From NCBI GenBank assembly GCA_913057775.1, contig CAJXOG010000002.1, forward strand, positions 372,001 to 436,000: a DNA stretch of 64,000 nt. Reading direction: 5' to 3'. The stretch is from an uncultured Fodinibius sp. Lineage in GTDB: Bacteria > Bacteroidota > Rhodothermia > Balneolales > Balneolaceae. A program made the translations under genes and the position numbers. The first letter of the stretch is position 1, and the number at the start of each line of letters is the position of its first letter. This document shows, piece after piece, positions 1 through 64,000 of the stretch. The notes beneath the pieces were generated by a model, which saw only the letters and a program-made list of their open reading frames with translations, was not told the DNA's origin and searched no databases.

Positions 1-1364
1 ATTGCAATTTCTGATGCTTCGACGCGGCTTGTTTGTCCTGTGCCTATGCCAATTGTTTGCCCATCTCTTGCATATACAATGGCATTCGATTTAACATGTT
101 TTACAACTTTCCAGGAAAATAGCAGGTCTTCGATTTCTTGGTCTGTTGGTTTTCTTTCCGTAACGGTTTTTAAGTCTTCTCTACCGATAGTTTTAATATC
201 TGCATATTGGCTTAATGCTCCACCAAAAATCGATTTGAACCGAATATTTTGGTCAGTATTCGGAAGCTTTTTGATTCGTATGAGTCTTCGGTTTTTCTTT
301 TGCTGAAGCAGTTCTAACGCTTCTGGGCTAAAAGATGGGGCAATAATGATTTCGGTAAAGATTTCATTGATTTTTTGGGCTATATCGATATCTAACTCCT
401 TATTTACTATTACAATACCGCCAAAAGGAGACATGGTATCAGTAGCAAAAGCTTTGTCCCAGGTATTATTAAGTTTATCGGAGACTGCTACGCCACAGGG
501 GACTGTGTGCTTGAAAATTGCACATGCTGGCTTATCATTCCAAAAGTCGCTGATGAGATTCAAGGCAGCATCGACATCCGTAAAGTTATTATAGCTAAGC
601 TGCTTCCCGTGAAAACAGTCAATAAACTCGTTTTGTTTGCCGTACACTGCTGCTTTTTGATGCGGATTCTCACCGTATCTAAGCGTTTGTGACTTTGGCA
701 GTGAAATATTTAGCTGTTGAGGTAATTCTTCATCATTGGCTTCCAGATTGTTAAAATAGTTGCCAATTGTTGCATCATAATGGGCTGTATGATTAAATGC
801 TGTAGTAGCCCACTGCCGGCGTTTTTTAAATGAAATTTCTGCGTGTTCTGTAAGTTCTTTGGAAAACTCGTTGTATTGTTTTGGGGATGTCAATACACAA
901 ACATGTGCAAAATTTTTAGCTGCTGCACGAATCATCGTTGGTCCGCCAATATCAATATTTTCAGTCGCAATAGCAGGGTTGCAATCGGGATCTGAAATTG
1001 TTTCTTCAAAAGGATATAAGTTGACTACAACTAATTCAATGGGATCAATATTTAAGCGATTCATCTCATCCACATCGGATTGATGACTGGTTCGCCCCAA
1101 TATTCCTCCATGAATGATGGGATGAAGCGTTTTGACCCGTCCGTCGAGGCACTCCTCAAAACCGGTAATGTTACTGACATCGGTTACAGGAATCTCAGCC
1201 TCACGAATTTTCTTTGCCGTTCCTCCGGTAGAAATAATTTCTACATCTGATTGATGTAACTGCCGTGCAAGTTTAATAATGCCTGTTTTATTTGAAACAG
1301 AGAGAATTGCTCTTTTAACTTTTAGTGGGTTTTTGGGGAGAGAGTCGAGGGGTTGTAGTGCCAC
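1..1364 (-). CDS. purH: Bifunctional purine biosynthesis protein PurH, 3' end outside window
   Basis: This is the N-terminal ~454 residues of AICAR transformylase/IMP cyclohydrolase, which does the last two steps of de novo IMP synthesis in the cytosol. I translated the minus strand by hand. An MGS-like cyclohydrolase domain opens with ILSVSNKTG after a ~17-residue lead, and carries DGRVKTLHP and GGPTMIRAAAKN. The transformylase domain follows, with the catalytic Lys-His pair in KHTVPCG (positions ~505-525) and LRYGENPHQ. The start is GTG at 1364, 14 bases after the purN stop; no in-frame ATG lies nearby and no Shine-Dalgarno is visible. The gene is cut by the window edge, not broken. It is cotranscribed with purN. 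Confidence 0.95.
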   Translation of the reverse strand, partial: MALQPLDSLPKNPLKVKRAILSVSNKTGIIKLARQLHQSDVEIISTGGTAKKIREAEIPVTDVSNITGFEECLDGRVKTLHPIIHGGILGRTSHQSDVDEMNRLNIDPIELVVVNLYPFEETISDPDCNPAIATENIDIGGPTMIRAAAKNFAHVCVLTSPKQYNEFSKELTEHAEISFKKRRQWATTAFNHTAHYDATIGNYFNNLEANDEELPQQLNISLPKSQTLRYGENPHQKAAVYGKQNEFIDCFHGKQLSYNNFTDVDAALNLISDFWNDKPACAIFKHTVPCGVAVSDKLNNTWDKAFATDTMSPFGGIVIVNKELDIDIAQKINEIFTEIIIAPSFSPEALELLQQKKNRRLIRIKKLPNTDQNIRFKSIFGGALSQYADIKTIGREDLKTVTERKPTDQEIEDLLFSWKVVKHVKSNAIVYARDGQTIGIGTGQTSRVEASEIA

Positions 1365-1378
1365 GATTGAAAGTGTAA

Positions 1379-1981
1379 TTAAGAATTAGATTTATTATTG
1401 ATCTGTCTAGCTAATTTTGCAATTATTTTGGGAAATAATTTATGCTCTTCTTTTAAAATTCGTTTGGCCAAGGTCTCGGCGTCATCTGATTTTTTTACCG
1501 GAACTTTTCGTTGTCCCAAAATGGGTCCCTGATCATATTCTTCGGTAACGATATGTACTGTGCAACCCGATGTTGTTTCTTTATTATCAATTACTGCTCT
1601 GTGCACTTTCATCCCATAAAATCCTTTACCTCCATACTTCGGTAATAGGGAAGGGTGGATATTTACAATGCGATTCTTGTACTCATCAATTATTTCTACC
1701 GGGATTTTGATCATATAACCTGCCAGGACAATAAGCTGTGTATCCCATTTTTTAAGCTGGCTGAGCAGGGCTTCAACATATTTGAGATGGGAGGAAAAGT
1801 CGGAGGGAGTTAAATATTTGTGATCAATACTGTGTGTTTGAGCGCGTTCAATGGCTTGGATGCCTTTTTTATTAGTGATAAGACCGGCAATGCGTCCATT
1901 AATCTGGCCGCTTTCGACAGCATCTATAAGAGCTTGAAAATTTGTACCCGATCCCGAGGCAAATACTACAATATTAATCAA
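1379..1981 (-). CDS. purN: Phosphoribosylglycinamide formyltransferase (GART)
   Basis: PurN transfers a formyl group from 10-formyl-THF to GAR, the third step of purine synthesis. At 200 residues it has the usual length. The fold starts with VVFASGSGTNFQALI. The catalytic triad of the family is present: Asn107 and His109 in NIHPSLLPKYGG and Asp150 in EEYDQGP. The start is a TTG at 1981; no better in-frame codon precedes it. purH follows 14 bases downstream, so the two purine genes are almost certainly one transcript. An 81-base gap separates it from the permease gene upstream. Confidence 0.95.
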   Translation of the reverse strand: MINIVVFASGSGTNFQALIDAVESGQINGRIAGLITNKKGIQAIERAQTHSIDHKYLTPSDFSSHLKYVEALLSQLKKWDTQLIVLAGYMIKIPVEIIDEYKNRIVNIHPSLLPKYGGKGFYGMKVHRAVIDNKETTSGCTVHIVTEEYDQGPILGQRKVPVKKSDDAETLAKRILKEEHKLFPKIIAKLARQINNKSNS

Positions 1982-2062
1982 GATAAAGGAGCAAAATAGT
2001 TATTGATTTGCTCGCAAAGATAAATAAAAAAGCAGACAGATTAAGTGTCGAATTTAAATGTT

Positions 2063-3142
2063 TTATTCTGCTTCTGAAGAATTTCCCGCCCTAAAAACGT
2101 AGTAATTATTAAAGCTCCAGCTAATCTGGTTAAATGTAATTTTAATAATTGTAGCTATTGGTACTGCAACTAACATCCCGAGAATACCGGCCGTTTCGGC
2201 ACCAATCATAATAATGAACAGGATTGCCACAGGGTGGATATCAGCAGAACGGGAAAATATAATAGGTTGTAGAACAACATTGTCAAGAATTTGAACCGCA
2301 AGAATGGCAAGCACACAAGGTAGGACGAGTGAGAAGTTTCCTACCTCAATAATGGATACCACAATTGATAAGATGTATCCGATGATTGGTCCGAAGTAGG
2401 GAATGGTGTTGGCGATTCCTACTGCAATTCCCACAGAAAGTGAATTGTTAAGGCCAACGATAGATAAACCAACCCAAGAGGTAAAAGCAATGATTAGACT
2501 CTGAAGCAATACACCTCTAAAATAAAGGCCTAAACGACTTTCTATTTTGTCAATTAAGCTTAAAGCCGTTTCAAAATATTTGTTGGGTACTAATTTCAGA
2601 ATATTGCGACGGATTTTCGTACCATCTTTCAGAAAGAAGAAGGTGGCAAAAGGAATAATAAGTGCAGCAGAAAAAATATTCGTAAAGATCCCGATAATGT
2701 TACTTAACGCAGAGGGTATTTCGCCTACATCAAATAGGTCTTCAAGGGCTGTAGCCAAGTTATTACTCAGGATACCATCCGGTAAAAAGGTAAACTTCTC
2801 GGTAAGCTGGATTTCAATTTTCTGGGTGATATTTTGAATATTTTTAATACTCAACTGACTGGCCAACTCTACCATTTGATTGGCAATTATCGGAATAACA
2901 TTAGTCGAGATCCAAACGAGAATTAATACAAGTGAGCTTAAAGTCAGTGTTATGGAAAAAGTTCGATTCATGCCTGCCGACTGCATCCGGTTTACAAGGG
3001 GATCCAGAATATAACTAAATATCATAGCTATTATCGCGTATCCTACCAGGGTACCATACCGGAATACCAGGTAACTAACTACGGCAATAGCAGCTAGTCC
3101 CACCACCGATTTTATTACGCGCTCAAGAGTAATATTGTTCAT
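2063..3142 (-). CDS. AI-2E family transporter (PerM/TqsA-like permease)
   Basis: A 359-residue polytopic inner-membrane protein of the AI-2E transporter family. The hydrophobic pattern fits the family: two N-terminal helices, a helix near residue 60, a soluble amphipathic stretch (about 80-145), then five or so further helices. Family-typical pieces are GLYFRGVLLQSLIIAF and the NTIPYFGPIIG loop near residue 245. Substrates of family members vary (autoinducer-2, Na+/H+ exchange, unknown), so I give no substrate. The ATG overlaps the recX stop by four bases (ATGA), implying translational coupling to recX. Confidence 0.88.
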   Translation of the reverse strand: MNNITLERVIKSVVGLAAIAVVSYLVFRYGTLVGYAIIAMIFSYILDPLVNRMQSAGMNRTFSITLTLSSLVLILVWISTNVIPIIANQMVELASQLSIKNIQNITQKIEIQLTEKFTFLPDGILSNNLATALEDLFDVGEIPSALSNIIGIFTNIFSAALIIPFATFFFLKDGTKIRRNILKLVPNKYFETALSLIDKIESRLGLYFRGVLLQSLIIAFTSWVGLSIVGLNNSLSVGIAVGIANTIPYFGPIIGYILSIVVSIIEVGNFSLVLPCVLAILAVQILDNVVLQPIIFSRSADIHPVAILFIIMIGAETAGILGMLVAVPIATIIKITFNQISWSFNNYYVFRAGNSSEAE

Positions 3143-3807
3143 TTCTCAATAGCTTTCATTAGCTCATCTATATATTTATAGATATTTGAGGATCGATACC
3201 CTTTCCGGGCCAGATGATCAACAACCTTTTTCTTCCTTTTATAGGGATCTTCTTCTCTCAAAAAGCGTCTTTTACCCTTTAAAACCAAATGTAACAAAAC
3301 CTCTTTAATATTTTTATCCTCAAATACTTTTTGAATACTTTGCTCGGCTACATCGTTTGAGATACCCTTTTTATATAGGTGCGCCTTAATTTTATTGGGT
3401 CCCCATTTATTTAGATGACTTTTATCCTGTGCAAACTTTTCAGCAAAACTAGTATCATTCAGATATCCTTTTTCTTCGAGCTCATCAAGGACGTTTTGAA
3501 TAATATTTTTGGGATACTCTTTGCGTATTGCTTTGGTAAATAGTTCTTTCCGGGAATGGTCGCGACTTCCCAGGCGCTTCATCATATATGATTTAACAGC
3601 AAATTGTCCCTCTTCGCGTTCGATTTTTCTTAGCAGTGCATGGGTTACCGTCTCTCCTTTAGCCAGGTTGAATTTGAGGAGCGTCTGTTCGGAAACACCG
3701 ATCAGAAACTCCTCATCAACAAAAATGGAATAGCGCTCTTTGTTCTTTTTTTGAACGCTGATGGAGCTTATTGCCCCGGGTAATTGTTGGTCTGATTCAT
3801 CGGCCAT
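3139..3807 (-). CDS. recX: RecX, regulator of RecA
   Basis: RecX binds RecA filaments and limits their extension. The protein (~222 residues) has the all-helical repeats of the family, with motifs YMMKRLGSRDHSRKEL, VLDELEEKGYLND and GPNKIKAHLYKKGIS. The recA stop and the recX start are fused as TAGTGATG, so either GTG (3810) or ATG (3807) may be used; I took ATG. The first ~20 residues have no family match that I can see. Gene order recA-recX is the standard arrangement, and the downstream permease overlaps by four bases. Confidence 0.92.
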   Translation of the reverse strand: MADESDQQLPGAISSISVQKKNKERYSIFVDEEFLIGVSEQTLLKFNLAKGETVTHALLRKIEREEGQFAVKSYMMKRLGSRDHSRKELFTKAIRKEYPKNIIQNVLDELEEKGYLNDTSFAEKFAQDKSHLNKWGPNKIKAHLYKKGISNDVAEQSIQKVFEDKNIKEVLLHLVLKGKRRFLREEDPYKRKKKVVDHLARKGYRSSNIYKYIDELMKAIEK

Positions 3808-3809
3808 CA

Positions 3810-4874
3810 CTAGTCGTCGCTGTCAGAATCTTTTTCCTCATTTTTTTCCTGTCCGTTTTCTTCTGTTTTTTCACTCTCTTCAGAAGGATTCATCTGCTCT
3901 CGAACCTGTTTCTCAATTTTTTCGGCAAGTTCAGGATCAGACTCAAGGAATTCGATTGCATTATCGGTGCCCTGACCGATAGGCTCTCCATCATAGCGAT
4001 ACCAACTGCCTCGTTTTTCAATGATGTCAAACTCTACAGCCATATCGAGAACTTCGGCCAGACGCGAAATTCCCTTGCCGTAAATGATATTGAACTCAAC
4101 TTCTTTGAATGGAGGGGCAACCTTGTTTTTGACGACTTTTACTTTTGTCCGGTTTCCAACCATATCGTCGCCTTTTTTGAGGGAGCCGATACGTCGTATA
4201 TCCAGTCGGACAGAGGAATAGAACTTAAGAGCACGTCCGCCGGAAGTTGTTTCGGGATTACCGAACATAACCCCAATTTTTTCCCGAATTTGGTTAATGA
4301 AAATTACCGATGTTCGGGTTTTATTTATAATACCGGTGATTTTACGCATTGCCTGAGACATCAAGCGTGCTTGGAGGCCCATGTGCGAGTCTCCCATTTC
4401 GCCTTCGAGTTCAGCCCGAGGAACAAGCGCGGCTACAGAATCAATAACGATTACATCCAAGGCCGCAGAACGGATCAGGGTTTCTGTAATTTCCAGAGCC
4501 TGTTCACCGCTGTCAGGTTGCGAAACAAGTAGTTCGTCGGTATTAATACCCAGATTTTTGGCATATCGAGGATCAAAAGCATGTTCGGCATCAACGAAAG
4601 CGGCATATCCGCCAGCTTTTTGTGCCTCGGCAATAACATGAAGTGCCAGCGTTGTTTTACCACTGGCTTCAGGACCGTAAATTTCGGTAACGCGTCCGCG
4701 GGGAACGCCCCCTACACCCAGCGCATAATCTACCATGATTGATCCGGTAGAAATGCTGGGAACATCCTGAGTGGCTTCATCCCCAAGCCGCATAATAGTG
4801 CCTTTACCGTGCTGTTTTTCGATTTGGCCGATGGCCATTTCCAGTGCCTTTTCGCGATCTTTATTGTCAGACAT
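3810..4874 (-). CDS. recA: Recombinase RecA
   Basis: RecA forms nucleoprotein filaments for homologous recombination and SOS induction. At 354 residues it is full length. The Walker A motif GPEASGKTT is at residues 67-75; Walker B ([11 protein letters not shown]) and the MAW-type region [19 protein letters not shown] are intact. The C-terminus ends in an acidic Glu/Asp/Lys tail, which in RecA is autoregulatory. It is the first gene of the recA-recX-permease-purN-purH run. An imperfect palindrome 57-72 bases upstream of the ATG is a possible SOS operator (listed separately). Confidence 0.98.
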
Positions 4875-4930
4875 AAATGAAAGAGTAATTAGGTTTTTAT
4901 GTTTTCACCGGTCAATATATTAAATAATAA

Positions 4931-4946
4931 TGACAACGTAGTGTCA
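4931..4946. promoter_or_regulatory. Imperfect palindrome upstream of recA, possible SOS operator
   Basis: TGACAACGTAGTGTCA has outer arms TGACA/TGTCA around six bases and lies 57-72 bases upstream of the recA ATG. The position suits a LexA-type operator, but I know no LexA box of this exact form and there is no second SOS gene in the window for comparison. No other clear structure was seen between recA and kynU (4875-5089). Confidence 0.3.
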
Positions 4947-5089
4947 GCTCATCTTCTTGTAGTATTATGGAAAACCACCAATTCACTGAGTTTATTAATC
5001 ATAAATAATGTGCTGCAAATATTTTCTGTGTTCTTGGTTTCTTAGTGATATCCTATTTAGTAAGATCGATGAGATGGCGAATCCTTACA

Positions 5090-6280
5090 TTAAGGGTTTA
5101 TTTTAGATACTACATTTTTCAGTTCATTCATTGCCTTGCTAATTTGTTGGGTCGTAATATAAGGTGCCACGCCAAAGCGGAGTATATCGCCACGGGCATC
5201 GGTGAAAACTCCTTTTTTCATGAGTTTTGCTCTGATCGTTCGTGCAAAGGGAGATTGTAAAGCCAGGAATCCGCCCATGTTTTCGACGGGCTGCTGATGT
5301 GCAAGCCTAATAACCTCAGAATTAAAATTATGCTCTAAAAAAACATTTCGCAGCAGTTTTATTTGTGCTTGGTATTGTTTGTAAAGTACCTGCGGAGTCA
5401 ACCCCATATTTTCAAAAAATTCAACGACTTTAGCTGCTCTGAATTGTGATGTGGAATCGAAAGTTCCACTGGCAAAAAGTTGGTTAGGATCGGTATAAGA
5501 TACTTTTTCTGCCTCCTTCGATTCATCAAGCTTGCTGAAAGAAGAAAACCAGCCTGTTATGGCAGGACGTAAATTGCAGTTGCTGGGATATCGTAAAAAA
5601 CAATTTCCTTCGCCCCATTGCAGGTATTTATAACCGCCAATAAGGATATAACAATCCGTGAGGTTTTCATCAGAAATAGAAAGCGGTATGACGTTGGTTC
5701 CGTGATAATCGTCAATCAAAAGTGGAACATTATGCGAACGAGTAATCTCGGCAATTTTGGGGATATGCTGATTTATAATCCCACTGTTATAATAAACGCG
5801 CGACAGCATTACAGCCGATACCTGATCATCGATTTGGCTCTCAATTTGCTCAACGATATCATCAGAATGACCATCAACAGTAACGATCTTAAGGCCTTCC
5901 TCTTTTAGGCGTTTTAGCTGGCGCGACATGGAATGGAATTCGCTGTCGGTGGTAATAATTTTAGGTTTTTTCTGCAGATTAAAACTGGATAGCCAAGATA
6001 CCAATAACTGGTGGGTATTTTGTCCCAGGCAATACATCCCATCCGGATCATCGTAAAAGTTGCGCAGGTAGCTGCGTAGTTGTTCAACTTTTTCAAAAGC
6101 GGTCTCCCATTTGTTGTCCACATCCGAAGCAGCGACATCGAAAGATTCATGCAGGCCTTCTCGAGCAACATCCGGCCAGGCTTGGTGAGAATGACCGGTA
6201 AAAAGAAGCCGGTTACTTACGTCAAAGTGCGAATAATGAGGTGCCAGTTTTTTGGCAAGTTGATCTATATTGTGTGACAT
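5090..6280 (-). CDS. kynU: Kynureninase-like PLP enzyme
   Basis: A fold-type I PLP enzyme (class V aminotransferase family) of 396 residues, most likely kynureninase, which cleaves kynurenine to anthranilate and alanine. The N-terminal FTGHSHQAWPD and the PLP site near residues 190-218 (LLIDDYHG, then GGYKYLQWGEGN with Lys218 as Schiff base) support this. The surroundings of the lysine differ from the canonical kynureninase site, so it is a divergent member. kynA lies 24 bases upstream on the same strand, which is the strongest functional argument. No arylformamidase or kynurenine monooxygenase is in the window. Confidence 0.8.
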   Translation of the reverse strand: MSHNIDQLAKKLAPHYSHFDVSNRLLFTGHSHQAWPDVAREGLHESFDVAASDVDNKWETAFEKVEQLRSYLRNFYDDPDGMYCLGQNTHQLLVSWLSSFNLQKKPKIITTDSEFHSMSRQLKRLKEEGLKIVTVDGHSDDIVEQIESQIDDQVSAVMLSRVYYNSGIINQHIPKIAEITRSHNVPLLIDDYHGTNVIPLSISDENLTDCYILIGGYKYLQWGEGNCFLRYPSNCNLRPAITGWFSSFSKLDESKEAEKVSYTDPNQLFASGTFDSTSQFRAAKVVEFFENMGLTPQVLYKQYQAQIKLLRNVFLEHNFNSEVIRLAHQQPVENMGGFLALQSPFARTIRAKLMKKGVFTDARGDILRFGVAPYITTQQISKAMNELKNVVSKINP

Positions 6281-6304
6281 TAATAAATGTTTTGTGCTGT
6301 AATT

Positions 6305-7087
6305 TTAAATTTCTGATCGAATTTCCCACAGGTCAGGAAAAATGCGCTGGTGCAGCGTCTTTCGGAGGTAGTCCACACCGCTTGATCCGCCGGTGCCCAT
6401 TTTATTACCGATGGTACGTTCCACCATTTTTACGTGCCGATAGCGCCATTCTTGCATACCCTCATCAAAATCCACAAACAACTCGCAGAGCATTGCCGTT
6501 TCCTGATCGTTTTGCATGACATCGAGCAAAATTTGCTGGTTCTTTTCTGATGGGTCGTAGAGCAGGCCGTTTTTATGTTTGCGCTCCGGCATTTCAGCTT
6601 CATATCCTTTCTGCTGGAGGTACTCACAAAAACATTCCCAAAGCGTAGGTTCAGCCATCCGCTCTTTCATTCGATTGAGATATTGGGGTTGGTTTTCGTG
6701 GACTTTAAGGATATGCTCTGATCGATGTCCGCAGACAATTTCCACCTCCCGAAACTGCACTGATTGAAATCCGCTTGCCTCGTCTAAAAATCCACGAAAG
6801 CTCTCAAACTCCAGCGGAGTCATAGTTTCCAGAATATCAATTTGAGCAACCATTGTTTTTAAGATGGTTAAAATGCGTTTCATCGTTTTAACGGCCGCCC
6901 AGGTTTTGCCCGCTTTTAGATCGTCACGAACCTTATGCATTTCATGCAGAATCTGCTTAAACCAGAGCTCGTAGGTTTGATGGATAATAATGAAGAGCAT
7001 TTCGTCATGCTCCTCCGGTTTTGAGCGCAATTCTTGCAGATCTAAAAGTTCGTCGATTTTAAGATAGTCGCTATAGGTAAGTTTCAT
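6305..7087 (-). CDS. kynA: Tryptophan 2,3-dioxygenase
   Basis: The heme enzyme that opens the indole ring of tryptophan to N-formylkynurenine. The family signature EHDEMLFIIIHQTYELWFKQ is near residue 26, and the C-terminal YRHVKMVERTIG holds the likely axial heme ligand His218, followed by GTGGSSGVDYLR, which closes over the substrate. Length (260) is normal. I chose ATG at 7087; an in-frame TTG lies six bases upstream. It is the first gene of a kynA-kynU pair. Confidence 0.95.
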   Translation of the reverse strand: MKLTYSDYLKIDELLDLQELRSKPEEHDEMLFIIIHQTYELWFKQILHEMHKVRDDLKAGKTWAAVKTMKRILTILKTMVAQIDILETMTPLEFESFRGFLDEASGFQSVQFREVEIVCGHRSEHILKVHENQPQYLNRMKERMAEPTLWECFCEYLQQKGYEAEMPERKHKNGLLYDPSEKNQQILLDVMQNDQETAMLCELFVDFDEGMQEWRYRHVKMVERTIGNKMGTGGSSGVDYLRKTLHQRIFPDLWEIRSEI

Positions 7088-7169
7088 CCCCAATAAGTAT
7101 TTTTATACATTTACGCAGTAGCTAATAATAGGTAGAATTTGAGATAGTCTCTATCCTAGATTACAGTTG

Positions 7170-7198
7170 TTGTATGGAGCTAAAATTGCTTAGATTTG
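7170..7198 (+). promoter_or_regulatory. Bacteroidota-type promoter (TTG-N18-TAGATTTG)
   Basis: A -33-like TTG (7170-7172) is followed after exactly 18 bases by TAGATTTG (7191-7198), a full match to the Bacteroidota -7 consensus TAnnTTTG. It lies 28 bases before the ATG of the BadF-type kinase. The same spacing recurs upstream of pyrC. Confidence 0.6.
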
Positions 7199-7226
7199 GC
7201 GCGAAATTAATAAAAGAAAAGTATTT

Positions 7227-8078
7227 ATGAGTATATTAATTGCTGATAGTGGGGCTACAAAAACGGAATGGTGTTTGGTTAATGATGAGACCAAGACACA
7301 TTTTACCGAAGGATTAAATCCCTATTATCATACCACAGAGAGCATTGAGGAGGTTATTCGCCAATACTTGTTGCCTGAACTTGAAGAATCTATTGATGAG
7401 GTATTCTTTTATGGAGCAGGATGCGACAGTGATGAAAAAGATCAAGTAGTGAAAGAAGCGCTCGACTCCTGTTTCACTGATTCAAATAACAATGTATACC
7501 ACGATCTGTTAGGAGCAGCAAGAGCTTGTTTTCTTAATGAGCCCGGTATTGCCTGTATTCTTGGAACCGGTTCCAATTCGTGTCTTTATGACGGTGAAGA
7601 AATCGTCGAACATATCCCCTCGCTGGCTTTTATTTTAGGGGATGAGGGGAGTGCGGGTTATTTCGGTAAGAAGCTGATTAATAAATATTATCGTTTTGAG
7701 ATTCCTAATGATCTTAAGAAAGACCTCGAGAAAAACTATAATATGTCGCTCGATCATATTACCAGGGAATTGTACGACGGCGATCAAAAAAGTAGGTTTG
7801 TTGCTTCTTATGGAGCATTTTTGGGCGACCATACCGAACATCCTTTTATTAAAGAAATATTGTACGAGGGATTCGAGAGTTTTATTTCCCGCATCTTATT
7901 AAATTATACGAATGCCACAGATTATGAGGTCCGTTTTATTGGATCAGTCGCATTTGCCCATCAGAATTTAATCAAAGAAATTTTAAATAAGCACGATCTT
8001 AAATCGGGTTTGTTTGTAAAGAATCCGATGGATCGACTTGTAACCTTTCACACTGATTCAACGCTCCAACAATCGTGA
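7227..8078 (+). CDS. BadF/BadG/BcrA/BcrD-type ATPase, probable N-acetylglucosamine kinase-like
   Basis: An ASKHA-fold sugar kinase-like protein (283 residues). The phosphate-1 loop is DSGATKTEW (residues 7-15) and the adenosine/phosphate-2 region is CILGTGSNSCLYDG with LGDEGSAGYFGKKL. This pattern is typical of Bacteroidota GlcNAc kinase homologues; the substrate is inferred, not shown. The stop overlaps the tatD start (GTGA), so the two are translationally coupled. Confidence 0.82.
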   Translation: MSILIADSGATKTEWCLVNDETKTHFTEGLNPYYHTTESIEEVIRQYLLPELEESIDEVFFYGAGCDSDEKDQVVKEALDSCFTDSNNNVYHDLLGAARACFLNEPGIACILGTGSNSCLYDGEEIVEHIPSLAFILGDEGSAGYFGKKLINKYYRFEIPNDLKKDLEKNYNMSLDHITRELYDGDQKSRFVASYGAFLGDHTEHPFIKEILYEGFESFISRILLNYTNATDYEVRFIGSVAFAHQNLIKEILNKHDLKSGLFVKNPMDRLVTFHTDSTLQQS

Positions 8079-8836
8079 TTGATACGCATTGTCACCTTTA
8101 TCTTGACCAATTTGAAGATGATATTGAAGCGGTTTTAGATCGAGCGGCTGATGCCGGAGTATCACATATCTTTCTGCCGGCCATTGATCTGGATTCGCTT
8201 CCAAAAATGGATCAGCTTCAGCATCCTGAAATTACTTTCCATAAAATGGCGGGAATTCATCCCACCAGCATAAATGACGGCAAAGGGATTAGCGAGCAAG
8301 AATTATATGATCTCTGCAGTCAGCAAGAATATGTGGCAGTAGGTGAAACAGGCCTCGATTATCATTGGAGTGAAGATTATAAATCCCAGCAGCAAGAAAG
8401 CCTGCGAATGCATTGCAAGGTGGCCAAAGAAGTTCAGAAGCCTATTGTGTTGCACAATCGTGAAAGTACCGAGGATCTTCTTGACATAGTTGAAGAAGAG
8501 CAGGATGGCAGTTTAAACGGTATCTGGCACTCATTTACCGGTTCTGCCGAGGAGGGGGAACGTACTATTGATCTGGGATTGGAGTTAGGCATTGGAGGCA
8601 TTTTTACATTTAAAAATGCCGGTGTTGATAAGGCAGTGGCTCAACTGCCTCTCGACCATATGATGCTTGAAACCGACGCTCCCTATCTGGCACCCGATCC
8701 CAAGCGAGGCAAGCGAAATGAACCGGCTTTTGTGAAATATACCGCCCAGCGGTTGGCCGAAGTGATGGGTATATCGCTCGACGAGGTGGAAGCAGTTACT
8801 GATGAAAATGCTTTACGGCTTTTTGGAATTAGCTGA
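8075..8836 (+). CDS. tatD: TatD family metal-dependent DNase
   Basis: A TIM-barrel metallohydrolase of 253 residues. All metal ligands of the family are visible: IDTHCHL at the N-terminus, GETGLDYHW (Glu), VLHNR (His), IWHSFTG (His) and LETDAPYL (Asp). Family members are 3'-5' exonucleases acting on DNA or RNA, or D-aminoacyl-tRNA editing relatives. The start is GTG, overlapping the preceding stop by four bases. Its 3' end overlaps the convergent pdxB by eight bases. Confidence 0.92.
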   Translation: MIDTHCHLYLDQFEDDIEAVLDRAADAGVSHIFLPAIDLDSLPKMDQLQHPEITFHKMAGIHPTSINDGKGISEQELYDLCSQQEYVAVGETGLDYHWSEDYKSQQQESLRMHCKVAKEVQKPIVLHNRESTEDLLDIVEEEQDGSLNGIWHSFTGSAEEGERTIDLGLELGIGGIFTFKNAGVDKAVAQLPLDHMMLETDAPYLAPDPKRGKRNEPAFVKYTAQRLAEVMGISLDEVEAVTDENALRLFGIS

Positions 8837-9956
8837 TTTCAGAAAATCCCAGCTCTTTTAGTATCGGAAATTGCTGGAAATAATTTTTTGGCAGATGGGT
8901 TTGAGCAAATTGCTGTCGGAGCGGGAATTCTGCACGTAATTTATTAAACAGCTTGCCGCGTTTTTCGGGGCTATTTTGGATGATTTCTGTTAGTTGTTGC
9001 TCATATTTCTTGATAGGGTGTAGTTCGGTCAAAAGGGATGACAGTGAGGTAAATTCATCCGAATTCTTGTCAAAAATGACTTTTTGATTATTCGTTTCAA
9101 TTTGAGGCTGTTCCAAATCAAAATGGTCAATTAAATCATCAGCAATAAATTTTGAGGCATTCTGTTTGGATTGTACCGAATATCCTGCGATGTGCGGTGA
9201 TTTCAGGAATGTAGCACCAAAAGAGTCGAGATGAATTTTTGGTTCATCCTCCCAGGTATCAATAATCATATCTCTAACCGTTCCTTTTTTCATTGCAGCG
9301 AGTACGGCATTTTCATCCACCACGCCGCCGCGGGCTGTATTTATGATCAGGTCAAATGTTCGGCTTTCCAATTTGCTTTGGTCTAACCAGTGATAGGTGG
9401 GATATTCGCTTTCTTTGTAAAGGGGAGTATGAAAGGATAGAATGTTACAACTCAATACTTCGTCGAGTGATTCTGTTGTAAAATTGGGATCGTGTTGTGT
9501 TCGGGGCGGATCGTAGAGAACGGTTTGTAATCCCAATCTTTTTAAAATATCGACCACCTTTGTGCCAACATGCCCTACACCAATCATGCCAACAGAAAGG
9601 CTTGTTAAATCCCTATTTCGCTTTTCCGACCAAAGTAGAAGTGCCGTTGCTATGTATTCAGCGACTGATCGAGCGTTACATCCGGCGGCATCAGCAAAGT
9701 GAATATTGTGATCAGCAAGATATTGTGAATCTACATGGTCTGTTCCCGATGAACCGGTACCAATAAATGTTAGGTCCTTTGGAATATTTGGCAGTGTCTG
9801 TTTGTTTATGGGGATCACCGTGCGAATGAGTATAGCATGAGCCTGTTTAACCTGGGACGGTAAACCTTCGGCGGGATCAAAAAGATGTAAATTTATACTT
9901 TCAGGTAGATAAGACTGTATATTATATAGATATTGATCGGCTAAAACGTTGATCAT
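8829..9956 (-). CDS. pdxB: 4-phosphoerythronate dehydrogenase
   Basis: A D-2-hydroxyacid dehydrogenase of 375 residues, assigned to PdxB (oxidises 4-phosphoerythronate in DXP-dependent pyridoxal phosphate synthesis). The Rossmann motif GVGHVG is at 126-131, preceded by the PdxB-like AAGCNARSVAEYIATALL. Catalytic Arg lies in NTARGGVVDE, and His in SPHIAGYS. A C-terminal extension after ~290 fits the PdxB dimerisation domain, though it is divergent. A phosphoglycerate dehydrogenase-like activity cannot be excluded. The gene stands alone on the minus strand. Confidence 0.82.
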   Translation of the reverse strand: MINVLADQYLYNIQSYLPESINLHLFDPAEGLPSQVKQAHAILIRTVIPINKQTLPNIPKDLTFIGTGSSGTDHVDSQYLADHNIHFADAAGCNARSVAEYIATALLLWSEKRNRDLTSLSVGMIGVGHVGTKVVDILKRLGLQTVLYDPPRTQHDPNFTTESLDEVLSCNILSFHTPLYKESEYPTYHWLDQSKLESRTFDLIINTARGGVVDENAVLAAMKKGTVRDMIIDTWEDEPKIHLDSFGATFLKSPHIAGYSVQSKQNASKFIADDLIDHFDLEQPQIETNNQKVIFDKNSDEFTSLSSLLTELHPIKKYEQQLTEIIQNSPEKRGKLFNKLRAEFPLRQQFAQTHLPKNYFQQFPILKELGFSEIS

Positions 9957-10023
9957 CAGAGATTTTACTTAAGGAGATTAATTTGTCTGAGACACCATAA
10001 AGCTAATTTAACAGCATTATTTT

Positions 10024-11370
10024 ATGAGTACCAAAGGGTATAATATTGTTTCTTTAATTCGAAAAAAAAGAGACGGCCATTCACTCACCAGAGATGAGAT
10101 ATCTTATCTAATAGACCAATATACAAAAGATGAAGTCCCTGATTATCAGATGAGTTCCTTTTTGATGGCTTCTTTTTTAAATGGAATGGATGAAGATGAA
10201 GCTTCGGCCTTGACACATTCCATGCTCCATTCAGGACGTGTACTCGATCTTAGCGATATTCCAGGGAAAAAAGTGGATAAACACTCAACAGGTGGCGTGG
10301 GTGATAAGTTGTCGCTTATTTTGGCTCCTATTGTTGCCAGCTATGGCGTACCCGTACCTATGATTTCCGGTCGTGGATTGGGACATACGGGGGGTACACT
10401 CGATAAGATGGAATCCATCCCAGGTTTTACGGTTGATATGACCCTGGAGCAGTATCAACAGACATTAGCAAAGTGTAATATGGTGATGGCGGGACAGACC
10501 GAGGAGGTGGCTCCGGCTGATAAACGGCTTTATTCACTGCGTGATGTGACGGCTACGGTAGAATCCATCCCCTTAATAGCGGGGAGTATTATGAGTAAGA
10601 AATTAGCCGAAGGCATTGATGCCTTGGTTCTTGATGTGAAATTTGGTTCTGGAGCCTTTATGAAAACGCATGAAGATGCTCAAGAACTGGCTAGAACCTT
10701 GGTTGCTATAGGTGAGGATTTTGGAAAGGAAACGGTTGCCTATCTGACGAATATGAACCAGCCGCTGGGATATAAAGTCGGAAACTGGCTGGAGGTTGAA
10801 GAATCTATGGAGGGGCTACAAGGGAATGGTCCTGATGATGTGATGGAAGTTACGCACATGCTGGCCGGGACGATGATTATGCTGGGAGGCAAGGCTGATA
10901 CCGTGGAAAAAGGTATTGAGATGAGTCATGAGGCAGTGCAGAATGGTCAGGCTTTTGATAAGTGGCTGGAGCTAACTGAAGAACAAGGGGGAAATACCAG
11001 CGTATTGAAAGATTTTTCGGCTTATGATCATGCTGAGCACTCTTTTTCGTTTAAAGCCAGTGAATCGGGATATATTTCTGAAATAGATGCTTACAGTGTA
11101 GGTATGGCCTCGCTTGAATTGGGTGCTGGACGTAAGAAAAAGGAAGATTACATAGATCCGGCTGCCGGTATAGAGTTGAAGAAGAAGATAGGTGATTCGA
11201 TTAAAAAAGGTGAAACATTAGCTGTGGGATATACGAATAACAAACAGTTAACAGACACAGCAATTGATGAATTGAAAAATGCGTTTTTAATTCGTGAGCA
11301 GGAAACAGAGAAATTGACAATGATTACGCACCGTGTTGATAAAAATGGAGTTCACGAATTAAAGGCGTAA
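10024..11370 (+). CDS. deoA: Pyrimidine-nucleoside (thymidine) phosphorylase
   Basis: Catalyses reversible phosphorolysis of thymidine/uridine to base and (deoxy)ribose-1-phosphate for salvage. Length 448 matches DeoA/Pdp. The family signature SGRGLGHTGGTLDKMESIPG is complete; KHSTGGVGD forms the phosphate site; and YSLRDVTATVESIPLIAGSI followed by MSKKLAEG supplies the base-contacting Arg, Ser and Lys. The sequence alone does not decide between DeoA (thymidine-specific) and Pdp (broad). Single-gene unit, divergent from pdxB. Confidence 0.93.
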   Translation: MSTKGYNIVSLIRKKRDGHSLTRDEISYLIDQYTKDEVPDYQMSSFLMASFLNGMDEDEASALTHSMLHSGRVLDLSDIPGKKVDKHSTGGVGDKLSLILAPIVASYGVPVPMISGRGLGHTGGTLDKMESIPGFTVDMTLEQYQQTLAKCNMVMAGQTEEVAPADKRLYSLRDVTATVESIPLIAGSIMSKKLAEGIDALVLDVKFGSGAFMKTHEDAQELARTLVAIGEDFGKETVAYLTNMNQPLGYKVGNWLEVEESMEGLQGNGPDDVMEVTHMLAGTMIMLGGKADTVEKGIEMSHEAVQNGQAFDKWLELTEEQGGNTSVLKDFSAYDHAEHSFSFKASESGYISEIDAYSVGMASLELGAGRKKKEDYIDPAAGIELKKKIGDSIKKGETLAVGYTNNKQLTDTAIDELKNAFLIREQETEKLTMITHRVDKNGVHELKA

Positions 11371-11411
11371 ACACTTATTTAATTGCAATATCACTAAATT
11401 AACATAACTTT

Positions 11412-11439
11412 ATAGTACTAAGGGCAAAAAAATAGTACT
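11412..11439 (+). repeat. Direct repeat ATAGTACT, 20-bp period, upstream of pspA
   Basis: ATAGTACT occurs at 11412-11419 and again at 11432-11439, so the copies start exactly 20 bp apart (about two helical turns). Each is followed by a GGGCAAA element (11422-11428 and 11447-11453). Each core contains the palindrome AGTACT. The repeats lie 37-64 bases before the pspA ATG and could be regulator sites. No -24/-12 (sigma-54) promoter is visible here. Confidence 0.45.
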
Positions 11440-11475
11440 GAAGGTAGGGCAAAGTTTAATAAAACCAATAATACT

Positions 11476-12264
11476 ATGTTTAAAAGATTCGTTCGAGCAA
11501 TTAAGTCGCTATTTGGTGGGTTCGTGAGTTCAATGGAAGATCCAAAACTTATTCTGGAACAGAATATCCGGGATCTTAACGATCAGATTCCCCAGATGAA
11601 TGAAAATATCGCTACGGTAAAAGCGAATAAAATTATGCTCCAGAAGGAGGCGAATAAGCTGGAGAAAAAGATTGAAGATTTAACGGCTAAGATAAAATCT
11701 GCCATCCAGGCCGATCGTGACGATATCGCCGAAGGATATGCTATGCAGCTCGAGAAGGCTAAGGAAAACTTGGAGACTACAAAAGAGCAGCTAAAATTTG
11801 CTGAACAGGCTTATGAAAAAGCAATAAAGGTCAAAAAAGCATTTATGCGCGAAAAGGATCGCAAGATTCAAGAAGCTAAAGAAGCGATGCGTGCGAGTGA
11901 ACGTGCTGAATGGCAGGGCAAAATAGCTGATGCGCTGGAGCAATTTGAAACCGGTGGACTTGACCAGACACATGATGAGATGGTTAATCGGCTAAATGAA
12001 CAAACTGCTAAGAACGAAGCCCGTATGGAATTAGCTTTGGATAGCATCGATACGGAAACGATGGAGATCGAAGCCAATGCGGAGAAGCTACGCGCCCATG
12101 AGCTGGTAGAACAATTCAAGGCCGATATGGGTAAGGTAGATACATCTGAGAAAGAAAAGAGTGTTGGTTCATCTGACGGGGAAGAAGAAATTGAAATTGA
12201 TGAGCAAACATCCGAAAAACAACAAGATAAAACGATTGGCAATAAGGAGCGATCCAAATCCTAA
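11476..12264 (+). CDS. pspA: PspA/IM30 (ESCRT-III-like) membrane stress protein
   Basis: A phage-shock protein A/Vipp1 family protein (262 residues). It begins with the amphipathic membrane-binding helix FKRFVRAIKSLFGGF, then MEDPKLILEQNIRDLNDQIP typical of the family, and continues as long heptad-rich coiled coil to about residue 215. The last ~45 residues are acidic and disordered-looking. PspA proteins polymerise on damaged inner membranes. It is first in a run with two coiled-coil proteins of unknown function (15-base gap to the next gene), a context suggesting a membrane-maintenance module. Confidence 0.92.
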   Translation: MFKRFVRAIKSLFGGFVSSMEDPKLILEQNIRDLNDQIPQMNENIATVKANKIMLQKEANKLEKKIEDLTAKIKSAIQADRDDIAEGYAMQLEKAKENLETTKEQLKFAEQAYEKAIKVKKAFMREKDRKIQEAKEAMRASERAEWQGKIADALEQFETGGLDQTHDEMVNRLNEQTAKNEARMELALDSIDTETMEIEANAEKLRAHELVEQFKADMGKVDTSEKEKSVGSSDGEEEIEIDEQTSEKQQDKTIGNKERSKS

Positions 12265-12279
12265 AAATGGTTTTGAGCC

Positions 12280-12735
12280 ATGGCTAACGATAGCAGAAGT
12301 GAGCGGGAACGTCTCAAAGATGAGTACAAAGCACACTATCGCAAGATGCGTGAAATAAAAGAGCGTGCATCACGAGCTAAGCGTACGCAGAATATTGTTG
12401 GTGCGCTTAAAAGTATGGATAAAACAGAAATGTTGAACTCTTTTGATGACTTTCTCTATTCGGTAAAACATAAGTTGGCCTCGGTTGAGGCCCGGCTTGA
12501 CTTGGCCATGGATAACCTCGTAGATGAAAATGAGGATAATGTTAGTCAGCAAGAAATGGATGAAGAGATGAGAAAGTCTAAAGCAAAAGATACTCTGCGG
12601 CAAGTTAAGCTAGAGATGGGACTCCTTTATAATGAGATCGAAGAACAGGCAAATAACATCAAGGTTAATAAAACAATTGGCAGGGATTCAACAGCACTTT
12701 CTGACAGGCCTGACAATGAACTTGAAGAAGAGTAA
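12280..12735 (+). CDS. Hypothetical coiled-coil protein downstream of pspA
   Basis: A 151-residue, highly charged, helical protein that I do not recognise. Lys/Arg/Glu heptads run through residues 5-40 and again 85-125; no cysteine, signal peptide or membrane segment is present. The central part (KSMDKTEMLNSFDDFLYSVK) is the most hydrophobic stretch. It starts 15 bases after pspA and its stop touches the next gene, so an operon partner of PspA is likely. A role as an adaptor between PspA and the following membrane protein is inference only. Confidence 0.75.
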   Translation: MANDSRSERERLKDEYKAHYRKMREIKERASRAKRTQNIVGALKSMDKTEMLNSFDDFLYSVKHKLASVEARLDLAMDNLVDENEDNVSQQEMDEEMRKSKAKDTLRQVKLEMGLLYNEIEEQANNIKVNKTIGRDSTALSDRPDNELEEE

Positions 12736-12741
12736 GTGATT

Positions 12742-13638
12742 ATGAGTGATGAAAAATCCATAAATTTTACGCGTGAAGCATTTTTGCATCCCATTAACTT
12801 AGGAGTACTGCTTATCGCCTCAATTTCTGCTTTTGCAATGAGTGGCATGGGCTTGGTATCAAGCCTGATTCTTACAATGACATTCGGTGTTGAATTAATG
12901 TATTTGGGGATTGTGCCGCGATTGCCTCGATTCCGTAAAAATATAAAGCTGAAAAAAGTGCGGGAACAAAATCCTGCAGCAAAGGAAAAATCTACCTTCC
13001 AGGAGCTTGATAAAAAAAGTCAGAAACGTTTTTTGGTATTGAAACACCTTGCCAAATTAATTAAGGAGAATTTTGATAAGCTCCCGTATAGCTCGCAGGG
13101 ATTATTAGAAAATATCCGCGATAAGATTCAAGAACTGCTCTCCAATTATCTTACCTTGTTGGATCTCCATAAGAGGTATCGTTTATATATGGATACCTCG
13201 GTAGAAGAAAGTTTGAAGCAGGAGGTTCAAAAAGAGGAACGCGAAATGCAGAACATGGAGTCAGAGCGGTTGAAAAGAACAACAGCGCGGCGCGTGGGGA
13301 TTTTGAAAAAACGGCTCAAAAAATTTGAGGTGGCCAAAGAAAAATACCTGATCTGCGAAACACACCTAGAAACGATAGAAGATGCTATCCGATATATTTA
13401 TGAGCAATCAATGACGATGAGTAATCCCGAAGAAATTGGATTCCAGCTCGATAATCTTCTTGAGGAAGTTGAGGAAACATCGCAGCTAATTGATGATTTA
13501 GATGGTGATATTTTACCCTATAGTTCCGATCTTGATGATATTGATTTAGATTCTGATTTTTTAGAAATCGAAGATGAACTAAAACAGGAAAAAGAAGTCG
13601 ACTCGAAGGTTGACACTTCAAGTCGAGTTAAGGAATAA
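12742..13638 (+). CDS. Hypothetical membrane-anchored coiled-coil protein in pspA operon
   Basis: Unrecognised ~298-residue protein. Residues ~20-60 form two adjacent hydrophobic segments (LGVLLIASISAFAMSGMGLV and SLILTMTFGVELMYLGIV), followed by a basic stretch (PRLPRFRKNIKLKK) expected on the cytoplasmic side. The remainder is a long charged coiled coil with an acidic Asp/Glu-rich tail. I take ATG at 12742; an in-frame GTG at 12736 directly abuts the previous stop. Its topology, a short hairpin with a large cytoplasmic helical domain, would suit a membrane docking partner for PspA (inference). Confidence 0.75.
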   Translation: MSDEKSINFTREAFLHPINLGVLLIASISAFAMSGMGLVSSLILTMTFGVELMYLGIVPRLPRFRKNIKLKKVREQNPAAKEKSTFQELDKKSQKRFLVLKHLAKLIKENFDKLPYSSQGLLENIRDKIQELLSNYLTLLDLHKRYRLYMDTSVEESLKQEVQKEEREMQNMESERLKRTTARRVGILKKRLKKFEVAKEKYLICETHLETIEDAIRYIYEQSMTMSNPEEIGFQLDNLLEEVEETSQLIDDLDGDILPYSSDLDDIDLDSDFLEIEDELKQEKEVDSKVDTSSRVKE

Positions 13639-13646
13639 AAGTATTT

Positions 13647-14423
13647 ATGAGTGAATCGTTTAGTACTATTACGCTAGAAACAGATAAAAAGGGAATAACT
13701 ACTGTTACAATTAATCGTCCCCAAAAACTGAATGCCTTAAATGATGAGGTTTTAAATGAGCTTGCCGATGTCTTTAAGGATATTCAAATAGATGAAGAAA
13801 TAAATGCCGTTATTGTGAAGGGAGCCGGGGATAAGGCTTTTGTAGCTGGGGCTGATATTAAAGAGCTTCGTGATCTTGATAATCGGTCTGGCAGAATGGC
13901 TTCTCAAAAAGGGCAACAGATCTTTCAACTTATCGAGGATACCCGCAAGCCGGTTATTGCTGCCGTAAACGGATATGCATTAGGTGGTGGGGCAGAGTTG
14001 GCTATGGCGTGTCACTTGCGCATAGCCGGTGAGAATGCGGTATTTGGATTGCCGGAAGTTGGATTGGGATTGATTCCGGGATATGGCGGTACCCAGCGTT
14101 TGCCTGGGTTAATAGGGAAGGCTCGCGCCTTGGAAATGATTTTAACCGGGAAACAGGTGAAAGCTGAAGAGGCCTTACAGCTCGGTTTGGTTAACGAAGT
14201 AAGTGCAGATCCTATAGAAGCGTCAAAAGAGCTATTAAGCAATATTTTGAAAAACGGACCCATTGCTGTTAGGAATGCTATTAAGGCTGTTTATCACTCT
14301 GATCACCGTTCTGGCTACCAGGTAGAAGCCGATGTGTTTGGTGAACTATGCGAAACTGAAGATTGTATGGAAGGAACATCAGCATTTCTTGAAAAACGAA
14401 AACCTGAGTTTAAGGGGAAATAA
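13647..14423 (+). CDS. Enoyl-CoA hydratase/isomerase (crotonase family)
   Basis: A 258-residue crotonase-fold enzyme, probably a short-chain enoyl-CoA hydratase. The oxyanion-hole segment AFVAGADIKEL and NGYALGGGAELAMAC are present, and both catalytic glutamates of hydratases are kept (Glu117 in GGGAELA, Glu137 in PEVGLGLIPGYGGTQ). It lies 8 bases after the coiled-coil membrane protein, so it is cotranscribed with the pspA group although no functional link is obvious. Confidence 0.9.
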   Translation: MSESFSTITLETDKKGITTVTINRPQKLNALNDEVLNELADVFKDIQIDEEINAVIVKGAGDKAFVAGADIKELRDLDNRSGRMASQKGQQIFQLIEDTRKPVIAAVNGYALGGGAELAMACHLRIAGENAVFGLPEVGLGLIPGYGGTQRLPGLIGKARALEMILTGKQVKAEEALQLGLVNEVSADPIEASKELLSNILKNGPIAVRNAIKAVYHSDHRSGYQVEADVFGELCETEDCMEGTSAFLEKRKPEFKGK

Positions 14424-14526
14424 GTCTGTGGGTTTCTGTATCTGTTTTGAAATTTCCTGTAATTTATTTCGGCAAATTAATTTGTAAAAATACCTTGGGG
14501 CAAGCTAAGGTACACAAGAAACTATA

Positions 14527-15807
14527 GTGATCGAATTACTCCTTATAATATTTACCATTCTTCTAAGTGGTTTTTTTTCGGGATCAGAAATAGCTTTTGT
14601 CAGCTCCAATAGGCTAAAGCTGGAAATAGAATCCCGAAAAGGCTCATGGACGGGGCGAATTGTTAATGATTTTATCCATAACCCGGAAACCTTTTTAACC
14701 ACTACATTGGTGGGCAATAATGTAGTTAATGTAGTTTATGCAACCTTGATGACGATTTTTTTGGCGGGGCCCATCACTGGAATTTATCAAAGCTGGATGG
14801 GTACATTGCCTTCCGAAGCGTTGGTTTTAGTGATCCAGACCGTGATTGCCTCCGTTGTAATTATGCTTTTTGGCGAAATAATTCCGAAGGCCCTGTTCCG
14901 CATAAATGCTGACTGGTGGATGAAAATAATTGCCATTCCCCAGAAAGTATGCAACCAGCTATTTAAACCACTTATCTTTGTAGCTGATAAATCTTCGGAT
15001 TTAATTATTAGGTTTATTAATCCGGAAGTGGATCGCTCGGGTAACGTTTTTCGACGTGAAGATGTAGAGCTGATATTTCAAGAGCTGCGTGATAGCGGGG
15101 GACATGACTTGGATAAAGATGATTCTGAAATCCTTCACAATGTGCTTGAGCTTTCGAACAAACGCGTGAAGGAATCGATGATACCGCGTACTGATATTGT
15201 GGCCGTTGAAAAAAATACCAGTATCGACGAGACCCTAAAGCTTTTTATCTCTTCGGGCTTTTCAAAGCTTCCCGTTTATCAGGAATCTATTGACGATATC
15301 ATTGGGGTTATCTTTGCTTATGATCTATTCAGTAATCCAGAGAGTTTGTCTGAAATAATACGCCCCATTAAGTTGGTACCCGCATCACAAAAGTCGAAAG
15401 ATCTGCTTTCAGAATTTCGAAGCTCCAATATTTCGGTGGCTATTGTTATCGATGAATATGGCGGTACGGCAGGAATGATTACCATTGAAGATCTTTTAGA
15501 GGAGGTTGTCGGTGATATTCAGGATGAATACGATACGGAAGATCGAATCCTAAAAAAGATATCCGGTAATAGTTATATTTTGAGTGGCGGGGTCGAGATT
15601 GAGGATCTGCTCCAGAAATTTCCTGAGATTGATCTCCCGGAAGAATCTACGGAGTACGAAACCATCGCCGGATATATTATTAATGAATTAGGACGTATTC
15701 CAAAGGTGAATGAAGAGCTTTTGATCGACGGTAAGAAGATTATCATTAGTAAAGCAACACCAAGCCGCATCGAGACTGTTAAAGTAATTGTGATGGATCA
15801 ACTCTGA
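14527..15807 (+). CDS. DUF21/CNNM-CBS-CorC membrane protein (hemolysin C / GldE-like)
   Basis: A 426-residue protein with a CNNM/DUF21 transmembrane domain (residues 1-~180: FTILLSGFFSGSEIAFVSSNRLKLE, then two more helices), a CBS pair (about 200-325, starting VKESMIPRTDIVAVE and including VIDEYGGTAGMITIEDLLEEVVGDI cut here in two motifs) and a C-terminal CorC_HlyC domain. Family members act in Mg2+/Co2+ handling; in gliding Bacteroidota the GldE protein shares this layout. Start is GTG at 14527. It precedes the AAA+ gene by 24 bases. Confidence 0.88.
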   Translation: MIELLLIIFTILLSGFFSGSEIAFVSSNRLKLEIESRKGSWTGRIVNDFIHNPETFLTTTLVGNNVVNVVYATLMTIFLAGPITGIYQSWMGTLPSEALVLVIQTVIASVVIMLFGEIIPKALFRINADWWMKIIAIPQKVCNQLFKPLIFVADKSSDLIIRFINPEVDRSGNVFRREDVELIFQELRDSGGHDLDKDDSEILHNVLELSNKRVKESMIPRTDIVAVEKNTSIDETLKLFISSGFSKLPVYQESIDDIIGVIFAYDLFSNPESLSEIIRPIKLVPASQKSKDLLSEFRSSNISVAIVIDEYGGTAGMITIEDLLEEVVGDIQDEYDTEDRILKKISGNSYILSGGVEIEDLLQKFPEIDLPEESTEYETIAGYIINELGRIPKVNEELLIDGKKIIISKATPSRIETVKVIVMDQL

Positions 15808-15831
15808 TCATTTCTACCAAATACAACATTT

Positions 15832-17544
15832 ATGTTTGACCATTATCCCAGTTGGGCTCAGGAGTTTGCTCAGAAATATTTAAGTCGCACGATTAATCAG
15901 TTTATCCTGCATGGAAATGTGCAGGATTTGGTTCCGCTCCAGCGCAAAGAGCAGACAGATTTTGTGCGTCTAAAATCGTTTTTGTCAGAAGAGTTTTTTG
16001 GCGCGCGTGATTATGTCATTTTCTATGATCGCTCATCGGGTATTTACTTTCGGGATGGAGAGTCAAAAAAAGATTTTAACCGTGCGTTGTCGGGACGCGA
16101 TTCATTGATGGGTACGGATTACGCCAATAAGATGCCCAAGGATCCTGTGCGTGTTTTTTCGTTGTTGGAGCAGTATTTTCGAGTTCGTATCGATGATAAA
16201 AAGAGCATTGCCCTGATTATTGATTACGCCGATACGATTGTGCCCATGAATGAGGCGGGTACGAGCGGATCCGAAGACAGAACGTCAATGGTATATCTGT
16301 CGCGATGGGCACATGACCCCATGTTTTTGGCGGCAGATTTTACAACTGTTTTGCTCACCGAAAATCTCGCAGACCTGAACAAAACGCTGGTGCAAAATCC
16401 CTATACGACGGATATCAAAATTAATATTCCGGATGAGCAGCAGCGTCGGCAGTTTATTAATTCTGAAACTTCAGATGAAGAATTTCAGGCATTTTCTAAT
16501 GTCAGCAAGAAAGTAGTAGCTCAGCAAACGGCCGGACTCAATTTTATTAATCTTCGCAGCATTCTTTCCAATGCCCGAGAGAATAAAGAGAAGATTACCC
16601 ACGATCGTCTCTCTGAAGCAAAGAAAGAATTGATCGAGGCCGAGGCATACGGGCTGCTGGAATTTGTAGAAACGGAATATACGCTCGATAATGTGGCGGG
16701 ACATACCAAGGTTAAAGAACATCTTCGGCACGCTGTTAAAGCCTTAAAATCCGGCCGCCAAGATGTACTACCTATGGGATATCTTGTTTGCGGACCCGTT
16801 GGTACGGGCAAAACCTTTTTGGTGAACTGTTTTGCAAGCGAGGTGGGTATCCCGATGGTGAAACTGAAAAACTTTCGTAGCCAATGGCAGGGTGTAACAG
16901 AAGGAAATCTGGAGAAAATTCTAGGACTGCTCAAAGCGATGTCTCCGGTTGCAGTTATGATTGATGAAGCCGATGCCTATCTTGGTGATCGCGATGCCAG
17001 TGGTGACAGTGGGGTTTCCAGTCGTGTATTTTCTCAAATTGCTACTTTTATGAGTGATACCCGGAATCGCGGTGAAATTATCTGGTTTTTGATGACGGCA
17101 CGTCCTGACTTGATGCCGGTAGATCTCAAGCGTCAGGGACGAGCAGAAGAGCACCTAGCATTATTTCCACCGCATACCAAAGAAGAGCGAGTTGAGCTTT
17201 TTAACGCCATGAAAAAGAAAACAGGTCTGCAACTTACCGAAGAGTATACGCCACAGGTTATTGAGCAGGGATTGAAAACCTTCTCCGGTGCAGATATGGA
17301 AGCGGCACTTACACGAGCAAAATTCCGGGCAGCTGCGAAGGATTTGGACAAAGTTACGCCCGAAGTTTTGGATATAGCTCTCAACGATTTTCTTCCGCCC
17401 ACCTATCCTGAGGAGATTGAGCTGCAAACGCTCAGTGCCGTTATCGAATGCACCTCCAAAGAATTATTGCCCGAACGATACCAGGAAATGGACCGCGGAG
17501 AAATTCTTAGCAAGATCGAAGAATTGAAATACCGTATCAGCTAA
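15832..17544 (+). CDS. Two-module AAA+ ATPase (Ycf46/FtsH-like core)
   Basis: A 570-residue cytosolic protein. The C-terminal module (about 285-545) is a classical AAA domain with Walker A GPVGTGKT at 321-328, Walker B VAVMIDEADAYLGD, and a sensor/arginine-finger region (RPDLMPVDLKRQGR). The N-terminal ~270 residues look like a degenerate AAA-like fold: SIALIIDYADTIVP resembles a Walker B strand, but there is no Walker A. This layout recalls Ycf46-type ATPases. It shares a transcript direction with pspA and ends at a strong terminator. Substrate unknown. Confidence 0.85.
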   Translation: MFDHYPSWAQEFAQKYLSRTINQFILHGNVQDLVPLQRKEQTDFVRLKSFLSEEFFGARDYVIFYDRSSGIYFRDGESKKDFNRALSGRDSLMGTDYANKMPKDPVRVFSLLEQYFRVRIDDKKSIALIIDYADTIVPMNEAGTSGSEDRTSMVYLSRWAHDPMFLAADFTTVLLTENLADLNKTLVQNPYTTDIKINIPDEQQRRQFINSETSDEEFQAFSNVSKKVVAQQTAGLNFINLRSILSNARENKEKITHDRLSEAKKELIEAEAYGLLEFVETEYTLDNVAGHTKVKEHLRHAVKALKSGRQDVLPMGYLVCGPVGTGKTFLVNCFASEVGIPMVKLKNFRSQWQGVTEGNLEKILGLLKAMSPVAVMIDEADAYLGDRDASGDSGVSSRVFSQIATFMSDTRNRGEIIWFLMTARPDLMPVDLKRQGRAEEHLALFPPHTKEERVELFNAMKKKTGLQLTEEYTPQVIEQGLKTFSGADMEAALTRAKFRAAAKDLDKVTPEVLDIALNDFLPPTYPEEIELQTLSAVIECTSKELLPERYQEMDRGEILSKIEELKYRIS

Positions 17545-17559
17545 GGAAGAATAAGCTAC

Positions 17560-17590
17560 TCATCGGGTTGGTGAATATTCGATCCGATGA
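17560..17590 (+). other. Short inverted repeat after AAA+ gene
   Basis: TCATCGG (17560-17566) and CCGATGA (17584-17590) form a perfect 7-bp stem with a 17-base loop just upstream of the main terminator. It may be part of the 3' end of the transcript; no U-tract follows. Confidence 0.3.
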
Positions 17591-17614
17591 ATAAAATACT
17601 ACACCTCTTTGATT

Positions 17615-17653
17615 AACCCTGATAGCATCCAATGCTTTCAGGGTTTTTATTTT
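17615..17653 (+). terminator. Rho-independent terminator of the pspA-AAA run
   Basis: AACCCTGA (17615-17622) pairs perfectly with TCAGGGTT (17638-17645); an inner AGCAT/ATGCT pair extends the hairpin, and a T-rich tail follows. It closes the plus-strand block before the TetR operator region. Confidence 0.85.
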
Positions 17654-17733
17654 AAAATCAAAAGTGGCTCTCTGGATCAGACTGATCTTCTTTCAGTATC
17701 TAATAAAAAATGTTGTCATGGGCTGTATCTACT

Positions 17734-17768
17734 AATTCAACTATAAAGTTTAACCATATAGTTGAATT
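17734..17768 (+). promoter_or_regulatory. Perfect 12-bp inverted repeat, probable TetR operator
   Basis: AATTCAACTATA (17734-17745) and TATAGTTGAATT (17757-17768) are exact reverse complements with an 11-base spacer. A second, interleaved repeat is TTAACCA/TGGTTAA (about 17750 to 17778). The site lies 50-84 bases before the TetR-family start and upstream of the whole exporter operon, the usual place for an autoregulatory TetR operator. A TAAATTTG box (17796-17803) may be the -7 element. Confidence 0.7.
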
Positions 17769-17817
17769 TATTGGTTAAGTTCTTTAGCTTGTAAATAAAT
17801 TTGAAACAGATTGAATT

Positions 17818-18423
17818 ATGTCAGAAGAATTACAAACCGAAGAACAGATATTAGAAGCGGCAAAACAGATTTTTCAGGAACAGGGTTTTGCCGGTGCACG
17901 AATGCAGGAAATTGCCGACGAGGCTGATATCAACAAATCGATGTTGCATTATTATTTCCGCAGTAAGGACAAACTTTTTCAAAAAGTATTTCAGGATAGT
18001 ATCCGGCAGTTTTTTCCGGAAATACTAAAAGTCCTGAATGCAGATTTGGCGCTCGTCCCCAAGATCGAAAAGCTGGTGGAAACCTATTATGATATGTTTA
18101 AAAAGCATCCTCATCTGCCCCGATTTGTGATTCACGAGATGAATCAGCATCCCGAGCGATTCAAAGAATTTGTGAAGAACACAGGAATTGAAATTCCAGA
18201 GCTATTTGTGAAACAAATTCGTGCAGAAATGGAATCAAGCACTATGCGAAAGATTGATCCACGGGAATTCATCATCAACACCATCGGACTTTCTGTATTC
18301 CCACTCATTGCTCGTCCCATGATTGAAACAGTTTTTGAAATGAATGATGATCAGTATCAACATTTTTTAGAGCAGCGCAAGAAAGAGCTGCCAAAATTTA
18401 TTATAAACGCTGTTAAAAAATAA
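17818..18423 (+). CDS. TetR/AcrR family transcriptional regulator
   Basis: A 201-residue repressor-type protein. The N-terminal HTH is typical (ILEAAKQIFQEQGFAGARMQ, then EIADEADINKSMLHYYFRSK, residues ~11-50). The C-terminal ligand domain is family-variable. It is the first gene of the exporter operon, six bases before the TolC-like gene, and is expected to repress it through the inverted repeat just upstream. The ligand is unknown. Confidence 0.93.
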   Translation: MSEELQTEEQILEAAKQIFQEQGFAGARMQEIADEADINKSMLHYYFRSKDKLFQKVFQDSIRQFFPEILKVLNADLALVPKIEKLVETYYDMFKKHPHLPRFVIHEMNQHPERFKEFVKNTGIEIPELFVKQIRAEMESSTMRKIDPREFIINTIGLSVFPLIARPMIETVFEMNDDQYQHFLEQRKKELPKFIINAVKK

Positions 18424-18429
18424 GTCAAG

Positions 18430-19710
18430 ATGCTAACCGCACTACTGTTTTCCATAATAACCTTAATGGGTGTGCTACCAATCCCACAGGATACGCTTTC
18501 GCTTGACGATATCCATGCGCAAGTTGAGGCAAGCTATCCGCTGGCACAAAAGATTGATCTGCAAAACGAAATTACTGAACTCAACAAAAAAATTGCAGGC
18601 ACGGCGGCTTATCCACAGATTAATTTCAGGGCTACTGCAACTTACCAATCCGAGGTAACCGAACTTCCGCTTCCATCAGGCGGTCAGTTTACCGCTCCTG
18701 AGCTCAGTAAGGATCAGTATAAAGCCACGGTAGAAGCATCACAGACGATTTACAACAGTGGGGCTGTAAGCATAAAAAAAGAGCTGGAGAAAATCCGCGG
18801 ACAGGGAAAGAATAAAGCCACAGAAGTGGAGGTGCGCCAAATTAAAGAACAGGTTAACCAAGTTTTTTTTGGGATATTGTTAGCCCAGGAGCAGCTTCGT
18901 GTTATTAGCACGCTGATGAAAAACCTCAGAGCCCAAATCAAAGAGGTATCCTCAAAAGTAGAGCACGGAGTGCTCCTTCCGAGCCAGAAGTATACGCTGG
19001 AAGCTGAGCTCATTAACACTCGACAAGATTCTGCAGAAATTGAATCGAATATCGCATCCGGGTATAAAATGTTGAGTAAGTTAATTGGTAAAGAAATTAA
19101 TCCCAATACCAAGCTCGAAATGCCGAAAGTGAATTTAGTTATTGAGGATGAAATACTGAAAAAGCGTCCAGAGTATGAGCTTTTTCAAAGCAATCGGGAA
19201 GTATTGAGCTATCAAAAAGAATTGGCAAAGACCGAGAAATGGCCCACGCTATCCGCATTTGGCAGCACTACTTACGGACGACCGGGTTATAATGTATTTG
19301 ATGATAATTTGCATGCCTTTTACATGGTGGGATTTCGGCTGCAGTGGAACTTTTGGAACGCCCGGAATGCAGTTAAAAAAGAGCAAATTTATGAGTTGCA
19401 GCAGAAAATAATTTCTGAAGAAGAACGCGCATTTGAGCGTCAGCTAAAAGCCAGTTTGAGTAAAATCAGGGAGCAGATAGCATTATTTGAGGAGAAATTA
19501 AAACAGGATCAACAGATTATAGCATTGCGAGAAAAAGTAGTGGATGAGAAAGCGAGTCAGATGAAAAACGGTAGTGTCACTGCTACGGAATATATCACTG
19601 AGCTGAATAAAGTTACACAGGCCCGTTTGTCGCAGATGATCCACCAAACAAAGCTGGTACAATCGAAAATCGATTATCAAACAACATTAGGTATTTCAAA
19701 ATATAGATAA
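18430..19710 (+). CDS. TolC-like outer membrane efflux protein
   Basis: A 426-residue OEP/TolC family protein. It shows the two-fold repeat of long alpha-helical hairpins (around 30-215 and 235-420) with beta-barrel segments (AYPQINFRATATYQSEV; TLSAFGSTTYGRPGY; YMVGFRLQWNFWN). The N-terminus is hydrophobic (LTALLFSIITLMGVLP) and should be the signal peptide. It forms the outer-membrane duct of the tripartite exporter encoded by the following five genes. Confidence 0.9.
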   Translation: MLTALLFSIITLMGVLPIPQDTLSLDDIHAQVEASYPLAQKIDLQNEITELNKKIAGTAAYPQINFRATATYQSEVTELPLPSGGQFTAPELSKDQYKATVEASQTIYNSGAVSIKKELEKIRGQGKNKATEVEVRQIKEQVNQVFFGILLAQEQLRVISTLMKNLRAQIKEVSSKVEHGVLLPSQKYTLEAELINTRQDSAEIESNIASGYKMLSKLIGKEINPNTKLEMPKVNLVIEDEILKKRPEYELFQSNREVLSYQKELAKTEKWPTLSAFGSTTYGRPGYNVFDDNLHAFYMVGFRLQWNFWNARNAVKKEQIYELQQKIISEEERAFERQLKASLSKIREQIALFEEKLKQDQQIIALREKVVDEKASQMKNGSVTATEYITELNKVTQARLSQMIHQTKLVQSKIDYQTTLGISKYR

Positions 19711-19717
19711 AGACAAT

Positions 19718-20620
19718 ATGATGAGGTGTATAGGAAATAGTTTGCATAAAGTATTGTTAGGTATCCTCTTTTTTTTGATGGTTAGTGGATGCACTAATAA
19801 CGAAAAGTCGGACGCCTATGGGCAGTTTGAAGCTGTGAAAACAACGGTATCGGCTAAAGGATCCGGAGAGCTGTTGTCATTTACCGTTTCGGAGGGGACA
19901 AATCTTAGAGCTGGAAAAGAAGTGGCGGTGATCGATACGGTGCAACTGAATTTGAAAAAAGATGAGCTGCTTTCACAGCGGGAAGCTGCTGAATCAAAAA
20001 TAGAGACCATTGATGCAGAGATTGGAGTACAACAGCAAAAACTAGAGACGGCTCAAAAAAACCTAAATAGAATTCGTGCAATGCGAAAAGATAACGCAGC
20101 TACTGAGCAGCAATTGGATGATGGTGAAGGAAATATGCAAACGATACAAAAACAGATTCAGGCTTTAGAAACACAGAAAAAGTCGGTGCGTGCAGAAATC
20201 AAGTCGATAAGTGCACGATTAAACCAGGTTGAGCAACAGCTTGCCGATGCCCATGTAATCAATCCTGTGAATGGAACAGTGCTTACGACCTTTGTTGAAC
20301 CGTATGAACTGGTGGGACAGGGGCAACCGCTCTATCAGATCGCAAATTTGGATACGCTGGAGCTGCGAGCATACGTGAGTGGTGCTCAGCTGCCATCGAT
20401 AAAATTGGGACAACCGGTAGAGGTATTAGTTGATAAAAATGTGGATACAAACCAGCAATTATCCGGAAGAATAAGTTGGATTGCGTCACAGGCCGAATTT
20501 ACACCCAAGATGATCCAAACCAAAGAAGAGCGAGTAACGCAGGTTTATGCGATAAAGGTAAAAGTGCCAAATCCTGATGGAATCCTGAAAATCGGTATGC
20601 CTGGAGAGGTGAACTTTTAA
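19718..20620 (+). CDS. HlyD-type periplasmic adaptor, lipoprotein
   Basis: A membrane-fusion protein of 300 residues linking the inner-membrane ABC transporter to the TolC duct. The lipobox FFLMVSGC near residue 25 gives a lipoprotein signal. Then come a lipoyl half (KGSGELLSFTVSEGTNLRAG), a coiled-coil hairpin (about 85-175), the second lipoyl half (ADAHVINPVNGTVLTTFVEP) and a beta-barrel domain. It sits eight bases after the TolC gene. In E. coli the equivalent of this operon is ybhG-ybhFSR. Confidence 0.9.
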   Translation: MMRCIGNSLHKVLLGILFFLMVSGCTNNEKSDAYGQFEAVKTTVSAKGSGELLSFTVSEGTNLRAGKEVAVIDTVQLNLKKDELLSQREAAESKIETIDAEIGVQQQKLETAQKNLNRIRAMRKDNAATEQQLDDGEGNMQTIQKQIQALETQKKSVRAEIKSISARLNQVEQQLADAHVINPVNGTVLTTFVEPYELVGQGQPLYQIANLDTLELRAYVSGAQLPSIKLGQPVEVLVDKNVDTNQQLSGRISWIASQAEFTPKMIQTKEERVTQVYAIKVKVPNPDGILKIGMPGEVNF

Positions 20621-20690
20621 TTTTTAGCCGTAGATCTAAACGGACTAAACTGGTTGGAATCCGTGAAAATCTGCTGCGAACAAAAACAAA

Positions 20691-21614
20691 ATGAAGCGAA
20701 TTAAAGTCCAAAATATCGAGAAATCCTACGGGGAGGTTGAAGCCATCAAGGGAATATCCTTCGAAGTAAAAGAGGGAGAGCTTTTTGGACTCATTGGCCC
20801 TGATGGTGCGGGAAAGACTACTATTTTTCGAATTTTGACGACTCTGCTAAAACCGGATGCTGGTATAGCTACTGTTTTAGGATTGGATATTGTTTCTGAT
20901 TACAAGAAAATACGTCCAAAGGTGGGTTATATGCCGGGACGGTTTTCGCTCTATCAGGATTTATCGGTAGAGGAGAACCTCTCTTTTTTCGCTTCTGTTT
21001 TTGGGACGACTGTAGATGCCAATTATGATCTGATTAAACCAATTTTTAAACAACTTGAACCATATAAAGATCGTCTGGCTGGAGCCCTTTCCGGAGGAAT
21101 GAAGCAAAAGTTAGCTTTAAGCTGTGCACTCATCCACAAGCCGAAAGTGTTGTTTTTGGATGAGCCGACGACAGGTGTGGATGCGGTATCACGCAAAGAG
21201 TTCTGGCAAATGCTTCATCGCCTTAAAGAAGAGAATATCACCATTTTAGTTTCTACGCCGTATATGGATGAAGCTGAGCAATGTGACCGCGTAGCATTAA
21301 TACAGGAGGGAAACATTCTATCTATAGATACACCTGAAAAGATTACCGAACGATTTGATAAAGAGCTCTGGGCAGTTGCATCTGCTAATAAATATCGGTT
21401 AATACAGGTCCTCCGTGAATATGAATATGTAGAATCGGTGCAGCCTTTCGGTCAATATGTTCACTATACCGATCAGCGGAAGGATATTAGTAGCAAAGAA
21501 TTAATGAAGTATTTACAAGCCAATGGAATCGAGAATCCCGAAGTAAAGAAAATTACGCCTGATATTGAGGATATGTTTATGCGCTTAATGGAGCAGGAGG
21601 TGGCCGATGGATAA
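20691..21614 (+). CDS. ABC exporter ATPase (YbhF N-terminal-half-like)
   Basis: An ABC-2 type nucleotide-binding subunit (307 residues). Walker A is GPDGAGKTT (~37-45), the signature is LSGGMKQ and Walker B is VLFLDEPTTGVD. A C-terminal extension after ~215 is typical for drug/lipid exporters of this class. It overlaps the next ATPase gene by eight bases. Together the two correspond to the two halves of E. coli YbhF. Confidence 0.92.
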   Translation: MKRIKVQNIEKSYGEVEAIKGISFEVKEGELFGLIGPDGAGKTTIFRILTTLLKPDAGIATVLGLDIVSDYKKIRPKVGYMPGRFSLYQDLSVEENLSFFASVFGTTVDANYDLIKPIFKQLEPYKDRLAGALSGGMKQKLALSCALIHKPKVLFLDEPTTGVDAVSRKEFWQMLHRLKEENITILVSTPYMDEAEQCDRVALIQEGNILSIDTPEKITERFDKELWAVASANKYRLIQVLREYEYVESVQPFGQYVHYTDQRKDISSKELMKYLQANGIENPEVKKITPDIEDMFMRLMEQEVADG

Positions 21615-22347
21615 CGCAATGATTAGAGCAGAAAATCTAACTCGGAAATTCGGTGATTTTACAGCCGTTGATCATATTTCATTTGAGGTGAGTCAGGGAG
21701 AAATTTTTGGCTTCTTGGGTGCTAACGGCGCTGGAAAAACCACAGCTATGCGCATGTTGACTGGGTTATTAGCCCCAACGGAAGGGAATGCAAGGGTGGC
21801 CGGGTTTGATGTAGCTGAAGATGTGGAACAGGTCAAAAAGCAGATTGGTTATATGAGCCAGAAGTTTTCGCTGTATGAGGATTTAACGGTGCTTGAAAAT
21901 ATTCGTTTGTATGGTGGCATTTACGGACTTTCTGATAAAGAGATCAGCCAAAAGACGAATCAGCTGATCGAGATGCTTGGTATGCAGAAACTGCAAGAAA
22001 AGATGATAAGCTCATTGCCACTGGGATGGAAGCAGAAGCTAGCCTTTTCGGTGGCACTGATTCACGAACCTGAGATCGTTTTTCTGGATGAACCCACCGG
22101 TGGTGTTGATCCGATAACACGACGGCAATTCTGGGAACAGATTTACAAAGTGGCCGATGAAGGAACGACCGTTTTTGTGACTACACACTATATGGATGAA
22201 GCGGAATATTGTGATCGGGTCTCAATTATGGTGGATGGTCGCATTGATGCCCTGGATACGCCTGTAGGATTAAGAGAACAGTTTAATGCTGATGATGTTG
22301 AGGAGGTATTTATTCAGTTGGCAAGAGGAGCACAAAGAAGTGAATAG
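21607..22347 (+). CDS. ABC exporter ATPase (YbhF C-terminal-half-like)
   Basis: The second nucleotide-binding subunit, 246 residues. Walker A GANGAGKTT and Walker B VFLDEPTGGVDP are intact, but the signature is LPLGWKQ instead of LSGGQ. The same kind of degeneracy is found, as I recall, in the C-terminal half of YbhF, so the pair is probably an asymmetric heterodimer. The start overlaps the first ATPase gene by eight bases; an alternative ATG lies at 21619. Confidence 0.9.
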   Translation: MDNAMIRAENLTRKFGDFTAVDHISFEVSQGEIFGFLGANGAGKTTAMRMLTGLLAPTEGNARVAGFDVAEDVEQVKKQIGYMSQKFSLYEDLTVLENIRLYGGIYGLSDKEISQKTNQLIEMLGMQKLQEKMISSLPLGWKQKLAFSVALIHEPEIVFLDEPTGGVDPITRRQFWEQIYKVADEGTTVFVTTHYMDEAEYCDRVSIMVDGRIDALDTPVGLREQFNADDVEEVFIQLARGAQRSE

Positions 22348-22351
22348 TTAT

Positions 22352-22408
22352 CAGTTATTGGTTATTCGGTTTTTCCCAGTAAGCAATAACAAGTAGCCAA
22401 TAATCAAC
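22352..22408 (+). repeat. AT-rich imperfect inverted repeat inside exporter operon
   Basis: The 63-base gap between the second ATPase and the first permease holds TTATTGGTTATT-type words on one side and CAATAACAAGTAGCCAATAAT on the other, which pair imperfectly. It is the only sizeable gap between these coupled genes and looks like an inserted intergenic repeat unit. Whether it recurs elsewhere cannot be seen here. Confidence 0.3.
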
Positions 22409-22410
22409 CA

Positions 22411-23520
22411 ATGGAATCATTTAAAGGGTTTGTCAAAAAAGAATTTAAGCAGATTTACCGTGATAAGCGGACGCTGCTGGTGCTTTTTGGTATGCCCATT
22501 ATCCAAATGCTGCTTTTTGGTTTTGCCATCAGAAATGAGGTAGAGAATGCTAAGGTGGCGGTGTTGGATCATTCCTATGATGAAGTGACTCGTCAGATCA
22601 CCAGTAAAATTGATGCCTCTAATTATTTTTCAGTGGAAGGTTCTATCCAAAATTATGATAAGATTGATGAACTTTTCCAGCAGGGAGAAATTGATGAAGT
22701 TATTATTTTTGAATCCGACTTCGACCGTAAGCTACAGCGCGGAGAGCAGCCGACTGTTAATATCATTACTGATGCTTCAAATCCAAATTTAGCGCAGCTT
22801 ATTCAACAGTATTCTACTTCCATTATTGTGGATTGGCAGCAGCATAAAAGCGGGCCTCCCGATGAGCAGTATAGGGGAGTAGTAGCAAATGCAAATATGC
22901 TGTTCAATCCACAGCTCGAAAGCGTAAATTTATTTGTCCCGGGACTTATTGCCGTCATTTTAATGCTCATTTCTGCACTGATGACTTCTATTTCTATCAC
23001 TCGTGAAAAGGAGATGGGCAACATGGAGATTCTTCTCGTTTCGCCACTTCGTCCTACCCAGATCATCATCGGTAAAGTTTTGCCTTATTTAGTATTGGCA
23101 TTTGTAAATGTGCTTACGGTTTTAGCGTTGGCCGAATGGGTGTTTGGGGTTCCGTTTCGTGGTTCATATGGTCTTTTTATGGCAGAATCCCTGCTTTTCA
23201 TTTTTACCGCCTTGGCACTGGGCGTATTTATCTCGACCAAAGCCAACGATCAACAGACAGCGATGATGGTGGCACTAGCAGGGCTTTTACTACCCACCGT
23301 ACTTTTATCAGGATTCATCTTTCCCATTTCCAGCATGCCTTGGCCGCTGCAGTGGATTAGCAATCTGATTCCAGCTCGCTGGTTTTTAGTGATTGTCCGC
23401 AGCATTATGCTCAAAGATTCAAGCCTGCTCTTGCTCTGGAAAGAAACACTGATACTGCTTGTGATGACGCTCGGATTTATTGCATTGAGCGTGAAGAATT
23501 TTAAGGTGAGATTACAATGA
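22411..23520 (+). CDS. ABC-2 type permease subunit (YbhS-like)
   Basis: A 369-residue ABC-2 permease. One N-terminal helix (TLLVLFGMPIIQMLLFGFAI) is followed by a ~150-residue extracytoplasmic domain, then five C-terminal helices starting near residue 175 (LFVPGLIAVILMLISALMTS). The ABC-2 signature region TREKEMGNMEILLVSPLRP is present. Its stop overlaps the next permease start by four bases (ATGA). Confidence 0.92.
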   Translation: MESFKGFVKKEFKQIYRDKRTLLVLFGMPIIQMLLFGFAIRNEVENAKVAVLDHSYDEVTRQITSKIDASNYFSVEGSIQNYDKIDELFQQGEIDEVIIFESDFDRKLQRGEQPTVNIITDASNPNLAQLIQQYSTSIIVDWQQHKSGPPDEQYRGVVANANMLFNPQLESVNLFVPGLIAVILMLISALMTSISITREKEMGNMEILLVSPLRPTQIIIGKVLPYLVLAFVNVLTVLALAEWVFGVPFRGSYGLFMAESLLFIFTALALGVFISTKANDQQTAMMVALAGLLLPTVLLSGFIFPISSMPWPLQWISNLIPARWFLVIVRSIMLKDSSLLLLWKETLILLVMTLGFIALSVKNFKVRLQ

Positions 23521-24635
23521 GAACAATAAAATTCCTTTTACAAAAAGAATTTCTGCAGATATTTCGCAATAAGGGAATGTGGCCCATTATTTTTCTGATG
23601 CCGATAGTGCAGCTTGTTGTCCTATCCTTTGCGGCAACCTATGAACTCCGGGAAGTTAACTTCCATCTTGCCGATTTCGATCAGTCATCAGCATCCCGTG
23701 AGTTAGTACAGAAATTTCAGGCATCCGGGTATTTTAATCTGCAAAGCAGCTCTTTTGATGTGGATGATGGAATTGAAAAAATGCGAAGCAACGAAGTTCG
23801 GTTAGCGTTAGTGATTCCGGAGGATTTTGAAAAGCGTTTAAAATTAGGCCAACCTACTTCAGTACAGATGAATATTGATGCCGTAGATGGTACAACGGCA
23901 GGACTCATCCAGGGATACGGGCGATCAATTATCCAGGATTTTAGCAACAGAATTAACCCGGATGTTGCAAACGTGGAAATTACTAACCGACAAGGTATTA
24001 AAGTCATTCCCGCCAGCTGGTACAATCCCAATCTGGATTATATACAATATATGGTACCCGGTATCTTAGTGGTGCTCGTTTCGATGATCGGGATGTTTTT
24101 ATCTGGGATGAATATTGTGCGTGAACGCGAAATTGGTACCATCGAGCAGTTAAATGTTACACCTATTAAACGATACCAGTTTATTACTGGCAAGTTATTA
24201 CCGTTCTGGATTATTGCGCTATTTGAGCTGGGTATTGGGTTACTGATCGCCTACTACGGTTTTGGTGTTCCTTTTGTGGGTAGCGTATGGCTGCTTTTTG
24301 GGATTGCCGGAATCTTTTTGCTGGTCGTGCAGGGACTTGGGCTGTTTATATCTACTATCACGGATACCCAGCAGCAGGCTATGTTTATTGCCTGGTTTAT
24401 CATGGTTGTATTTATCCTAATGGGTGGATTGTTTACTCCCATTGAAAGCATGCCGGTTTGGGCGCAGGATCTTACTATTTTGAATCCCATTGCACATTTT
24501 ATCGAAATTATGCGAAGTGTTATGCTCAAAGGAGCGGGGTGGTTTGAGGTTCAGTATTTGGTCGGACTTCTTACGGTGATGGCCGTATTAATTCTGCCGG
24601 CCGCCATTTTTAGGTACCGCAAATCGACTTCCTAA
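23517..24635 (+). CDS. ABC-2 type permease subunit (YbhR-like)
   Basis: The partner permease (372 residues) with the same topology: first helix WPIIFLMPIVQLVVLSFAAT, a periplasmic domain, then helices from YMVPGILVVLVSMIGMFLSG onward, with REREIGTIEQLNVTPIKRY as the coupling region. It completes the exporter of TetR, TolC, HlyD, two ATPases and two permeases. Substrates of such systems include drugs, cations and lipids; none can be assigned. Confidence 0.92.
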   Translation: MRTIKFLLQKEFLQIFRNKGMWPIIFLMPIVQLVVLSFAATYELREVNFHLADFDQSSASRELVQKFQASGYFNLQSSSFDVDDGIEKMRSNEVRLALVIPEDFEKRLKLGQPTSVQMNIDAVDGTTAGLIQGYGRSIIQDFSNRINPDVANVEITNRQGIKVIPASWYNPNLDYIQYMVPGILVVLVSMIGMFLSGMNIVREREIGTIEQLNVTPIKRYQFITGKLLPFWIIALFELGIGLLIAYYGFGVPFVGSVWLLFGIAGIFLLVVQGLGLFISTITDTQQQAMFIAWFIMVVFILMGGLFTPIESMPVWAQDLTILNPIAHFIEIMRSVMLKGAGWFEVQYLVGLLTVMAVLILPAAIFRYRKSTS

Positions 24636-24667
24636 TCTCTTATCATCCACAGATAAATTAGCGAGAT

Positions 24668-24704
24668 AGCAAATTAAAACTCTTTTTCGGAGGCCTAATT
24701 TGCT
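24668..24704 (+). terminator. Possible terminator-like hairpin after exporter operon
   Basis: AGCAAATTA (24668-24676) and TAATTTGCT (24696-24704) are a perfect 9-bp inverted repeat with a 19-base loop, placed 33 bases after the last exporter gene. There is no strong T-tract, so it is only a weak terminator candidate. Confidence 0.35.
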
Positions 24705-24817
24705 TAGATCATAGCCTTATAATTTATCTTCAGGCAAAGTAATAATTCTTTCATTAAAGCCGGGAATACAATATTCTACAAATTCTTGTTCACTCTAATG
24801 AATGCTACTTTACTTTA

Positions 24818-25969
24818 ATGTCTGATAAACTTGACTCCATACGTAAACTACTCGATGAAACGGATAAGGAGATCGTCGAAGCATTGGCCAAGCGGCAGGA
24901 ATTAATTCGCGAAATTTCGGAGCTGAAAATTAGTAATGAGTCTGATATTCGAGACATCAAAAGAGAAGAAGAACTGCTGTCAAAAATAACAAAATTAGCT
25001 CGTGAAGCCGGACTTGATCGCTACTTTGCCGAGCAGTTGTTTAAGGATATTATCCATCATTCCATACGTTTTCAGACCCATTCACTGGTTGATAATCAGA
25101 ATGTTGAAGAAGAGGCAGATGCTGTTCAAATAGCATACCAGGGAACCGATGGAGCATTTAGCCATCAGGCCGCATATCGACATTTTGAAGAGCGCTATAG
25201 CAAGGTTGATTGTTTCGGATATGACACTTTTCGTAAGGCTGCCGAGGCTGTAAAAGAGCAAAAGGCGGATTACGCTATACTACCTATCGAAAATACAACG
25301 GCAGGCTCCATTAACGAAACCTATGATCTTTTAGCAGATGATGATTTGCATATTGTCGGTGAAGAAGCGATTCGCATCATTCATTGTTTATTAGCTTTGG
25401 ATGAAATCCCCTTAGATCGTATCCGACGAATTATGTCTCATCCCCAGGCGATAGCCCAGTGTAGTAATTTTCTGGCGAAGCTCCATGATTGCCGGGTGGA
25501 ATCTTATATCGATACGGCGATGTCGGCGAAGAAAGTACTTGAGGACGGAGATTTATCTCAAGCGGCTATTGCCGGAAGTTACGCAGCAGATATTTACGGA
25601 CTTACCATATTGAAGCGCGATTTAGCCAACCAATCAGAAAACTTTACCCGTTTTGTGGTGGTTGCACGTCAGCCGGTGGAAGTCGATTCACAGATTCCAT
25701 GTAAAACGTCGTTACTAATGGTGACAACTCACGAACAGGGAGCACTGGTCGGTTGTCTGAATGTTATAGCTGCTCACGGCATTGACATGACTAAGCTCGA
25801 ATCGCGTCCCAAGCCCAACGAACCCTGGAAATACCAGTTTTATCTGGATATCAAAGGAAATATTGCCAATTCGGAGATTCGAGTGGCACTTCAAGAATTA
25901 GAACGAAAAGCCAGCTCGCTAAAGGTGCTTGGATGCTATCCCGCCCACGTGGGAACGCCTGATGAGTAA
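24818..25969 (+). CDS. pheA: Chorismate mutase/prephenate dehydratase (P-protein)
   Basis: Bifunctional phenylalanine pathway enzyme of 383 residues: chorismate mutase (1-~90), prephenate dehydratase (~105-285; AYQGTDGAFSHQAA, LPIENTTAGSI, and the catalytic NFTRFVVVA), and a C-terminal ACT domain with the GALV (EQGALVGCLN) and ESRP (KLESRPKPNEPW) motifs that bind phenylalanine. Feedback inhibition by phenylalanine is therefore expected. It is a single gene convergent with the HD-domain gene, with only six bases between them. Confidence 0.96.
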   Translation: MSDKLDSIRKLLDETDKEIVEALAKRQELIREISELKISNESDIRDIKREEELLSKITKLAREAGLDRYFAEQLFKDIIHHSIRFQTHSLVDNQNVEEEADAVQIAYQGTDGAFSHQAAYRHFEERYSKVDCFGYDTFRKAAEAVKEQKADYAILPIENTTAGSINETYDLLADDDLHIVGEEAIRIIHCLLALDEIPLDRIRRIMSHPQAIAQCSNFLAKLHDCRVESYIDTAMSAKKVLEDGDLSQAAIAGSYAADIYGLTILKRDLANQSENFTRFVVVARQPVEVDSQIPCKTSLLMVTTHEQGALVGCLNVIAAHGIDMTKLESRPKPNEPWKYQFYLDIKGNIANSEIRVALQELERKASSLKVLGCYPAHVGTPDE

Positions 25970-25975
25970 TAAATT

Positions 25976-26530
25976 TTATTGAGGTTGAGTATCTTCTTTG
26001 AATACTTCAATTAAGAATGTGATATGATCATTAACATCGGTATCAATTAATTGGGCACCTTTTTTGATATCCTCGCGAGGTACATCCGCCGCAAAACTGC
26101 TGTCTTTGAGTTTTTTGGTAACTGATTTTACCCGCATATCTGCGAAACCATTGGGACGAACCAGAGAAACCGCGTTCATAAATCCGGAAAGTTCGTCACA
26201 GGCAAATAGATAACGTTCTATTTCAGTTTCGGGTTCACGTCCCGTTCGTTCCGGTGCATGCGCTTCAATTGCATTAATAATTGATTCGGGATATCCTTCT
26301 TTGGGTAGGATTTCTTCTACCGCTTTTTTGGGATGTTCCTCAGGGTACTTCTCCCAGTCCAGATCGTGTAGCAGACCGGCTGCCCACCACGCTTCAATTT
26401 CTTCGTGAAATTTATCCAGTTTACGGGCATAAGCTTCCATGGCCCTGGCCACCATATGGCAGTGATGCCTGAGATTTTCGTTTTCAATATACTGTTGCAG
26501 TAACTCTACAGATTCATCTCGGTTTTTCAT
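25976..26530 (-). CDS. HD-domain protein
   Basis: A small HD-superfamily metal-dependent phosphohydrolase-like protein (184 residues). The metal-binding pattern is visible: His in RHHCHMVARAM (~22-25), the HD pair in GLLHDLDWEKYPEEHP (His55-Asp56), His91 in AIEAHAPERTG and Asp in LFACDELSGF. This is a single-domain form without GGDEF or RelA partners. The substrate is unknown. Confidence 0.82.
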   Translation of the reverse strand: MKNRDESVELLQQYIENENLRHHCHMVARAMEAYARKLDKFHEEIEAWWAAGLLHDLDWEKYPEEHPKKAVEEILPKEGYPESIINAIEAHAPERTGREPETEIERYLFACDELSGFMNAVSLVRPNGFADMRVKSVTKKLKDSSFAADVPREDIKKGAQLIDTDVNDHITFLIEVFKEDTQPQ

Positions 26531-26623
26531 GGATTCACTCTCTTAGGTTTAACGGGATTGATTATTTTATATCAGATAAAATTAATTGGCATATAGATAC
26601 AGAATCAAACAGATGGTTTTGTT

Positions 26624-26647
26624 AAGTGCAGTAAATTTACTGCACTT
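26624..26647. repeat. Perfect 24-bp palindrome at the 3' end of the HdeD-like gene
   Basis: AAGTGCAGTAAA followed directly by TTTACTGCACTT is a perfect palindrome with no spacer. It covers the last codons and stop of the HdeD-like gene (stop 26637-26639). As RNA it gives a tight hairpin but no U-tract follows on the minus strand; transcription stop or a protein-binding site are both possible. Confidence 0.5.
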
Positions 26648-27092
26648 TGCGATCTTTCCAATCCTGATAAAATCGAATAAGATTTGATACCGAATAGATC
26701 AATAAAAAGGTGGCTATCAGGTAGGCCACCGAATCGGGATTTGCAAGGATCAGCAAAGCTATTATCAAGGTAAGAGCACCCACGATGGAAAATTGAAATC
26801 CGAATAGCAGGATAAAACCGAATAGCCCTAAAAAGGCAGCAAAGGTGACAGGGATAAGTTCTGGGAAAATAAAGATAAGTATTCCTGTGACTATGGGAAT
26901 TGCGGATACCGTTGACGAAATTCGGAAGGCTATAAATAACAATCCTAATGCAACCAGGTAACCGCCTGCAATAAGGTAGAGAAAATTCGGATAAATGAGC
27001 GTGAGGCACCCGGTGGCAAACGCCAATAGGGCATTCAGAATTTGCCGCTCACGGGTTTTGTAGTTGATTTGAATACGATATTGCTCAAGCAT
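26637..27092 (-). CDS. HdeD family (DUF308) membrane protein
   Basis: A 151-residue inner-membrane protein with six closely packed hydrophobic segments in three hairpins, the pattern of DUF308/HdeD (acid-resistance membrane protein family): ILNALLAFATGCLTLIYPNF, LYLIAGGYLVALGLLFIAF, IPIVTGILIFIFPELIP, and so on, with the repeated 'NPD/FPE' turns. Function in this lineage is unknown. Single gene. Confidence 0.82.
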   Translation of the reverse strand: MLEQYRIQINYKTRERQILNALLAFATGCLTLIYPNFLYLIAGGYLVALGLLFIAFRISSTVSAIPIVTGILIFIFPELIPVTFAAFLGLFGFILLFGFQFSIVGALTLIIALLILANPDSVAYLIATFLLIYSVSNLIRFYQDWKDRKVQ

Positions 27093-27214
27093 AATAATTT
27101 AAAGTTGTTAAATAGATATTAGCTATTACCAGGTACCAGCATATAAGCCTTAATAGTGTTATGAATGCCGGACATTTCTAATGTAAAAAAGGAAATCATT
27201 GTGATTTGCAATAA

Positions 27215-28264
27215 TTAATCATTTAGTAAATCCAGCGGATCTTCGGCACTCCCTACAATTGTTTCAATGGCATCGGTAAGTGTGACAAGTCCGATAATCC
27301 GATCGTTTTCTTGTACCAGCGCCAGCTCATGATTTTTTTGCTGAAAATGGTCAATTAGCTTGCTTACCGAAAGATCGGGTTGGACAGTCATTTTGGGCCA
27401 GTCGAAATCGTCAAGTTCCTTTTCTCCATTTATCAGGCTTTCTGTGTTAGCCGTTATTTGTGGGGTATATAGTATGCCCTTGAAGTTATCAAGTGTTTTA
27501 CCCACCAGCGGGTATCGTGCATGCATATGGTCATGTATGGTATTCAGGTTTTCCCGGAATGATTTCTCAGTACTCAGGCTGATAATATCCTTTCGTGGAA
27601 CCATGATTTCCTGAACGGTAATATCATCAATATCGAGCGCATTAATAACCTCTTCAAGTCGGTCATCCGAAACTCCTTCTTTCTTTTTCAAGAGGTCAAC
27701 CATCTCAGAACGAATATCACCTGAAGTGGAGTCTTCTTTAAGCCAGGTGCGATCTATTTCAACGCCAAATAGTTTTAGCGTTGCTTTTGTCACCCAATCC
27801 CCCAATAATAGAACCGGATAAATGGCATAGGTCCACCAGTAGAGTGGAAAAGAGGAATAACGTGCTACCGTTTCGGCTCGCTCTACTCCCAGGTAGGTAG
27901 GTGCTTGTTCGCCCCAGATCGTATGAACGAGATTAATAATGGTAACCGACAATATGATTGAAATGGTATGAGAAGAGAGGGAGCCGATCGTTGCTGCCGG
28001 CATAAGTAGTTCAATTAATTCAGTAACGGCAGGCTCCGCGATAACTCCCAACAAAATACTTGTTGTAGTAATACCAATCTGGCACGAGGTAAGATAAATT
28101 TCCAGCGTCTCAGTCATTTTCCAGGCACGGTTGAGACCGGCACTGTCTTCCAGCTCTTCACGATTGTATTGACGAAGACGTGTCAGGGCAAATTCAGCAG
28201 CTACGTAAAATGCATTAAGGAGAAGGAGAACTACACCGCCCAGTAATCGTAAATACAGCTCCAT
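27215..28264 (-). CDS. CNNM (DUF21)-CBS domain membrane protein
   Basis: A 349-residue hemolysin-like protein: CNNM transmembrane domain (1-~180; VLLLLNAFYVAAEFALTRL, then CQIGITTTSILLGVIAEPA) and a CBS pair (~215-340; VQEIMVPRKDIISLS and GLVTLTDAIETIVG). Unlike the DUF21 protein at 14.5 kb it ends soon after the second CBS motif and has no CorC_HlyC domain. The family is linked to divalent cation transport. It lies 109 bases downstream of xseA on the same strand. Confidence 0.88.
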   Translation of the reverse strand: MELYLRLLGGVVLLLLNAFYVAAEFALTRLRQYNREELEDSAGLNRAWKMTETLEIYLTSCQIGITTTSILLGVIAEPAVTELIELLMPAATIGSLSSHTISIILSVTIINLVHTIWGEQAPTYLGVERAETVARYSSFPLYWWTYAIYPVLLLGDWVTKATLKLFGVEIDRTWLKEDSTSGDIRSEMVDLLKKKEGVSDDRLEEVINALDIDDITVQEIMVPRKDIISLSTEKSFRENLNTIHDHMHARYPLVGKTLDNFKGILYTPQITANTESLINGEKELDDFDWPKMTVQPDLSVSKLIDHFQQKNHELALVQENDRIIGLVTLTDAIETIVGSAEDPLDLLND

Positions 28265-28373
28265 AAAATCAGTTTATAGTTTTTAAATAGTATCGAGTGG
28301 TTTTGAATGTATTATGAGATAGGTCATTTTAAGGATCTTACAGTAATTAACAGTCATAATATGATATTCTTGC

Positions 28374-29567
28374 CTAATTAATAGTCGCTTCTCCATCTTT
28401 CCATTCAATGGTCGTTTCTTTGTCAGCATCAAATTCATCAATAGAACGTACCCACTCTTCGTTTTGCCAGATGCGTGAGTAACCCTGTTCAAGGGCAATA
28501 TTGGGGTTTTTCAGCTCCAGTCGGTGACGCAAACTCTTGAGTTTATCACGTTTTTTCATGAAATGCACTTCCCGTCGATGACGAATACGATCTATCAAAC
28601 TATTTACTTTTTCGTGACTGTTTGCCACCTTTTGCTGCACTACTTGGAGAGCGTGTGATTGCACCAGCTGTTGGATACGTTCTTTTTGTTCGGTAGTTCG
28701 CTCTTGGATAATATCGTGGAGTCGAGTGGTGAGGTCATCGGCAAACATACGTACTTCATTGATATCGGGCGTAGCCAGAATTGCAGCCTGGGTGGGCGTG
28801 GCAGCACGGGCATCGGCTACAAAATCGGAGATACTGAAATCCACTTCGTGTCCCACAGCGCTAACGGTCGGCACCTTACAATTGAATAGGGCACGGGCAA
28901 CCGCTTCCTCATTGAACGGCCAGAGGTCTTCCAACGATCCACCGCCTCGGCCAACGATGAGCAAATCTACATTTTGCTCTTGAGAAAACCAGTTGATGGC
29001 TTTTACCAGTTGTGGGGCCGCATTCACGCCCTGCACGCTTGCGTGGTGGAGCAGCACTTCGGCCACCGGCCAGCAGCGTTCGAGCGTATCACGGATGTCA
29101 TGAAAAGCTGCTCCTGCGGCAGAGGTAATTACACCGATTTTAAACGGAAATTTTGGCAAGGCCTTTTTGTGCTTGTCATCGAAAAGCCCTTCTTCCTTAA
29201 GCTCTTTTTTTAATTTTTCGAAGGCTTCCTGTAGGGCCCCTTTGCCTGCTTGCTCCACGGATCGTACGATAAGCTGGTATTTTCCATGTGGCGGATAGAC
29301 CTGTATATCACCGCCCGCAATAATTTGCTGTCCGTCTTCAAGCTCAACACCCAATCGCTGATTGACGCCCCGCCAGATCACAGCCGAAAGCTGTGCATCT
29401 TCATCTTTGATCGTAAAATAGGTGTGTCCCGCCCGGCTGGTAGAGGCATTGCTGACTTCACCTTCTACTTTGATGTCCAGAAAGTTGCCTTCGAGCAGGG
29501 TTTTTATTTCGTCGGTTAATTCTGAAACTGAGAGAATTTGTGGCGTAAAAAGATCCGATTGATCCAT
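28374..29567 (-). CDS. xseA: Exodeoxyribonuclease VII large subunit
   Basis: XseA, the nuclease subunit of exonuclease VII, 397 residues. N-terminal OB-fold (FLDIKVEGEVSNASTSRAGH with YFTIKDEDAQLSAVIW), then the catalytic domain (FPFKIGVITSAAGAAFHDI; DLLIVGRGGGSLEDLWPFN; VSAVGHEVDFSISDFVAD, then RAATPTQAA) and a C-terminal coiled coil. No xseB-like small gene follows in the 109-base gap before the CNNM gene, so the small subunit must be elsewhere. Confidence 0.95.
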   Translation of the reverse strand: MDQSDLFTPQILSVSELTDEIKTLLEGNFLDIKVEGEVSNASTSRAGHTYFTIKDEDAQLSAVIWRGVNQRLGVELEDGQQIIAGGDIQVYPPHGKYQLIVRSVEQAGKGALQEAFEKLKKELKEEGLFDDKHKKALPKFPFKIGVITSAAGAAFHDIRDTLERCWPVAEVLLHHASVQGVNAAPQLVKAINWFSQEQNVDLLIVGRGGGSLEDLWPFNEEAVARALFNCKVPTVSAVGHEVDFSISDFVADARAATPTQAAILATPDINEVRMFADDLTTRLHDIIQERTTEQKERIQQLVQSHALQVVQQKVANSHEKVNSLIDRIRHRREVHFMKKRDKLKSLRHRLELKNPNIALEQGYSRIWQNEEWVRSIDEFDADKETTIEWKDGEATIN

Positions 29568-29637
29568 AATAATTTTTAGGCGTTGAGGTACAGAAATTTA
29601 AACAGGATACGTTCTTCCAGTGGATATGTGCTTATTA

Positions 29638-29666
29638 TTGAATTCTGTTGAAAACATGTATATTTG
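29638..29666 (+). promoter_or_regulatory. Bacteroidota-type promoter of pyrC (TTG-N18-TATATTTG)
   Basis: TTG (29638-29640), an 18-base spacer and TATATTTG (29659-29666) match the -33/-7 pattern of Bacteroidota sigma factors. The box ends 25 bases before the pyrC ATG. Same spacer as the promoter at 7170-7198. Confidence 0.6.
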
Positions 29667-29691
29667 CTCACAAAAATAACGGAAAGTTTTT

Positions 29692-30990
29692 ATGAGTTAC
29701 ACGCCTAATTTACTGCTCCAGAACGTCAGGCCGGTCGGCAAAGATTTTGACGGTTCGCAAACGGTTGATATCCGTATACAGGATGAGACTATTGCTGAGA
29801 TTGGCACTGAATTACATCCCCAAAAAGAAAATGAGACGTCCTATGATGCAGGTGGAGCATACGTTTCAGGCGGATGGATGGATATGCATGTGCACCTGCG
29901 TGAGCCCGGTCATGAGCATAAAGAGACAATAGAAACAGGATGTGCCGCAGCGGCTTTCGGGGGATTTACGGAAGTAGCTTGTATGCCCAATACGAATCCG
30001 CCTATTCATACGCGGGATGTTGTGGAGTTCATTAAGAAAAAATCTGAGAAATTACCTGTTGAAGTGCATCCCATCGGTTGTGTTTCCAAAGAGCGCGAGG
30101 GTAAGTCGATTGCAGAGATGGGTGATATGAAAGCGGGTGGTGCTGTAGCCTTTAGTGATGACGGTGATCCGGTATATAATTCACAGCTTATGCGCGTGGC
30201 GCTGGAATATTCCTCGATGTTGGAGATGCCGATTATTAATCACGAGGAGGATTTGAAACTTTCACGTCCTGGTCATATGCATGAGGGCAAAGTGTCGGCG
30301 CGGCTTGGGATTGACGGCACCCCGGGCATTGCTGAAGAAACGATGATTGCCCGAGATATACTGTTGGCTGAATTTACCGGCGGACATATTCACGTAGCCC
30401 ACATCAGTACGGCAAAAGCGGTAGATTTGGTGCGACAGGCTAAGGCCGATGGTATCAATGTAACCACCGAAGTGTGTCCGCACCATTTTGATCTGACTGA
30501 CGAGGAAATTGAACGACGTGATTTCGATACGAATGTAAAAATGCATCCCCCGCTACGAACAGAGGAAGATGTTGATGCCATGATCGAAGGACTGGCCGAC
30601 GGTACCATCGATGCAATCTGTACCGACCACGCGCCTCATGCTATCGAGGAAAAAGAAGTGGAATTTATCTATGCGCCCAACGGTATTATCGGCTTGGAAA
30701 CGGCGTGGGCAGTGAGCGTAAAACGTCTGCTGGATTCAGAAGTCTTTGACCTTCAATCATTATTGACAAAATTTGTAGAAAATCCGCGTGAGATTTTAAA
30801 TCTGGATATCCCGAAAATAAAAGAGGGTGCAAAGGCTAACTTGACTCTTTTTAATGTTGATGAGGAGTGGACATTTGATGAATCAACAGTACGATCAAAA
30901 TCAAAAAACTCTCCTTATTTAGGTGAAAAATTGAAGGGGCGAGCTGAGGCCATTTATAATAACGGCCGATTTACGATCAATGAAATTTGA
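29692..30990 (+). CDS. pyrC: Dihydroorotase (class I)
   Basis: Third enzyme of pyrimidine synthesis, cyclising carbamoyl-aspartate to dihydroorotate; 432 residues. An amidohydrolase barrel with the first zinc pair in GGWMDMHVHLREPGHEHKET (His66, His68). FGGFTEVACMPNTNPP, VAFSDDGDPV, INHEEDL, HVAHIST and ICTDHAPHA supply the remaining ligands and substrate contacts. Length and motif order fit the class I (PyrC/AllB-like) enzymes rather than E. coli PyrC. The following DUF3857 gene starts ~50 bases downstream. Confidence 0.94.
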   Translation: MSYTPNLLLQNVRPVGKDFDGSQTVDIRIQDETIAEIGTELHPQKENETSYDAGGAYVSGGWMDMHVHLREPGHEHKETIETGCAAAAFGGFTEVACMPNTNPPIHTRDVVEFIKKKSEKLPVEVHPIGCVSKEREGKSIAEMGDMKAGGAVAFSDDGDPVYNSQLMRVALEYSSMLEMPIINHEEDLKLSRPGHMHEGKVSARLGIDGTPGIAEETMIARDILLAEFTGGHIHVAHISTAKAVDLVRQAKADGINVTTEVCPHHFDLTDEEIERRDFDTNVKMHPPLRTEEDVDAMIEGLADGTIDAICTDHAPHAIEEKEVEFIYAPNGIIGLETAWAVSVKRLLDSEVFDLQSLLTKFVENPREILNLDIPKIKEGAKANLTLFNVDEEWTFDESTVRSKSKNSPYLGEKLKGRAEAIYNNGRFTINEI

Positions 30991-31041
30991 TTACAGAATG
31001 AAACGGCTGGTTATACGTTATTGAGTTCTAAATTTGAATTG

Positions 31042-33015
31042 ATGGCATTTCTTTTGGATCGATTTTTTCTAACAACTGTATTTATTGTACTGCTTGGTAT
31101 TGGTGGAGTCTCAGCACAAAGTATGGCAGATGCAGAATTTGGTAATATACCTGACTCGTTGTTTCAGATGCAGCAACCGGATGGTGATACGCCATATAGA
31201 ATCACCAATAAGGAGCTAAATATATCTTTCCAGGAGGCAAATGAGTCAATAGTAGCAGTACTGGAGCATCATATTCGGATCAAGGTTTTTGATGATTCGG
31301 TTCGGGAAGCCTCGGTTGTTGCGATACCATATTATTTTGATAACGATATGGAGCGCGTTACTTCACTTGAGGCTTATACCTATCTGCCGTCCGGTGAACG
31401 CGCAGCATTGTCCGAGAAGGATATTCGTACCATAAACATCAATTCGCGATATAGCATCAAAGAGTTTGCCATGCCTGCTGTTGAGGATGGGGCAGTGATT
31501 GAATATCGTTATACGATCGAACGTCGATATATCGAGGAGCTGCCCGATTTTTATCTTTCTCACGAAGTACCTACAGATAATGCTAAACTTACGATTACTT
31601 ATCCCAAATACCTTCGATATCAGTCGTATACCGAAAATTTTGATGGCAATATAAAACACGATGTGGTGTATAACGATACCAGTTCAGTCCCTAAAGTGTT
31701 TACCATTCCTCAGCCGCAGCCCATTGTCACTGAACGCTGGATGGCCAGCAATGTTCCAGCTCTTAAAGAAGAGGCATATATATCTACTTTGGATGATTAC
31801 AGGGGTAAGATTAAATTTTTATTGAGTGAATTTGGAATCCCACGCCAACAGCTCGAAAATAACTGGGAAGTTGTTGTAGCCCGTATTCGGGATAAAACGA
31901 ATCCCTGGAAATCGATCAAAAGAAATAATAAAGCGGAAGCTGCAGGAGATTCAATAGCAGGGGCGTTAGATGGAGCACCTGAAAGTCAGGTTCAGGACAG
32001 TATTTATCACTACCTGAACAATCGTATTAATTTTTCGGGTCAGCATACGGCCTTTAGTCAAACTTCGGGAAAAGAGGTGTTGGCCGGCAAACCTTCCAGT
32101 CAGGCGGCTATTAATCAGACGCTTGTTGCTATGCTTCGGGCTGCTGATATTGACGCTTATCCCGTTTTAATTTCGACCCGGAAGTCAGGTAAAATAAACA
32201 TGGATTTCCCCTCTTTTTATCAGTTTAATGGATTGATGGTCCGGTCGGAAATTGGTGGAAAATCATACTTGATGGATGCCGGATTTCCGTATAGTCAGCC
32301 GGGATTAATTCCTGTGGATACCTACGGCAGCCGCGGATTGGTGCTCAGGGAAGAAGGATACAAATGGATCGATATTAATCCCGATAAAAGCCTTTTTGAT
32401 ATACAGGTTCAAATTGATGGGCAGCTCGACCGGGATGGTACGCTTTGGGGAACAGTAGAAGCTGTGCAACAGGGATATCCGGCTCAAATAATACGCCAAA
32501 AGAAAGCGGATGGAAACAGTGATAGTGAGATTTTGCGCCAAACGTTATTTGATGGATATCCACAAATGAGAATCTCTGATATCGTAGTCAATAATGCAGA
32601 GAAATATGGACAGCCGATAGCAATTACAGCTGATTTTGAAATCGAGAGCTACGCAACGAGTTTTACCGATGGTCTTAATTTTAGTCCAATGGTTGTTGGA
32701 TACAGGAATGAAAATCCATTTTCAGGGCCTGATCGTAATCTGCCCATCACTCTTGACGCACCCGAAAAGTTGGATCTTTCTTATTCAATTGAACTACCTG
32801 AGGGTCATAGCGTAGCAGTTGATGATGACCGAACGATTAAGTTTTCCGGTGCTGAGTTTGTAGAACGATATGATAATACAACCGGACAGCTCAATTATCG
32901 ATATCAGATCAACATAGATCAGCGCAATTTTTCTGCCAATTATTTTCCGTCACTATATAAATTATACAACCGATGGGTAGAGCTTAGTAACAGCTCATGG
33001 CTTATCGAAGAATAA
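31042..33015 (+). CDS. DUF3857 / transglutaminase-like secreted protein, catalytic residues lost
   Basis: A ~657-residue exported protein. I prefer ATG at 31042 over the TTG at 31021 because it leads straight into a signal peptide (FFLTTVFIVLLGIGGVSAQ). Residues ~45-260 are a DUF3857 domain; ~320-460 match the transglutaminase-like core found after DUF3857. In that core the position of the catalytic Cys reads GKPSSQAAINQTLVAMLRAA (Ser/Ala instead of Cys), and the His position reads YQFNGLMV; only the Asp is kept (YLMDAG). A C-terminal beta-rich DUF3858-like region follows. It is probably a periplasmic or surface binding protein, not an enzyme (inference). Confidence 0.85.
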   Translation: MAFLLDRFFLTTVFIVLLGIGGVSAQSMADAEFGNIPDSLFQMQQPDGDTPYRITNKELNISFQEANESIVAVLEHHIRIKVFDDSVREASVVAIPYYFDNDMERVTSLEAYTYLPSGERAALSEKDIRTININSRYSIKEFAMPAVEDGAVIEYRYTIERRYIEELPDFYLSHEVPTDNAKLTITYPKYLRYQSYTENFDGNIKHDVVYNDTSSVPKVFTIPQPQPIVTERWMASNVPALKEEAYISTLDDYRGKIKFLLSEFGIPRQQLENNWEVVVARIRDKTNPWKSIKRNNKAEAAGDSIAGALDGAPESQVQDSIYHYLNNRINFSGQHTAFSQTSGKEVLAGKPSSQAAINQTLVAMLRAADIDAYPVLISTRKSGKINMDFPSFYQFNGLMVRSEIGGKSYLMDAGFPYSQPGLIPVDTYGSRGLVLREEGYKWIDINPDKSLFDIQVQIDGQLDRDGTLWGTVEAVQQGYPAQIIRQKKADGNSDSEILRQTLFDGYPQMRISDIVVNNAEKYGQPIAITADFEIESYATSFTDGLNFSPMVVGYRNENPFSGPDRNLPITLDAPEKLDLSYSIELPEGHSVAVDDDRTIKFSGAEFVERYDNTTGQLNYRYQINIDQRNFSANYFPSLYKLYNRWVELSNSSWLIEE

Positions 33016-33075
33016 CAATTATTATATAGGTTGATGTTGTCGTAACAAAAATCTTTTAATGAAGGGAATTTAATA

Positions 33076-33735
33076 ATGCTGCTTGCTTTGGAAACAGCTA
33101 CTAATGTATGCTCCGTTGCTTATTGTGATGAAAACGGAAACATTTATGAGCAAAGGACCAATAAACGGGGTACCCATTCCGAGCAACTTTTCCTTTTTAT
33201 AGAACAATTGCAGGATGAGTATGATTTTGAGATAAAAGAACTGGATGCTGTTTTGGTAAGTGAGGGGCCGGGTTCTTATACAGGATTGCGTATCAGTGCC
33301 AGTGCAGTAAAGGGATTGCTTTTTCAAACTGAGGTACCCTTGGTTGGCATAAATACGCTAGCTTCGTTTGCAATGCAGATTACTGAGAAACATTCTCAAG
33401 CTAATCGTATCCATAGTATTATTGATGCTCGGCGCGTGCATGTATATCACCAGCAGTTTGTTTGTGCTGAGGGGAAATTGTCAACAGAAGATGAAGTCGA
33501 GGTTATTCCGATAAAGGCATTCGAAAAAATGCTAAGAAAAGATGATTTCGTTATAGGTACGGGATTAGATAGAATTGATCAGCAGGTATTGAGTAAGGCC
33601 AATACATTTGGGGTTGATTCAATAACGGCCAAATCGCTTATTAGGTTATATCAGGCCGATTTTTCTGATTTTTATCAGGAAGAAGATCCAGAGTTGTTTG
33701 ACCCAAAGTATTACACGTCGAATCAGGCGAATTAA
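33076..33735 (+). CDS. tsaB: tRNA t6A synthesis protein TsaB
   Basis: TsaB, an inactive ASKHA-fold partner of TsaD needed for N6-threonylcarbamoyladenosine in tRNAs that read ANN codons. 219 residues; starts LALETATNVCSVAYCDENG and has THSEQLF and SEGPGSYTGLRISASAVKGL, the family signatures. TsaB's C-terminus varies. It lies 60 bases after the DUF3857 gene. Confidence 0.95.
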   Translation: MLLALETATNVCSVAYCDENGNIYEQRTNKRGTHSEQLFLFIEQLQDEYDFEIKELDAVLVSEGPGSYTGLRISASAVKGLLFQTEVPLVGINTLASFAMQITEKHSQANRIHSIIDARRVHVYHQQFVCAEGKLSTEDEVEVIPIKAFEKMLRKDDFVIGTGLDRIDQQVLSKANTFGVDSITAKSLIRLYQADFSDFYQEEDPELFDPKYYTSNQAN

Positions 33736-33815
33736 AATAGATCTTTTGCAATTTGGATTCTATGGATTTCTAAATTGCTGTAGATAAATTTGAGTAATTA
33801 AAGTGGAGTTATAAA

Positions 33816-36422
33816 ATGAAATCATTTATGAAAAAGGTATTAAAGCTAATTGCAATATTTGGAATAACGGCTGCAATATTGTTCCCGGTTGATACCAATG
33901 CCCAAAACGATTACTACTTTTCAGAGGTGAACGAGGCGGAGTTTGATGAGCAGGTTCCGTCGCCTGCACAGTTTTTGGGTTACGATATTGGAACCCATTA
34001 TACAAGGCATGATCGTATTGTGGCTTATTTAAAAGAATTGGCTCGCATTTCGGATAAGGCAAGCTTTCAGGTTATTGGAGAAACCTATGAAAAACGTCCG
34101 CAAGTAGTTCTGACGATTACGTCATCAGAAAACCATTCAAATATCGAGAATATTCGAAAAGAACACCTTACACTTCTCGATCCGAAAGTGCCTGCATTGG
34201 ATCCCGAAGAGGGAAAATCTATTGTTGCCCTGAATTACAGTGTGCACGGCGATGAAACTTCCAGTGGTGAGGCAGCGATGCTTACGGCTTATTATTTAAT
34301 TGCTAACCAAAGCGAGGAAACGCAGAAATTTTTAGATGAGTCGGTAATTCATATCGATCCTGCCCAAAACCCAGATGGACGTGATCGCGCCGCGCACTAC
34401 CACAACAGCTATAAATCATTTCCACCGGTTGCCGATCCAGCCGATGCCGAACACAATCAGCCTTGGCCGAGTGGAAGAACAAACCATTTTTTGCATGACT
34501 TAAACCGCGATTGGTTTGCTGTTACACAGCAGGAGAGCGAAAATCGTATCGATTTTTATCATCAGTGGTATCCCAATGTGCAGATCGACTTTCACGAAAT
34601 GGGAACCAACAGCACCTATTATCTTGAGCCGACGAAACCGGTTCGGACCTGGAATCCCATTATTCCCGACTATCACTATGAGGTAATGAATCCACTGCTG
34701 GCAGAGTACCAAACCGAGGCACTTGATGAGCTTGGGGCATTGTACTGGACTAAAGAAGTTTTTGACAATATTTCTCCTATTTACGGCTCCACCTATCCCG
34801 ATATACAAGGAGGCGTAGGCGTTACCTTTGAAGTAGGTAGCTCGAGGGGATTAGTTCAGGAAAGTAATGCAGGAGAGGTGACTTTCCGATCAACAATTCG
34901 CAAGCATCTGCAAACGGGTATTGCTACAGTACGTGCCGCCGTTAATGAAAAACAAAAGCTTTTTAACTATCAGAAAGACTTTTTCCAATCGGCTCTTGAA
35001 AAAGCGTCTTCGCAGCCTACAAAAGCTTATGTTTTTGGGGATTCTGACGATCCTTCGCTAACACATAAGTTTTTGGACTTGATGCTCAAGCATCGTCTGG
35101 ATGTGTATGAGGTAGATACGGATATAGAACAAAATGGCAAGGAATTTAAGGCCGGAAGCAGTTATATGGTTCCAACCAAACAGATTCATTACCGTGTGAT
35201 TCATGATATTTTTGAAGCGAATACCTCATTCCCAGACAGTGTGTTTTATGATATTACCGGCTGGTCGCTGGTGCATGGATATGGCATACAGTATGAGGAG
35301 TTGGAGTCGGATAACTACCAGAGTTTTAAAGGGGATAAGGTTACCGAACTTCCCGAACGTAATGGCACAATTAAAGGTGGATTATCAGACTATGCCTATT
35401 TGCTAAAATGGTCTGACTATAATTCGTCTCCAGCCTTGTATGATATGTTAGATTCAGACCTGACTGTGCGTGTAGCACACAAACCGTTTACAGCAAGTAT
35501 TACTTCAAATAATAGGAAAGCATTTGGTTATGGCAGCATTGTGATATCAGTGCGTGAGCAAAATATGAACCCCACTGAACTTTATCAGAAATTGCGTTCT
35601 ATAGCTGAGGCTCATAATGTCACATTTCATTCTGTTGAAACCGGAATGACACCCTCAGGTATTGATCTGGGAAGTACAAATATTCATCCCATAGACAAGC
35701 CTGAAGTAGCAATGGTAGTGGGAGAAGGGACCAGCAGTTATGAGGTCGGTGAAGCATGGTTTTTATTAAATAAACATGTGGGCATGGAGGTCACGAAAAT
35801 TCGCAGTCAACAGTTTCCCCGGACTGATCTGCAGCGATATAATACTATTGTGCTTGTTGATGGTAATTATAGTGACTGGGATGAGGACGCGGTGGAAAAG
35901 CTGAACCGCTGGGTACGTTCCGGAGGTGTTCTTATTACAAATGAAGATGCCTCGGAGTGGGCAATTGAAAAGGAATTGGTCAGTGAAGATTTAATCAAGA
36001 GTTTCGAAGAAGATACCACCGGTTCTAAAAAGCGTTATGATTACGAAGAACAGTCCGACCGATGGAGAGCGAATACCATTCCGGGAACTATCTTGGAAGC
36101 TGATATCGATCCATCCAATCCAATTGCCTTTGGGGTGCCAGATAGACGACAGTTATTTATAAAAAATAGTAGTTTATTTTTGAAACAAAGCGAAAACCCC
36201 TACGGCACGGTTGCCCAGTATGTTGATGAGCCTTTTGTAGGGGGATATATTAATGAGGAAAATTTGGAAAAAGTCAGCGGAACTTCTGCCATTGTAGTTC
36301 GAAGTGAAGGAGAAGGAAATGTTGTTTTATTTGCTGATGACCCCAATTTTAGAAGCTATTGGCATACAACAAGCCGATTATTTCTAAACGCTATATTCTT
36401 TGGACAAAACCTTAGCTTGTAA
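33816..36422 (+). CDS. M14 family zinc carboxypeptidase, secreted
   Basis: A large (868-residue) exported metallopeptidase. Signal peptide residues 1-29 (LIAIFGITAAILFPVDTNAQ). The M14 catalytic domain holds the zinc ligands His144 and Glu147 (NYSVHGDETSSGEA) and the third ligand in QIDFHEMGTNSTYY; the general base is in GGVGVTFEVGSSRG. After ~380 there are long C-terminal regions; about 620-720 resembles a class I glutamine-amidotransferase-like fold (VAMVVGEGTSSYEVGEAW ... WVRSGGVLITNE) without clear catalytic residues. Such long M14 proteins are common in marine Bacteroidota and serve protein scavenging. Confidence 0.9.
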   Translation: MKSFMKKVLKLIAIFGITAAILFPVDTNAQNDYYFSEVNEAEFDEQVPSPAQFLGYDIGTHYTRHDRIVAYLKELARISDKASFQVIGETYEKRPQVVLTITSSENHSNIENIRKEHLTLLDPKVPALDPEEGKSIVALNYSVHGDETSSGEAAMLTAYYLIANQSEETQKFLDESVIHIDPAQNPDGRDRAAHYHNSYKSFPPVADPADAEHNQPWPSGRTNHFLHDLNRDWFAVTQQESENRIDFYHQWYPNVQIDFHEMGTNSTYYLEPTKPVRTWNPIIPDYHYEVMNPLLAEYQTEALDELGALYWTKEVFDNISPIYGSTYPDIQGGVGVTFEVGSSRGLVQESNAGEVTFRSTIRKHLQTGIATVRAAVNEKQKLFNYQKDFFQSALEKASSQPTKAYVFGDSDDPSLTHKFLDLMLKHRLDVYEVDTDIEQNGKEFKAGSSYMVPTKQIHYRVIHDIFEANTSFPDSVFYDITGWSLVHGYGIQYEELESDNYQSFKGDKVTELPERNGTIKGGLSDYAYLLKWSDYNSSPALYDMLDSDLTVRVAHKPFTASITSNNRKAFGYGSIVISVREQNMNPTELYQKLRSIAEAHNVTFHSVETGMTPSGIDLGSTNIHPIDKPEVAMVVGEGTSSYEVGEAWFLLNKHVGMEVTKIRSQQFPRTDLQRYNTIVLVDGNYSDWDEDAVEKLNRWVRSGGVLITNEDASEWAIEKELVSEDLIKSFEEDTTGSKKRYDYEEQSDRWRANTIPGTILEADIDPSNPIAFGVPDRRQLFIKNSSLFLKQSENPYGTVAQYVDEPFVGGYINEENLEKVSGTSAIVVRSEGEGNVVLFADDPNFRSYWHTTSRLFLNAIFFGQNLSL

Positions 36423-36490
36423 CTGGGTCAGATCGTTTTTGGACAAATATACTACATAAATAAAAGATTTTAGCTTCAAGGCAGAATCGT

Positions 36491-36498
36491 TATTTTTG
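36491..36498 (+). promoter_or_regulatory. Possible -7 box of accD promoter
   Basis: TATTTTTG matches TAnnTTTG 29 bases before the accD ATG, the same distance as at the other promoters here. The -33 part is weak (TTTTA at 36468-36472). Confidence 0.4.
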
Positions 36499-36527
36499 TG
36501 AATCATTTAAAATGAAATAGGACATAC

Positions 36528-37379
36528 ATGGCTTGGTTTAAACGTAAGGATAAGAACATACAGACCGATCAGCGTAAAGAAATGCCCGAAGGTGTTTGGG
36601 TTAAAGTGCCTAAAACCGGGGAAACGGTGCACCGGCGGGAGCTTGAGGATAACCTATGGGTAGATCCGCTGAGCGGGTATCACTTCCGTATCGGGAGCGA
36701 TGAATATTTCTCTTTCCTTTTTGACAAAGGAGAATTTGAGGAGATTGGCCAAGATATTGTTCCCACCGATCCCTTAGAATTTGAAGATCGCAAGAAATAC
36801 AGCGATCGCCTCGATGAATACCAAGAAAAAACCGGTAAAACAGATGCCGTTCGTGTGGGTATTGGCAAGATGAACGAGCTGGATGTAGTGATTACCTGTA
36901 TGGATTTTAATTTTATCGGTGGCAGTATGGGGTCGGTAGTGGGTGAGCGAATCGGTATGGCTATCGATCATGCCCGGGAAAATGAAAAGCCTCTTATTAT
37001 TATTTCGCAATCAGGCGGTGCGCGTATGATGGAGAGCGTTTTGAGCCTGATGCAGATGGCCAAAACGTCAGCCAAGCTGGCGCAGCTCGAAGAATCTGGC
37101 GTGCCCTATATTTCACTAATGACGAATCCCACCACGGGTGGTGTGACTGCTAGTTTTGCAATGCTTGGTGATTTCAATATTGCCGAGCCGGAAGCGCTCA
37201 TCGGCTTTGCCGGACCGCGGGTCATTCGCCAGACTATTGGTCGCGATTTACCTGAAGGCTTCCAACGCTCGGAATATCTTCTTGATCACGGGTTTCTGGA
37301 TTTTATAACACCTCGTCCCCAAATAAAAGGCAAGCTTACAAAGCTGATCAAGATTCTGCTCCACAAGTACGAGGAATAA
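36528..37379 (+). CDS. accD: Acetyl-CoA carboxylase carboxyltransferase beta subunit, no zinc ribbon cysteines
   Basis: AccD transfers carboxyl from biotin to acetyl-CoA for fatty acid synthesis; 283 residues. The carboxyltransferase core is complete (FNFIGGSMGSVVGERIG, SQSGGARMMESVLSLMQMAK, TNPTTGGVTASFAMLGD, IGFAGPRVIRQTIG). Compared with E. coli AccD the four zinc-ribbon cysteines (27, 30, 46, 49) are Val27, Thr30, Asp46 and Ser49, while surrounding residues (EGVWVKVPKTGE; NLWVDPLSGYHFRI) still align without gaps. As I recall, Bacteroidota AccD also lacks them. AccA is not in the window. Confidence 0.95.
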   Translation: MAWFKRKDKNIQTDQRKEMPEGVWVKVPKTGETVHRRELEDNLWVDPLSGYHFRIGSDEYFSFLFDKGEFEEIGQDIVPTDPLEFEDRKKYSDRLDEYQEKTGKTDAVRVGIGKMNELDVVITCMDFNFIGGSMGSVVGERIGMAIDHARENEKPLIIISQSGGARMMESVLSLMQMAKTSAKLAQLEESGVPYISLMTNPTTGGVTASFAMLGDFNIAEPEALIGFAGPRVIRQTIGRDLPEGFQRSEYLLDHGFLDFITPRPQIKGKLTKLIKILLHKYEE

Positions 37380-37485
37380 ATCTGATTTAAGAATAATCGA
37401 TAGCGCAATTTCCTATCGCCAAACGAATATCTGAATAAAAATCCGAATTTTAGGAATGCCATTCTTAGTAACAAGATAGTTTATT

Positions 37486-41810
<4,325 letters not shown>

Positions 41811-41870
41811 TCTACTATTGTTTCTATTCTGTTTTTAAATTAGTCGTCAGAAAAGGTATTTTGATTTCAA

Positions 41871-42461
41871 ATGTTTCGAGTTCAAGACACCATATTATCT
41901 GATGATATTGCCACGGAGCGCTTTGCATGCGATTTGTCGAAGTGCAAAGGGGCGTGTTGCGTGGTTGGTGATGCTGGTGCTCCCGTTGCCGATGATGAGC
42001 TCCCCCATTTAGAACAGGCTTTTGAACTTTTGAAGGATGAACTGCATCCCGAAGCTCGTAAAACGGTTGAAAATCAGGGCATTGTACAAGAATCGAAACA
42101 GGGTTTAGAATTATCGTGTCGTGATAATGAAGAATGCATTTTTGTTACATACGAGAATGATGTAGCCTATTGTGCTATTCAAAAGGCTTTTCTTGAAGGT
42201 CGCATAGAATGGGAAAAACCGATAAGTTGTCATTTGTATCCCATCCGACTGAAGAAAGTGGGCGAAAAAGAGTATGCTAATTTTGAATACGTCAATAAAT
42301 TGTGTTCGGCGGCTTGCATAAAAGGAAAAAAAGAGAATATTTATTTGTCTGAATTTTTAAAAGAACCGCTTGTCCGTCGATATGGAGAAGATTGGTATGA
42401 TGAGTTTGAAGAAAGATGTAAAGAAATGAGAATTCAAAATGATGAGGCCGCGATATTATGA
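41871..42461 (+). CDS. DUF3109 cysteine-rich protein
   Basis: A 196-residue soluble protein of the DUF3109 family, typical of Bacteroidota. It begins with a dense cysteine set (Cys20, 25, 29, 30 in FACDLSKCKGACC), and further Cys follow in LSCRDNEECIF, AYCAIQK, SCHLYPIRL and NKLCSAACIKGK. The pattern suggests a metal or Fe-S site as in YkgJ-like proteins; activity unknown. Its stop overlaps the rpoN start by four bases (ATGA). Confidence 0.9.
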   Translation: MFRVQDTILSDDIATERFACDLSKCKGACCVVGDAGAPVADDELPHLEQAFELLKDELHPEARKTVENQGIVQESKQGLELSCRDNEECIFVTYENDVAYCAIQKAFLEGRIEWEKPISCHLYPIRLKKVGEKEYANFEYVNKLCSAACIKGKKENIYLSEFLKEPLVRRYGEDWYDEFEERCKEMRIQNDEAAIL

Positions 42462-43975
42462 TTAAAACCGGCCAGCAAATGAATCAAAAGCAGTCGCAAC
42501 AGCAGCGGCTGTCTCCTCAGCAGATACAGTATATTAAGCTGCTGCAGCTGCCAACGGTGGCGTTGGAGCAACGTATTAAAGATGAGCTTGAGGAGAATCC
42601 GGTGCTGGAAGAAGGGGAGCCGGAAGATTCTTATGATGAGTTGGAGCAAACGGAATGGGAGGAACAGAAAGAGGAGGAGTTGGAACCCGTTGATCAAAAT
42701 GAGGAGATCGACTGGGATGAGTATATGCAAAATACAGAGTACGACGGCGAAAATTACAGCGGAGGGTCGAGCTATTCCGGAGGAGGCGGTGATGAAAGCT
42801 GGCGCGATTTGCCAAACCCTTACCACGAATCGTTACTGGAAGAACTCGAACAGCAGGTTAGTCTGCTGGATTTTAATGAAGAACAGAAATTGATTGCGGA
42901 TCAGATTTTGGGTTCGCTGGATCAGGATGGGTATTTCCGCCGTGAAATTGAGGCTGTAGTTGATAATATCGCATTCAACCACGGGACGCTAACTAACGAG
43001 GAGGAAGTCGAGAAGGTACGTAAAGAGATTCAGCGATTGGATCCACCGGGTATTGCTTCACGTGATTTGCGCGATTGCTTGCTTGTACAACTTGAATTGA
43101 TGGATGATGAAGAAGGGCGTGATAATGCTATCAAAATGTTGCGTGATCACTGGGATCTTTTTGAGAAAAAACATTTTAAGAAGCTAAAAAAGAAGCTCGA
43201 TATCGATGATGAGGAACTCCAAACGGCTTTTGATTGTGTGACTGGTCTGGATCCCAAGCCCGGTGCCGTAGGAACTGCGGTTGATGATACCTCTAACTAT
43301 ATCGAACCTGATTTTGAGGTTTACTATCAGCCGGCAGAAAAGGGGGATGTTGAGGGAGAAGAAGAGGGTGATTTTGTAATCACGCTCAATAATGGAAACG
43401 TGCCTCCGCTGAGAATTTCTCCGCGTTATAAAGATATGTGGGATGATCTTAAAAAGAAGAAAAAGTCCAACAAGCAGACCAAGGAGACAAAGAAATTTAT
43501 CAAGAACAAGATAGAATCAGCCCAGTGGTTTATTGATTCTATTCGTCAGCGACAAAATACGTTGATGAATACGATGAAAACCATTGTGGCTCTGCAGGAA
43601 GATTTTTTTAAGCATGGTGAGGGATTAAAGCCGATGATCCTTAAAGACATTGCGGAACGAGTAAATCTGGATATTTCGACCATATCGCGTGTAGTTAACG
43701 GCAAGTATGTACAAACTCATTTTGGCGTTTTTGAGTTGAAGTATTTTTTTAGCGAAGGTATTGAAACAGAGGATGGGGAAGAAGTTTCAAGTACAGAGGT
43801 GAAGAATGCTGTGCAGGATATTGTTGATAATGAGGATAAACAAAAGCCGCTCAGCGATCAGGCGATCGTTAAAAAACTTAAAGAGCGAGGATATAAAGTA
43901 GCACGTCGTACGGTCAGTAAATATCGCAAGAAGCTAAATATTCCTGTTGCCCGTCTCCGAAAACAGATCATGTGA
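42458..43975 (+). CDS. rpoN: RNA polymerase sigma-54 factor
   Basis: Sigma-54, 505 residues. Region I is glutamine-rich and leucine-patterned (QQQRLSPQQIQYIKLLQLPT; EELEENPVLEEGE seen as ELEENPVLEEG), region II acidic (~50-115, Asp/Glu/Gly-rich), region III has the core-binding part and DISTISRVVNGKYVQT, and the RpoN box near the C-terminus reads ARRTVSKYRKKLNIP. A lysine-rich insert lies at ~330-350. I found no clear -24/-12 promoter in this window. The 3' end overlaps the convergent unknown gene by eight bases. Confidence 0.96.
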   Translation: MIKTGQQMNQKQSQQQRLSPQQIQYIKLLQLPTVALEQRIKDELEENPVLEEGEPEDSYDELEQTEWEEQKEEELEPVDQNEEIDWDEYMQNTEYDGENYSGGSSYSGGGGDESWRDLPNPYHESLLEELEQQVSLLDFNEEQKLIADQILGSLDQDGYFRREIEAVVDNIAFNHGTLTNEEEVEKVRKEIQRLDPPGIASRDLRDCLLVQLELMDDEEGRDNAIKMLRDHWDLFEKKHFKKLKKKLDIDDEELQTAFDCVTGLDPKPGAVGTAVDDTSNYIEPDFEVYYQPAEKGDVEGEEEGDFVITLNNGNVPPLRISPRYKDMWDDLKKKKKSNKQTKETKKFIKNKIESAQWFIDSIRQRQNTLMNTMKTIVALQEDFFKHGEGLKPMILKDIAERVNLDISTISRVVNGKYVQTHFGVFELKYFFSEGIETEDGEEVSSTEVKNAVQDIVDNEDKQKPLSDQAIVKKLKERGYKVARRTVSKYRKKLNIPVARLRKQIM

Positions 43976-45470
43976 GATTTAGCGCCAAAGTTACAGCGTC
44001 CATCCACTGATCATATGTAAAAAGCCATCCTAAGAGTCCTGCAATTATTATTGTGTAGGGGATAATTGTTTTAAACAGGTACTTGGTTTTAGATCTTACA
44101 AATCGGCTGATGTCCAGTGCTGTAAAGATGTAGCTTATCAAGAATAATAGCAGAGCCAAGATTGTAAAGAGTGTTGCACTTCCAGATCCTGATGCTAAAA
44201 AGAAAGTTATTGCGCCGGTACAAAATAGAAAGTTAAGCTGTAGCGGCCATGCGAAAACGGTTGCTATCTGTGTAAATGATTTTATTTTCTTATGGCTAAT
44301 ATAGAGCCAGATTATACTAAGAAAGGAAAGGAGTGAGACCAGCAAAAAAGTCCACAGAAAAATTGACATCGGGCTATTACCAACTATTGAAATCCTGGGA
44401 AAATGATAGAAAAAAGCCTGTTGCCCAATTGGGGAAAGTAATATAGAGAATATCGCAAATGTGGATATTGATAGGAGTAGTGCATTTTGCAAAATGATGA
44501 TGATAGCGGGTACCGGAGAGCGGATCAGGCGCTTGAAAATATCATCAATAAAAAACTTGTGAGCTGTAAAGTATCGGAATAATGACTTGCGATATAACGG
44601 GCTACTATTATAGTGCAGCGCCACGGTTCCCCAGACCAACAAGAGCAAGACCATAGGCAGAGCGGTGTTATCTGGTGTTGGAATGTTTTCGTTTGGGAGA
44701 GGAAAAACCATTTCTGATTTTGAGGAAAGACTCTGTAAGATGTCTGTAAACTGAGGATGTTCTTCGATCATCATAAGAAGCCATCCCGAGTCTACGAAAA
44801 TAGTATTGTTTTTGGATTGATTAACTGCTAAGACAAAACTTTTAAAAGGTCTTACAAAGGGTTTCATTTGATTCGAAGGGTCATAATGAAAATAGCTGTC
44901 GGTGTTTGTAGGGGAAACAGGTAGAGAATCAAAATTTTTGGGTGTTACAGGAACATCGACAATTGAAAATGAAACCACACTACTATCTGTTAGCGGAGTG
45001 GCCCTGCTTCTGTGATATAAATCTAATTTTTTGGCTTGCTTGATTTTTTCTGCAAACGATACAGCCGCCTTCCAGAAAGCGGGATTGTAAACGCTACCGT
45101 AGTTGAATAAACCTATTGCCTTTACCGAGGATTGTGAAAGGTAACTTGTAGCGTTTTTTTCTATTTGGGTAACGAGACTTGAGTCAGGTTGGGCGAACGT
45201 ATGGGTAATGGGAAAATTAATATTAAGGTTACCATATATGTTGAATCCCAAACTGTCTATTTGATTCCATACTTCTGATGTTGGGGGGCTATCAATTTCC
45301 AGAATTGAGATGCCAAGCTCATGAAATTGCTGTAGCTGTGTGTTGGCAGAGTCTATGTCACCGGGAATATCCCAAGCCACACCAAGTGTTGACTGACCGT
45401 ATAGCTCTGTTTGTGAAACCCCAAGCAGTAAAAGCGCAACGAAAAGAAAGCGTAATATGGAATTTATCAA
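43968..45470 (-). CDS. Unrecognised periplasmic-domain/six-helix membrane protein next to Lrp regulator
   Basis: 500 residues, no family recognised. Signal peptide 1-25 (LRFLFVALLLLGVSQTELYG). Residues ~28-260 look like part of a glycoside-hydrolase-type TIM barrel: TLGVAWDIPGDIDSA, LQQFHELGISILEIDSPPT and the successive beta-alpha units (GFNIYGNLNINFP, VKAIGLFNYGS). From ~268 there are about six transmembrane helices (ALPMVLLLLVWGTVALHY; AIIIILQNALLLSISTFAIF; ...). It follows the Lrp/AsnC gene by 17 bases and is probably its target. Possible roles are surface polysaccharide modification or sensing; both are guesses. Confidence 0.8.
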   Translation of the reverse strand: MINSILRFLFVALLLLGVSQTELYGQSTLGVAWDIPGDIDSANTQLQQFHELGISILEIDSPPTSEVWNQIDSLGFNIYGNLNINFPITHTFAQPDSSLVTQIEKNATSYLSQSSVKAIGLFNYGSVYNPAFWKAAVSFAEKIKQAKKLDLYHRSRATPLTDSSVVSFSIVDVPVTPKNFDSLPVSPTNTDSYFHYDPSNQMKPFVRPFKSFVLAVNQSKNNTIFVDSGWLLMMIEEHPQFTDILQSLSSKSEMVFPLPNENIPTPDNTALPMVLLLLVWGTVALHYNSSPLYRKSLFRYFTAHKFFIDDIFKRLIRSPVPAIIIILQNALLLSISTFAIFSILLSPIGQQAFFYHFPRISIVGNSPMSIFLWTFLLVSLLSFLSIIWLYISHKKIKSFTQIATVFAWPLQLNFLFCTGAITFFLASGSGSATLFTILALLLFLISYIFTALDISRFVRSKTKYLFKTIIPYTIIIAGLLGWLFTYDQWMDAVTLALNLT

Positions 45471-45487
45471 TATGCGGCAGAAAAAAT

Positions 45488-45964
45488 TTATTTGGGATCG
45501 ATCGTCTTTTCAATAGGCAGCTCAGTGGTTTCTTTAAAACTACTGAGCACTACATTTGATCGGCTTTTGCTTACCCCATCCCAGGATTGAATTTTTGAAA
45601 GCAGCTGTTCGAATGAGGATGTATTTTCGGTTCTAATTTTTAGAATGTGTGAACCGTCACCGGTTATAGAATGACATTCAAGAATTTCCGGTTCTGCCAC
45701 CGCATTTTCAATAAAGATAGGATAATTATCCGAGCCATCTACCTCTACAAATACGAATGCTGTAATGTCAAATTTGAACTTTTTGGAATCGAGAAGAGCA
45801 GTATACCCCTGTATCAACTCTTTTTCTTCGAGTTTGCGCATCCGTTCTGACACAGAAGGAACTGACAGGTGAACAATTTCTGCGAGTTTATTGCGCTGTG
45901 ATCGTCCATCTTTTTGCAGATGGTTTAGTATTTTAATATCAATTTCATCTAATCCTTGAGCCAT
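45488..45964 (-). CDS. Lrp/AsnC family transcriptional regulator
   Basis: A 158-residue feast/famine regulator: HTH (LDEIDIKILNHLQKDGRSQR then VHLSVPSVSERMRKLEEKEL, residues ~5-55) and a RAM effector domain (~70-145; FVFVEVDGSD, LECHSITGDGSHILKIRT). The effector (often an amino acid) is unknown. It is transcribed divergently from serS and together with the membrane protein downstream. Its upstream region carries repeated AATTAAGG elements that may be its own operator. Confidence 0.93.
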   Translation of the reverse strand: MAQGLDEIDIKILNHLQKDGRSQRNKLAEIVHLSVPSVSERMRKLEEKELIQGYTALLDSKKFKFDITAFVFVEVDGSDNYPIFIENAVAEPEILECHSITGDGSHILKIRTENTSSFEQLLSKIQSWDGVSKSRSNVVLSSFKETTELPIEKTIDPK

Positions 45965-45978
45965 AATCTGTAAAATAT

Positions 45979-46025
45979 CCTTAATTTTCTACTATTTTTT
46001 AAAAATAACCTTAATTAATTAGGAT
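45979..46025. promoter_or_regulatory. Repeated CCTTAATT elements between lrp and serS
   Basis: CCTTAATT occurs at 45979-45986 and 46009-46016 (30 bp apart), the second followed by the inverse AATTAGGAT (46017-46025), giving a palindromic AT-rich block. AT-rich arrays of this kind are usual for Lrp-family autoregulation. The 202-base gap holds the divergent promoters of lrp and serS; a TATCTTTA box at 46123-46130 may belong to serS. Confidence 0.4.
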
Positions 46026-46166
46026 TTCAAACTTTAAGAATGAGTTTTAACAAGATTTTTTGATGGTTTTAGAAAGAAGTTTTTACAAATATTTTGGATT
46101 CAAACCTTTCGTTAAACTCCCTTATCTTTAGCCAAACTATCAACGAAATTTCAAATAAATTACTCG

Positions 46167-47447
46167 ATGTTAGACGTCACCTATATCAGAAATAATCCTG
46201 AATTAGTTAAGCAAGCGATGAAGAATAAGGGGGAGGAGAATCCCCAGATTGTTGATGAAGTTATCAGTGTTGATGAACAGTGGCGTTCGCTGGTGGAGGA
46301 AACAGATAACCTGCGAAATGAGAGCAATACAAAGGCCAAGAAAATTGGTGAGTTGATGGGACAGGGTAAAAAGGAGGAAGCCCAAGACATTATTTCTTAT
46401 ACCACCGAGCTTAAGGAGCAAATCCAGGAAAAAGAAGATAAGCTGCGGTCACTTAAAACGGCTCGTAAAGATCTGTTGCTTAAAATACCCAATGTGCCGC
46501 ACGAATCGGTACCGGTGGGACAAACCGAAGACGATAATGAGGTTTTTAAAACATGGGGAGATCCTGATAAAGAAGATTGGCGCAAGCCACATTGGGAACT
46601 GGTCGAGGAACAAGGTTGGATTGATTTTGATCGTGGTGCCAAAGTAACGGGAGCGGGCTTTCCCTTTTATGTAGGTCCGTTGGCCCGGTTACAGCGTGCA
46701 CTGATTAACTACTTTTTGAACAGAGCTGCCGAGGCTGGGTACACCGAGTTACAGGTACCTTATTTTGTAAATGAAGATTCGGCGCGTGGTACGGGACAAA
46801 TCCCTGACAAAGAAGATATGATGTATGAGATTCCACGGGATGAGTTTTTCGCAATTCCCACGGCCGAGGTTCCGGTAACAAATTTCCATCGCGATGAGAT
46901 TTTAGAAGATGACGATCTTCCGCTCTATTATACCTCCTATACGCCTTGCTGGCGACGTGAGGCCGGGTCTTACGGTAAAGATGTGCGTGGATTAAATCGC
47001 CTGCACCAGTTTGACAAGGTTGAGTTGGTAAAAATTGTGCATCCCGAAAAGGCTTATGATGAGCTGGAAAGCCTGCGCGAACATGCCGAATCGCTGCTGG
47101 AAGAGCTGAATATCCCGTATCGTACTCTGTTAATGTGCACAGGAGATATGGGCTTTACTCAATCCAAAAAGTACGATCTTGAGGTTTGGAGCCCCGGCCA
47201 GCAGCAGTGGCTGGAGGTAAGTTCCTGCTCTAATTTTGGGAGCTTTCAGGCACGACGTATGATGATCCGTCGCCGGAAAGAAAATGGTGATACCGAAATT
47301 GTACATACGCTCAATGGATCCGGGCTGGCATTACCTCGCGTCGTGGCAGCTATTTTGGAGATCTACCAGCAAAAAGATGGCAGCATCAAAATTCCTGAAG
47401 TGTTGCAACCGTTTATGGGTAATGATGTTATAACACCGGAAATGTAA
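46167..47447 (+). CDS. serS: Serine-tRNA ligase
   Basis: Class II aminoacyl-tRNA synthetase, 426 residues. The N-terminal coiled-coil arm (~25-105) reads the tRNA; the catalytic core has VPYFVNEDSARGTGQIP, motif 2 TSYTPCWRREAGSYGKDVRG with GLNRLHQFDKVE, and motif 3 LNGSGLALPRVVAAILE. SerS charges both tRNA-Ser and tRNA-Sec. The DUF432 gene begins 23 bases downstream. Confidence 0.97.
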   Translation: MLDVTYIRNNPELVKQAMKNKGEENPQIVDEVISVDEQWRSLVEETDNLRNESNTKAKKIGELMGQGKKEEAQDIISYTTELKEQIQEKEDKLRSLKTARKDLLLKIPNVPHESVPVGQTEDDNEVFKTWGDPDKEDWRKPHWELVEEQGWIDFDRGAKVTGAGFPFYVGPLARLQRALINYFLNRAAEAGYTELQVPYFVNEDSARGTGQIPDKEDMMYEIPRDEFFAIPTAEVPVTNFHRDEILEDDDLPLYYTSYTPCWRREAGSYGKDVRGLNRLHQFDKVELVKIVHPEKAYDELESLREHAESLLEELNIPYRTLLMCTGDMGFTQSKKYDLEVWSPGQQQWLEVSSCSNFGSFQARRMMIRRRKENGDTEIVHTLNGSGLALPRVVAAILEIYQQKDGSIKIPEVLQPFMGNDVITPEM

Positions 47448-47470
47448 ACTATTTAATAAGACAGTGATAT

Positions 47471-48253
47471 ATGGAGCACGAGATTTGGGGGAAACGATCG
47501 CTTGCAGAAAATAAGATAGAATATATTACTATTGGGGATCTGCATCTGTGGGTAAAATACAGGAATGAAGAGGTATGGATTGCCCATGTTTATAATGATG
47601 AACTTAAACGAAAAGTCAGCTCCGATAAGCCTCCCAAAAATGTGGAATGGTCGCGTTGGGCACATAAAAATAGTTCTCCGGAAGTTACCGTTTCCCCCGC
47701 TTATCCTGATAAACCCTTAGTTGTTCATTCGGAGTTTAGCCTAAAAGTAAGTTCTGAAACCCGGATACAAATTTTTACGCGTATTCCTATCTGGGTCCGC
47801 ATATCGCTGACTAATAATGATTATCAACTGATCGAACTGCCTGCGGTAAAGCTGTCGCGAACCTGGTTTGGTACATTTACTGAGGGAGAACTTTGTTACC
47901 ATGCTATCACAAAGGCACGCAGAGATTTATCTCACGTAGACAAAAAACCTCATTTGGTGAGTTGCCCGATAAAAATTGTCAATAAATCTGATGAAGAACT
48001 TACCTTTACTAATTTTTGCTTTCGGGTAGAACGGTTAAGCATGTACCAACATGATAACGAGCTGTGGGCCGATGAAACAGAGATTATCTATCAGGGCGAA
48101 GATCTGCACAGTGAAGTTATTATGACGGGTAAACTTCCCGAGGGAATCACCAAAAAACAGCTGCTTACAAAACCACGGAAACGGGTTCATAAGAGTTTAG
48201 CTACCCGAACATTTAAACGTTTTTTTAAAGATACAGTTCTGATTGATCGTTAA
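47471..48253 (+). CDS. DUF432 family protein
   Basis: A 260-residue soluble, beta-rich protein of the DUF432 family. Family-like motifs include IWGKRSLAENKIEYITIGDLHLW at the start (shown here only in part), EVTVSPAYPDKPLVV, and CPIKIVNKSDEELTFTNFCF. It has no signal peptide or helices. DUF432 genes often lie beside MscS channel genes, as here (15-base gap), which suggests a channel-linked or osmotic role; the biochemical function is unknown. Confidence 0.85.
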   Translation: MEHEIWGKRSLAENKIEYITIGDLHLWVKYRNEEVWIAHVYNDELKRKVSSDKPPKNVEWSRWAHKNSSPEVTVSPAYPDKPLVVHSEFSLKVSSETRIQIFTRIPIWVRISLTNNDYQLIELPAVKLSRTWFGTFTEGELCYHAITKARRDLSHVDKKPHLVSCPIKIVNKSDEELTFTNFCFRVERLSMYQHDNELWADETEIIYQGEDLHSEVIMTGKLPEGITKKQLLTKPRKRVHKSLATRTFKRFFKDTVLIDR

Positions 48254-48268
48254 ATTATTTTTATACCA

Positions 48269-49132
48269 ATGGATCTATTTAATATTTACAATTATTTGCC
48301 GGAAGAAACAGTACATCAGATGATAAAAGTGCTGCTGATTATTGTTATAAGTATTCCGGTTTTACTGATATTACGAGGATGGGCTCGCCGCTTTTTTACC
48401 AAAAAATATGCCCCCCATTATGGTATGCTGGCCGGCAAAGTGGTTTTTTACTCCGGTGTTATTTTAATGATTATTACCGTAATGGGACAGCTGGGCATAA
48501 GTCTGGCTCCGCTGCTGGCGGGTGCGGGCATTGTAGGAGTAGCACTTGGTTTTGCTTCGCAGACGAGCGTTTCCAATATTATCAGCGGTTTGTTTTTAAT
48601 TGCTGAACAACCGTTCAAGGTGGATGATATTATTAATGTGGGTGGGACTATTGGAATTGTAATGTCAATTGATGTGCTATCCGTAAAGCTGCGAACGTTC
48701 GATAATATGTTCGTACGTATTCCCAACGAGACGATCATCAAAACACAGGTCATTAATTTGACTCGATTCCCCATCCGTAGGTTTAGTGCAAAAGTGTCAG
48801 TAGCTTATAAAGAAGACATCGAAAAAGTACGCGAAATTTTGCTGGAGGTAGCTGAAAAAAATCAGTATTCGTTAAGTGAGCCTGAGCCCCAAATTATTTT
48901 TGAGGCCTTTGGTACTTCATCCATTGATCTTGATTTCAGAATTTGGGCTCCCGTTGACGAATGGATTTTCCTGAAAAATACTATACAGGAAGAGATCAAA
49001 AAACGGTTTGATGAAGAGGGAATTGAAATTCCGTTTCCCCATGTCTCTTTTTATACAGGAGAAGCTTCTAAGCCGTTGCCTATTGAGTTGATAAAAAAAA
49101 CGGAATCAGCCTCCGTAAATAATGATCAGTAG
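48269..49132 (+). CDS. Small-conductance mechanosensitive channel MscS
   Basis: An MscS-family channel of 287 residues. Three helices: ~21-38, ~55-72, and the pore-lining TM3 with its Gly/Ala pattern (LGISLAPLLAGAGIVGVALG and FASQTSVSNIISGLF), then the beta domain (FKVDDIINVGGTIGIV, RIPNETIIKTQVINLTRFP) and the alpha-beta C-terminus. It releases osmolytes on hypo-osmotic shock. The 3' end overlaps the small convergent gene by seven bases. Confidence 0.93.
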   Translation: MDLFNIYNYLPEETVHQMIKVLLIIVISIPVLLILRGWARRFFTKKYAPHYGMLAGKVVFYSGVILMIITVMGQLGISLAPLLAGAGIVGVALGFASQTSVSNIISGLFLIAEQPFKVDDIINVGGTIGIVMSIDVLSVKLRTFDNMFVRIPNETIIKTQVINLTRFPIRRFSAKVSVAYKEDIEKVREILLEVAEKNQYSLSEPEPQIIFEAFGTSSIDLDFRIWAPVDEWIFLKNTIQEEIKKRFDEEGIEIPFPHVSFYTGEASKPLPIELIKKTESASVNNDQ

Positions 49133-49350
49133 TACGAAGATCTGCTCTCAATAGAACTTCGAATGACCTTGTAAATGAAATATAATCCTGCTATTGCCAA
49201 CGCTACGATTATAATAGATCCCCAAAATATATAAGTAAGGTAGGGCACTAGAACGATACAGAGTATACTGATAAAGAATCTTAACGGATTGGAATAAAAG
49301 CTGTAAGCATTGATGCTGGTAGTAAGCAGTCGAAGGATTCTGTTAAACAT
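49126..49350 (-). CDS. Small hypothetical membrane protein
   Basis: A 74-residue frame on the minus strand: basic N-terminus, then two neighbouring hydrophobic stretches (FFISILCIVLVPYLTYIFW and IIIVALAIAGLYFIYKVI) and a charged tail with SRSSYY. It fills the gap between mscS and the DUF72 gene and shares a seven-base tail overlap with mscS, so it looks like a genuine small gene, but I recognise no family. Confidence 0.6.
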   Translation of the reverse strand: MFNRILRLLTTSINAYSFYSNPLRFFISILCIVLVPYLTYIFWGSIIIVALAIAGLYFIYKVIRSSIESRSSYY

Positions 49351-49438
49351 TTTGTTTCCGATTTTTTAGGATTCTTACCTTGGCCTTTACGATAAACAGA
49401 TGATTTTGATTCAATAGAAATCTTAGATCGTGGAAATT

Positions 49439-50152
49439 ATGCCTGATTTATTGATTGGCACCAGCGGTTGGTCATATAAAAACTGGAGTGGCTTTTATCC
49501 AGAGGATGTTTCCCCAAAAGATTATCTCGGATATTACACCGGACAGTTTAACTCTGTAGAGGTCAATGCTACGTATTACAACCTCCCATCAGAAAATACG
49601 GTAAATAAATGGAGGGAAACGGCTGCAGACGATTTTCGATTTTCAGTAAAAGGTCATCGTCGGATTACCCACTATAACAAGATGAAAGATGTTAATGAGC
49701 CATTAAATCAATTTTTAAGTCGCATGCGGTTGTTGGGAGATACACTCAAAACTGTTTTTTGGCAGTTTCCTCCGAATTTTAAAAAGAATACAGAACGGCT
49801 CGAAAGCTTTTTGGAAAAGCTTCCCGATGATCAGCAGTTTGCTTTCGAATTCAGGCATACTTCTTGGTTAAATAAGGAGGTGTATGATTTGCTGTCAGAT
49901 ACAAATGCCGCTATTGTCTGGCAGAGCTCAGGAGAATTTCCCGATGATTGTACGCCTACCACAGATTTTATCTATATCAGGTTTCACGGACTCACGGGAT
50001 ACCGGTATTCCTACAAAAAGTCGGACTTGGAGTCTTGGGCAGAAATTGTACAAAAGCAATTGGATAAAGGTCGTGATGCACAGATTTACTTCAACAATCC
50101 GGGTGGTAATGCGGTAGAAAGTGCCCAAATGATGCGAAAACTACTCAGCTGA
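49439..50152 (+). CDS. DUF72 family protein
   Basis: A ~237-residue TIM-barrel-like protein of the DUF72 (YecE) family. It starts LLIGTSGWSYKNWSGFYPED, with FNSVEVNATYYNLPSE, RFSVKGHRRITH and VFWQFPPNFKKN typical of the family. It ends in IYFNNPGGNAVESAQ. I prefer ATG 49439 to the in-frame GTG at 49430. Function is unknown; one proposal links the fold to metal-dependent sugar enzymes. It converges with dusB (22-base gap). Confidence 0.92.
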   Translation: MPDLLIGTSGWSYKNWSGFYPEDVSPKDYLGYYTGQFNSVEVNATYYNLPSENTVNKWRETAADDFRFSVKGHRRITHYNKMKDVNEPLNQFLSRMRLLGDTLKTVFWQFPPNFKKNTERLESFLEKLPDDQQFAFEFRHTSWLNKEVYDLLSDTNAAIVWQSSGEFPDDCTPTTDFIYIRFHGLTGYRYSYKKSDLESWAEIVQKQLDKGRDAQIYFNNPGGNAVESAQMMRKLLS

Positions 50153-50174
50153 TCTTAGTAGTTCTTTGGAGAAG

Positions 50175-51167
50175 CTACGATGCCACTGCGAACATCTCCT
50201 GCTCTTTGAACTTCATAAGCAAATCGATAATTGGCTCCATCTCAGACTCTTTCATGATCTCGGCACGGAGTTGCCTACTATTATGGATACCTTTTAAGTA
50301 CTGGCCGTAATGTTTTTTCATGATAATAACACCGTATCGCTCTCCGTGATGGTTGACCGATCGTTGTAATTGTTCGGCACATAAGTCAATACGATCCTCG
50401 ATTGTGGGTTCGGGCAACAGTTCACCGGTATCTATAAAGTGTCGTGATCGTTCAAAAATCCATGGATTTCCAATAGCACCGCGTCCGATCATAACGCCGT
50501 CAACGCCGGTTTCATCAAACATGCGTTTCGCATCTTCGGGGGATTTAACATCCCCATTGCCGATAATGGGAATCTCCAAGCCGGGCGTTTCCTTGACATA
50601 TTTCAGATAGTCCCAGCGCGCATCTCCCTTATATTTTTGGGAACGGGTTCGTGCATGTATAGCAAGAGCTTTAATACCAACAGATTGAAGGCGCAGCGCA
50701 ACTTCACGAATTTTAATTGTTTGGTCATCCCAGCCGAGACGAGTCTTGGCGGTTACCGGAACGTCACCAACAGCATCAACAACACTTTCGGCCATACGCT
50801 CCATCATATCAAGATCGCGTAGGCATCCAGCTCCGGCCCCCTTTTTAGCGATTTTATAAACCGGGCATCCAAAGTTGATGTCAATAATATCGGGATTTTC
50901 TTCTTCGGCTGTCCTGGCGGCATCTTCCATAGCTTCCTCACGTCCGCCAAAGATCTGCACGCCAAACGGACGTTGCTCTTCGGTAAAATCCATTTTGTGT
51001 AGTGCCTGGTCGTTATCACGAACAATGGCTTCCGAGCTGATAAATTCGGTATATACAACCGCGGCTCCTTTTCTCCGGCAAATGGTACGAAATGGAGAGT
51101 CTGTTACATCCTCCATTGGAGCAAGTAGAATGGGTTTATTACCGAGATTGATGTCGCCTATTTTCAT
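50175..51167 (-). CDS. dusB: tRNA-dihydrouridine synthase DusB
   Basis: FMN enzyme that reduces uridines in tRNA; 330 residues. The TIM barrel starts ILLAPMEDVTDSPFRTICRR; DINFGCPVYKIAKKGAGAGC contains the FMN-binding stretch and the catalytic Cys of GAGCLRD; HARTRSQKYKG, GNGDVKSPEDA and MIGRGAIGNPW bind FMN. The C-terminal helical domain follows. Assignment to DusB is by general similarity (family-level certain). Single gene, minus strand. Confidence 0.94.
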   Translation of the reverse strand: MKIGDINLGNKPILLAPMEDVTDSPFRTICRRKGAAVVYTEFISSEAIVRDNDQALHKMDFTEEQRPFGVQIFGGREEAMEDAARTAEEENPDIIDINFGCPVYKIAKKGAGAGCLRDLDMMERMAESVVDAVGDVPVTAKTRLGWDDQTIKIREVALRLQSVGIKALAIHARTRSQKYKGDARWDYLKYVKETPGLEIPIIGNGDVKSPEDAKRMFDETGVDGVMIGRGAIGNPWIFERSRHFIDTGELLPEPTIEDRIDLCAEQLQRSVNHHGERYGVIIMKKHYGQYLKGIHNSRQLRAEIMKESEMEPIIDLLMKFKEQEMFAVAS

Positions 51168-51356
51168 AAAATTGTTTATTTAATTCCTTCTAATAACTGA
51201 TAAAGATATTGATTTTTTTATTGAACATCGATAGGTCAAAATTTCGAGGTTTTCGAACATATTGCTTACAATGTTGACTAGTCATTTCATATTGAATCAC
51301 TTATATTAATTACCCTTTAAATAAGAATAATTTTAGTTAAACCCGGGAGTTACGCT

Positions 51357-52433
51357 ATGGCTTTAGCAAAAAAAAGTATTGAAGAGTTGCTTGGTGATGA
51401 GGCAGAAGATCTGTTAACACACGAGTGCGAAACCATTCCAAAAGAAAAACTTAACCTGCCCAGTCCAACCTATGTTGATGATATGCTAGGTGGATCTGAC
51501 AGAAATCCGCGTGTAATGCGAAGTTTGCAAACTTTGTTAGATAATGGTCGATTAGGAGGAACCGGATACCTGTCTATTTTACCTGTTGATCAAGGAGTTG
51601 AGCATTCGGGCGGAGCTTCATTTGCCCCTAATCCTGATTATTTTGATCCGGAAAAGATTGTTCAACTTGCTATTGAAGGTGGATGCAATGGCGTAGCATC
51701 TACATTTGGAGTGTTAGGATCTGTAGCGCGCAAATATGCTCATAAGATTCCTTTTATTGTAAAGATTAATCACAACGAGCTAATGACTTATCCCAACACG
51801 TATGACCAAATTATGTTTGGATCGGTTGAACGGGCTTTTGATATGGGAGCTGTTGCAGTCGGGGCAACTATTTACTTTGGTTCTGAGGAGTCTAATCGGC
51901 AAATACAAGAAGTAGCAAAAGCTTTTGAAAGAGCCCACGAGCTGGGTATGGCTACGATTTTGTGGTGCTATACCCGGAACTCGGCATTTAAGGTGGATGG
52001 TAAAGATTATCATTCTGCGGCTGATCTTACCGGTCAGGCGAATCATCTTGGAGTAACACTTCAAGCCGATATTATCAAGCAAAAACAGCCAACTACCAAC
52101 GGGGGATACAAGGCGCTTAATATGGGTGATTCTTCGTACGGTAAGTTGGACGAAGATATTTATGATAAGCTTTCTAGTGATCATCCTATTGATTTAACAC
52201 GTTACCAAGTGGCTAATGACTACATGGGCCGCGCGGGGCTGATTAACTCTGGTGGTTCTTCTGGGAAGAACGATTTTGCCCAAGCAGTCCGTACTGCTGT
52301 AATTAATAAACGTGCAGGCGGTATGGGATTAATCAGTGGGCGTAAGGCATTTCAACGTCCAATGGATGAAGGCATTCAATTGCTGAACTTTATTCAGGAT
52401 GTTTACCTTGATGACAATATTACGGTAGCATAA
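51357..52433 (+). CDS. fbaB: Class I fructose-bisphosphate aldolase (FbaB type)
   Basis: Schiff-base aldolase of the DhnA/FbaB type, 358 residues: [83 protein letters not shown] (with the candidate lysine). [14 protein letters not shown] is the phosphate-binding part. It acts in glycolysis/gluconeogenesis. It is monocistronic, with a strong terminator 19 bases downstream. Confidence 0.93.
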
Positions 52434-52451
52434 CAAGCCTACCTACTTTTG

Positions 52452-52484
52452 AGGCCTTATGGAATTTTCCATAAGGCCTTTTTT
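52452..52484 (+). terminator. Strong intrinsic terminator of fbaB
   Basis: AGGCCTTATGGAA (52452-52464) pairs without mismatch with TTCCATAAGGCCT (52467-52479), a 13-bp stem with a 2-base spacer, followed by a run of T. A clear plus-strand rho-independent terminator. Confidence 0.92.
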
Positions 52485-52601
52485 ATGAAGTAAAAGTAGT
52501 TTGAATTCGTTTTGTGGTGTAGCTCTCTTATTTTTCATTGATTTATATTATATCTGGCAGAGATAAAAATAGATATTTAATTCTACTGTAGAACTAATTT
52601 T

Positions 52602-53684
52602 TTGTCTAATAAAGAAGAGCAAATACAAGAAGATCCAAAACGGTATTTTTCCAAAAAATATCTCTTTATTTCTATTGGGTTAAGTGTAGCAACAATGGCA
52701 TTTGTCATTTGGCTAACCTACACACCTGGAGTGTTGACTCATCTTAAGGCGAAGCGGCTTCCCGGTATCATTATCGCAATCGTGGTTTCTTTTATGCGAT
52801 TGGGATTTTCGGCTGCAAAGATCAGGTATTTATCCGAAAAAGCACTTGATTGGATGGCATCTTTCAGGGTAATGCTGAGCTGGGACTTTACCTCCTCAAT
52901 TACGCCATCAGTTGTAGGTGGAGCTCCAATGGCTACTTATGCATTGACCAAAGAGGGGTTTAGTTTTGGACAATCTTCGGCCATTATGCTTTATAGCCTG
53001 CTCCTTGATCAGCTATGGTTCGCAATGGCTGTACCGATTCTATTAATTTCAGGGATTTTCTTCGAGGTCGTGCCCAATAATACGGGATTTATCGGTCATG
53101 CTTCCATGATGTTACTTTATATAGGCTTGCTAAGTTATGCAGGCTTGATGGCTTATGGAGTACTCAAAAATCCCAATGCTATTCGAAAAGTCGTAAACTG
53201 GTTATTCAAACTTCCATTTTTGCGAAAATGGAAAGATACCGTTGCAGGTGAAGTTGATAACTTGGTTGAATATGCCCACGAGCTCCGCAAGAAGCCGAAA
53301 AGTTTTTTACTCAAAGCATTTTTTCTGTCCACTATGTCGTGGTTATGCAGAATTGCGTTGCCGACAATCGTTGTACTTAGTTTGCTCCCGGCTGATGTGA
53401 TTTTATCAGTCTTGCGAAGTTTAGCAATGAATCTGGCCTTCCTGATTATGCCTACCCCCGGCGGCAGTGGTGGGGTTGAGGGACTGTTCGCTATTTTCCA
53501 AGGGCCGCTTATGGATCGAAAAGCTTTTATAGGATTAGCTGTTTTTGCCTGGCGGGTAATTAGTTACTATATCAGTATTGGATTGGGAATGATGGCGACA
53601 ACCTGGTACATCAATCGTTCTATGGTAGACACCCTGAGTGATGAGGCTGCAGAAGAAAAACTGGAGAGTGATTTACCATCCTAA
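52602..53684 (+). CDS. Flippase-like / lysylphosphatidylglycerol synthase TM-domain protein
   Basis: A 360-residue membrane protein of the UPF0104/LPG_synthase_TM family with about eight helices (YLFISIGLSVATMAFVIWLT at 25-45 onward). The family motifs SWDFTSSITPSVVGGAPMATYA and LIMPTPGGSGGVEG are present. In MprF this domain flips lysyl-lipids; stand-alone forms act as lipid flippase-like proteins. The start is TTG at 52602, with no ATG in frame before the first helix. radA follows 15 bases downstream. Confidence 0.85.
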   Translation: MSNKEEQIQEDPKRYFSKKYLFISIGLSVATMAFVIWLTYTPGVLTHLKAKRLPGIIIAIVVSFMRLGFSAAKIRYLSEKALDWMASFRVMLSWDFTSSITPSVVGGAPMATYALTKEGFSFGQSSAIMLYSLLLDQLWFAMAVPILLISGIFFEVVPNNTGFIGHASMMLLYIGLLSYAGLMAYGVLKNPNAIRKVVNWLFKLPFLRKWKDTVAGEVDNLVEYAHELRKKPKSFLLKAFFLSTMSWLCRIALPTIVVLSLLPADVILSVLRSLAMNLAFLIMPTPGGSGGVEGLFAIFQGPLMDRKAFIGLAVFAWRVISYYISIGLGMMATTWYINRSMVDTLSDEAAEEKLESDLPS

Positions 53685-53699
53685 TATAAACGACTACTT

Positions 53700-55064
53700 A
53701 TGCCTAAAGATCGAATACAGTATGTTTGTGGAGATTGTGGACACACTTCTACCAAATGGTTGGGGAACTGTCCCAATTGTGGCGCATGGCATACCTTTAA
53801 GGAGTTTAAAGTAGAGCGCAAGACAAAATCCGAGAAAGAACATAAAGGAAAAGTGGATGGGCTTGAAGATTCTCAACCTCCTCAAAAGCTCGATGATATT
53901 GATTCGGATTCCCAAGAGCGGTTCATGAGTAATATTCAGGAATTTGATCGTGTGTTGGGCGGTGGATTTGTCTCCGGTTCTTTTGTATTAATCGGCGGTG
54001 ATCCCGGGATTGGAAAAAGTACACTCACACTGCAGATTGGGAAAGCGAATCCGGATTTGGAGATACTTTATTGTGCAGGAGAAGAGTCTGCGGGACAAAT
54101 TAAACAGCGCGCAAAACGTTTGGGTGTTAGTTCAGATAACTTCTACATCTACACGGAGACTGATATAAATAAAGTACTAAAAGAAGCACAAAAGCTGGAT
54201 CCGGATTTGTTGATCGTGGATTCTATTCAGACGGTGTATCGAACAGAACTATCAAGCATGGCCGGCAGTATTCAACAGGTCAAGGAGTGTGCTGCGTTGT
54301 TGCAGCAGCTGGCTAAAAAACAGGATATTACAACTTTGGTAATTGGTCACGTTACGAAAGAGGGGACTATCGCCGGTCCGCGCGTACTGGAACATATGGT
54401 GGATACCGTGCTGCAATTTGAAGGGGATAGCAATTACAACTACCGAATGTTGCGTAGTATCAAAAACCGGTTTGGCCCTGCGCAAGAAGTCGGTGTTTTT
54501 GAAATGAAAGAGTCGGGTTTGGAAGATGTGTTAAATCCATCCCAGCTGTTCCTTTCGGAATATAACAGCAAGGTGAGTGGCAATGCCGTAGTTTGCTCGA
54601 TTGAGGGTTCTCGTCCGCTTTTGGTAGAGGTGCAGGCATTGGTGACGCCCAGTAACTATGGAACCCCTCAGCGTACGGCTACAGGCTTTGATCATCGCCG
54701 CTTATCTCTATTGCTTGCCGTTCTGGAAAAGCGTGGTGGATATCAGTTCTCCGGACAAGATGTATATCTAAATATAGCGGGAGGATTAAAAGTAAATGAC
54801 CCGGCGGCTGATTTGGGGGTAACCATGGCGCTGGTATCCAGTTTCCTGGATAAACCCATCTCTAATAAAGTGGCGTTTTTGGGAGAGGTTGGTTTGGGAG
54901 GAGAAGTGCGCACGGTAAATAAAATTGATCACCGGCTTACCGAGATCAACAAATTGGGATTTGGTCATGCTATCATCCCTGAATCGAATGCCGTGCAGGA
55001 TAGCAAAGACCTGGAAACCAGCGGTGTTGCAAATATTTCATCAGCGATAAAAAAAGCCCTTTAG
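53700..55064 (+). CDS. radA: DNA repair protein RadA
   Basis: RadA (Sms) drives branch migration in recombination; 454 residues. The N-terminal zinc finger has Cys10, 13, 24 and 27 (VCGDCGH ... NCPNCGAW). Walker A is GGDPGIGKSTLTLQ (~98-111); the RadA-specific KNRFG motif is in IKNRFGPAQEVG; the C-terminal Lon-like domain has YLNIAGGLKVNDPAADLGV and FLGEVGLGGEVR. Its last codons and stop form one arm of the terminator shared with rpsU. Confidence 0.96.
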   Translation: MPKDRIQYVCGDCGHTSTKWLGNCPNCGAWHTFKEFKVERKTKSEKEHKGKVDGLEDSQPPQKLDDIDSDSQERFMSNIQEFDRVLGGGFVSGSFVLIGGDPGIGKSTLTLQIGKANPDLEILYCAGEESAGQIKQRAKRLGVSSDNFYIYTETDINKVLKEAQKLDPDLLIVDSIQTVYRTELSSMAGSIQQVKECAALLQQLAKKQDITTLVIGHVTKEGTIAGPRVLEHMVDTVLQFEGDSNYNYRMLRSIKNRFGPAQEVGVFEMKESGLEDVLNPSQLFLSEYNSKVSGNAVVCSIEGSRPLLVEVQALVTPSNYGTPQRTATGFDHRRLSLLLAVLEKRGGYQFSGQDVYLNIAGGLKVNDPAADLGVTMALVSSFLDKPISNKVAFLGEVGLGGEVRTVNKIDHRLTEINKLGFGHAIIPESNAVQDSKDLETSGVANISSAIKKAL

Positions 55065-55084
55065 CATTAACTAAAGAGCTTTTT
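55051..55084. terminator. Bidirectional terminator between radA and rpsU
   Basis: AAAAAGCCCTTTAG (55051-55064) pairs with CTAAAGAGCTTTTT (55071-55084), a 14-bp stem with one C-A mismatch and a 6-base loop. The A-run on one side and T-run on the other make it work in both directions. The left arm includes the final sense codons and the TAG of radA. Confidence 0.85.
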
Positions 55085-55103
55085 AAAAATTACAAAAATA
55101 TAC

Positions 55104-55298
55104 TTAATACTGGTTACGCTCTCTTCTGCGTTGTTCACGGATACTTTTCTTCAAAGCCTCACGACGTTCTTTCGAGGGCTTGGTATACTGCTGATTCTCT
55201 TTATACTCGTTGAGAATTCGTGAACGTGCAACCAGTTTTTTGAACCGATTAACAGCTCGATCAATGCTTTCGTTATCTTTTACTTTAACTCCAACCAT
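55104..55298 (-). CDS. rpsU: 30S ribosomal protein S21
   Basis: The 64-residue S21, with the family start VKVKDNESIDRAVNRFKKLV and a long basic helix ending RREALKKSIREQRRRERNQY. S21 lies near the anti-Shine-Dalgarno region of 16S rRNA and in Bacteroidota is linked to reduced Shine-Dalgarno use, which fits the sparse SD motifs in this window. Single gene, ending at the terminator shared with radA. Confidence 0.96.
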   Translation of the reverse strand: MVGVKVKDNESIDRAVNRFKKLVARSRILNEYKENQQYTKPSKERREALKKSIREQRRRERNQY

Positions 55299-55396
55299 AT
55301 ATTGTAAATTATTTTACTTTCAATTCTCGGACGCGAAATATAAGGATTCTTTTGTAAATGTACATACTTAGAACAAAGAAAATTTGAGTATCATTT

Positions 55397-56020
55397 CTAA
55401 TAAAGTTGGATGTCTATTCCTATTCCAAATTCCCAGCCAGAGCCGTACCATCTAAAATCATTTGACACGTTAATGCGCTTGGGTTCTCCATTCGGATATC
55501 GGTCTACTATTTCAGTGACGGTACCAAAATTACCATTAGAAAGTCGGTATCCTGTTGTAGCACGGAGTGACACCAAAGGTGTGAACTGCCATTCCAGTTC
55601 GAGATAAGGTTTAATCGAATCCGGAAATTGATCTTCAATTTCTCCGCCGACCACCTCATATTCCCGTTTGTAATCATTGACTGCAAAACGATTTAAGCTG
55701 ACTCCACCTTTTAGGCGGTACTGATCATTGTTTATGAAGGCGCGGAAAATGCTGAATCCATATAAAAAGTCTACGGAGGAGTGAAATCCTCTAAAAAGTA
55801 TAAAGTCAATACCAATTGGATATTGATCATATTCGTAAATCGACAAACTAATACCTTGTGATTGAGCGTAATCTTGGCTGACGCTATTGAGTTGGAAATT
55901 ATGGTGGCCATTCAGATGAATTCCGAGACGGGCATTGGGTATCATATCATCTTCAACGACTTGCGCCTGCACAATGGTAAAACCCATTAACAAAATGATT
56001 GAGAGGAATATTGAGCGCAT
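55397..56020 (-). CDS. Hypothetical outer-membrane beta-barrel-like protein
   Basis: A 207-residue exported protein, no family recognised. Signal peptide 1-19 (IFLSIILLMGFTIVQAQ). The rest shows alternating beta strands rich in aromatic residues (ARLGIHLNGHHNF; IGIDFILFRGFHSSVDFLYG; LELEWQFTPLVSLRATTGYR; WEFGIGIDIQLY), with a C-terminal Tyr as in outer-membrane barrels. It lies five bases after the next gene, a similar barrel-like protein, so the two form a pair. Confidence 0.78.
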   Translation of the reverse strand: MRSIFLSIILLMGFTIVQAQVVEDDMIPNARLGIHLNGHHNFQLNSVSQDYAQSQGISLSIYEYDQYPIGIDFILFRGFHSSVDFLYGFSIFRAFINNDQYRLKGGVSLNRFAVNDYKREYEVVGGEIEDQFPDSIKPYLELEWQFTPLVSLRATTGYRLSNGNFGTVTEIVDRYPNGEPKRINVSNDFRWYGSGWEFGIGIDIQLY

Positions 56021-56025
56021 TGGTA

Positions 56026-56739
56026 CTAAAGATTAAAGATGACGTTGAATGTCAACGTACCAACTGAGTTTTCATCCGAAAAATTATACCGAAGGCGATA
56101 TTGTGGTTTGGCTGTAATAGAGAATGATTTGCCAATGTTAAACTTTGTATCCAAGCCCAGCTGTGGTCCAGCAACGAAGCCGTCAAATCCCTGTCGTAAG
56201 TTTCCTGACGAGACCGGTGGTTGATAGTCCCCGATTCCTGCTAATATCCCGATATTGGGCATGAATGTAATATTTTCAGAAACTGAGAGTGGTTTGTACA
56301 ATGATGATAAACCAAGTATGGAGGTTAAGGCAGGATCGGTTAAACTTTGATAATTTTCGAGGTTTAAATTAAAACTTTGATAAGCAGAAATTTCATTTCG
56401 GAGTAGTAAGCCATTATTCCAGTGATTTGTTTGTCCCACTGTGATTCCAACATTAAGAATAGAAAGTTGTATGCTGCGACCACCTACTAATCCTCCTGTT
56501 TCAGTGTTTAACAATTCGGTGTGCAGGTTTAGATCATATCGGTTGTTGAATCGATATCCAACAGCCGGACCAATAAGTTGCGTATCTTCAAAAATGCCGC
56601 CTTGCAGATATAGTGATTCTACCACCGGAGTGAAAAATCCTGGATCATCTTCATAAGTTGTTTGAGCTTGAGTGACGGAAGTAGTAGCAATTGTAAAAAG
56701 GAATAGTAAAGAGAGTAGAGCTGCTTTGTAGGGTTGCAT
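56026..56739 (-). CDS. Hypothetical outer-membrane beta-barrel-like protein
   Basis: A 237-residue exported protein with signal peptide 1-25 (ALLSLLFLFTIATTSVTQAQ) and many amphipathic strands (YDLNLHTELL, LSILNVGITVG, FSITAKPQYRLRYNFS, VGTLTFNVIFNL), ending in Leu/Phe as barrels tend to. No named family was recognised. First gene of the barrel pair; its role is unknown. Confidence 0.78.
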   Translation of the reverse strand: MQPYKAALLSLLFLFTIATTSVTQAQTTYEDDPGFFTPVVESLYLQGGIFEDTQLIGPAVGYRFNNRYDLNLHTELLNTETGGLVGGRSIQLSILNVGITVGQTNHWNNGLLLRNEISAYQSFNLNLENYQSLTDPALTSILGLSSLYKPLSVSENITFMPNIGILAGIGDYQPPVSSGNLRQGFDGFVAGPQLGLDTKFNIGKSFSITAKPQYRLRYNFSDENSVGTLTFNVIFNL

Positions 56740-56816
56740 AATGCGGTGTTAGGGAGTTAGCAACGTCTGATGATTAATTAATCAATATTATAATAAAAAT
56801 AAGGGGGGGTAAAAAC

Positions 56817-57659
56817 TTAATCCAACATTACCGGATTTTTGATGAATTCTTCAGGAATTTTTTTCTGATTAACACCTAGCCCAAACAGCGCGTAATCGTA
56901 TTTAGCGGGATCTTGGGGATCCAGCAGCTGAAGCGCTTCAGTAAGTTCCTGTACCGCCCACCAGTCGTTATAGGTTCGGGAAAGAAGCCCCAGTGCCCGT
57001 GCTTGTCGTGCGACATGTACATCGAGAGGAATCATTAATTCTGATTGCGGTAAAAAGTTCATCAATCCCAAGTCTACGGGACTCTTATCTCGCACAGCCC
57101 ATCGCAAAAAGAGATAGAGTCGCTTGCAGGAACTCTTTTTATCAGCATTGGATACGTGTTTGCGTGTGCGCTGCGGTGCTTCGGGATGCTGGGCAAAGAA
57201 CTGCTCGTGAAAGACCGACATCAGCGGCCTGTTATTTTCATTAGCTTTTTGATAGCAATATGCCCAGAAATTCTCAAAAGAATTGTAATCCCGTAGAATG
57301 GTCTGCAGAATTTTCACCAGCCACTTCATATCGATAGGTTTGAAGGTACGGTGTTTGAATCCTTCGAAACGGTGAGCATCGCGGTCAGAAAAATTGGCAA
57401 TAAAATCGGCGGGACGATTATCCATTCGGTCCAAAAAATCGCGCACTTTTCTAATAACCACATCACGACGTCCCCATGCCATGGTAGCTGCGAAAAATCC
57501 GGCTAAAAGCTGGTCTTCTTTTTGATTGAATGCGTGCATAAAAAGGATGGGATCATCATCGACATAATCGGGCTGTTCGATTTTTTCCACCCAGTTATCC
57601 AGAAAGGATTTAAGCTCTTTGATTTCATCGGGTGATCGTTTTTGAAGCTCTGGTGGCAT
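56817..57659 (-). CDS. TIGR02757/DUF2400 family protein
   Basis: A ~280-residue protein of the TIGR02757 (DUF2400) family, common in Bacteroidota. Motifs are FAATMAWGRRDVVIRKVRDF, KRLYLFLRWAVRDKSPVDLG and IPLDVHVARQARALGLL, suggestive of a helix-hairpin-helix/DNA glycosylase-like fold. The frame extends upstream to 57707, but that N-terminus (MLKQVQHD...) is encoded by a palindromic repeat, so I place the start at ATG 57659. It lies downstream of mutY, which fits a link to DNA metabolism. Confidence 0.88.
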   Translation of the reverse strand: MPPELQKRSPDEIKELKSFLDNWVEKIEQPDYVDDDPILFMHAFNQKEDQLLAGFFAATMAWGRRDVVIRKVRDFLDRMDNRPADFIANFSDRDAHRFEGFKHRTFKPIDMKWLVKILQTILRDYNSFENFWAYCYQKANENNRPLMSVFHEQFFAQHPEAPQRTRKHVSNADKKSSCKRLYLFLRWAVRDKSPVDLGLMNFLPQSELMIPLDVHVARQARALGLLSRTYNDWWAVQELTEALQLLDPQDPAKYDYALFGLGVNQKKIPEEFIKNPVMLD

Positions 57660-57682
57660 TGGTGGTTTTTTTTGATAAGAAG

Positions 57683-57753
57683 TGTCATGCTGAACTTGTT
57701 TCAGCATCTAAAGGATAAGGTAATAAAGATCCTGAAACGAGTTCGGGATGACA
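57683..57753. repeat. REP-like palindromic unit between mutY and the DUF2400 gene
   Basis: Two 27-base arms (57683-57709 and 57727-57753) are imperfect reverse complements with four mismatches and a 17-base middle. The left arm begins TGTCATGCTGAACTTG, the right arm ends GAGTTCGGGATGACA. Sequences of this type are common intergenic palindromes in many bacterial genomes. It would form a long hairpin in the mutY-DUF2400 transcript. Confidence 0.8.
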
Positions 57754-57758
57754 TAGAG

Positions 57759-58853
57759 TTATATCTGTAGTTCCTGCTGTCCTTTATCCAGATTCATCAG
57801 CTTTTCGGTAAGCTTGCGATTGGCTTTAGGAAAGGGGTAGTCTTTTAATTCATCAATAGCAATCCAGCGGATTTCCTGGCTCGATTTCGGTTTGGGGGTT
57901 CCATTCGCCAATTCACATAAATAAGCATGCAGTGTAATTTTAAAATGAGAATACGCATGGTCGAGCTTCATAAACGGTTTCGAAATTGAAACATCAATAT
58001 CTAACTCTTCTTTAAGCTCGCGCTTTACAGTATATTCCACATCCTCGTCTTCTTCCTGCTTGCCGCCGGGAAACTCCCACATACCGCCCAGCATCGCATC
58101 GTCTGGTCGCAGGGCAATAAGAACTTCTTCAGCTTCATTCAACACAATACCCACGCCGATATTATGGTGCGGACGTTTCTTTGCGGATGATTTATAAGGG
58201 ATCTCTTCGGTTTTTGCTGTTTTGTAGGCTACGCAATTTGCTTGGATGGGACATTTTTCACAATCAGGATTGGAAGGCGTGCAAATAGTTGCGCCTAATT
58301 CCATTACTGACTGATTAAAATCACCGGGTCGTTCTTCAGAAATGAGATCGTCAGCAGCATCTTGTATAGTATTTTTTGTGGATGTACTTCGAACATCATT
58401 TTCAATGCCGAGGTACCGACTTAGTACCCGAATCACATTTCCATCCACAACAGCGTGCTTTTTTTGATAAGCGATACTCAGTACTGCCGATGCCGTATAA
58501 GGTCCTACGCCTTTGAGTTCAGTGATGTCATCCCAGTTGTCAGGGACCTTGCCGTCGAACTCATCAACTACAAGCTTTGCCGAAGCATGTAAGTGTCGAG
58601 CGCGGCTGTAATATCCGAGCCCCTCCCACACTTTAAGCACTTCTTGTTGATCAGCCTCGGCCAGATCATGTACTGTGGGAAAGTGCTCCATAAAACGATT
58701 GAAATAGGGATTGGCCTGATCCACGCGGGTTTGCTGTAGCATAATCTCGGAGACCCATATTTTATAGGGATTATCACAGTCGCGCCAAGGCATCTCACGT
58801 TTGTTTTGATCGTACCAATCCAACAAAAGGTTTTGAAATGTACCCTTATCCAA
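57759..58853 (-). CDS. mutY: A/G-specific adenine glycosylase MutY
   Basis: Removes adenine opposite 8-oxoguanine; 364 residues. The catalytic Glu lies in SEIMLQQTRVDQ, the helix-hairpin-helix is LKGVGPYTASAVLSIA and the Asp is in VVDGNVIRVLSR. The 4Fe-4S ligands have the normal C-x6-C-x2-C-x5-C spacing (CTPSNPDCEKCPIQANC). The C-terminal NUDIX-like domain keeps a Nudix box (FPGGKQEEDEDVEYT then VKRELKEEL). It sits 34 bases downstream of the propeller/Ig gene. Confidence 0.96.
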   Translation of the reverse strand: MDKGTFQNLLLDWYDQNKREMPWRDCDNPYKIWVSEIMLQQTRVDQANPYFNRFMEHFPTVHDLAEADQQEVLKVWEGLGYYSRARHLHASAKLVVDEFDGKVPDNWDDITELKGVGPYTASAVLSIAYQKKHAVVDGNVIRVLSRYLGIENDVRSTSTKNTIQDAADDLISEERPGDFNQSVMELGATICTPSNPDCEKCPIQANCVAYKTAKTEEIPYKSSAKKRPHHNIGVGIVLNEAEEVLIALRPDDAMLGGMWEFPGGKQEEDEDVEYTVKRELKEELDIDVSISKPFMKLDHAYSHFKITLHAYLCELANGTPKPKSSQEIRWIAIDELKDYPFPKANRKLTEKLMNLDKGQQELQI

Positions 58854-58887
58854 TGTTGTTACTTCCTAAAAATTAAAATGATCTGCG

Positions 58888-60447
58888 TTAATTGTCGGTT
58901 TGTTCGCTGCGGGGATTCTCAACAACATTAATAGTGATGTCAGTCGATTTTGCCGCCCCATACTGATCGGTTGCAATTACACGGAATTCATTCTTTCCTA
59001 TTTGGCGCGGAGTAGGGGACCACGTAAATTCTCCCGTTTTTTCATTAATAGATGCACCTTCGGGCAAGTCTACGCCCAGATATCGAACCAGCTCTCTGTC
59101 GGTACCGTCAGGATCGGTTGCTTTAATGGGTAATGAGAATTCTTCATTGATGGGGATACTTATCGTTCGTATAGGAGCAAACCGCGGCGGTGAATTAAAT
59201 GATGTGACTTCAACTTCAATACTTGTGCTGTCCGTTTTACCACTGTTAGTTGATGCGATAATTTTAATGCGATGATTGCCAACATCGTCGGCCGTAGGTT
59301 GCCAATAAAAACTCTGTCCCCGTATTTCGGCATGTGTTATATTATTAGACTGATAAGAAATCTGTACTGCATTTGCAGGAATATCCTGCTCAAATCTGAT
59401 GGGAAACAACAGCGATTTTGTATGTGGAACTACCTGGTTGGAAATATCTTTTAAAGCAATTTCACCGGAGTATGTTTCGCTTAACTCTGTACTTACATCA
59501 TTGTCAGAACCACCGGGCACCGACGTTATTATTCGGCTAAGCTTATTATATTCTGAAATCCATAGATTACCGTCTGTTACTGTAAAGTAGTTCCCGGCGT
59601 CTTTGTCTTCTTTCCATAAGTTGGGGCTTCTATTTTGATATGAGGTCCATACTCTGTTAGAACTTCCTTGAATAATGAGCCAGTTTTTCCAAGACTCTAT
59701 TTTAACTACGGGTTCGTTAATACCGCCAAGTTGTGATGTATTGCCAGACCTGTCGAACTCGTATATATTACCATCATTGTCTGAGCCGTAAACGGTGTTA
59801 TCAATCGAAAATATCTTACTGATATTTTCGGATAGCTTCAGCTCTTTTGCCAGCGTTAGTTGTTCATCCTCATAATCAAAATCATAGAGTTTTTGGCTGG
59901 ATGAAAGTGCAAAAAGCTGATCGTTCGAGGTTTCGAGATCAATAATGTTTTCTCTACTCAAGCGGGAACGCTCTATATAATCCATGGTAGAATCAACTGC
60001 AGCAGGTGTACGAAGCGAAAGTTTTCCAAGTCCTTTATTACCGAGAGCCACATACAGATTGTTGTCGATCCGTTTAGCGTCTCGGGGATTAGCAGGCAAC
60101 AGCGTGGAGGAATAAACTCCCATTACCGAAGTAGGTTCCAGCACAGTTAGCCGGCGGCTGTCGCCCCAAAGGTAAGCGAATCGAATATCTGCCGTCATCG
60201 TATTTCCCCGTTGTTCCATGCCGGTGGATGAGTAGAGCCATTGCAGGGTATCCTGCTGAGTGCGAAATACAGCCATTCCTTCGCTGTCAGACAGAACATA
60301 AACATGGGCAGCTGAACTACCTACCGTTATGGTTGATGGAATTTCTAATACATAAGAGAAATCTTTTTGCAGGGTCGGTTGCCCCTGAACATTTATCGCA
60401 ATACAAAAGATTAATCCGACAAAAAAAGTGAATAGTTTGTTATTCAT
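58888..60447 (-). CDS. Secreted beta-propeller and Ig-like (cadherin-type) domain protein
   Basis: A 519-residue exported protein. Signal peptide 1-22 (LFTFFVGLIFCIAINVQGQ). Residues ~30-320 show repeated short beta-rich units (VYVLSDSEGMAVFRTQQD; NLYVALGNKGLGKLSL; QLFALSSSQKLYDF; TVYGSDNDGNIYEFD), a propeller-like pattern. Two Ig/cadherin-like domains follow; the last contains FAPIRTISIPINEEFSLPIK and GEFTWSPTPRQIGKNEFRV. It has no clear membrane anchor or sorting domain. It lies four bases from the epimerase gene, a likely operon; function unknown. Confidence 0.82.
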   Translation of the reverse strand: MNNKLFTFFVGLIFCIAINVQGQPTLQKDFSYVLEIPSTITVGSSAAHVYVLSDSEGMAVFRTQQDTLQWLYSSTGMEQRGNTMTADIRFAYLWGDSRRLTVLEPTSVMGVYSSTLLPANPRDAKRIDNNLYVALGNKGLGKLSLRTPAAVDSTMDYIERSRLSRENIIDLETSNDQLFALSSSQKLYDFDYEDEQLTLAKELKLSENISKIFSIDNTVYGSDNDGNIYEFDRSGNTSQLGGINEPVVKIESWKNWLIIQGSSNRVWTSYQNRSPNLWKEDKDAGNYFTVTDGNLWISEYNKLSRIITSVPGGSDNDVSTELSETYSGEIALKDISNQVVPHTKSLLFPIRFEQDIPANAVQISYQSNNITHAEIRGQSFYWQPTADDVGNHRIKIIASTNSGKTDSTSIEVEVTSFNSPPRFAPIRTISIPINEEFSLPIKATDPDGTDRELVRYLGVDLPEGASINEKTGEFTWSPTPRQIGKNEFRVIATDQYGAAKSTDITINVVENPRSEQTDN

Positions 60448-60451
60448 AAAT

Positions 60452-61426
60452 TTATAGCCAGTGATGTTTTTGATACCAGTGGATGGTACGCGAAATCCCT
60501 TCGCCCAGTGAGTATTGTGGGGTATAGCCGAGTTCGCGGTGTGCCTTTTCGTGAGAGCACGTCCATTCTAAAATTAATTCCTTTGCTTTTTCCTTGTTAA
60601 GAACGGGATACATCCCAAAAAATGATGCAGCTTTTTCAACCGTGGCCGCGATAGTTTTTACAAGCTTGGGCTTTACATAAATGGGTAACGTTTTTTTACC
60701 TAAAACTTTAGAAGTAGTTCCACGAATTTGATTCCAGGTGTGAATTTCCGGCCCGGATATGAAATACGTATGAACTCCTTTGGCGGTCTGATCCACGGCT
60801 TTTAAAATCCCATTAATTACATCGCCCACATAAATCATTGAAATTTTGGGATGTTCACCATCGCCAATAATGGGACATATCCGTTTATTGACCATCTTAA
60901 AGAAGCTGTAAATCTGATCTTCGCGCGGACCATAAACAGCGGGTGGACGCAAGATAGTAATAGAGGTATTTTCATTTGATACCTCGTGAATAACTTCCTC
61001 CATCTCTTTTTTAGATTTCCCATAATTACTTATAGGATTCATCGGCTTGTCTTCGGTAACAGGTCCGTTTTCGCTGGGGCCAGCCGCAGCCAAAGATGAA
61101 AGGACGATTATTTTGGGTACGCCTTCTTTTTGGGCGATACGGAGGAGATTTTCAGTGGCATCCACATTGGCATGTTTAAGCTCTTCGTACGAAGGTGCTT
61201 TTACACGTCCGGCAATATGAAAAATCACATCTACATCCTTGATTGCTTTTTTAAGCACAGGCAGATCATCCAAATCACCGTGAACACGAGTAAAATCCTT
61301 GTCCTTAAGCCATTTTTCATTGTTGCGAATGAGGCATCGTACCTCAGCATAGTCGTCAGAATCAATTAACGTATCGGCCAGGTGACTTCCAATAAAACCT
61401 GTGCCGCCGGTTACGAAGGCTTTCAT
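60452..61426 (-). CDS. NAD-dependent epimerase/dehydratase (extended SDR)
   Basis: A 324-residue short-chain dehydrogenase. The NAD site is FVTGGTGFIGSHLAD; the catalytic Ser/Tyr/Lys are in VLSSLAAAG and NYGKSKKEMEE. Further motifs RPPAVYGPREDQIYSFF and MIYVGDVINGILKA fit nucleotide-sugar epimerases or 3-beta-HSD-like enzymes. The substrate is unknown. I use ATG 61426 rather than the TTG just before it. It is divergent from the glycosyltransferase genes, so a role in glycan or glycolipid synthesis is plausible. Confidence 0.88.
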   Translation of the reverse strand: MKAFVTGGTGFIGSHLADTLIDSDDYAEVRCLIRNNEKWLKDKDFTRVHGDLDDLPVLKKAIKDVDVIFHIAGRVKAPSYEELKHANVDATENLLRIAQKEGVPKIIVLSSLAAAGPSENGPVTEDKPMNPISNYGKSKKEMEEVIHEVSNENTSITILRPPAVYGPREDQIYSFFKMVNKRICPIIGDGEHPKISMIYVGDVINGILKAVDQTAKGVHTYFISGPEIHTWNQIRGTTSKVLGKKTLPIYVKPKLVKTIAATVEKAASFFGMYPVLNKEKAKELILEWTCSHEKAHRELGYTPQYSLGEGISRTIHWYQKHHWL

Positions 61427-61435
61427 CAAATTTTG

Positions 61436-61443
61436 TATATTTG
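61436..61443 (+). promoter_or_regulatory. Possible -7 box (TATATTTG) of the glycosyltransferase operon
   Basis: TATATTTG is a full match to TAnnTTTG and lies 88 bases upstream of the glycosyltransferase ATG at 61531. No convincing TTG at the 18-base spacing, so only half a promoter is visible. Confidence 0.4.
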
Positions 61444-61530
61444 GGGCCTAAATTAAACTGTGATCGTCAAAACATCTCAAGTTTAAAACAGTTATTAAGA
61501 TACAAATATCAAAGATGTATTGGAAAATTT

Positions 61531-62685
61531 ATGAAAGAACTTAGAGTTGCCATCTTTACCGGGAATTACAACCACATTCAGGATGGTGTTTCGTTGACTC
61601 TGAATAGGTTGGTTGGGTTTTTAGAAGAAAAAGGCATCCCAGTAATTATTTTTGGCCCCACCGTTGATGAGCCGGCCATTGATCATGAAGGAGAATTTGT
61701 GTCCGTGCCCTCGGTTCCGGTTCCGGGACGATCAGAATATCGTATTACGGTTGGATTTCCCGAAAAAGCTCAGCGGAGACTTCGAGAGTTTGAGCCTACG
61801 CTTATTCATTTAGCTACGCCCGATGTGTTGGGATTTCGTGCCATGCGGTGGGCTCAGGCCAATAATATCCAGCTTGTAGCCTCGTATCATACTCATTTTA
61901 CCAGTTATTTGAAGTATTATAATCTGGATATGTTGGAACTGCTGGGTTGGAAATATATTGGCTGGTTCTATAGTCAGTGCAAACATATCTACGTACCGTC
62001 GCCTTCGATGGCTGATGAGCTTAATGAGGAAGGCATTGATGAGGGTATCCGGATTTGGGCTCGCGGCGTAAATACTAATCAGTTTAACCCTGATTTCAGG
62101 GATATGGAATGGCGCCGGTCGGTTGGCTTTGACGATGACGATAAAGTTGTAACTTTTGTTTCTCGATTGGTTTGGGAAAAAAATCTCCAAACTTTTGTTG
62201 ATACCGTGAAGCGATTGCAGCAAGATCATTCCAATATTAGAGCAATGATTGTGGGTGACGGTCCGGCCAAGAAGGAGCTCGAACATATGTTGCCCGAAGC
62301 ACATTTTACCGGATTTATTACCGGTGATGAATTGAGTCGCGCCTATGCCAGCAGTGATGTGTTTCTGTTTCCGTCTGAAACTGAAACCTTTGGAAACGTA
62401 ACGCTCGAAGCGATGTCGAGTGGACTTCCGTGCGTTGTTGCTGATGCTACGGGAAGCCGGTCGCTGGTCGAATCAGGGGTAAACGGATTTTTGGCTGCTC
62501 CCCGTGATACACAGGGATTTGCGGAACGCGTGGCTGATATTGCAAACGATCAAGAGCTTTGGAATCAAATGAGTAAAGCAGCGCGTCAAAAAGCGCTGGC
62601 CTATTCTTGGGAAAATGTAAACAATAAGTTATTGGATAATTACCGGGAAGCTCTCAACGAACCTCAACCCACCCTCAAATTTTAG
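61531..62685 (+). CDS. GT4 family glycosyltransferase
   Basis: A ~384-residue GT-B glycosyltransferase (GT4). I start at ATG 61531 (KELRVAIFTGNYNHIQDGVS); a longer frame from 61441 only adds non-homologous sequence. The N-terminal domain has SYHTHFTSYLKYYNL, YVPSPSMADELNEEG and WARGVNTNQFNP, which resemble the SqdX/PimB-type lipid-linked GT4 enzymes; the C-terminal E-x7-E motif is in ETETFGNVTLEAMSSG. A glycolipid or glycan acceptor is plausible. The next glycosyltransferase follows 9 to 15 bases later. Confidence 0.9.
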   Translation: MKELRVAIFTGNYNHIQDGVSLTLNRLVGFLEEKGIPVIIFGPTVDEPAIDHEGEFVSVPSVPVPGRSEYRITVGFPEKAQRRLREFEPTLIHLATPDVLGFRAMRWAQANNIQLVASYHTHFTSYLKYYNLDMLELLGWKYIGWFYSQCKHIYVPSPSMADELNEEGIDEGIRIWARGVNTNQFNPDFRDMEWRRSVGFDDDDKVVTFVSRLVWEKNLQTFVDTVKRLQQDHSNIRAMIVGDGPAKKELEHMLPEAHFTGFITGDELSRAYASSDVFLFPSETETFGNVTLEAMSSGLPCVVADATGSRSLVESGVNGFLAAPRDTQGFAERVADIANDQELWNQMSKAARQKALAYSWENVNNKLLDNYREALNEPQPTLKF

Positions 62686-62700
62686 TTAAATTTTTTGACC

Positions 62701-63840
62701 GTGCGAATTTTATACGTTTCTCATACACATCCGCCGGAAGGGGAAATCCTTGAAAATGTTGGCGGTATGCAGCGTGTAAGTCAGCAGTTGATAAACGAAC
62801 TCAGGCGCAAAGATGAAGTGGAAGTTATTACAGATACAATTAACGTATCTGAAGATGGTAAAATAGCTTTACATACTTCTGCCTTTCTTTTTAGAAACTT
62901 GTTTGAACTACCCCATAAGGTTCGTGAATACAATGCCGATGTAGTGGTATTTTCTTCGATGGTAACGGCCAGTCTAGCCTACTTTATTCGGGATAAAGTT
63001 TCAGTACCTATGATTACGATTAATCATGGTCGTGATGTCACTCTGCCTGTTAAAATTTATCAATGGTTTGTGCCAAAGATTTTTAAAAATCTTGACGGTG
63101 TTATTTCTGTTTCTCGAGCAACGCGGGAAGAATGTATCAAGCGGGGAATGGATCCGGAAAAAGGAGTCGCATTGCCGAACGGGTTTGATTTTAAAAAGCT
63201 GAACAATTTTCCAGATAAAAAAGAATCCCGAAATCGATTGCAACAAAACTTTCGCATACCATTGGAAAATAAGTTTATGCTACTTACGGTTGGGCGAAAA
63301 GTTAAACGCAAAGGACATGAATGGTTTATACGCGAAGTAATGCCCAAGTTGGAGGATAATATCGTTTATGTAACGGTGGGAGATGGACCGGAGTTTGATA
63401 ATATTAATGAGGCAGTTGATCAATCAGAATACCAAGATCAAATTTTCTTGCTGGGACGACAACCTGATGAGGTATTGAATCAGGCTTATGCAGCAGCCGA
63501 CCTCTTTGTGATGCCAAACATTCCGGTAGAAGGCGATATGGAAGGATTTGGGATTGTGTTGCTCGAAGCAAACATGGCACGAACCCCTGCTGTAGCTGCT
63601 GATCTGGAAGGTATAAAGGATGTAATTGCCCAGGGTGAAAACGGATATCGGGTGCCAACTCGTGATGCTGACCAATTTGCTGAAACAGTAAATAGTATTC
63701 TTTCTAATAATTTGGAACAATTTTCGAAGCAAACGCGTAGTTATGTGCAAGAGCAATTTAGCTGGAAGCATGTAGCAGAACAGTATATTGACTTTTTTCA
63801 AACTATAATCAACAGATATACTCCAGGGAACCCCAATTAA
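62701..63840 (+). CDS. GT4 family glycosyltransferase
   Basis: A ~380-residue GT-B glycosyltransferase. It starts ILYVSHTHPPEGEILENVGG, contains VISVSRATREECIKRG and LPNGFDFKKLNN (the donor-site loop), and ends with the E-x7-E signature EGFGIVLLEANMAR. I use GTG at 62701; TTG at 62695 is an alternative. It follows the first GT4 gene closely, so the two probably work on the same product. Confidence 0.9.
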   Translation: MRILYVSHTHPPEGEILENVGGMQRVSQQLINELRRKDEVEVITDTINVSEDGKIALHTSAFLFRNLFELPHKVREYNADVVVFSSMVTASLAYFIRDKVSVPMITINHGRDVTLPVKIYQWFVPKIFKNLDGVISVSRATREECIKRGMDPEKGVALPNGFDFKKLNNFPDKKESRNRLQQNFRIPLENKFMLLTVGRKVKRKGHEWFIREVMPKLEDNIVYVTVGDGPEFDNINEAVDQSEYQDQIFLLGRQPDEVLNQAYAAADLFVMPNIPVEGDMEGFGIVLLEANMARTPAVAADLEGIKDVIAQGENGYRVPTRDADQFAETVNSILSNNLEQFSKQTRSYVQEQFSWKHVAEQYIDFFQTIINRYTPGNPN

Positions 63841-63920
63841 TATTATCTTATTGATAATTTGATTGATGGTTAATATGGAAGTATATTTGCAACGATAAGC
63901 ACTTTTTTAAAAGCCGAAAA

Positions 63921-64000
63921 ATGGAACGAATGGCTGATTCTAAATCAGATGTAAAATCAAACGATATTTTTGCCAAGGCTTACGATTTTACCAAAGCCGA
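63921..64000 (+). CDS. Start of a CDS cut by the window edge, perhaps a 2-amino-3-ketobutyrate CoA ligase/serine palmitoyltransferase-like PLP enzyme
   Basis: An ATG at 63921 opens a frame that stays open to the window end (26 residues; middle part NDIFAKAYDFTKA). The phrase resembles, from memory, the start of PLP-dependent alpha-oxoamine synthase-like proteins of Bacteroidota, but 26 residues cannot decide this. It lies 80 bases after the second glycosyltransferase gene. Confidence 0.45.
   Translation, partial: MERMADSKSDVKSNDIFAKAYDFTKA

Follow-up and report, generated by a model that had tools for sequence, protein, structure and literature searches.

A 71-bp inverted pair of short palindromic repeats between mutY and a DUF2400 gene of an uncultured Fodinibius sp. 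is most likely a non-autonomous, REPIN-like element. Comparison of sequences makes it likely that its autonomous counterpart is a unit in which a stand-alone GIY-YIG nuclease gene is bordered on either side by a REP. This reading is supported by the position of the gene between inverted REPs of matching type, by homologous units at unrelated sites that often end at the REP edges, by related replicons that differ in having the unit, and by at least two REP pairs that are internally deleted units. We also lean, with less assurance, toward the broader proposal that REPs tagged CGTC or TGTC are miniature relatives of an unrecognized class of mobile elements, the sole gene of which codes for a stand-alone GIY-YIG nuclease acting on the hairpins at its own ends, and which dispenses with HUH and DDE transposases alike.

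The Palindrome and its Neighbours

Within the window, i.e., the whole stretch of 64,000 nucleotides that was analysed, positions 57683–57753 consist of two inverted 27-nt arms located in the intergenic region between mutY and DUF2400, both of which are encoded on the minus strand. The features are as follows.

56817–57659, minus strand: DUF2400 gene from its likely true start, 280 aa (PF09674; MPP start also in the congeners G002, G003, and G005)
57660–57707, minus strand: probable false N-terminal extension MLKQVQHDTSYQKKPP, encoded by part of the left arm and the bases that come after it; absent from the 12 other genomes compared
57683–57753, no strand assigned: TGTC-tagged inverted REP pair, tags outward, 71 bp (sequence, copy counts, shuffles, DNA fold, and congener remnants)
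57683–57709, plus strand: left REP arm with TGTC tag, 8-bp stem ATGCTGAA/TTCAGCAT, 5-nt loop, and CT tail (sequence; predicted hairpin)
57710–57726, no strand assigned: 17-nt spacer separating the REP arms (sequence)
57727–57753, minus strand: right REP arm with TGTC tag, stem ATCCCGAA/TTCAGGAT with one mismatch, 5-nt loop, and CT tail (sequence)
57759–58853, minus strand: mutY-like upstream gene (HhH-GPD and NUDIX_4 domain matches; start as given in the list of open reading frames)

Counted by eye, the arms are complementary to each other at 23 of 27 positions. Four positions distinguish them, and two of these differences face each other within the stem, where a G-C pair of one arm corresponds to a C-G pair of the other; the base pair is thereby retained. 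Both arms bear the TGTC tag, which remains single-stranded in the hairpin predicted for the isolated left arm (the hairpin of a lone arm was folded computationally for the left arm and read by eye for the right one), and their tails read CTA and CTT. A chance palindrome is ruled out by the shuffled-window comparison, in which a degenerate arm pattern allowing up to 3 mismatches gave 2 matches in the window vs. 0 in 100 shuffles, and by the folding of the 71 nt, for which z-scores of −7.6 (plus strand) and −5.7 (minus strand) were obtained as single-stranded DNA and of −6.5 as RNA. The REP-like palindrome reported in the initial annotation is therefore real, with its 27-nt inverted arms and 17-nt spacer. 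The span then assigned to it, 57660–57753, also takes in the 23 bp separating the start codon from the repeat. An inverted-repeat search of the window did not list the palindrome, probably because it lacks an exact 9-base seed.

The Start of the DUF2400 Gene

The longest DUF2400 frame occupies minus-strand positions 57707 to 56817 and opens with MLKQVQHDTSYQKKPP inside the left arm. The PF09674 match covers residues 52–279 of this long frame, and an internal ATG at 57659 begins the sequence MPPELQKRSP. Among the 13 genomes compared, the MLKQVQHD extension is unique to the source genome. The starts in G003, G002, and G005 read MPPEL, MPPDL, and MPPEF, respectively, with an in-frame stop just 5′, and such a stop lies directly upstream of the MPP/MPK start in G009 as well. 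At the orthologous site, remnants of a REP pair are clear in G003, G005, and G002 (in the latter as one fused palindrome), and weaker remnants were recognised by eye in G006, G007, and G009. In G001, if a GTG is taken as the start of DUF2400, it lies 3 bases from the mutY stop, without an intervening repeat. Together, the starts and stops of the congeners, the remnants, and the junction in G001 argue that the repeat is an insertion that provides a spurious N-terminus, and MLKQVQHD is best read as false, a view already expressed in the initial annotation and borne out by the 13-genome comparison. The accompanying remark that this peptide is a familiar artefact of many genomes found no confirmation, as no mention of MLKQVQHD was found in the open-licence PMC literature. 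An ancestor of several Fodinibius species probably acquired the window pair at this intergenic site between mutY and DUF2400, and chance would have left an in-frame ATG for DUF2400.

A Multi-Copy Repeat that Fits the CGTC/TGTC-Tagged REPs

The arm pattern (up to 3 mismatches) occurs at 36 places in the 3.1-Mb source genome, the reversed control at 0, and at up to 2 mismatches the arm is found in 13 of 38 genomes, source genome included. The repeat had been predicted to be multi-copy, a claim that uniqueness in the genome would have overturned; with 36 copies genome-wide, it is far from unique. The copies are mainly intergenic: 26 of the 30 examined overlap no ORF of at least 100 aa, and 3 of the 30 meet a longest frame of such length only at its beginning. 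One copy (L001, 1501–1525; source genome, G000:C1) lies wholly within a 343-aa frame near its N-terminus; either the start of that frame is spurious, or the copy inserted into a gene.

By its sequence, the window arm fits the family of REPs tagged CGTC or TGTC. As characterised in the available text of the survey by Di Nocera et al. (2013; PMC3733652), these share with the window pair a CGTC/TGTC tag, an 8–9 bp stem opening with AT, a 4–5 nt loop, a short tail, and a mainly intergenic arrangement as opposite-orientation dimers, often heterodimers; their hosts include alphaproteobacteria, Neisseria (dRS3), and Bacteroidetes. The unpaired tag found at one end of each REP of this family is CGTC, TGTC, or CCTC, and in the window it is TGTC rather than a GTAG-type tag. 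The left arm combines an 8-bp stem with a 5-nt loop, and the right arm deviates by one mismatch. The tail of the family is mostly CCA, which is present in some of the other loci, vs. CTA and CTT in the window. In the same text, CGTC-tagged REPs “apparently lack a dedicated transposase” and the mover of the superfamily is named as an open question, whereas the repeats studied here enclose a gene for a GIY-YIG nuclease.

A GIY-YIG Nuclease Gene between Inverted REPs

Some copies are paired in the opposite, tags-inward order, roughly 430–550 bp apart. In the source genome, one such pair (G000:C3:35373–35829), with starts 432 bp apart, encloses a 102-aa GIY-YIG ORF, and a protein search of the 38 genomes turned up further GIY-YIG genes enclosed by such pairs: two each in G003 and G007, and others in G002, G004, and G021. 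All 16 aligned members match PF01541, and the residues invariant in the alignment include Y14, Y25, R35, H39, E72, and N91. By these features, the partner protein is a member of the GIY-YIG nuclease superfamily with a putative DNA cleavage activity. The fold nearest to its AlphaFold model (mean pLDDT 86.7) is that of the UPF0213 protein 1zg2 (E 4e-4), the Slx1 and UvrC domains being weak further matches (E 0.03 and above). UPF0213 GIY-YIG proteins (PDB 1zg2 and 1ywl) are also the closest solved relatives by sequence, and have the same size of about 100 aa and single domain. Ten weakly matching GIY-YIG loci of relatives, taken without finer classification, are without tagged REPs. The source genome has a second, distant GIY-YIG gene (L225, 966–1241; G000:C9), with no tagged REP in the 2.2 kb examined.

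Association across Genomes, Phyla, and Plasmids

The association was assessed on the best 80 of at least 565 loci confirmed in a protein-only scan, a set that leans to close relatives. A CGTC/TGTC hairpin lies within 500 bp of the gene in 67 of these best 80 of 565, on both sides in 48, and hairpin density in the same best 80 loci was 2.63/kb near the gene (207 in 78.6 kb) vs. 0.14/kb far from it (49 in 356.8 kb). Among relatives, 12 of 20 strong GIY-YIG matches have a tagged REP within 500 bp. A joint set of 97 loci brings together the 80 from the protein scan (best of 565) and 17 from relatives; L033 and L057 (duplicates of L061 and L070) and L059 were omitted, and the 10 weak matches served as a control. 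With any first base of the tag allowed, a tagged REP was found within 500 bp in 80 of the 97 and none in the remaining 17; 63 loci have REPs on both sides, in inverted arrangement in 54. The nearest flanking REPs of these 63 two-sided loci point their tags outward in 37, inward in 17, and in the same direction in 9. Outside ORFs, tagged REPs reach 5.79/kb vs. 0.40/kb in the other non-ORF DNA of the same loci, a ratio of 14, and when no foot was prescribed, GTC was the most common foot of the hairpins (221 of 1436), followed by TCA (205). None of the 10 weakly related GIY-YIG loci has a tagged REP, and none of 10 Y1_Tnp loci has a CGTCA-type REP within 500 bp, 3 of them carrying other TGTC hairpins. 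DUF2400 loci, of which the longer 26 of 30 served as a further control, have a tagged REP in 3, all at the site of the window.

REP-bearing loci span 15 named phyla, many of them from metagenome bins, a source in which contigs may be assigned wrongly. Among the genomes that contain 44 of the 80 loci, GAA-type REPs occur in 35, at 2 to 170 copies. Across 296 genomes of the phylum, the nuclease (E ≤ 1e-25) was detected in 30 of the 32 with at least 10 GAA-type REPs vs. 91 of the 264 others (Fisher p 4e-11, a statistic that ignores phylogeny). The exceptions in this test, rich in REPs and without a close nuclease, are G264 and G008, and the same holds for G005 and G009. Two stretches drawn from G264 and G008 (L226 and L227) contain no tagged REP.

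In a plasmid collection, 34 records matched, and 11 of the 14 examined have tagged REPs, CCTC tags included, within 500 bp of the gene, the exceptions being L188, L190, and L194. On plasmid AZO_p3 of Azospirillum lipoferum 4B (L187, 1376–1884), a GIY-YIG gene between two REP pairs interrupts the Fe-S cluster operon, with sufB on one side and sufC on the other. On plasmid p1 of Planktothrix agardhii (L190, 1498–1782), a related GIY-YIG gene has an MmeI-type restriction enzyme on one side and the DISARM gene drmA on the other, and the stretch contains no tagged REPs. Record NZ_CP119142.1 of Neisseria gonorrhoeae (2.17 Mb), labelled as a plasmid, is probably the chromosome. It carries a GIY-YIG gene in an array of CGTC repeats (CGTCATTCCCGC...; L185, 766–2109) that resemble dRS3, judging from the available text of the 2013 survey (PMC3733652), which suggests that Neisseria dRS3 shares the GIY-YIG partner.

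Co-Variation of REP Type with the Nuclease

REP similarity tracks protein similarity (Mantel rho 0.38, reached in 0 of 2000 permutations). Between phyla, tested on the 68 REP-bearing loci of known phylum (from the best 80 of 565), rho was 0.40, vs. a mean of 0.22 and a maximum of 0.37 when REPs were permuted within phyla (0 of 2000). Because the within-phylum permutation still yields a mean of 0.22, part of the between-phyla correlation is host descent. On a nuclease tree built from 95 columns, in which many forks are unsupported, four REP labels, “none” included, require 24 changes vs. 39.5 when shuffled (0 of 200). Taken singly, the GAA type requires 14 changes vs. 32.0 (a value as low in 0 of 500 shuffles), the GCG type 9 vs. 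11.5 (8 of 500), and other REP types 11 vs. 13.3 (12 of 500). One supported clade (17 rows, SH-aLRT 96) unites several phyla, and 9 of its 12 REP-bearing rows have the GCG type.

Unit Edges, Empty Sites, and Internal Deletions

Of 40 pairs of units that were aligned, 7 have both ends of their homology within 2 nt of the outer REP edges (L206 with L208, L218 with L220, and five Fodinibius pairs), and in several others this is true of one end. Since shared REPs alone would extend an alignment as far as the REP edge, this evidence rests on equal spacing and continuous homology. Three near-identical unit pairs of G231 share 51–64 nt beyond the REPs, so that the shared block is wider there than the unit; other pairs end short of the REP edges, and distant pairs align within the gene only.

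Sites with and without the unit, as befits a mobile element, were found in three genera. In Sphingobium, the unit is covered in 7 of the 11 records matching both sides and is missing from 4 plasmids, and 4 filled and 4 unfilled records were aligned. At the sufB/sufC site, Azospirillum ramasamyi, oryzae, and B510 are without the unit vs. lipoferum with it, as is Sinorhizobium K101 vs. Ak57. The aligned records without the unit are 4/4 for Sphingobium, 3 for Azospirillum, and 1/3 for Sinorhizobium. No target-site duplication was recognised at the aligned filled and empty sites, the flanks of which have diverged.

The loci scanned contain 89 distinct spacers of 30–220 nt that separate opposite REPs, and pieces of the nuclease persist in 2 of them: a Sinorhizobium meliloti spacer encodes residues 68–94, 93% identical to the adjoining full copy, and that of L076 encodes the first 26 residues, 81% identical. 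These pieces show that REP pairs can arise from units by internal deletion. The resident unit has its tags inward and the window pair outward, which means that the window pair cannot have come from the resident unit by simple internal deletion; it must derive from a tags-outward unit, of the kind that occurs in G016 and G231, or by another route. Short alleles were identified by eye in two of the four Sphingobium plasmids without the unit (TYG64 and TYG74), in Sinorhizobium K101, and in Fodinibius G002. They consist of a single palindrome that joins the outer halves of the two arms, with a tag on both sides (L195, L196, L202, and G002:C1:75540–75566, the last being the window's orthologous site). 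Such a fused palindrome is either the scar of a deletion or a homing site that has stayed uncut.

Alternative Explanations

The Seg proteins of phage T4 are free-standing GIY-YIG homing endonucleases, encoded by small stand-alone genes that spread selfishly, and we know of no REP borders or non-autonomous palindromic derivatives for enzymes of this type. The GIY-YIG gene could likewise parasitise REPs that spread by other means, its nuclease cutting the palindromic REP and the gene homing into it, leaving REP halves at its borders. We regard this as improbable. GIY-YIG is a known homing-nuclease fold (from the available text of PMC1564403), and the short alleles resemble the split homing site that would be expected, with the outer arm halves fused. 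However, such a palindrome is equally explained as a deletion scar between stems, and congeners carry fuller pairs at the G002 site. It does not qualify as a common target either: for the GAA type, only 5 of 38 genomes of the relatives set have it. The nuclease pieces within two REP pairs also count against homing, as they show that pairs can arise from units, and Y1_Tnp, the one other mover looked for, is absent from the source genome.

Movement by a RAYT, i.e., a Y1 tyrosine transposase as in GTAG REPs, with the GIY-YIG association secondary, is very unlikely. The REPIN/RAYT system (TnpA-REP; available text of PMC3116915 and PMC8266576) likewise has an inverted REP pair as its proposed mobile unit and a gene tied to cognate REPs, with co-evolution of enzyme and REP; it differs in having an HUH tyrosine transposase instead of a GIY-YIG nuclease, and a GTAG instead of an NGTC tag. 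PF01797 genes do occur in 19 of the 38 relatives' genomes, among them G008 and G009, which are REP-rich and without a close GIY-YIG gene. Nevertheless, a profile search for PF01797 (Y1_Tnp) found 0 matches in the source genome, where the initial annotation had proposed to look for a REP-associated tyrosine transposase, and 0 in the repeat-carrying congeners G002, G005, and G007. Together with the lack of the CGTCA type at the Y1 loci (0 of 10), and with the available text of the 2013 survey, in which no CGTC REP flanks a tyrosine transposase gene (PMC3733652), this leaves a RAYT unsupported as the partner.

Equally hard to credit is an ordinary terminator or mRNA-stabilising hairpin with the GIY-YIG proximity due to coincidence or passive build-up at dispensable genes: a strong RNA hairpin is indeed predicted between two co-directional genes, but 36 near-identical copies rule out a plain terminator as the whole story, and the inverted arrangement, the co-variation with the protein, the unit edges, and the negative controls all speak against it. 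An effect of the palindrome on mRNA is a prediction from the RNA hairpin, and it may have a regulatory side effect.

Proposed Mechanism and Significance

The preferred reading remains that of an autonomous REP–GIY-YIG–REP unit, which would span roughly 360–550 bp. The nuclease may recognise the REP hairpin, as a cruciform or as single-stranded DNA, and cut there, after which repair or replication would copy the REP-bounded segment; gene-less REP pairs such as the one in the window would then be moved in trans. A search of the open-licence PMC literature, a scope outside of which most subscription papers and preprints fall, found no report of a GIY-YIG/REP pairing among the titles and opening abstract lines of the papers listed. 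The main text of the RepRanger paper has no mention of “nuclease,” “GIY,” or “transposase,” and “palindrom” does not occur in the available text of the 2006 GIY-YIG survey.

For annotators, the window pair is a warning that such repeats create false gene starts. For genes annotated merely as “GIY-YIG nuclease family protein,” the proposed unit offers a likely role, and with a small named enzyme, the question of what moves the CGTC REP superfamily becomes testable in vitro.
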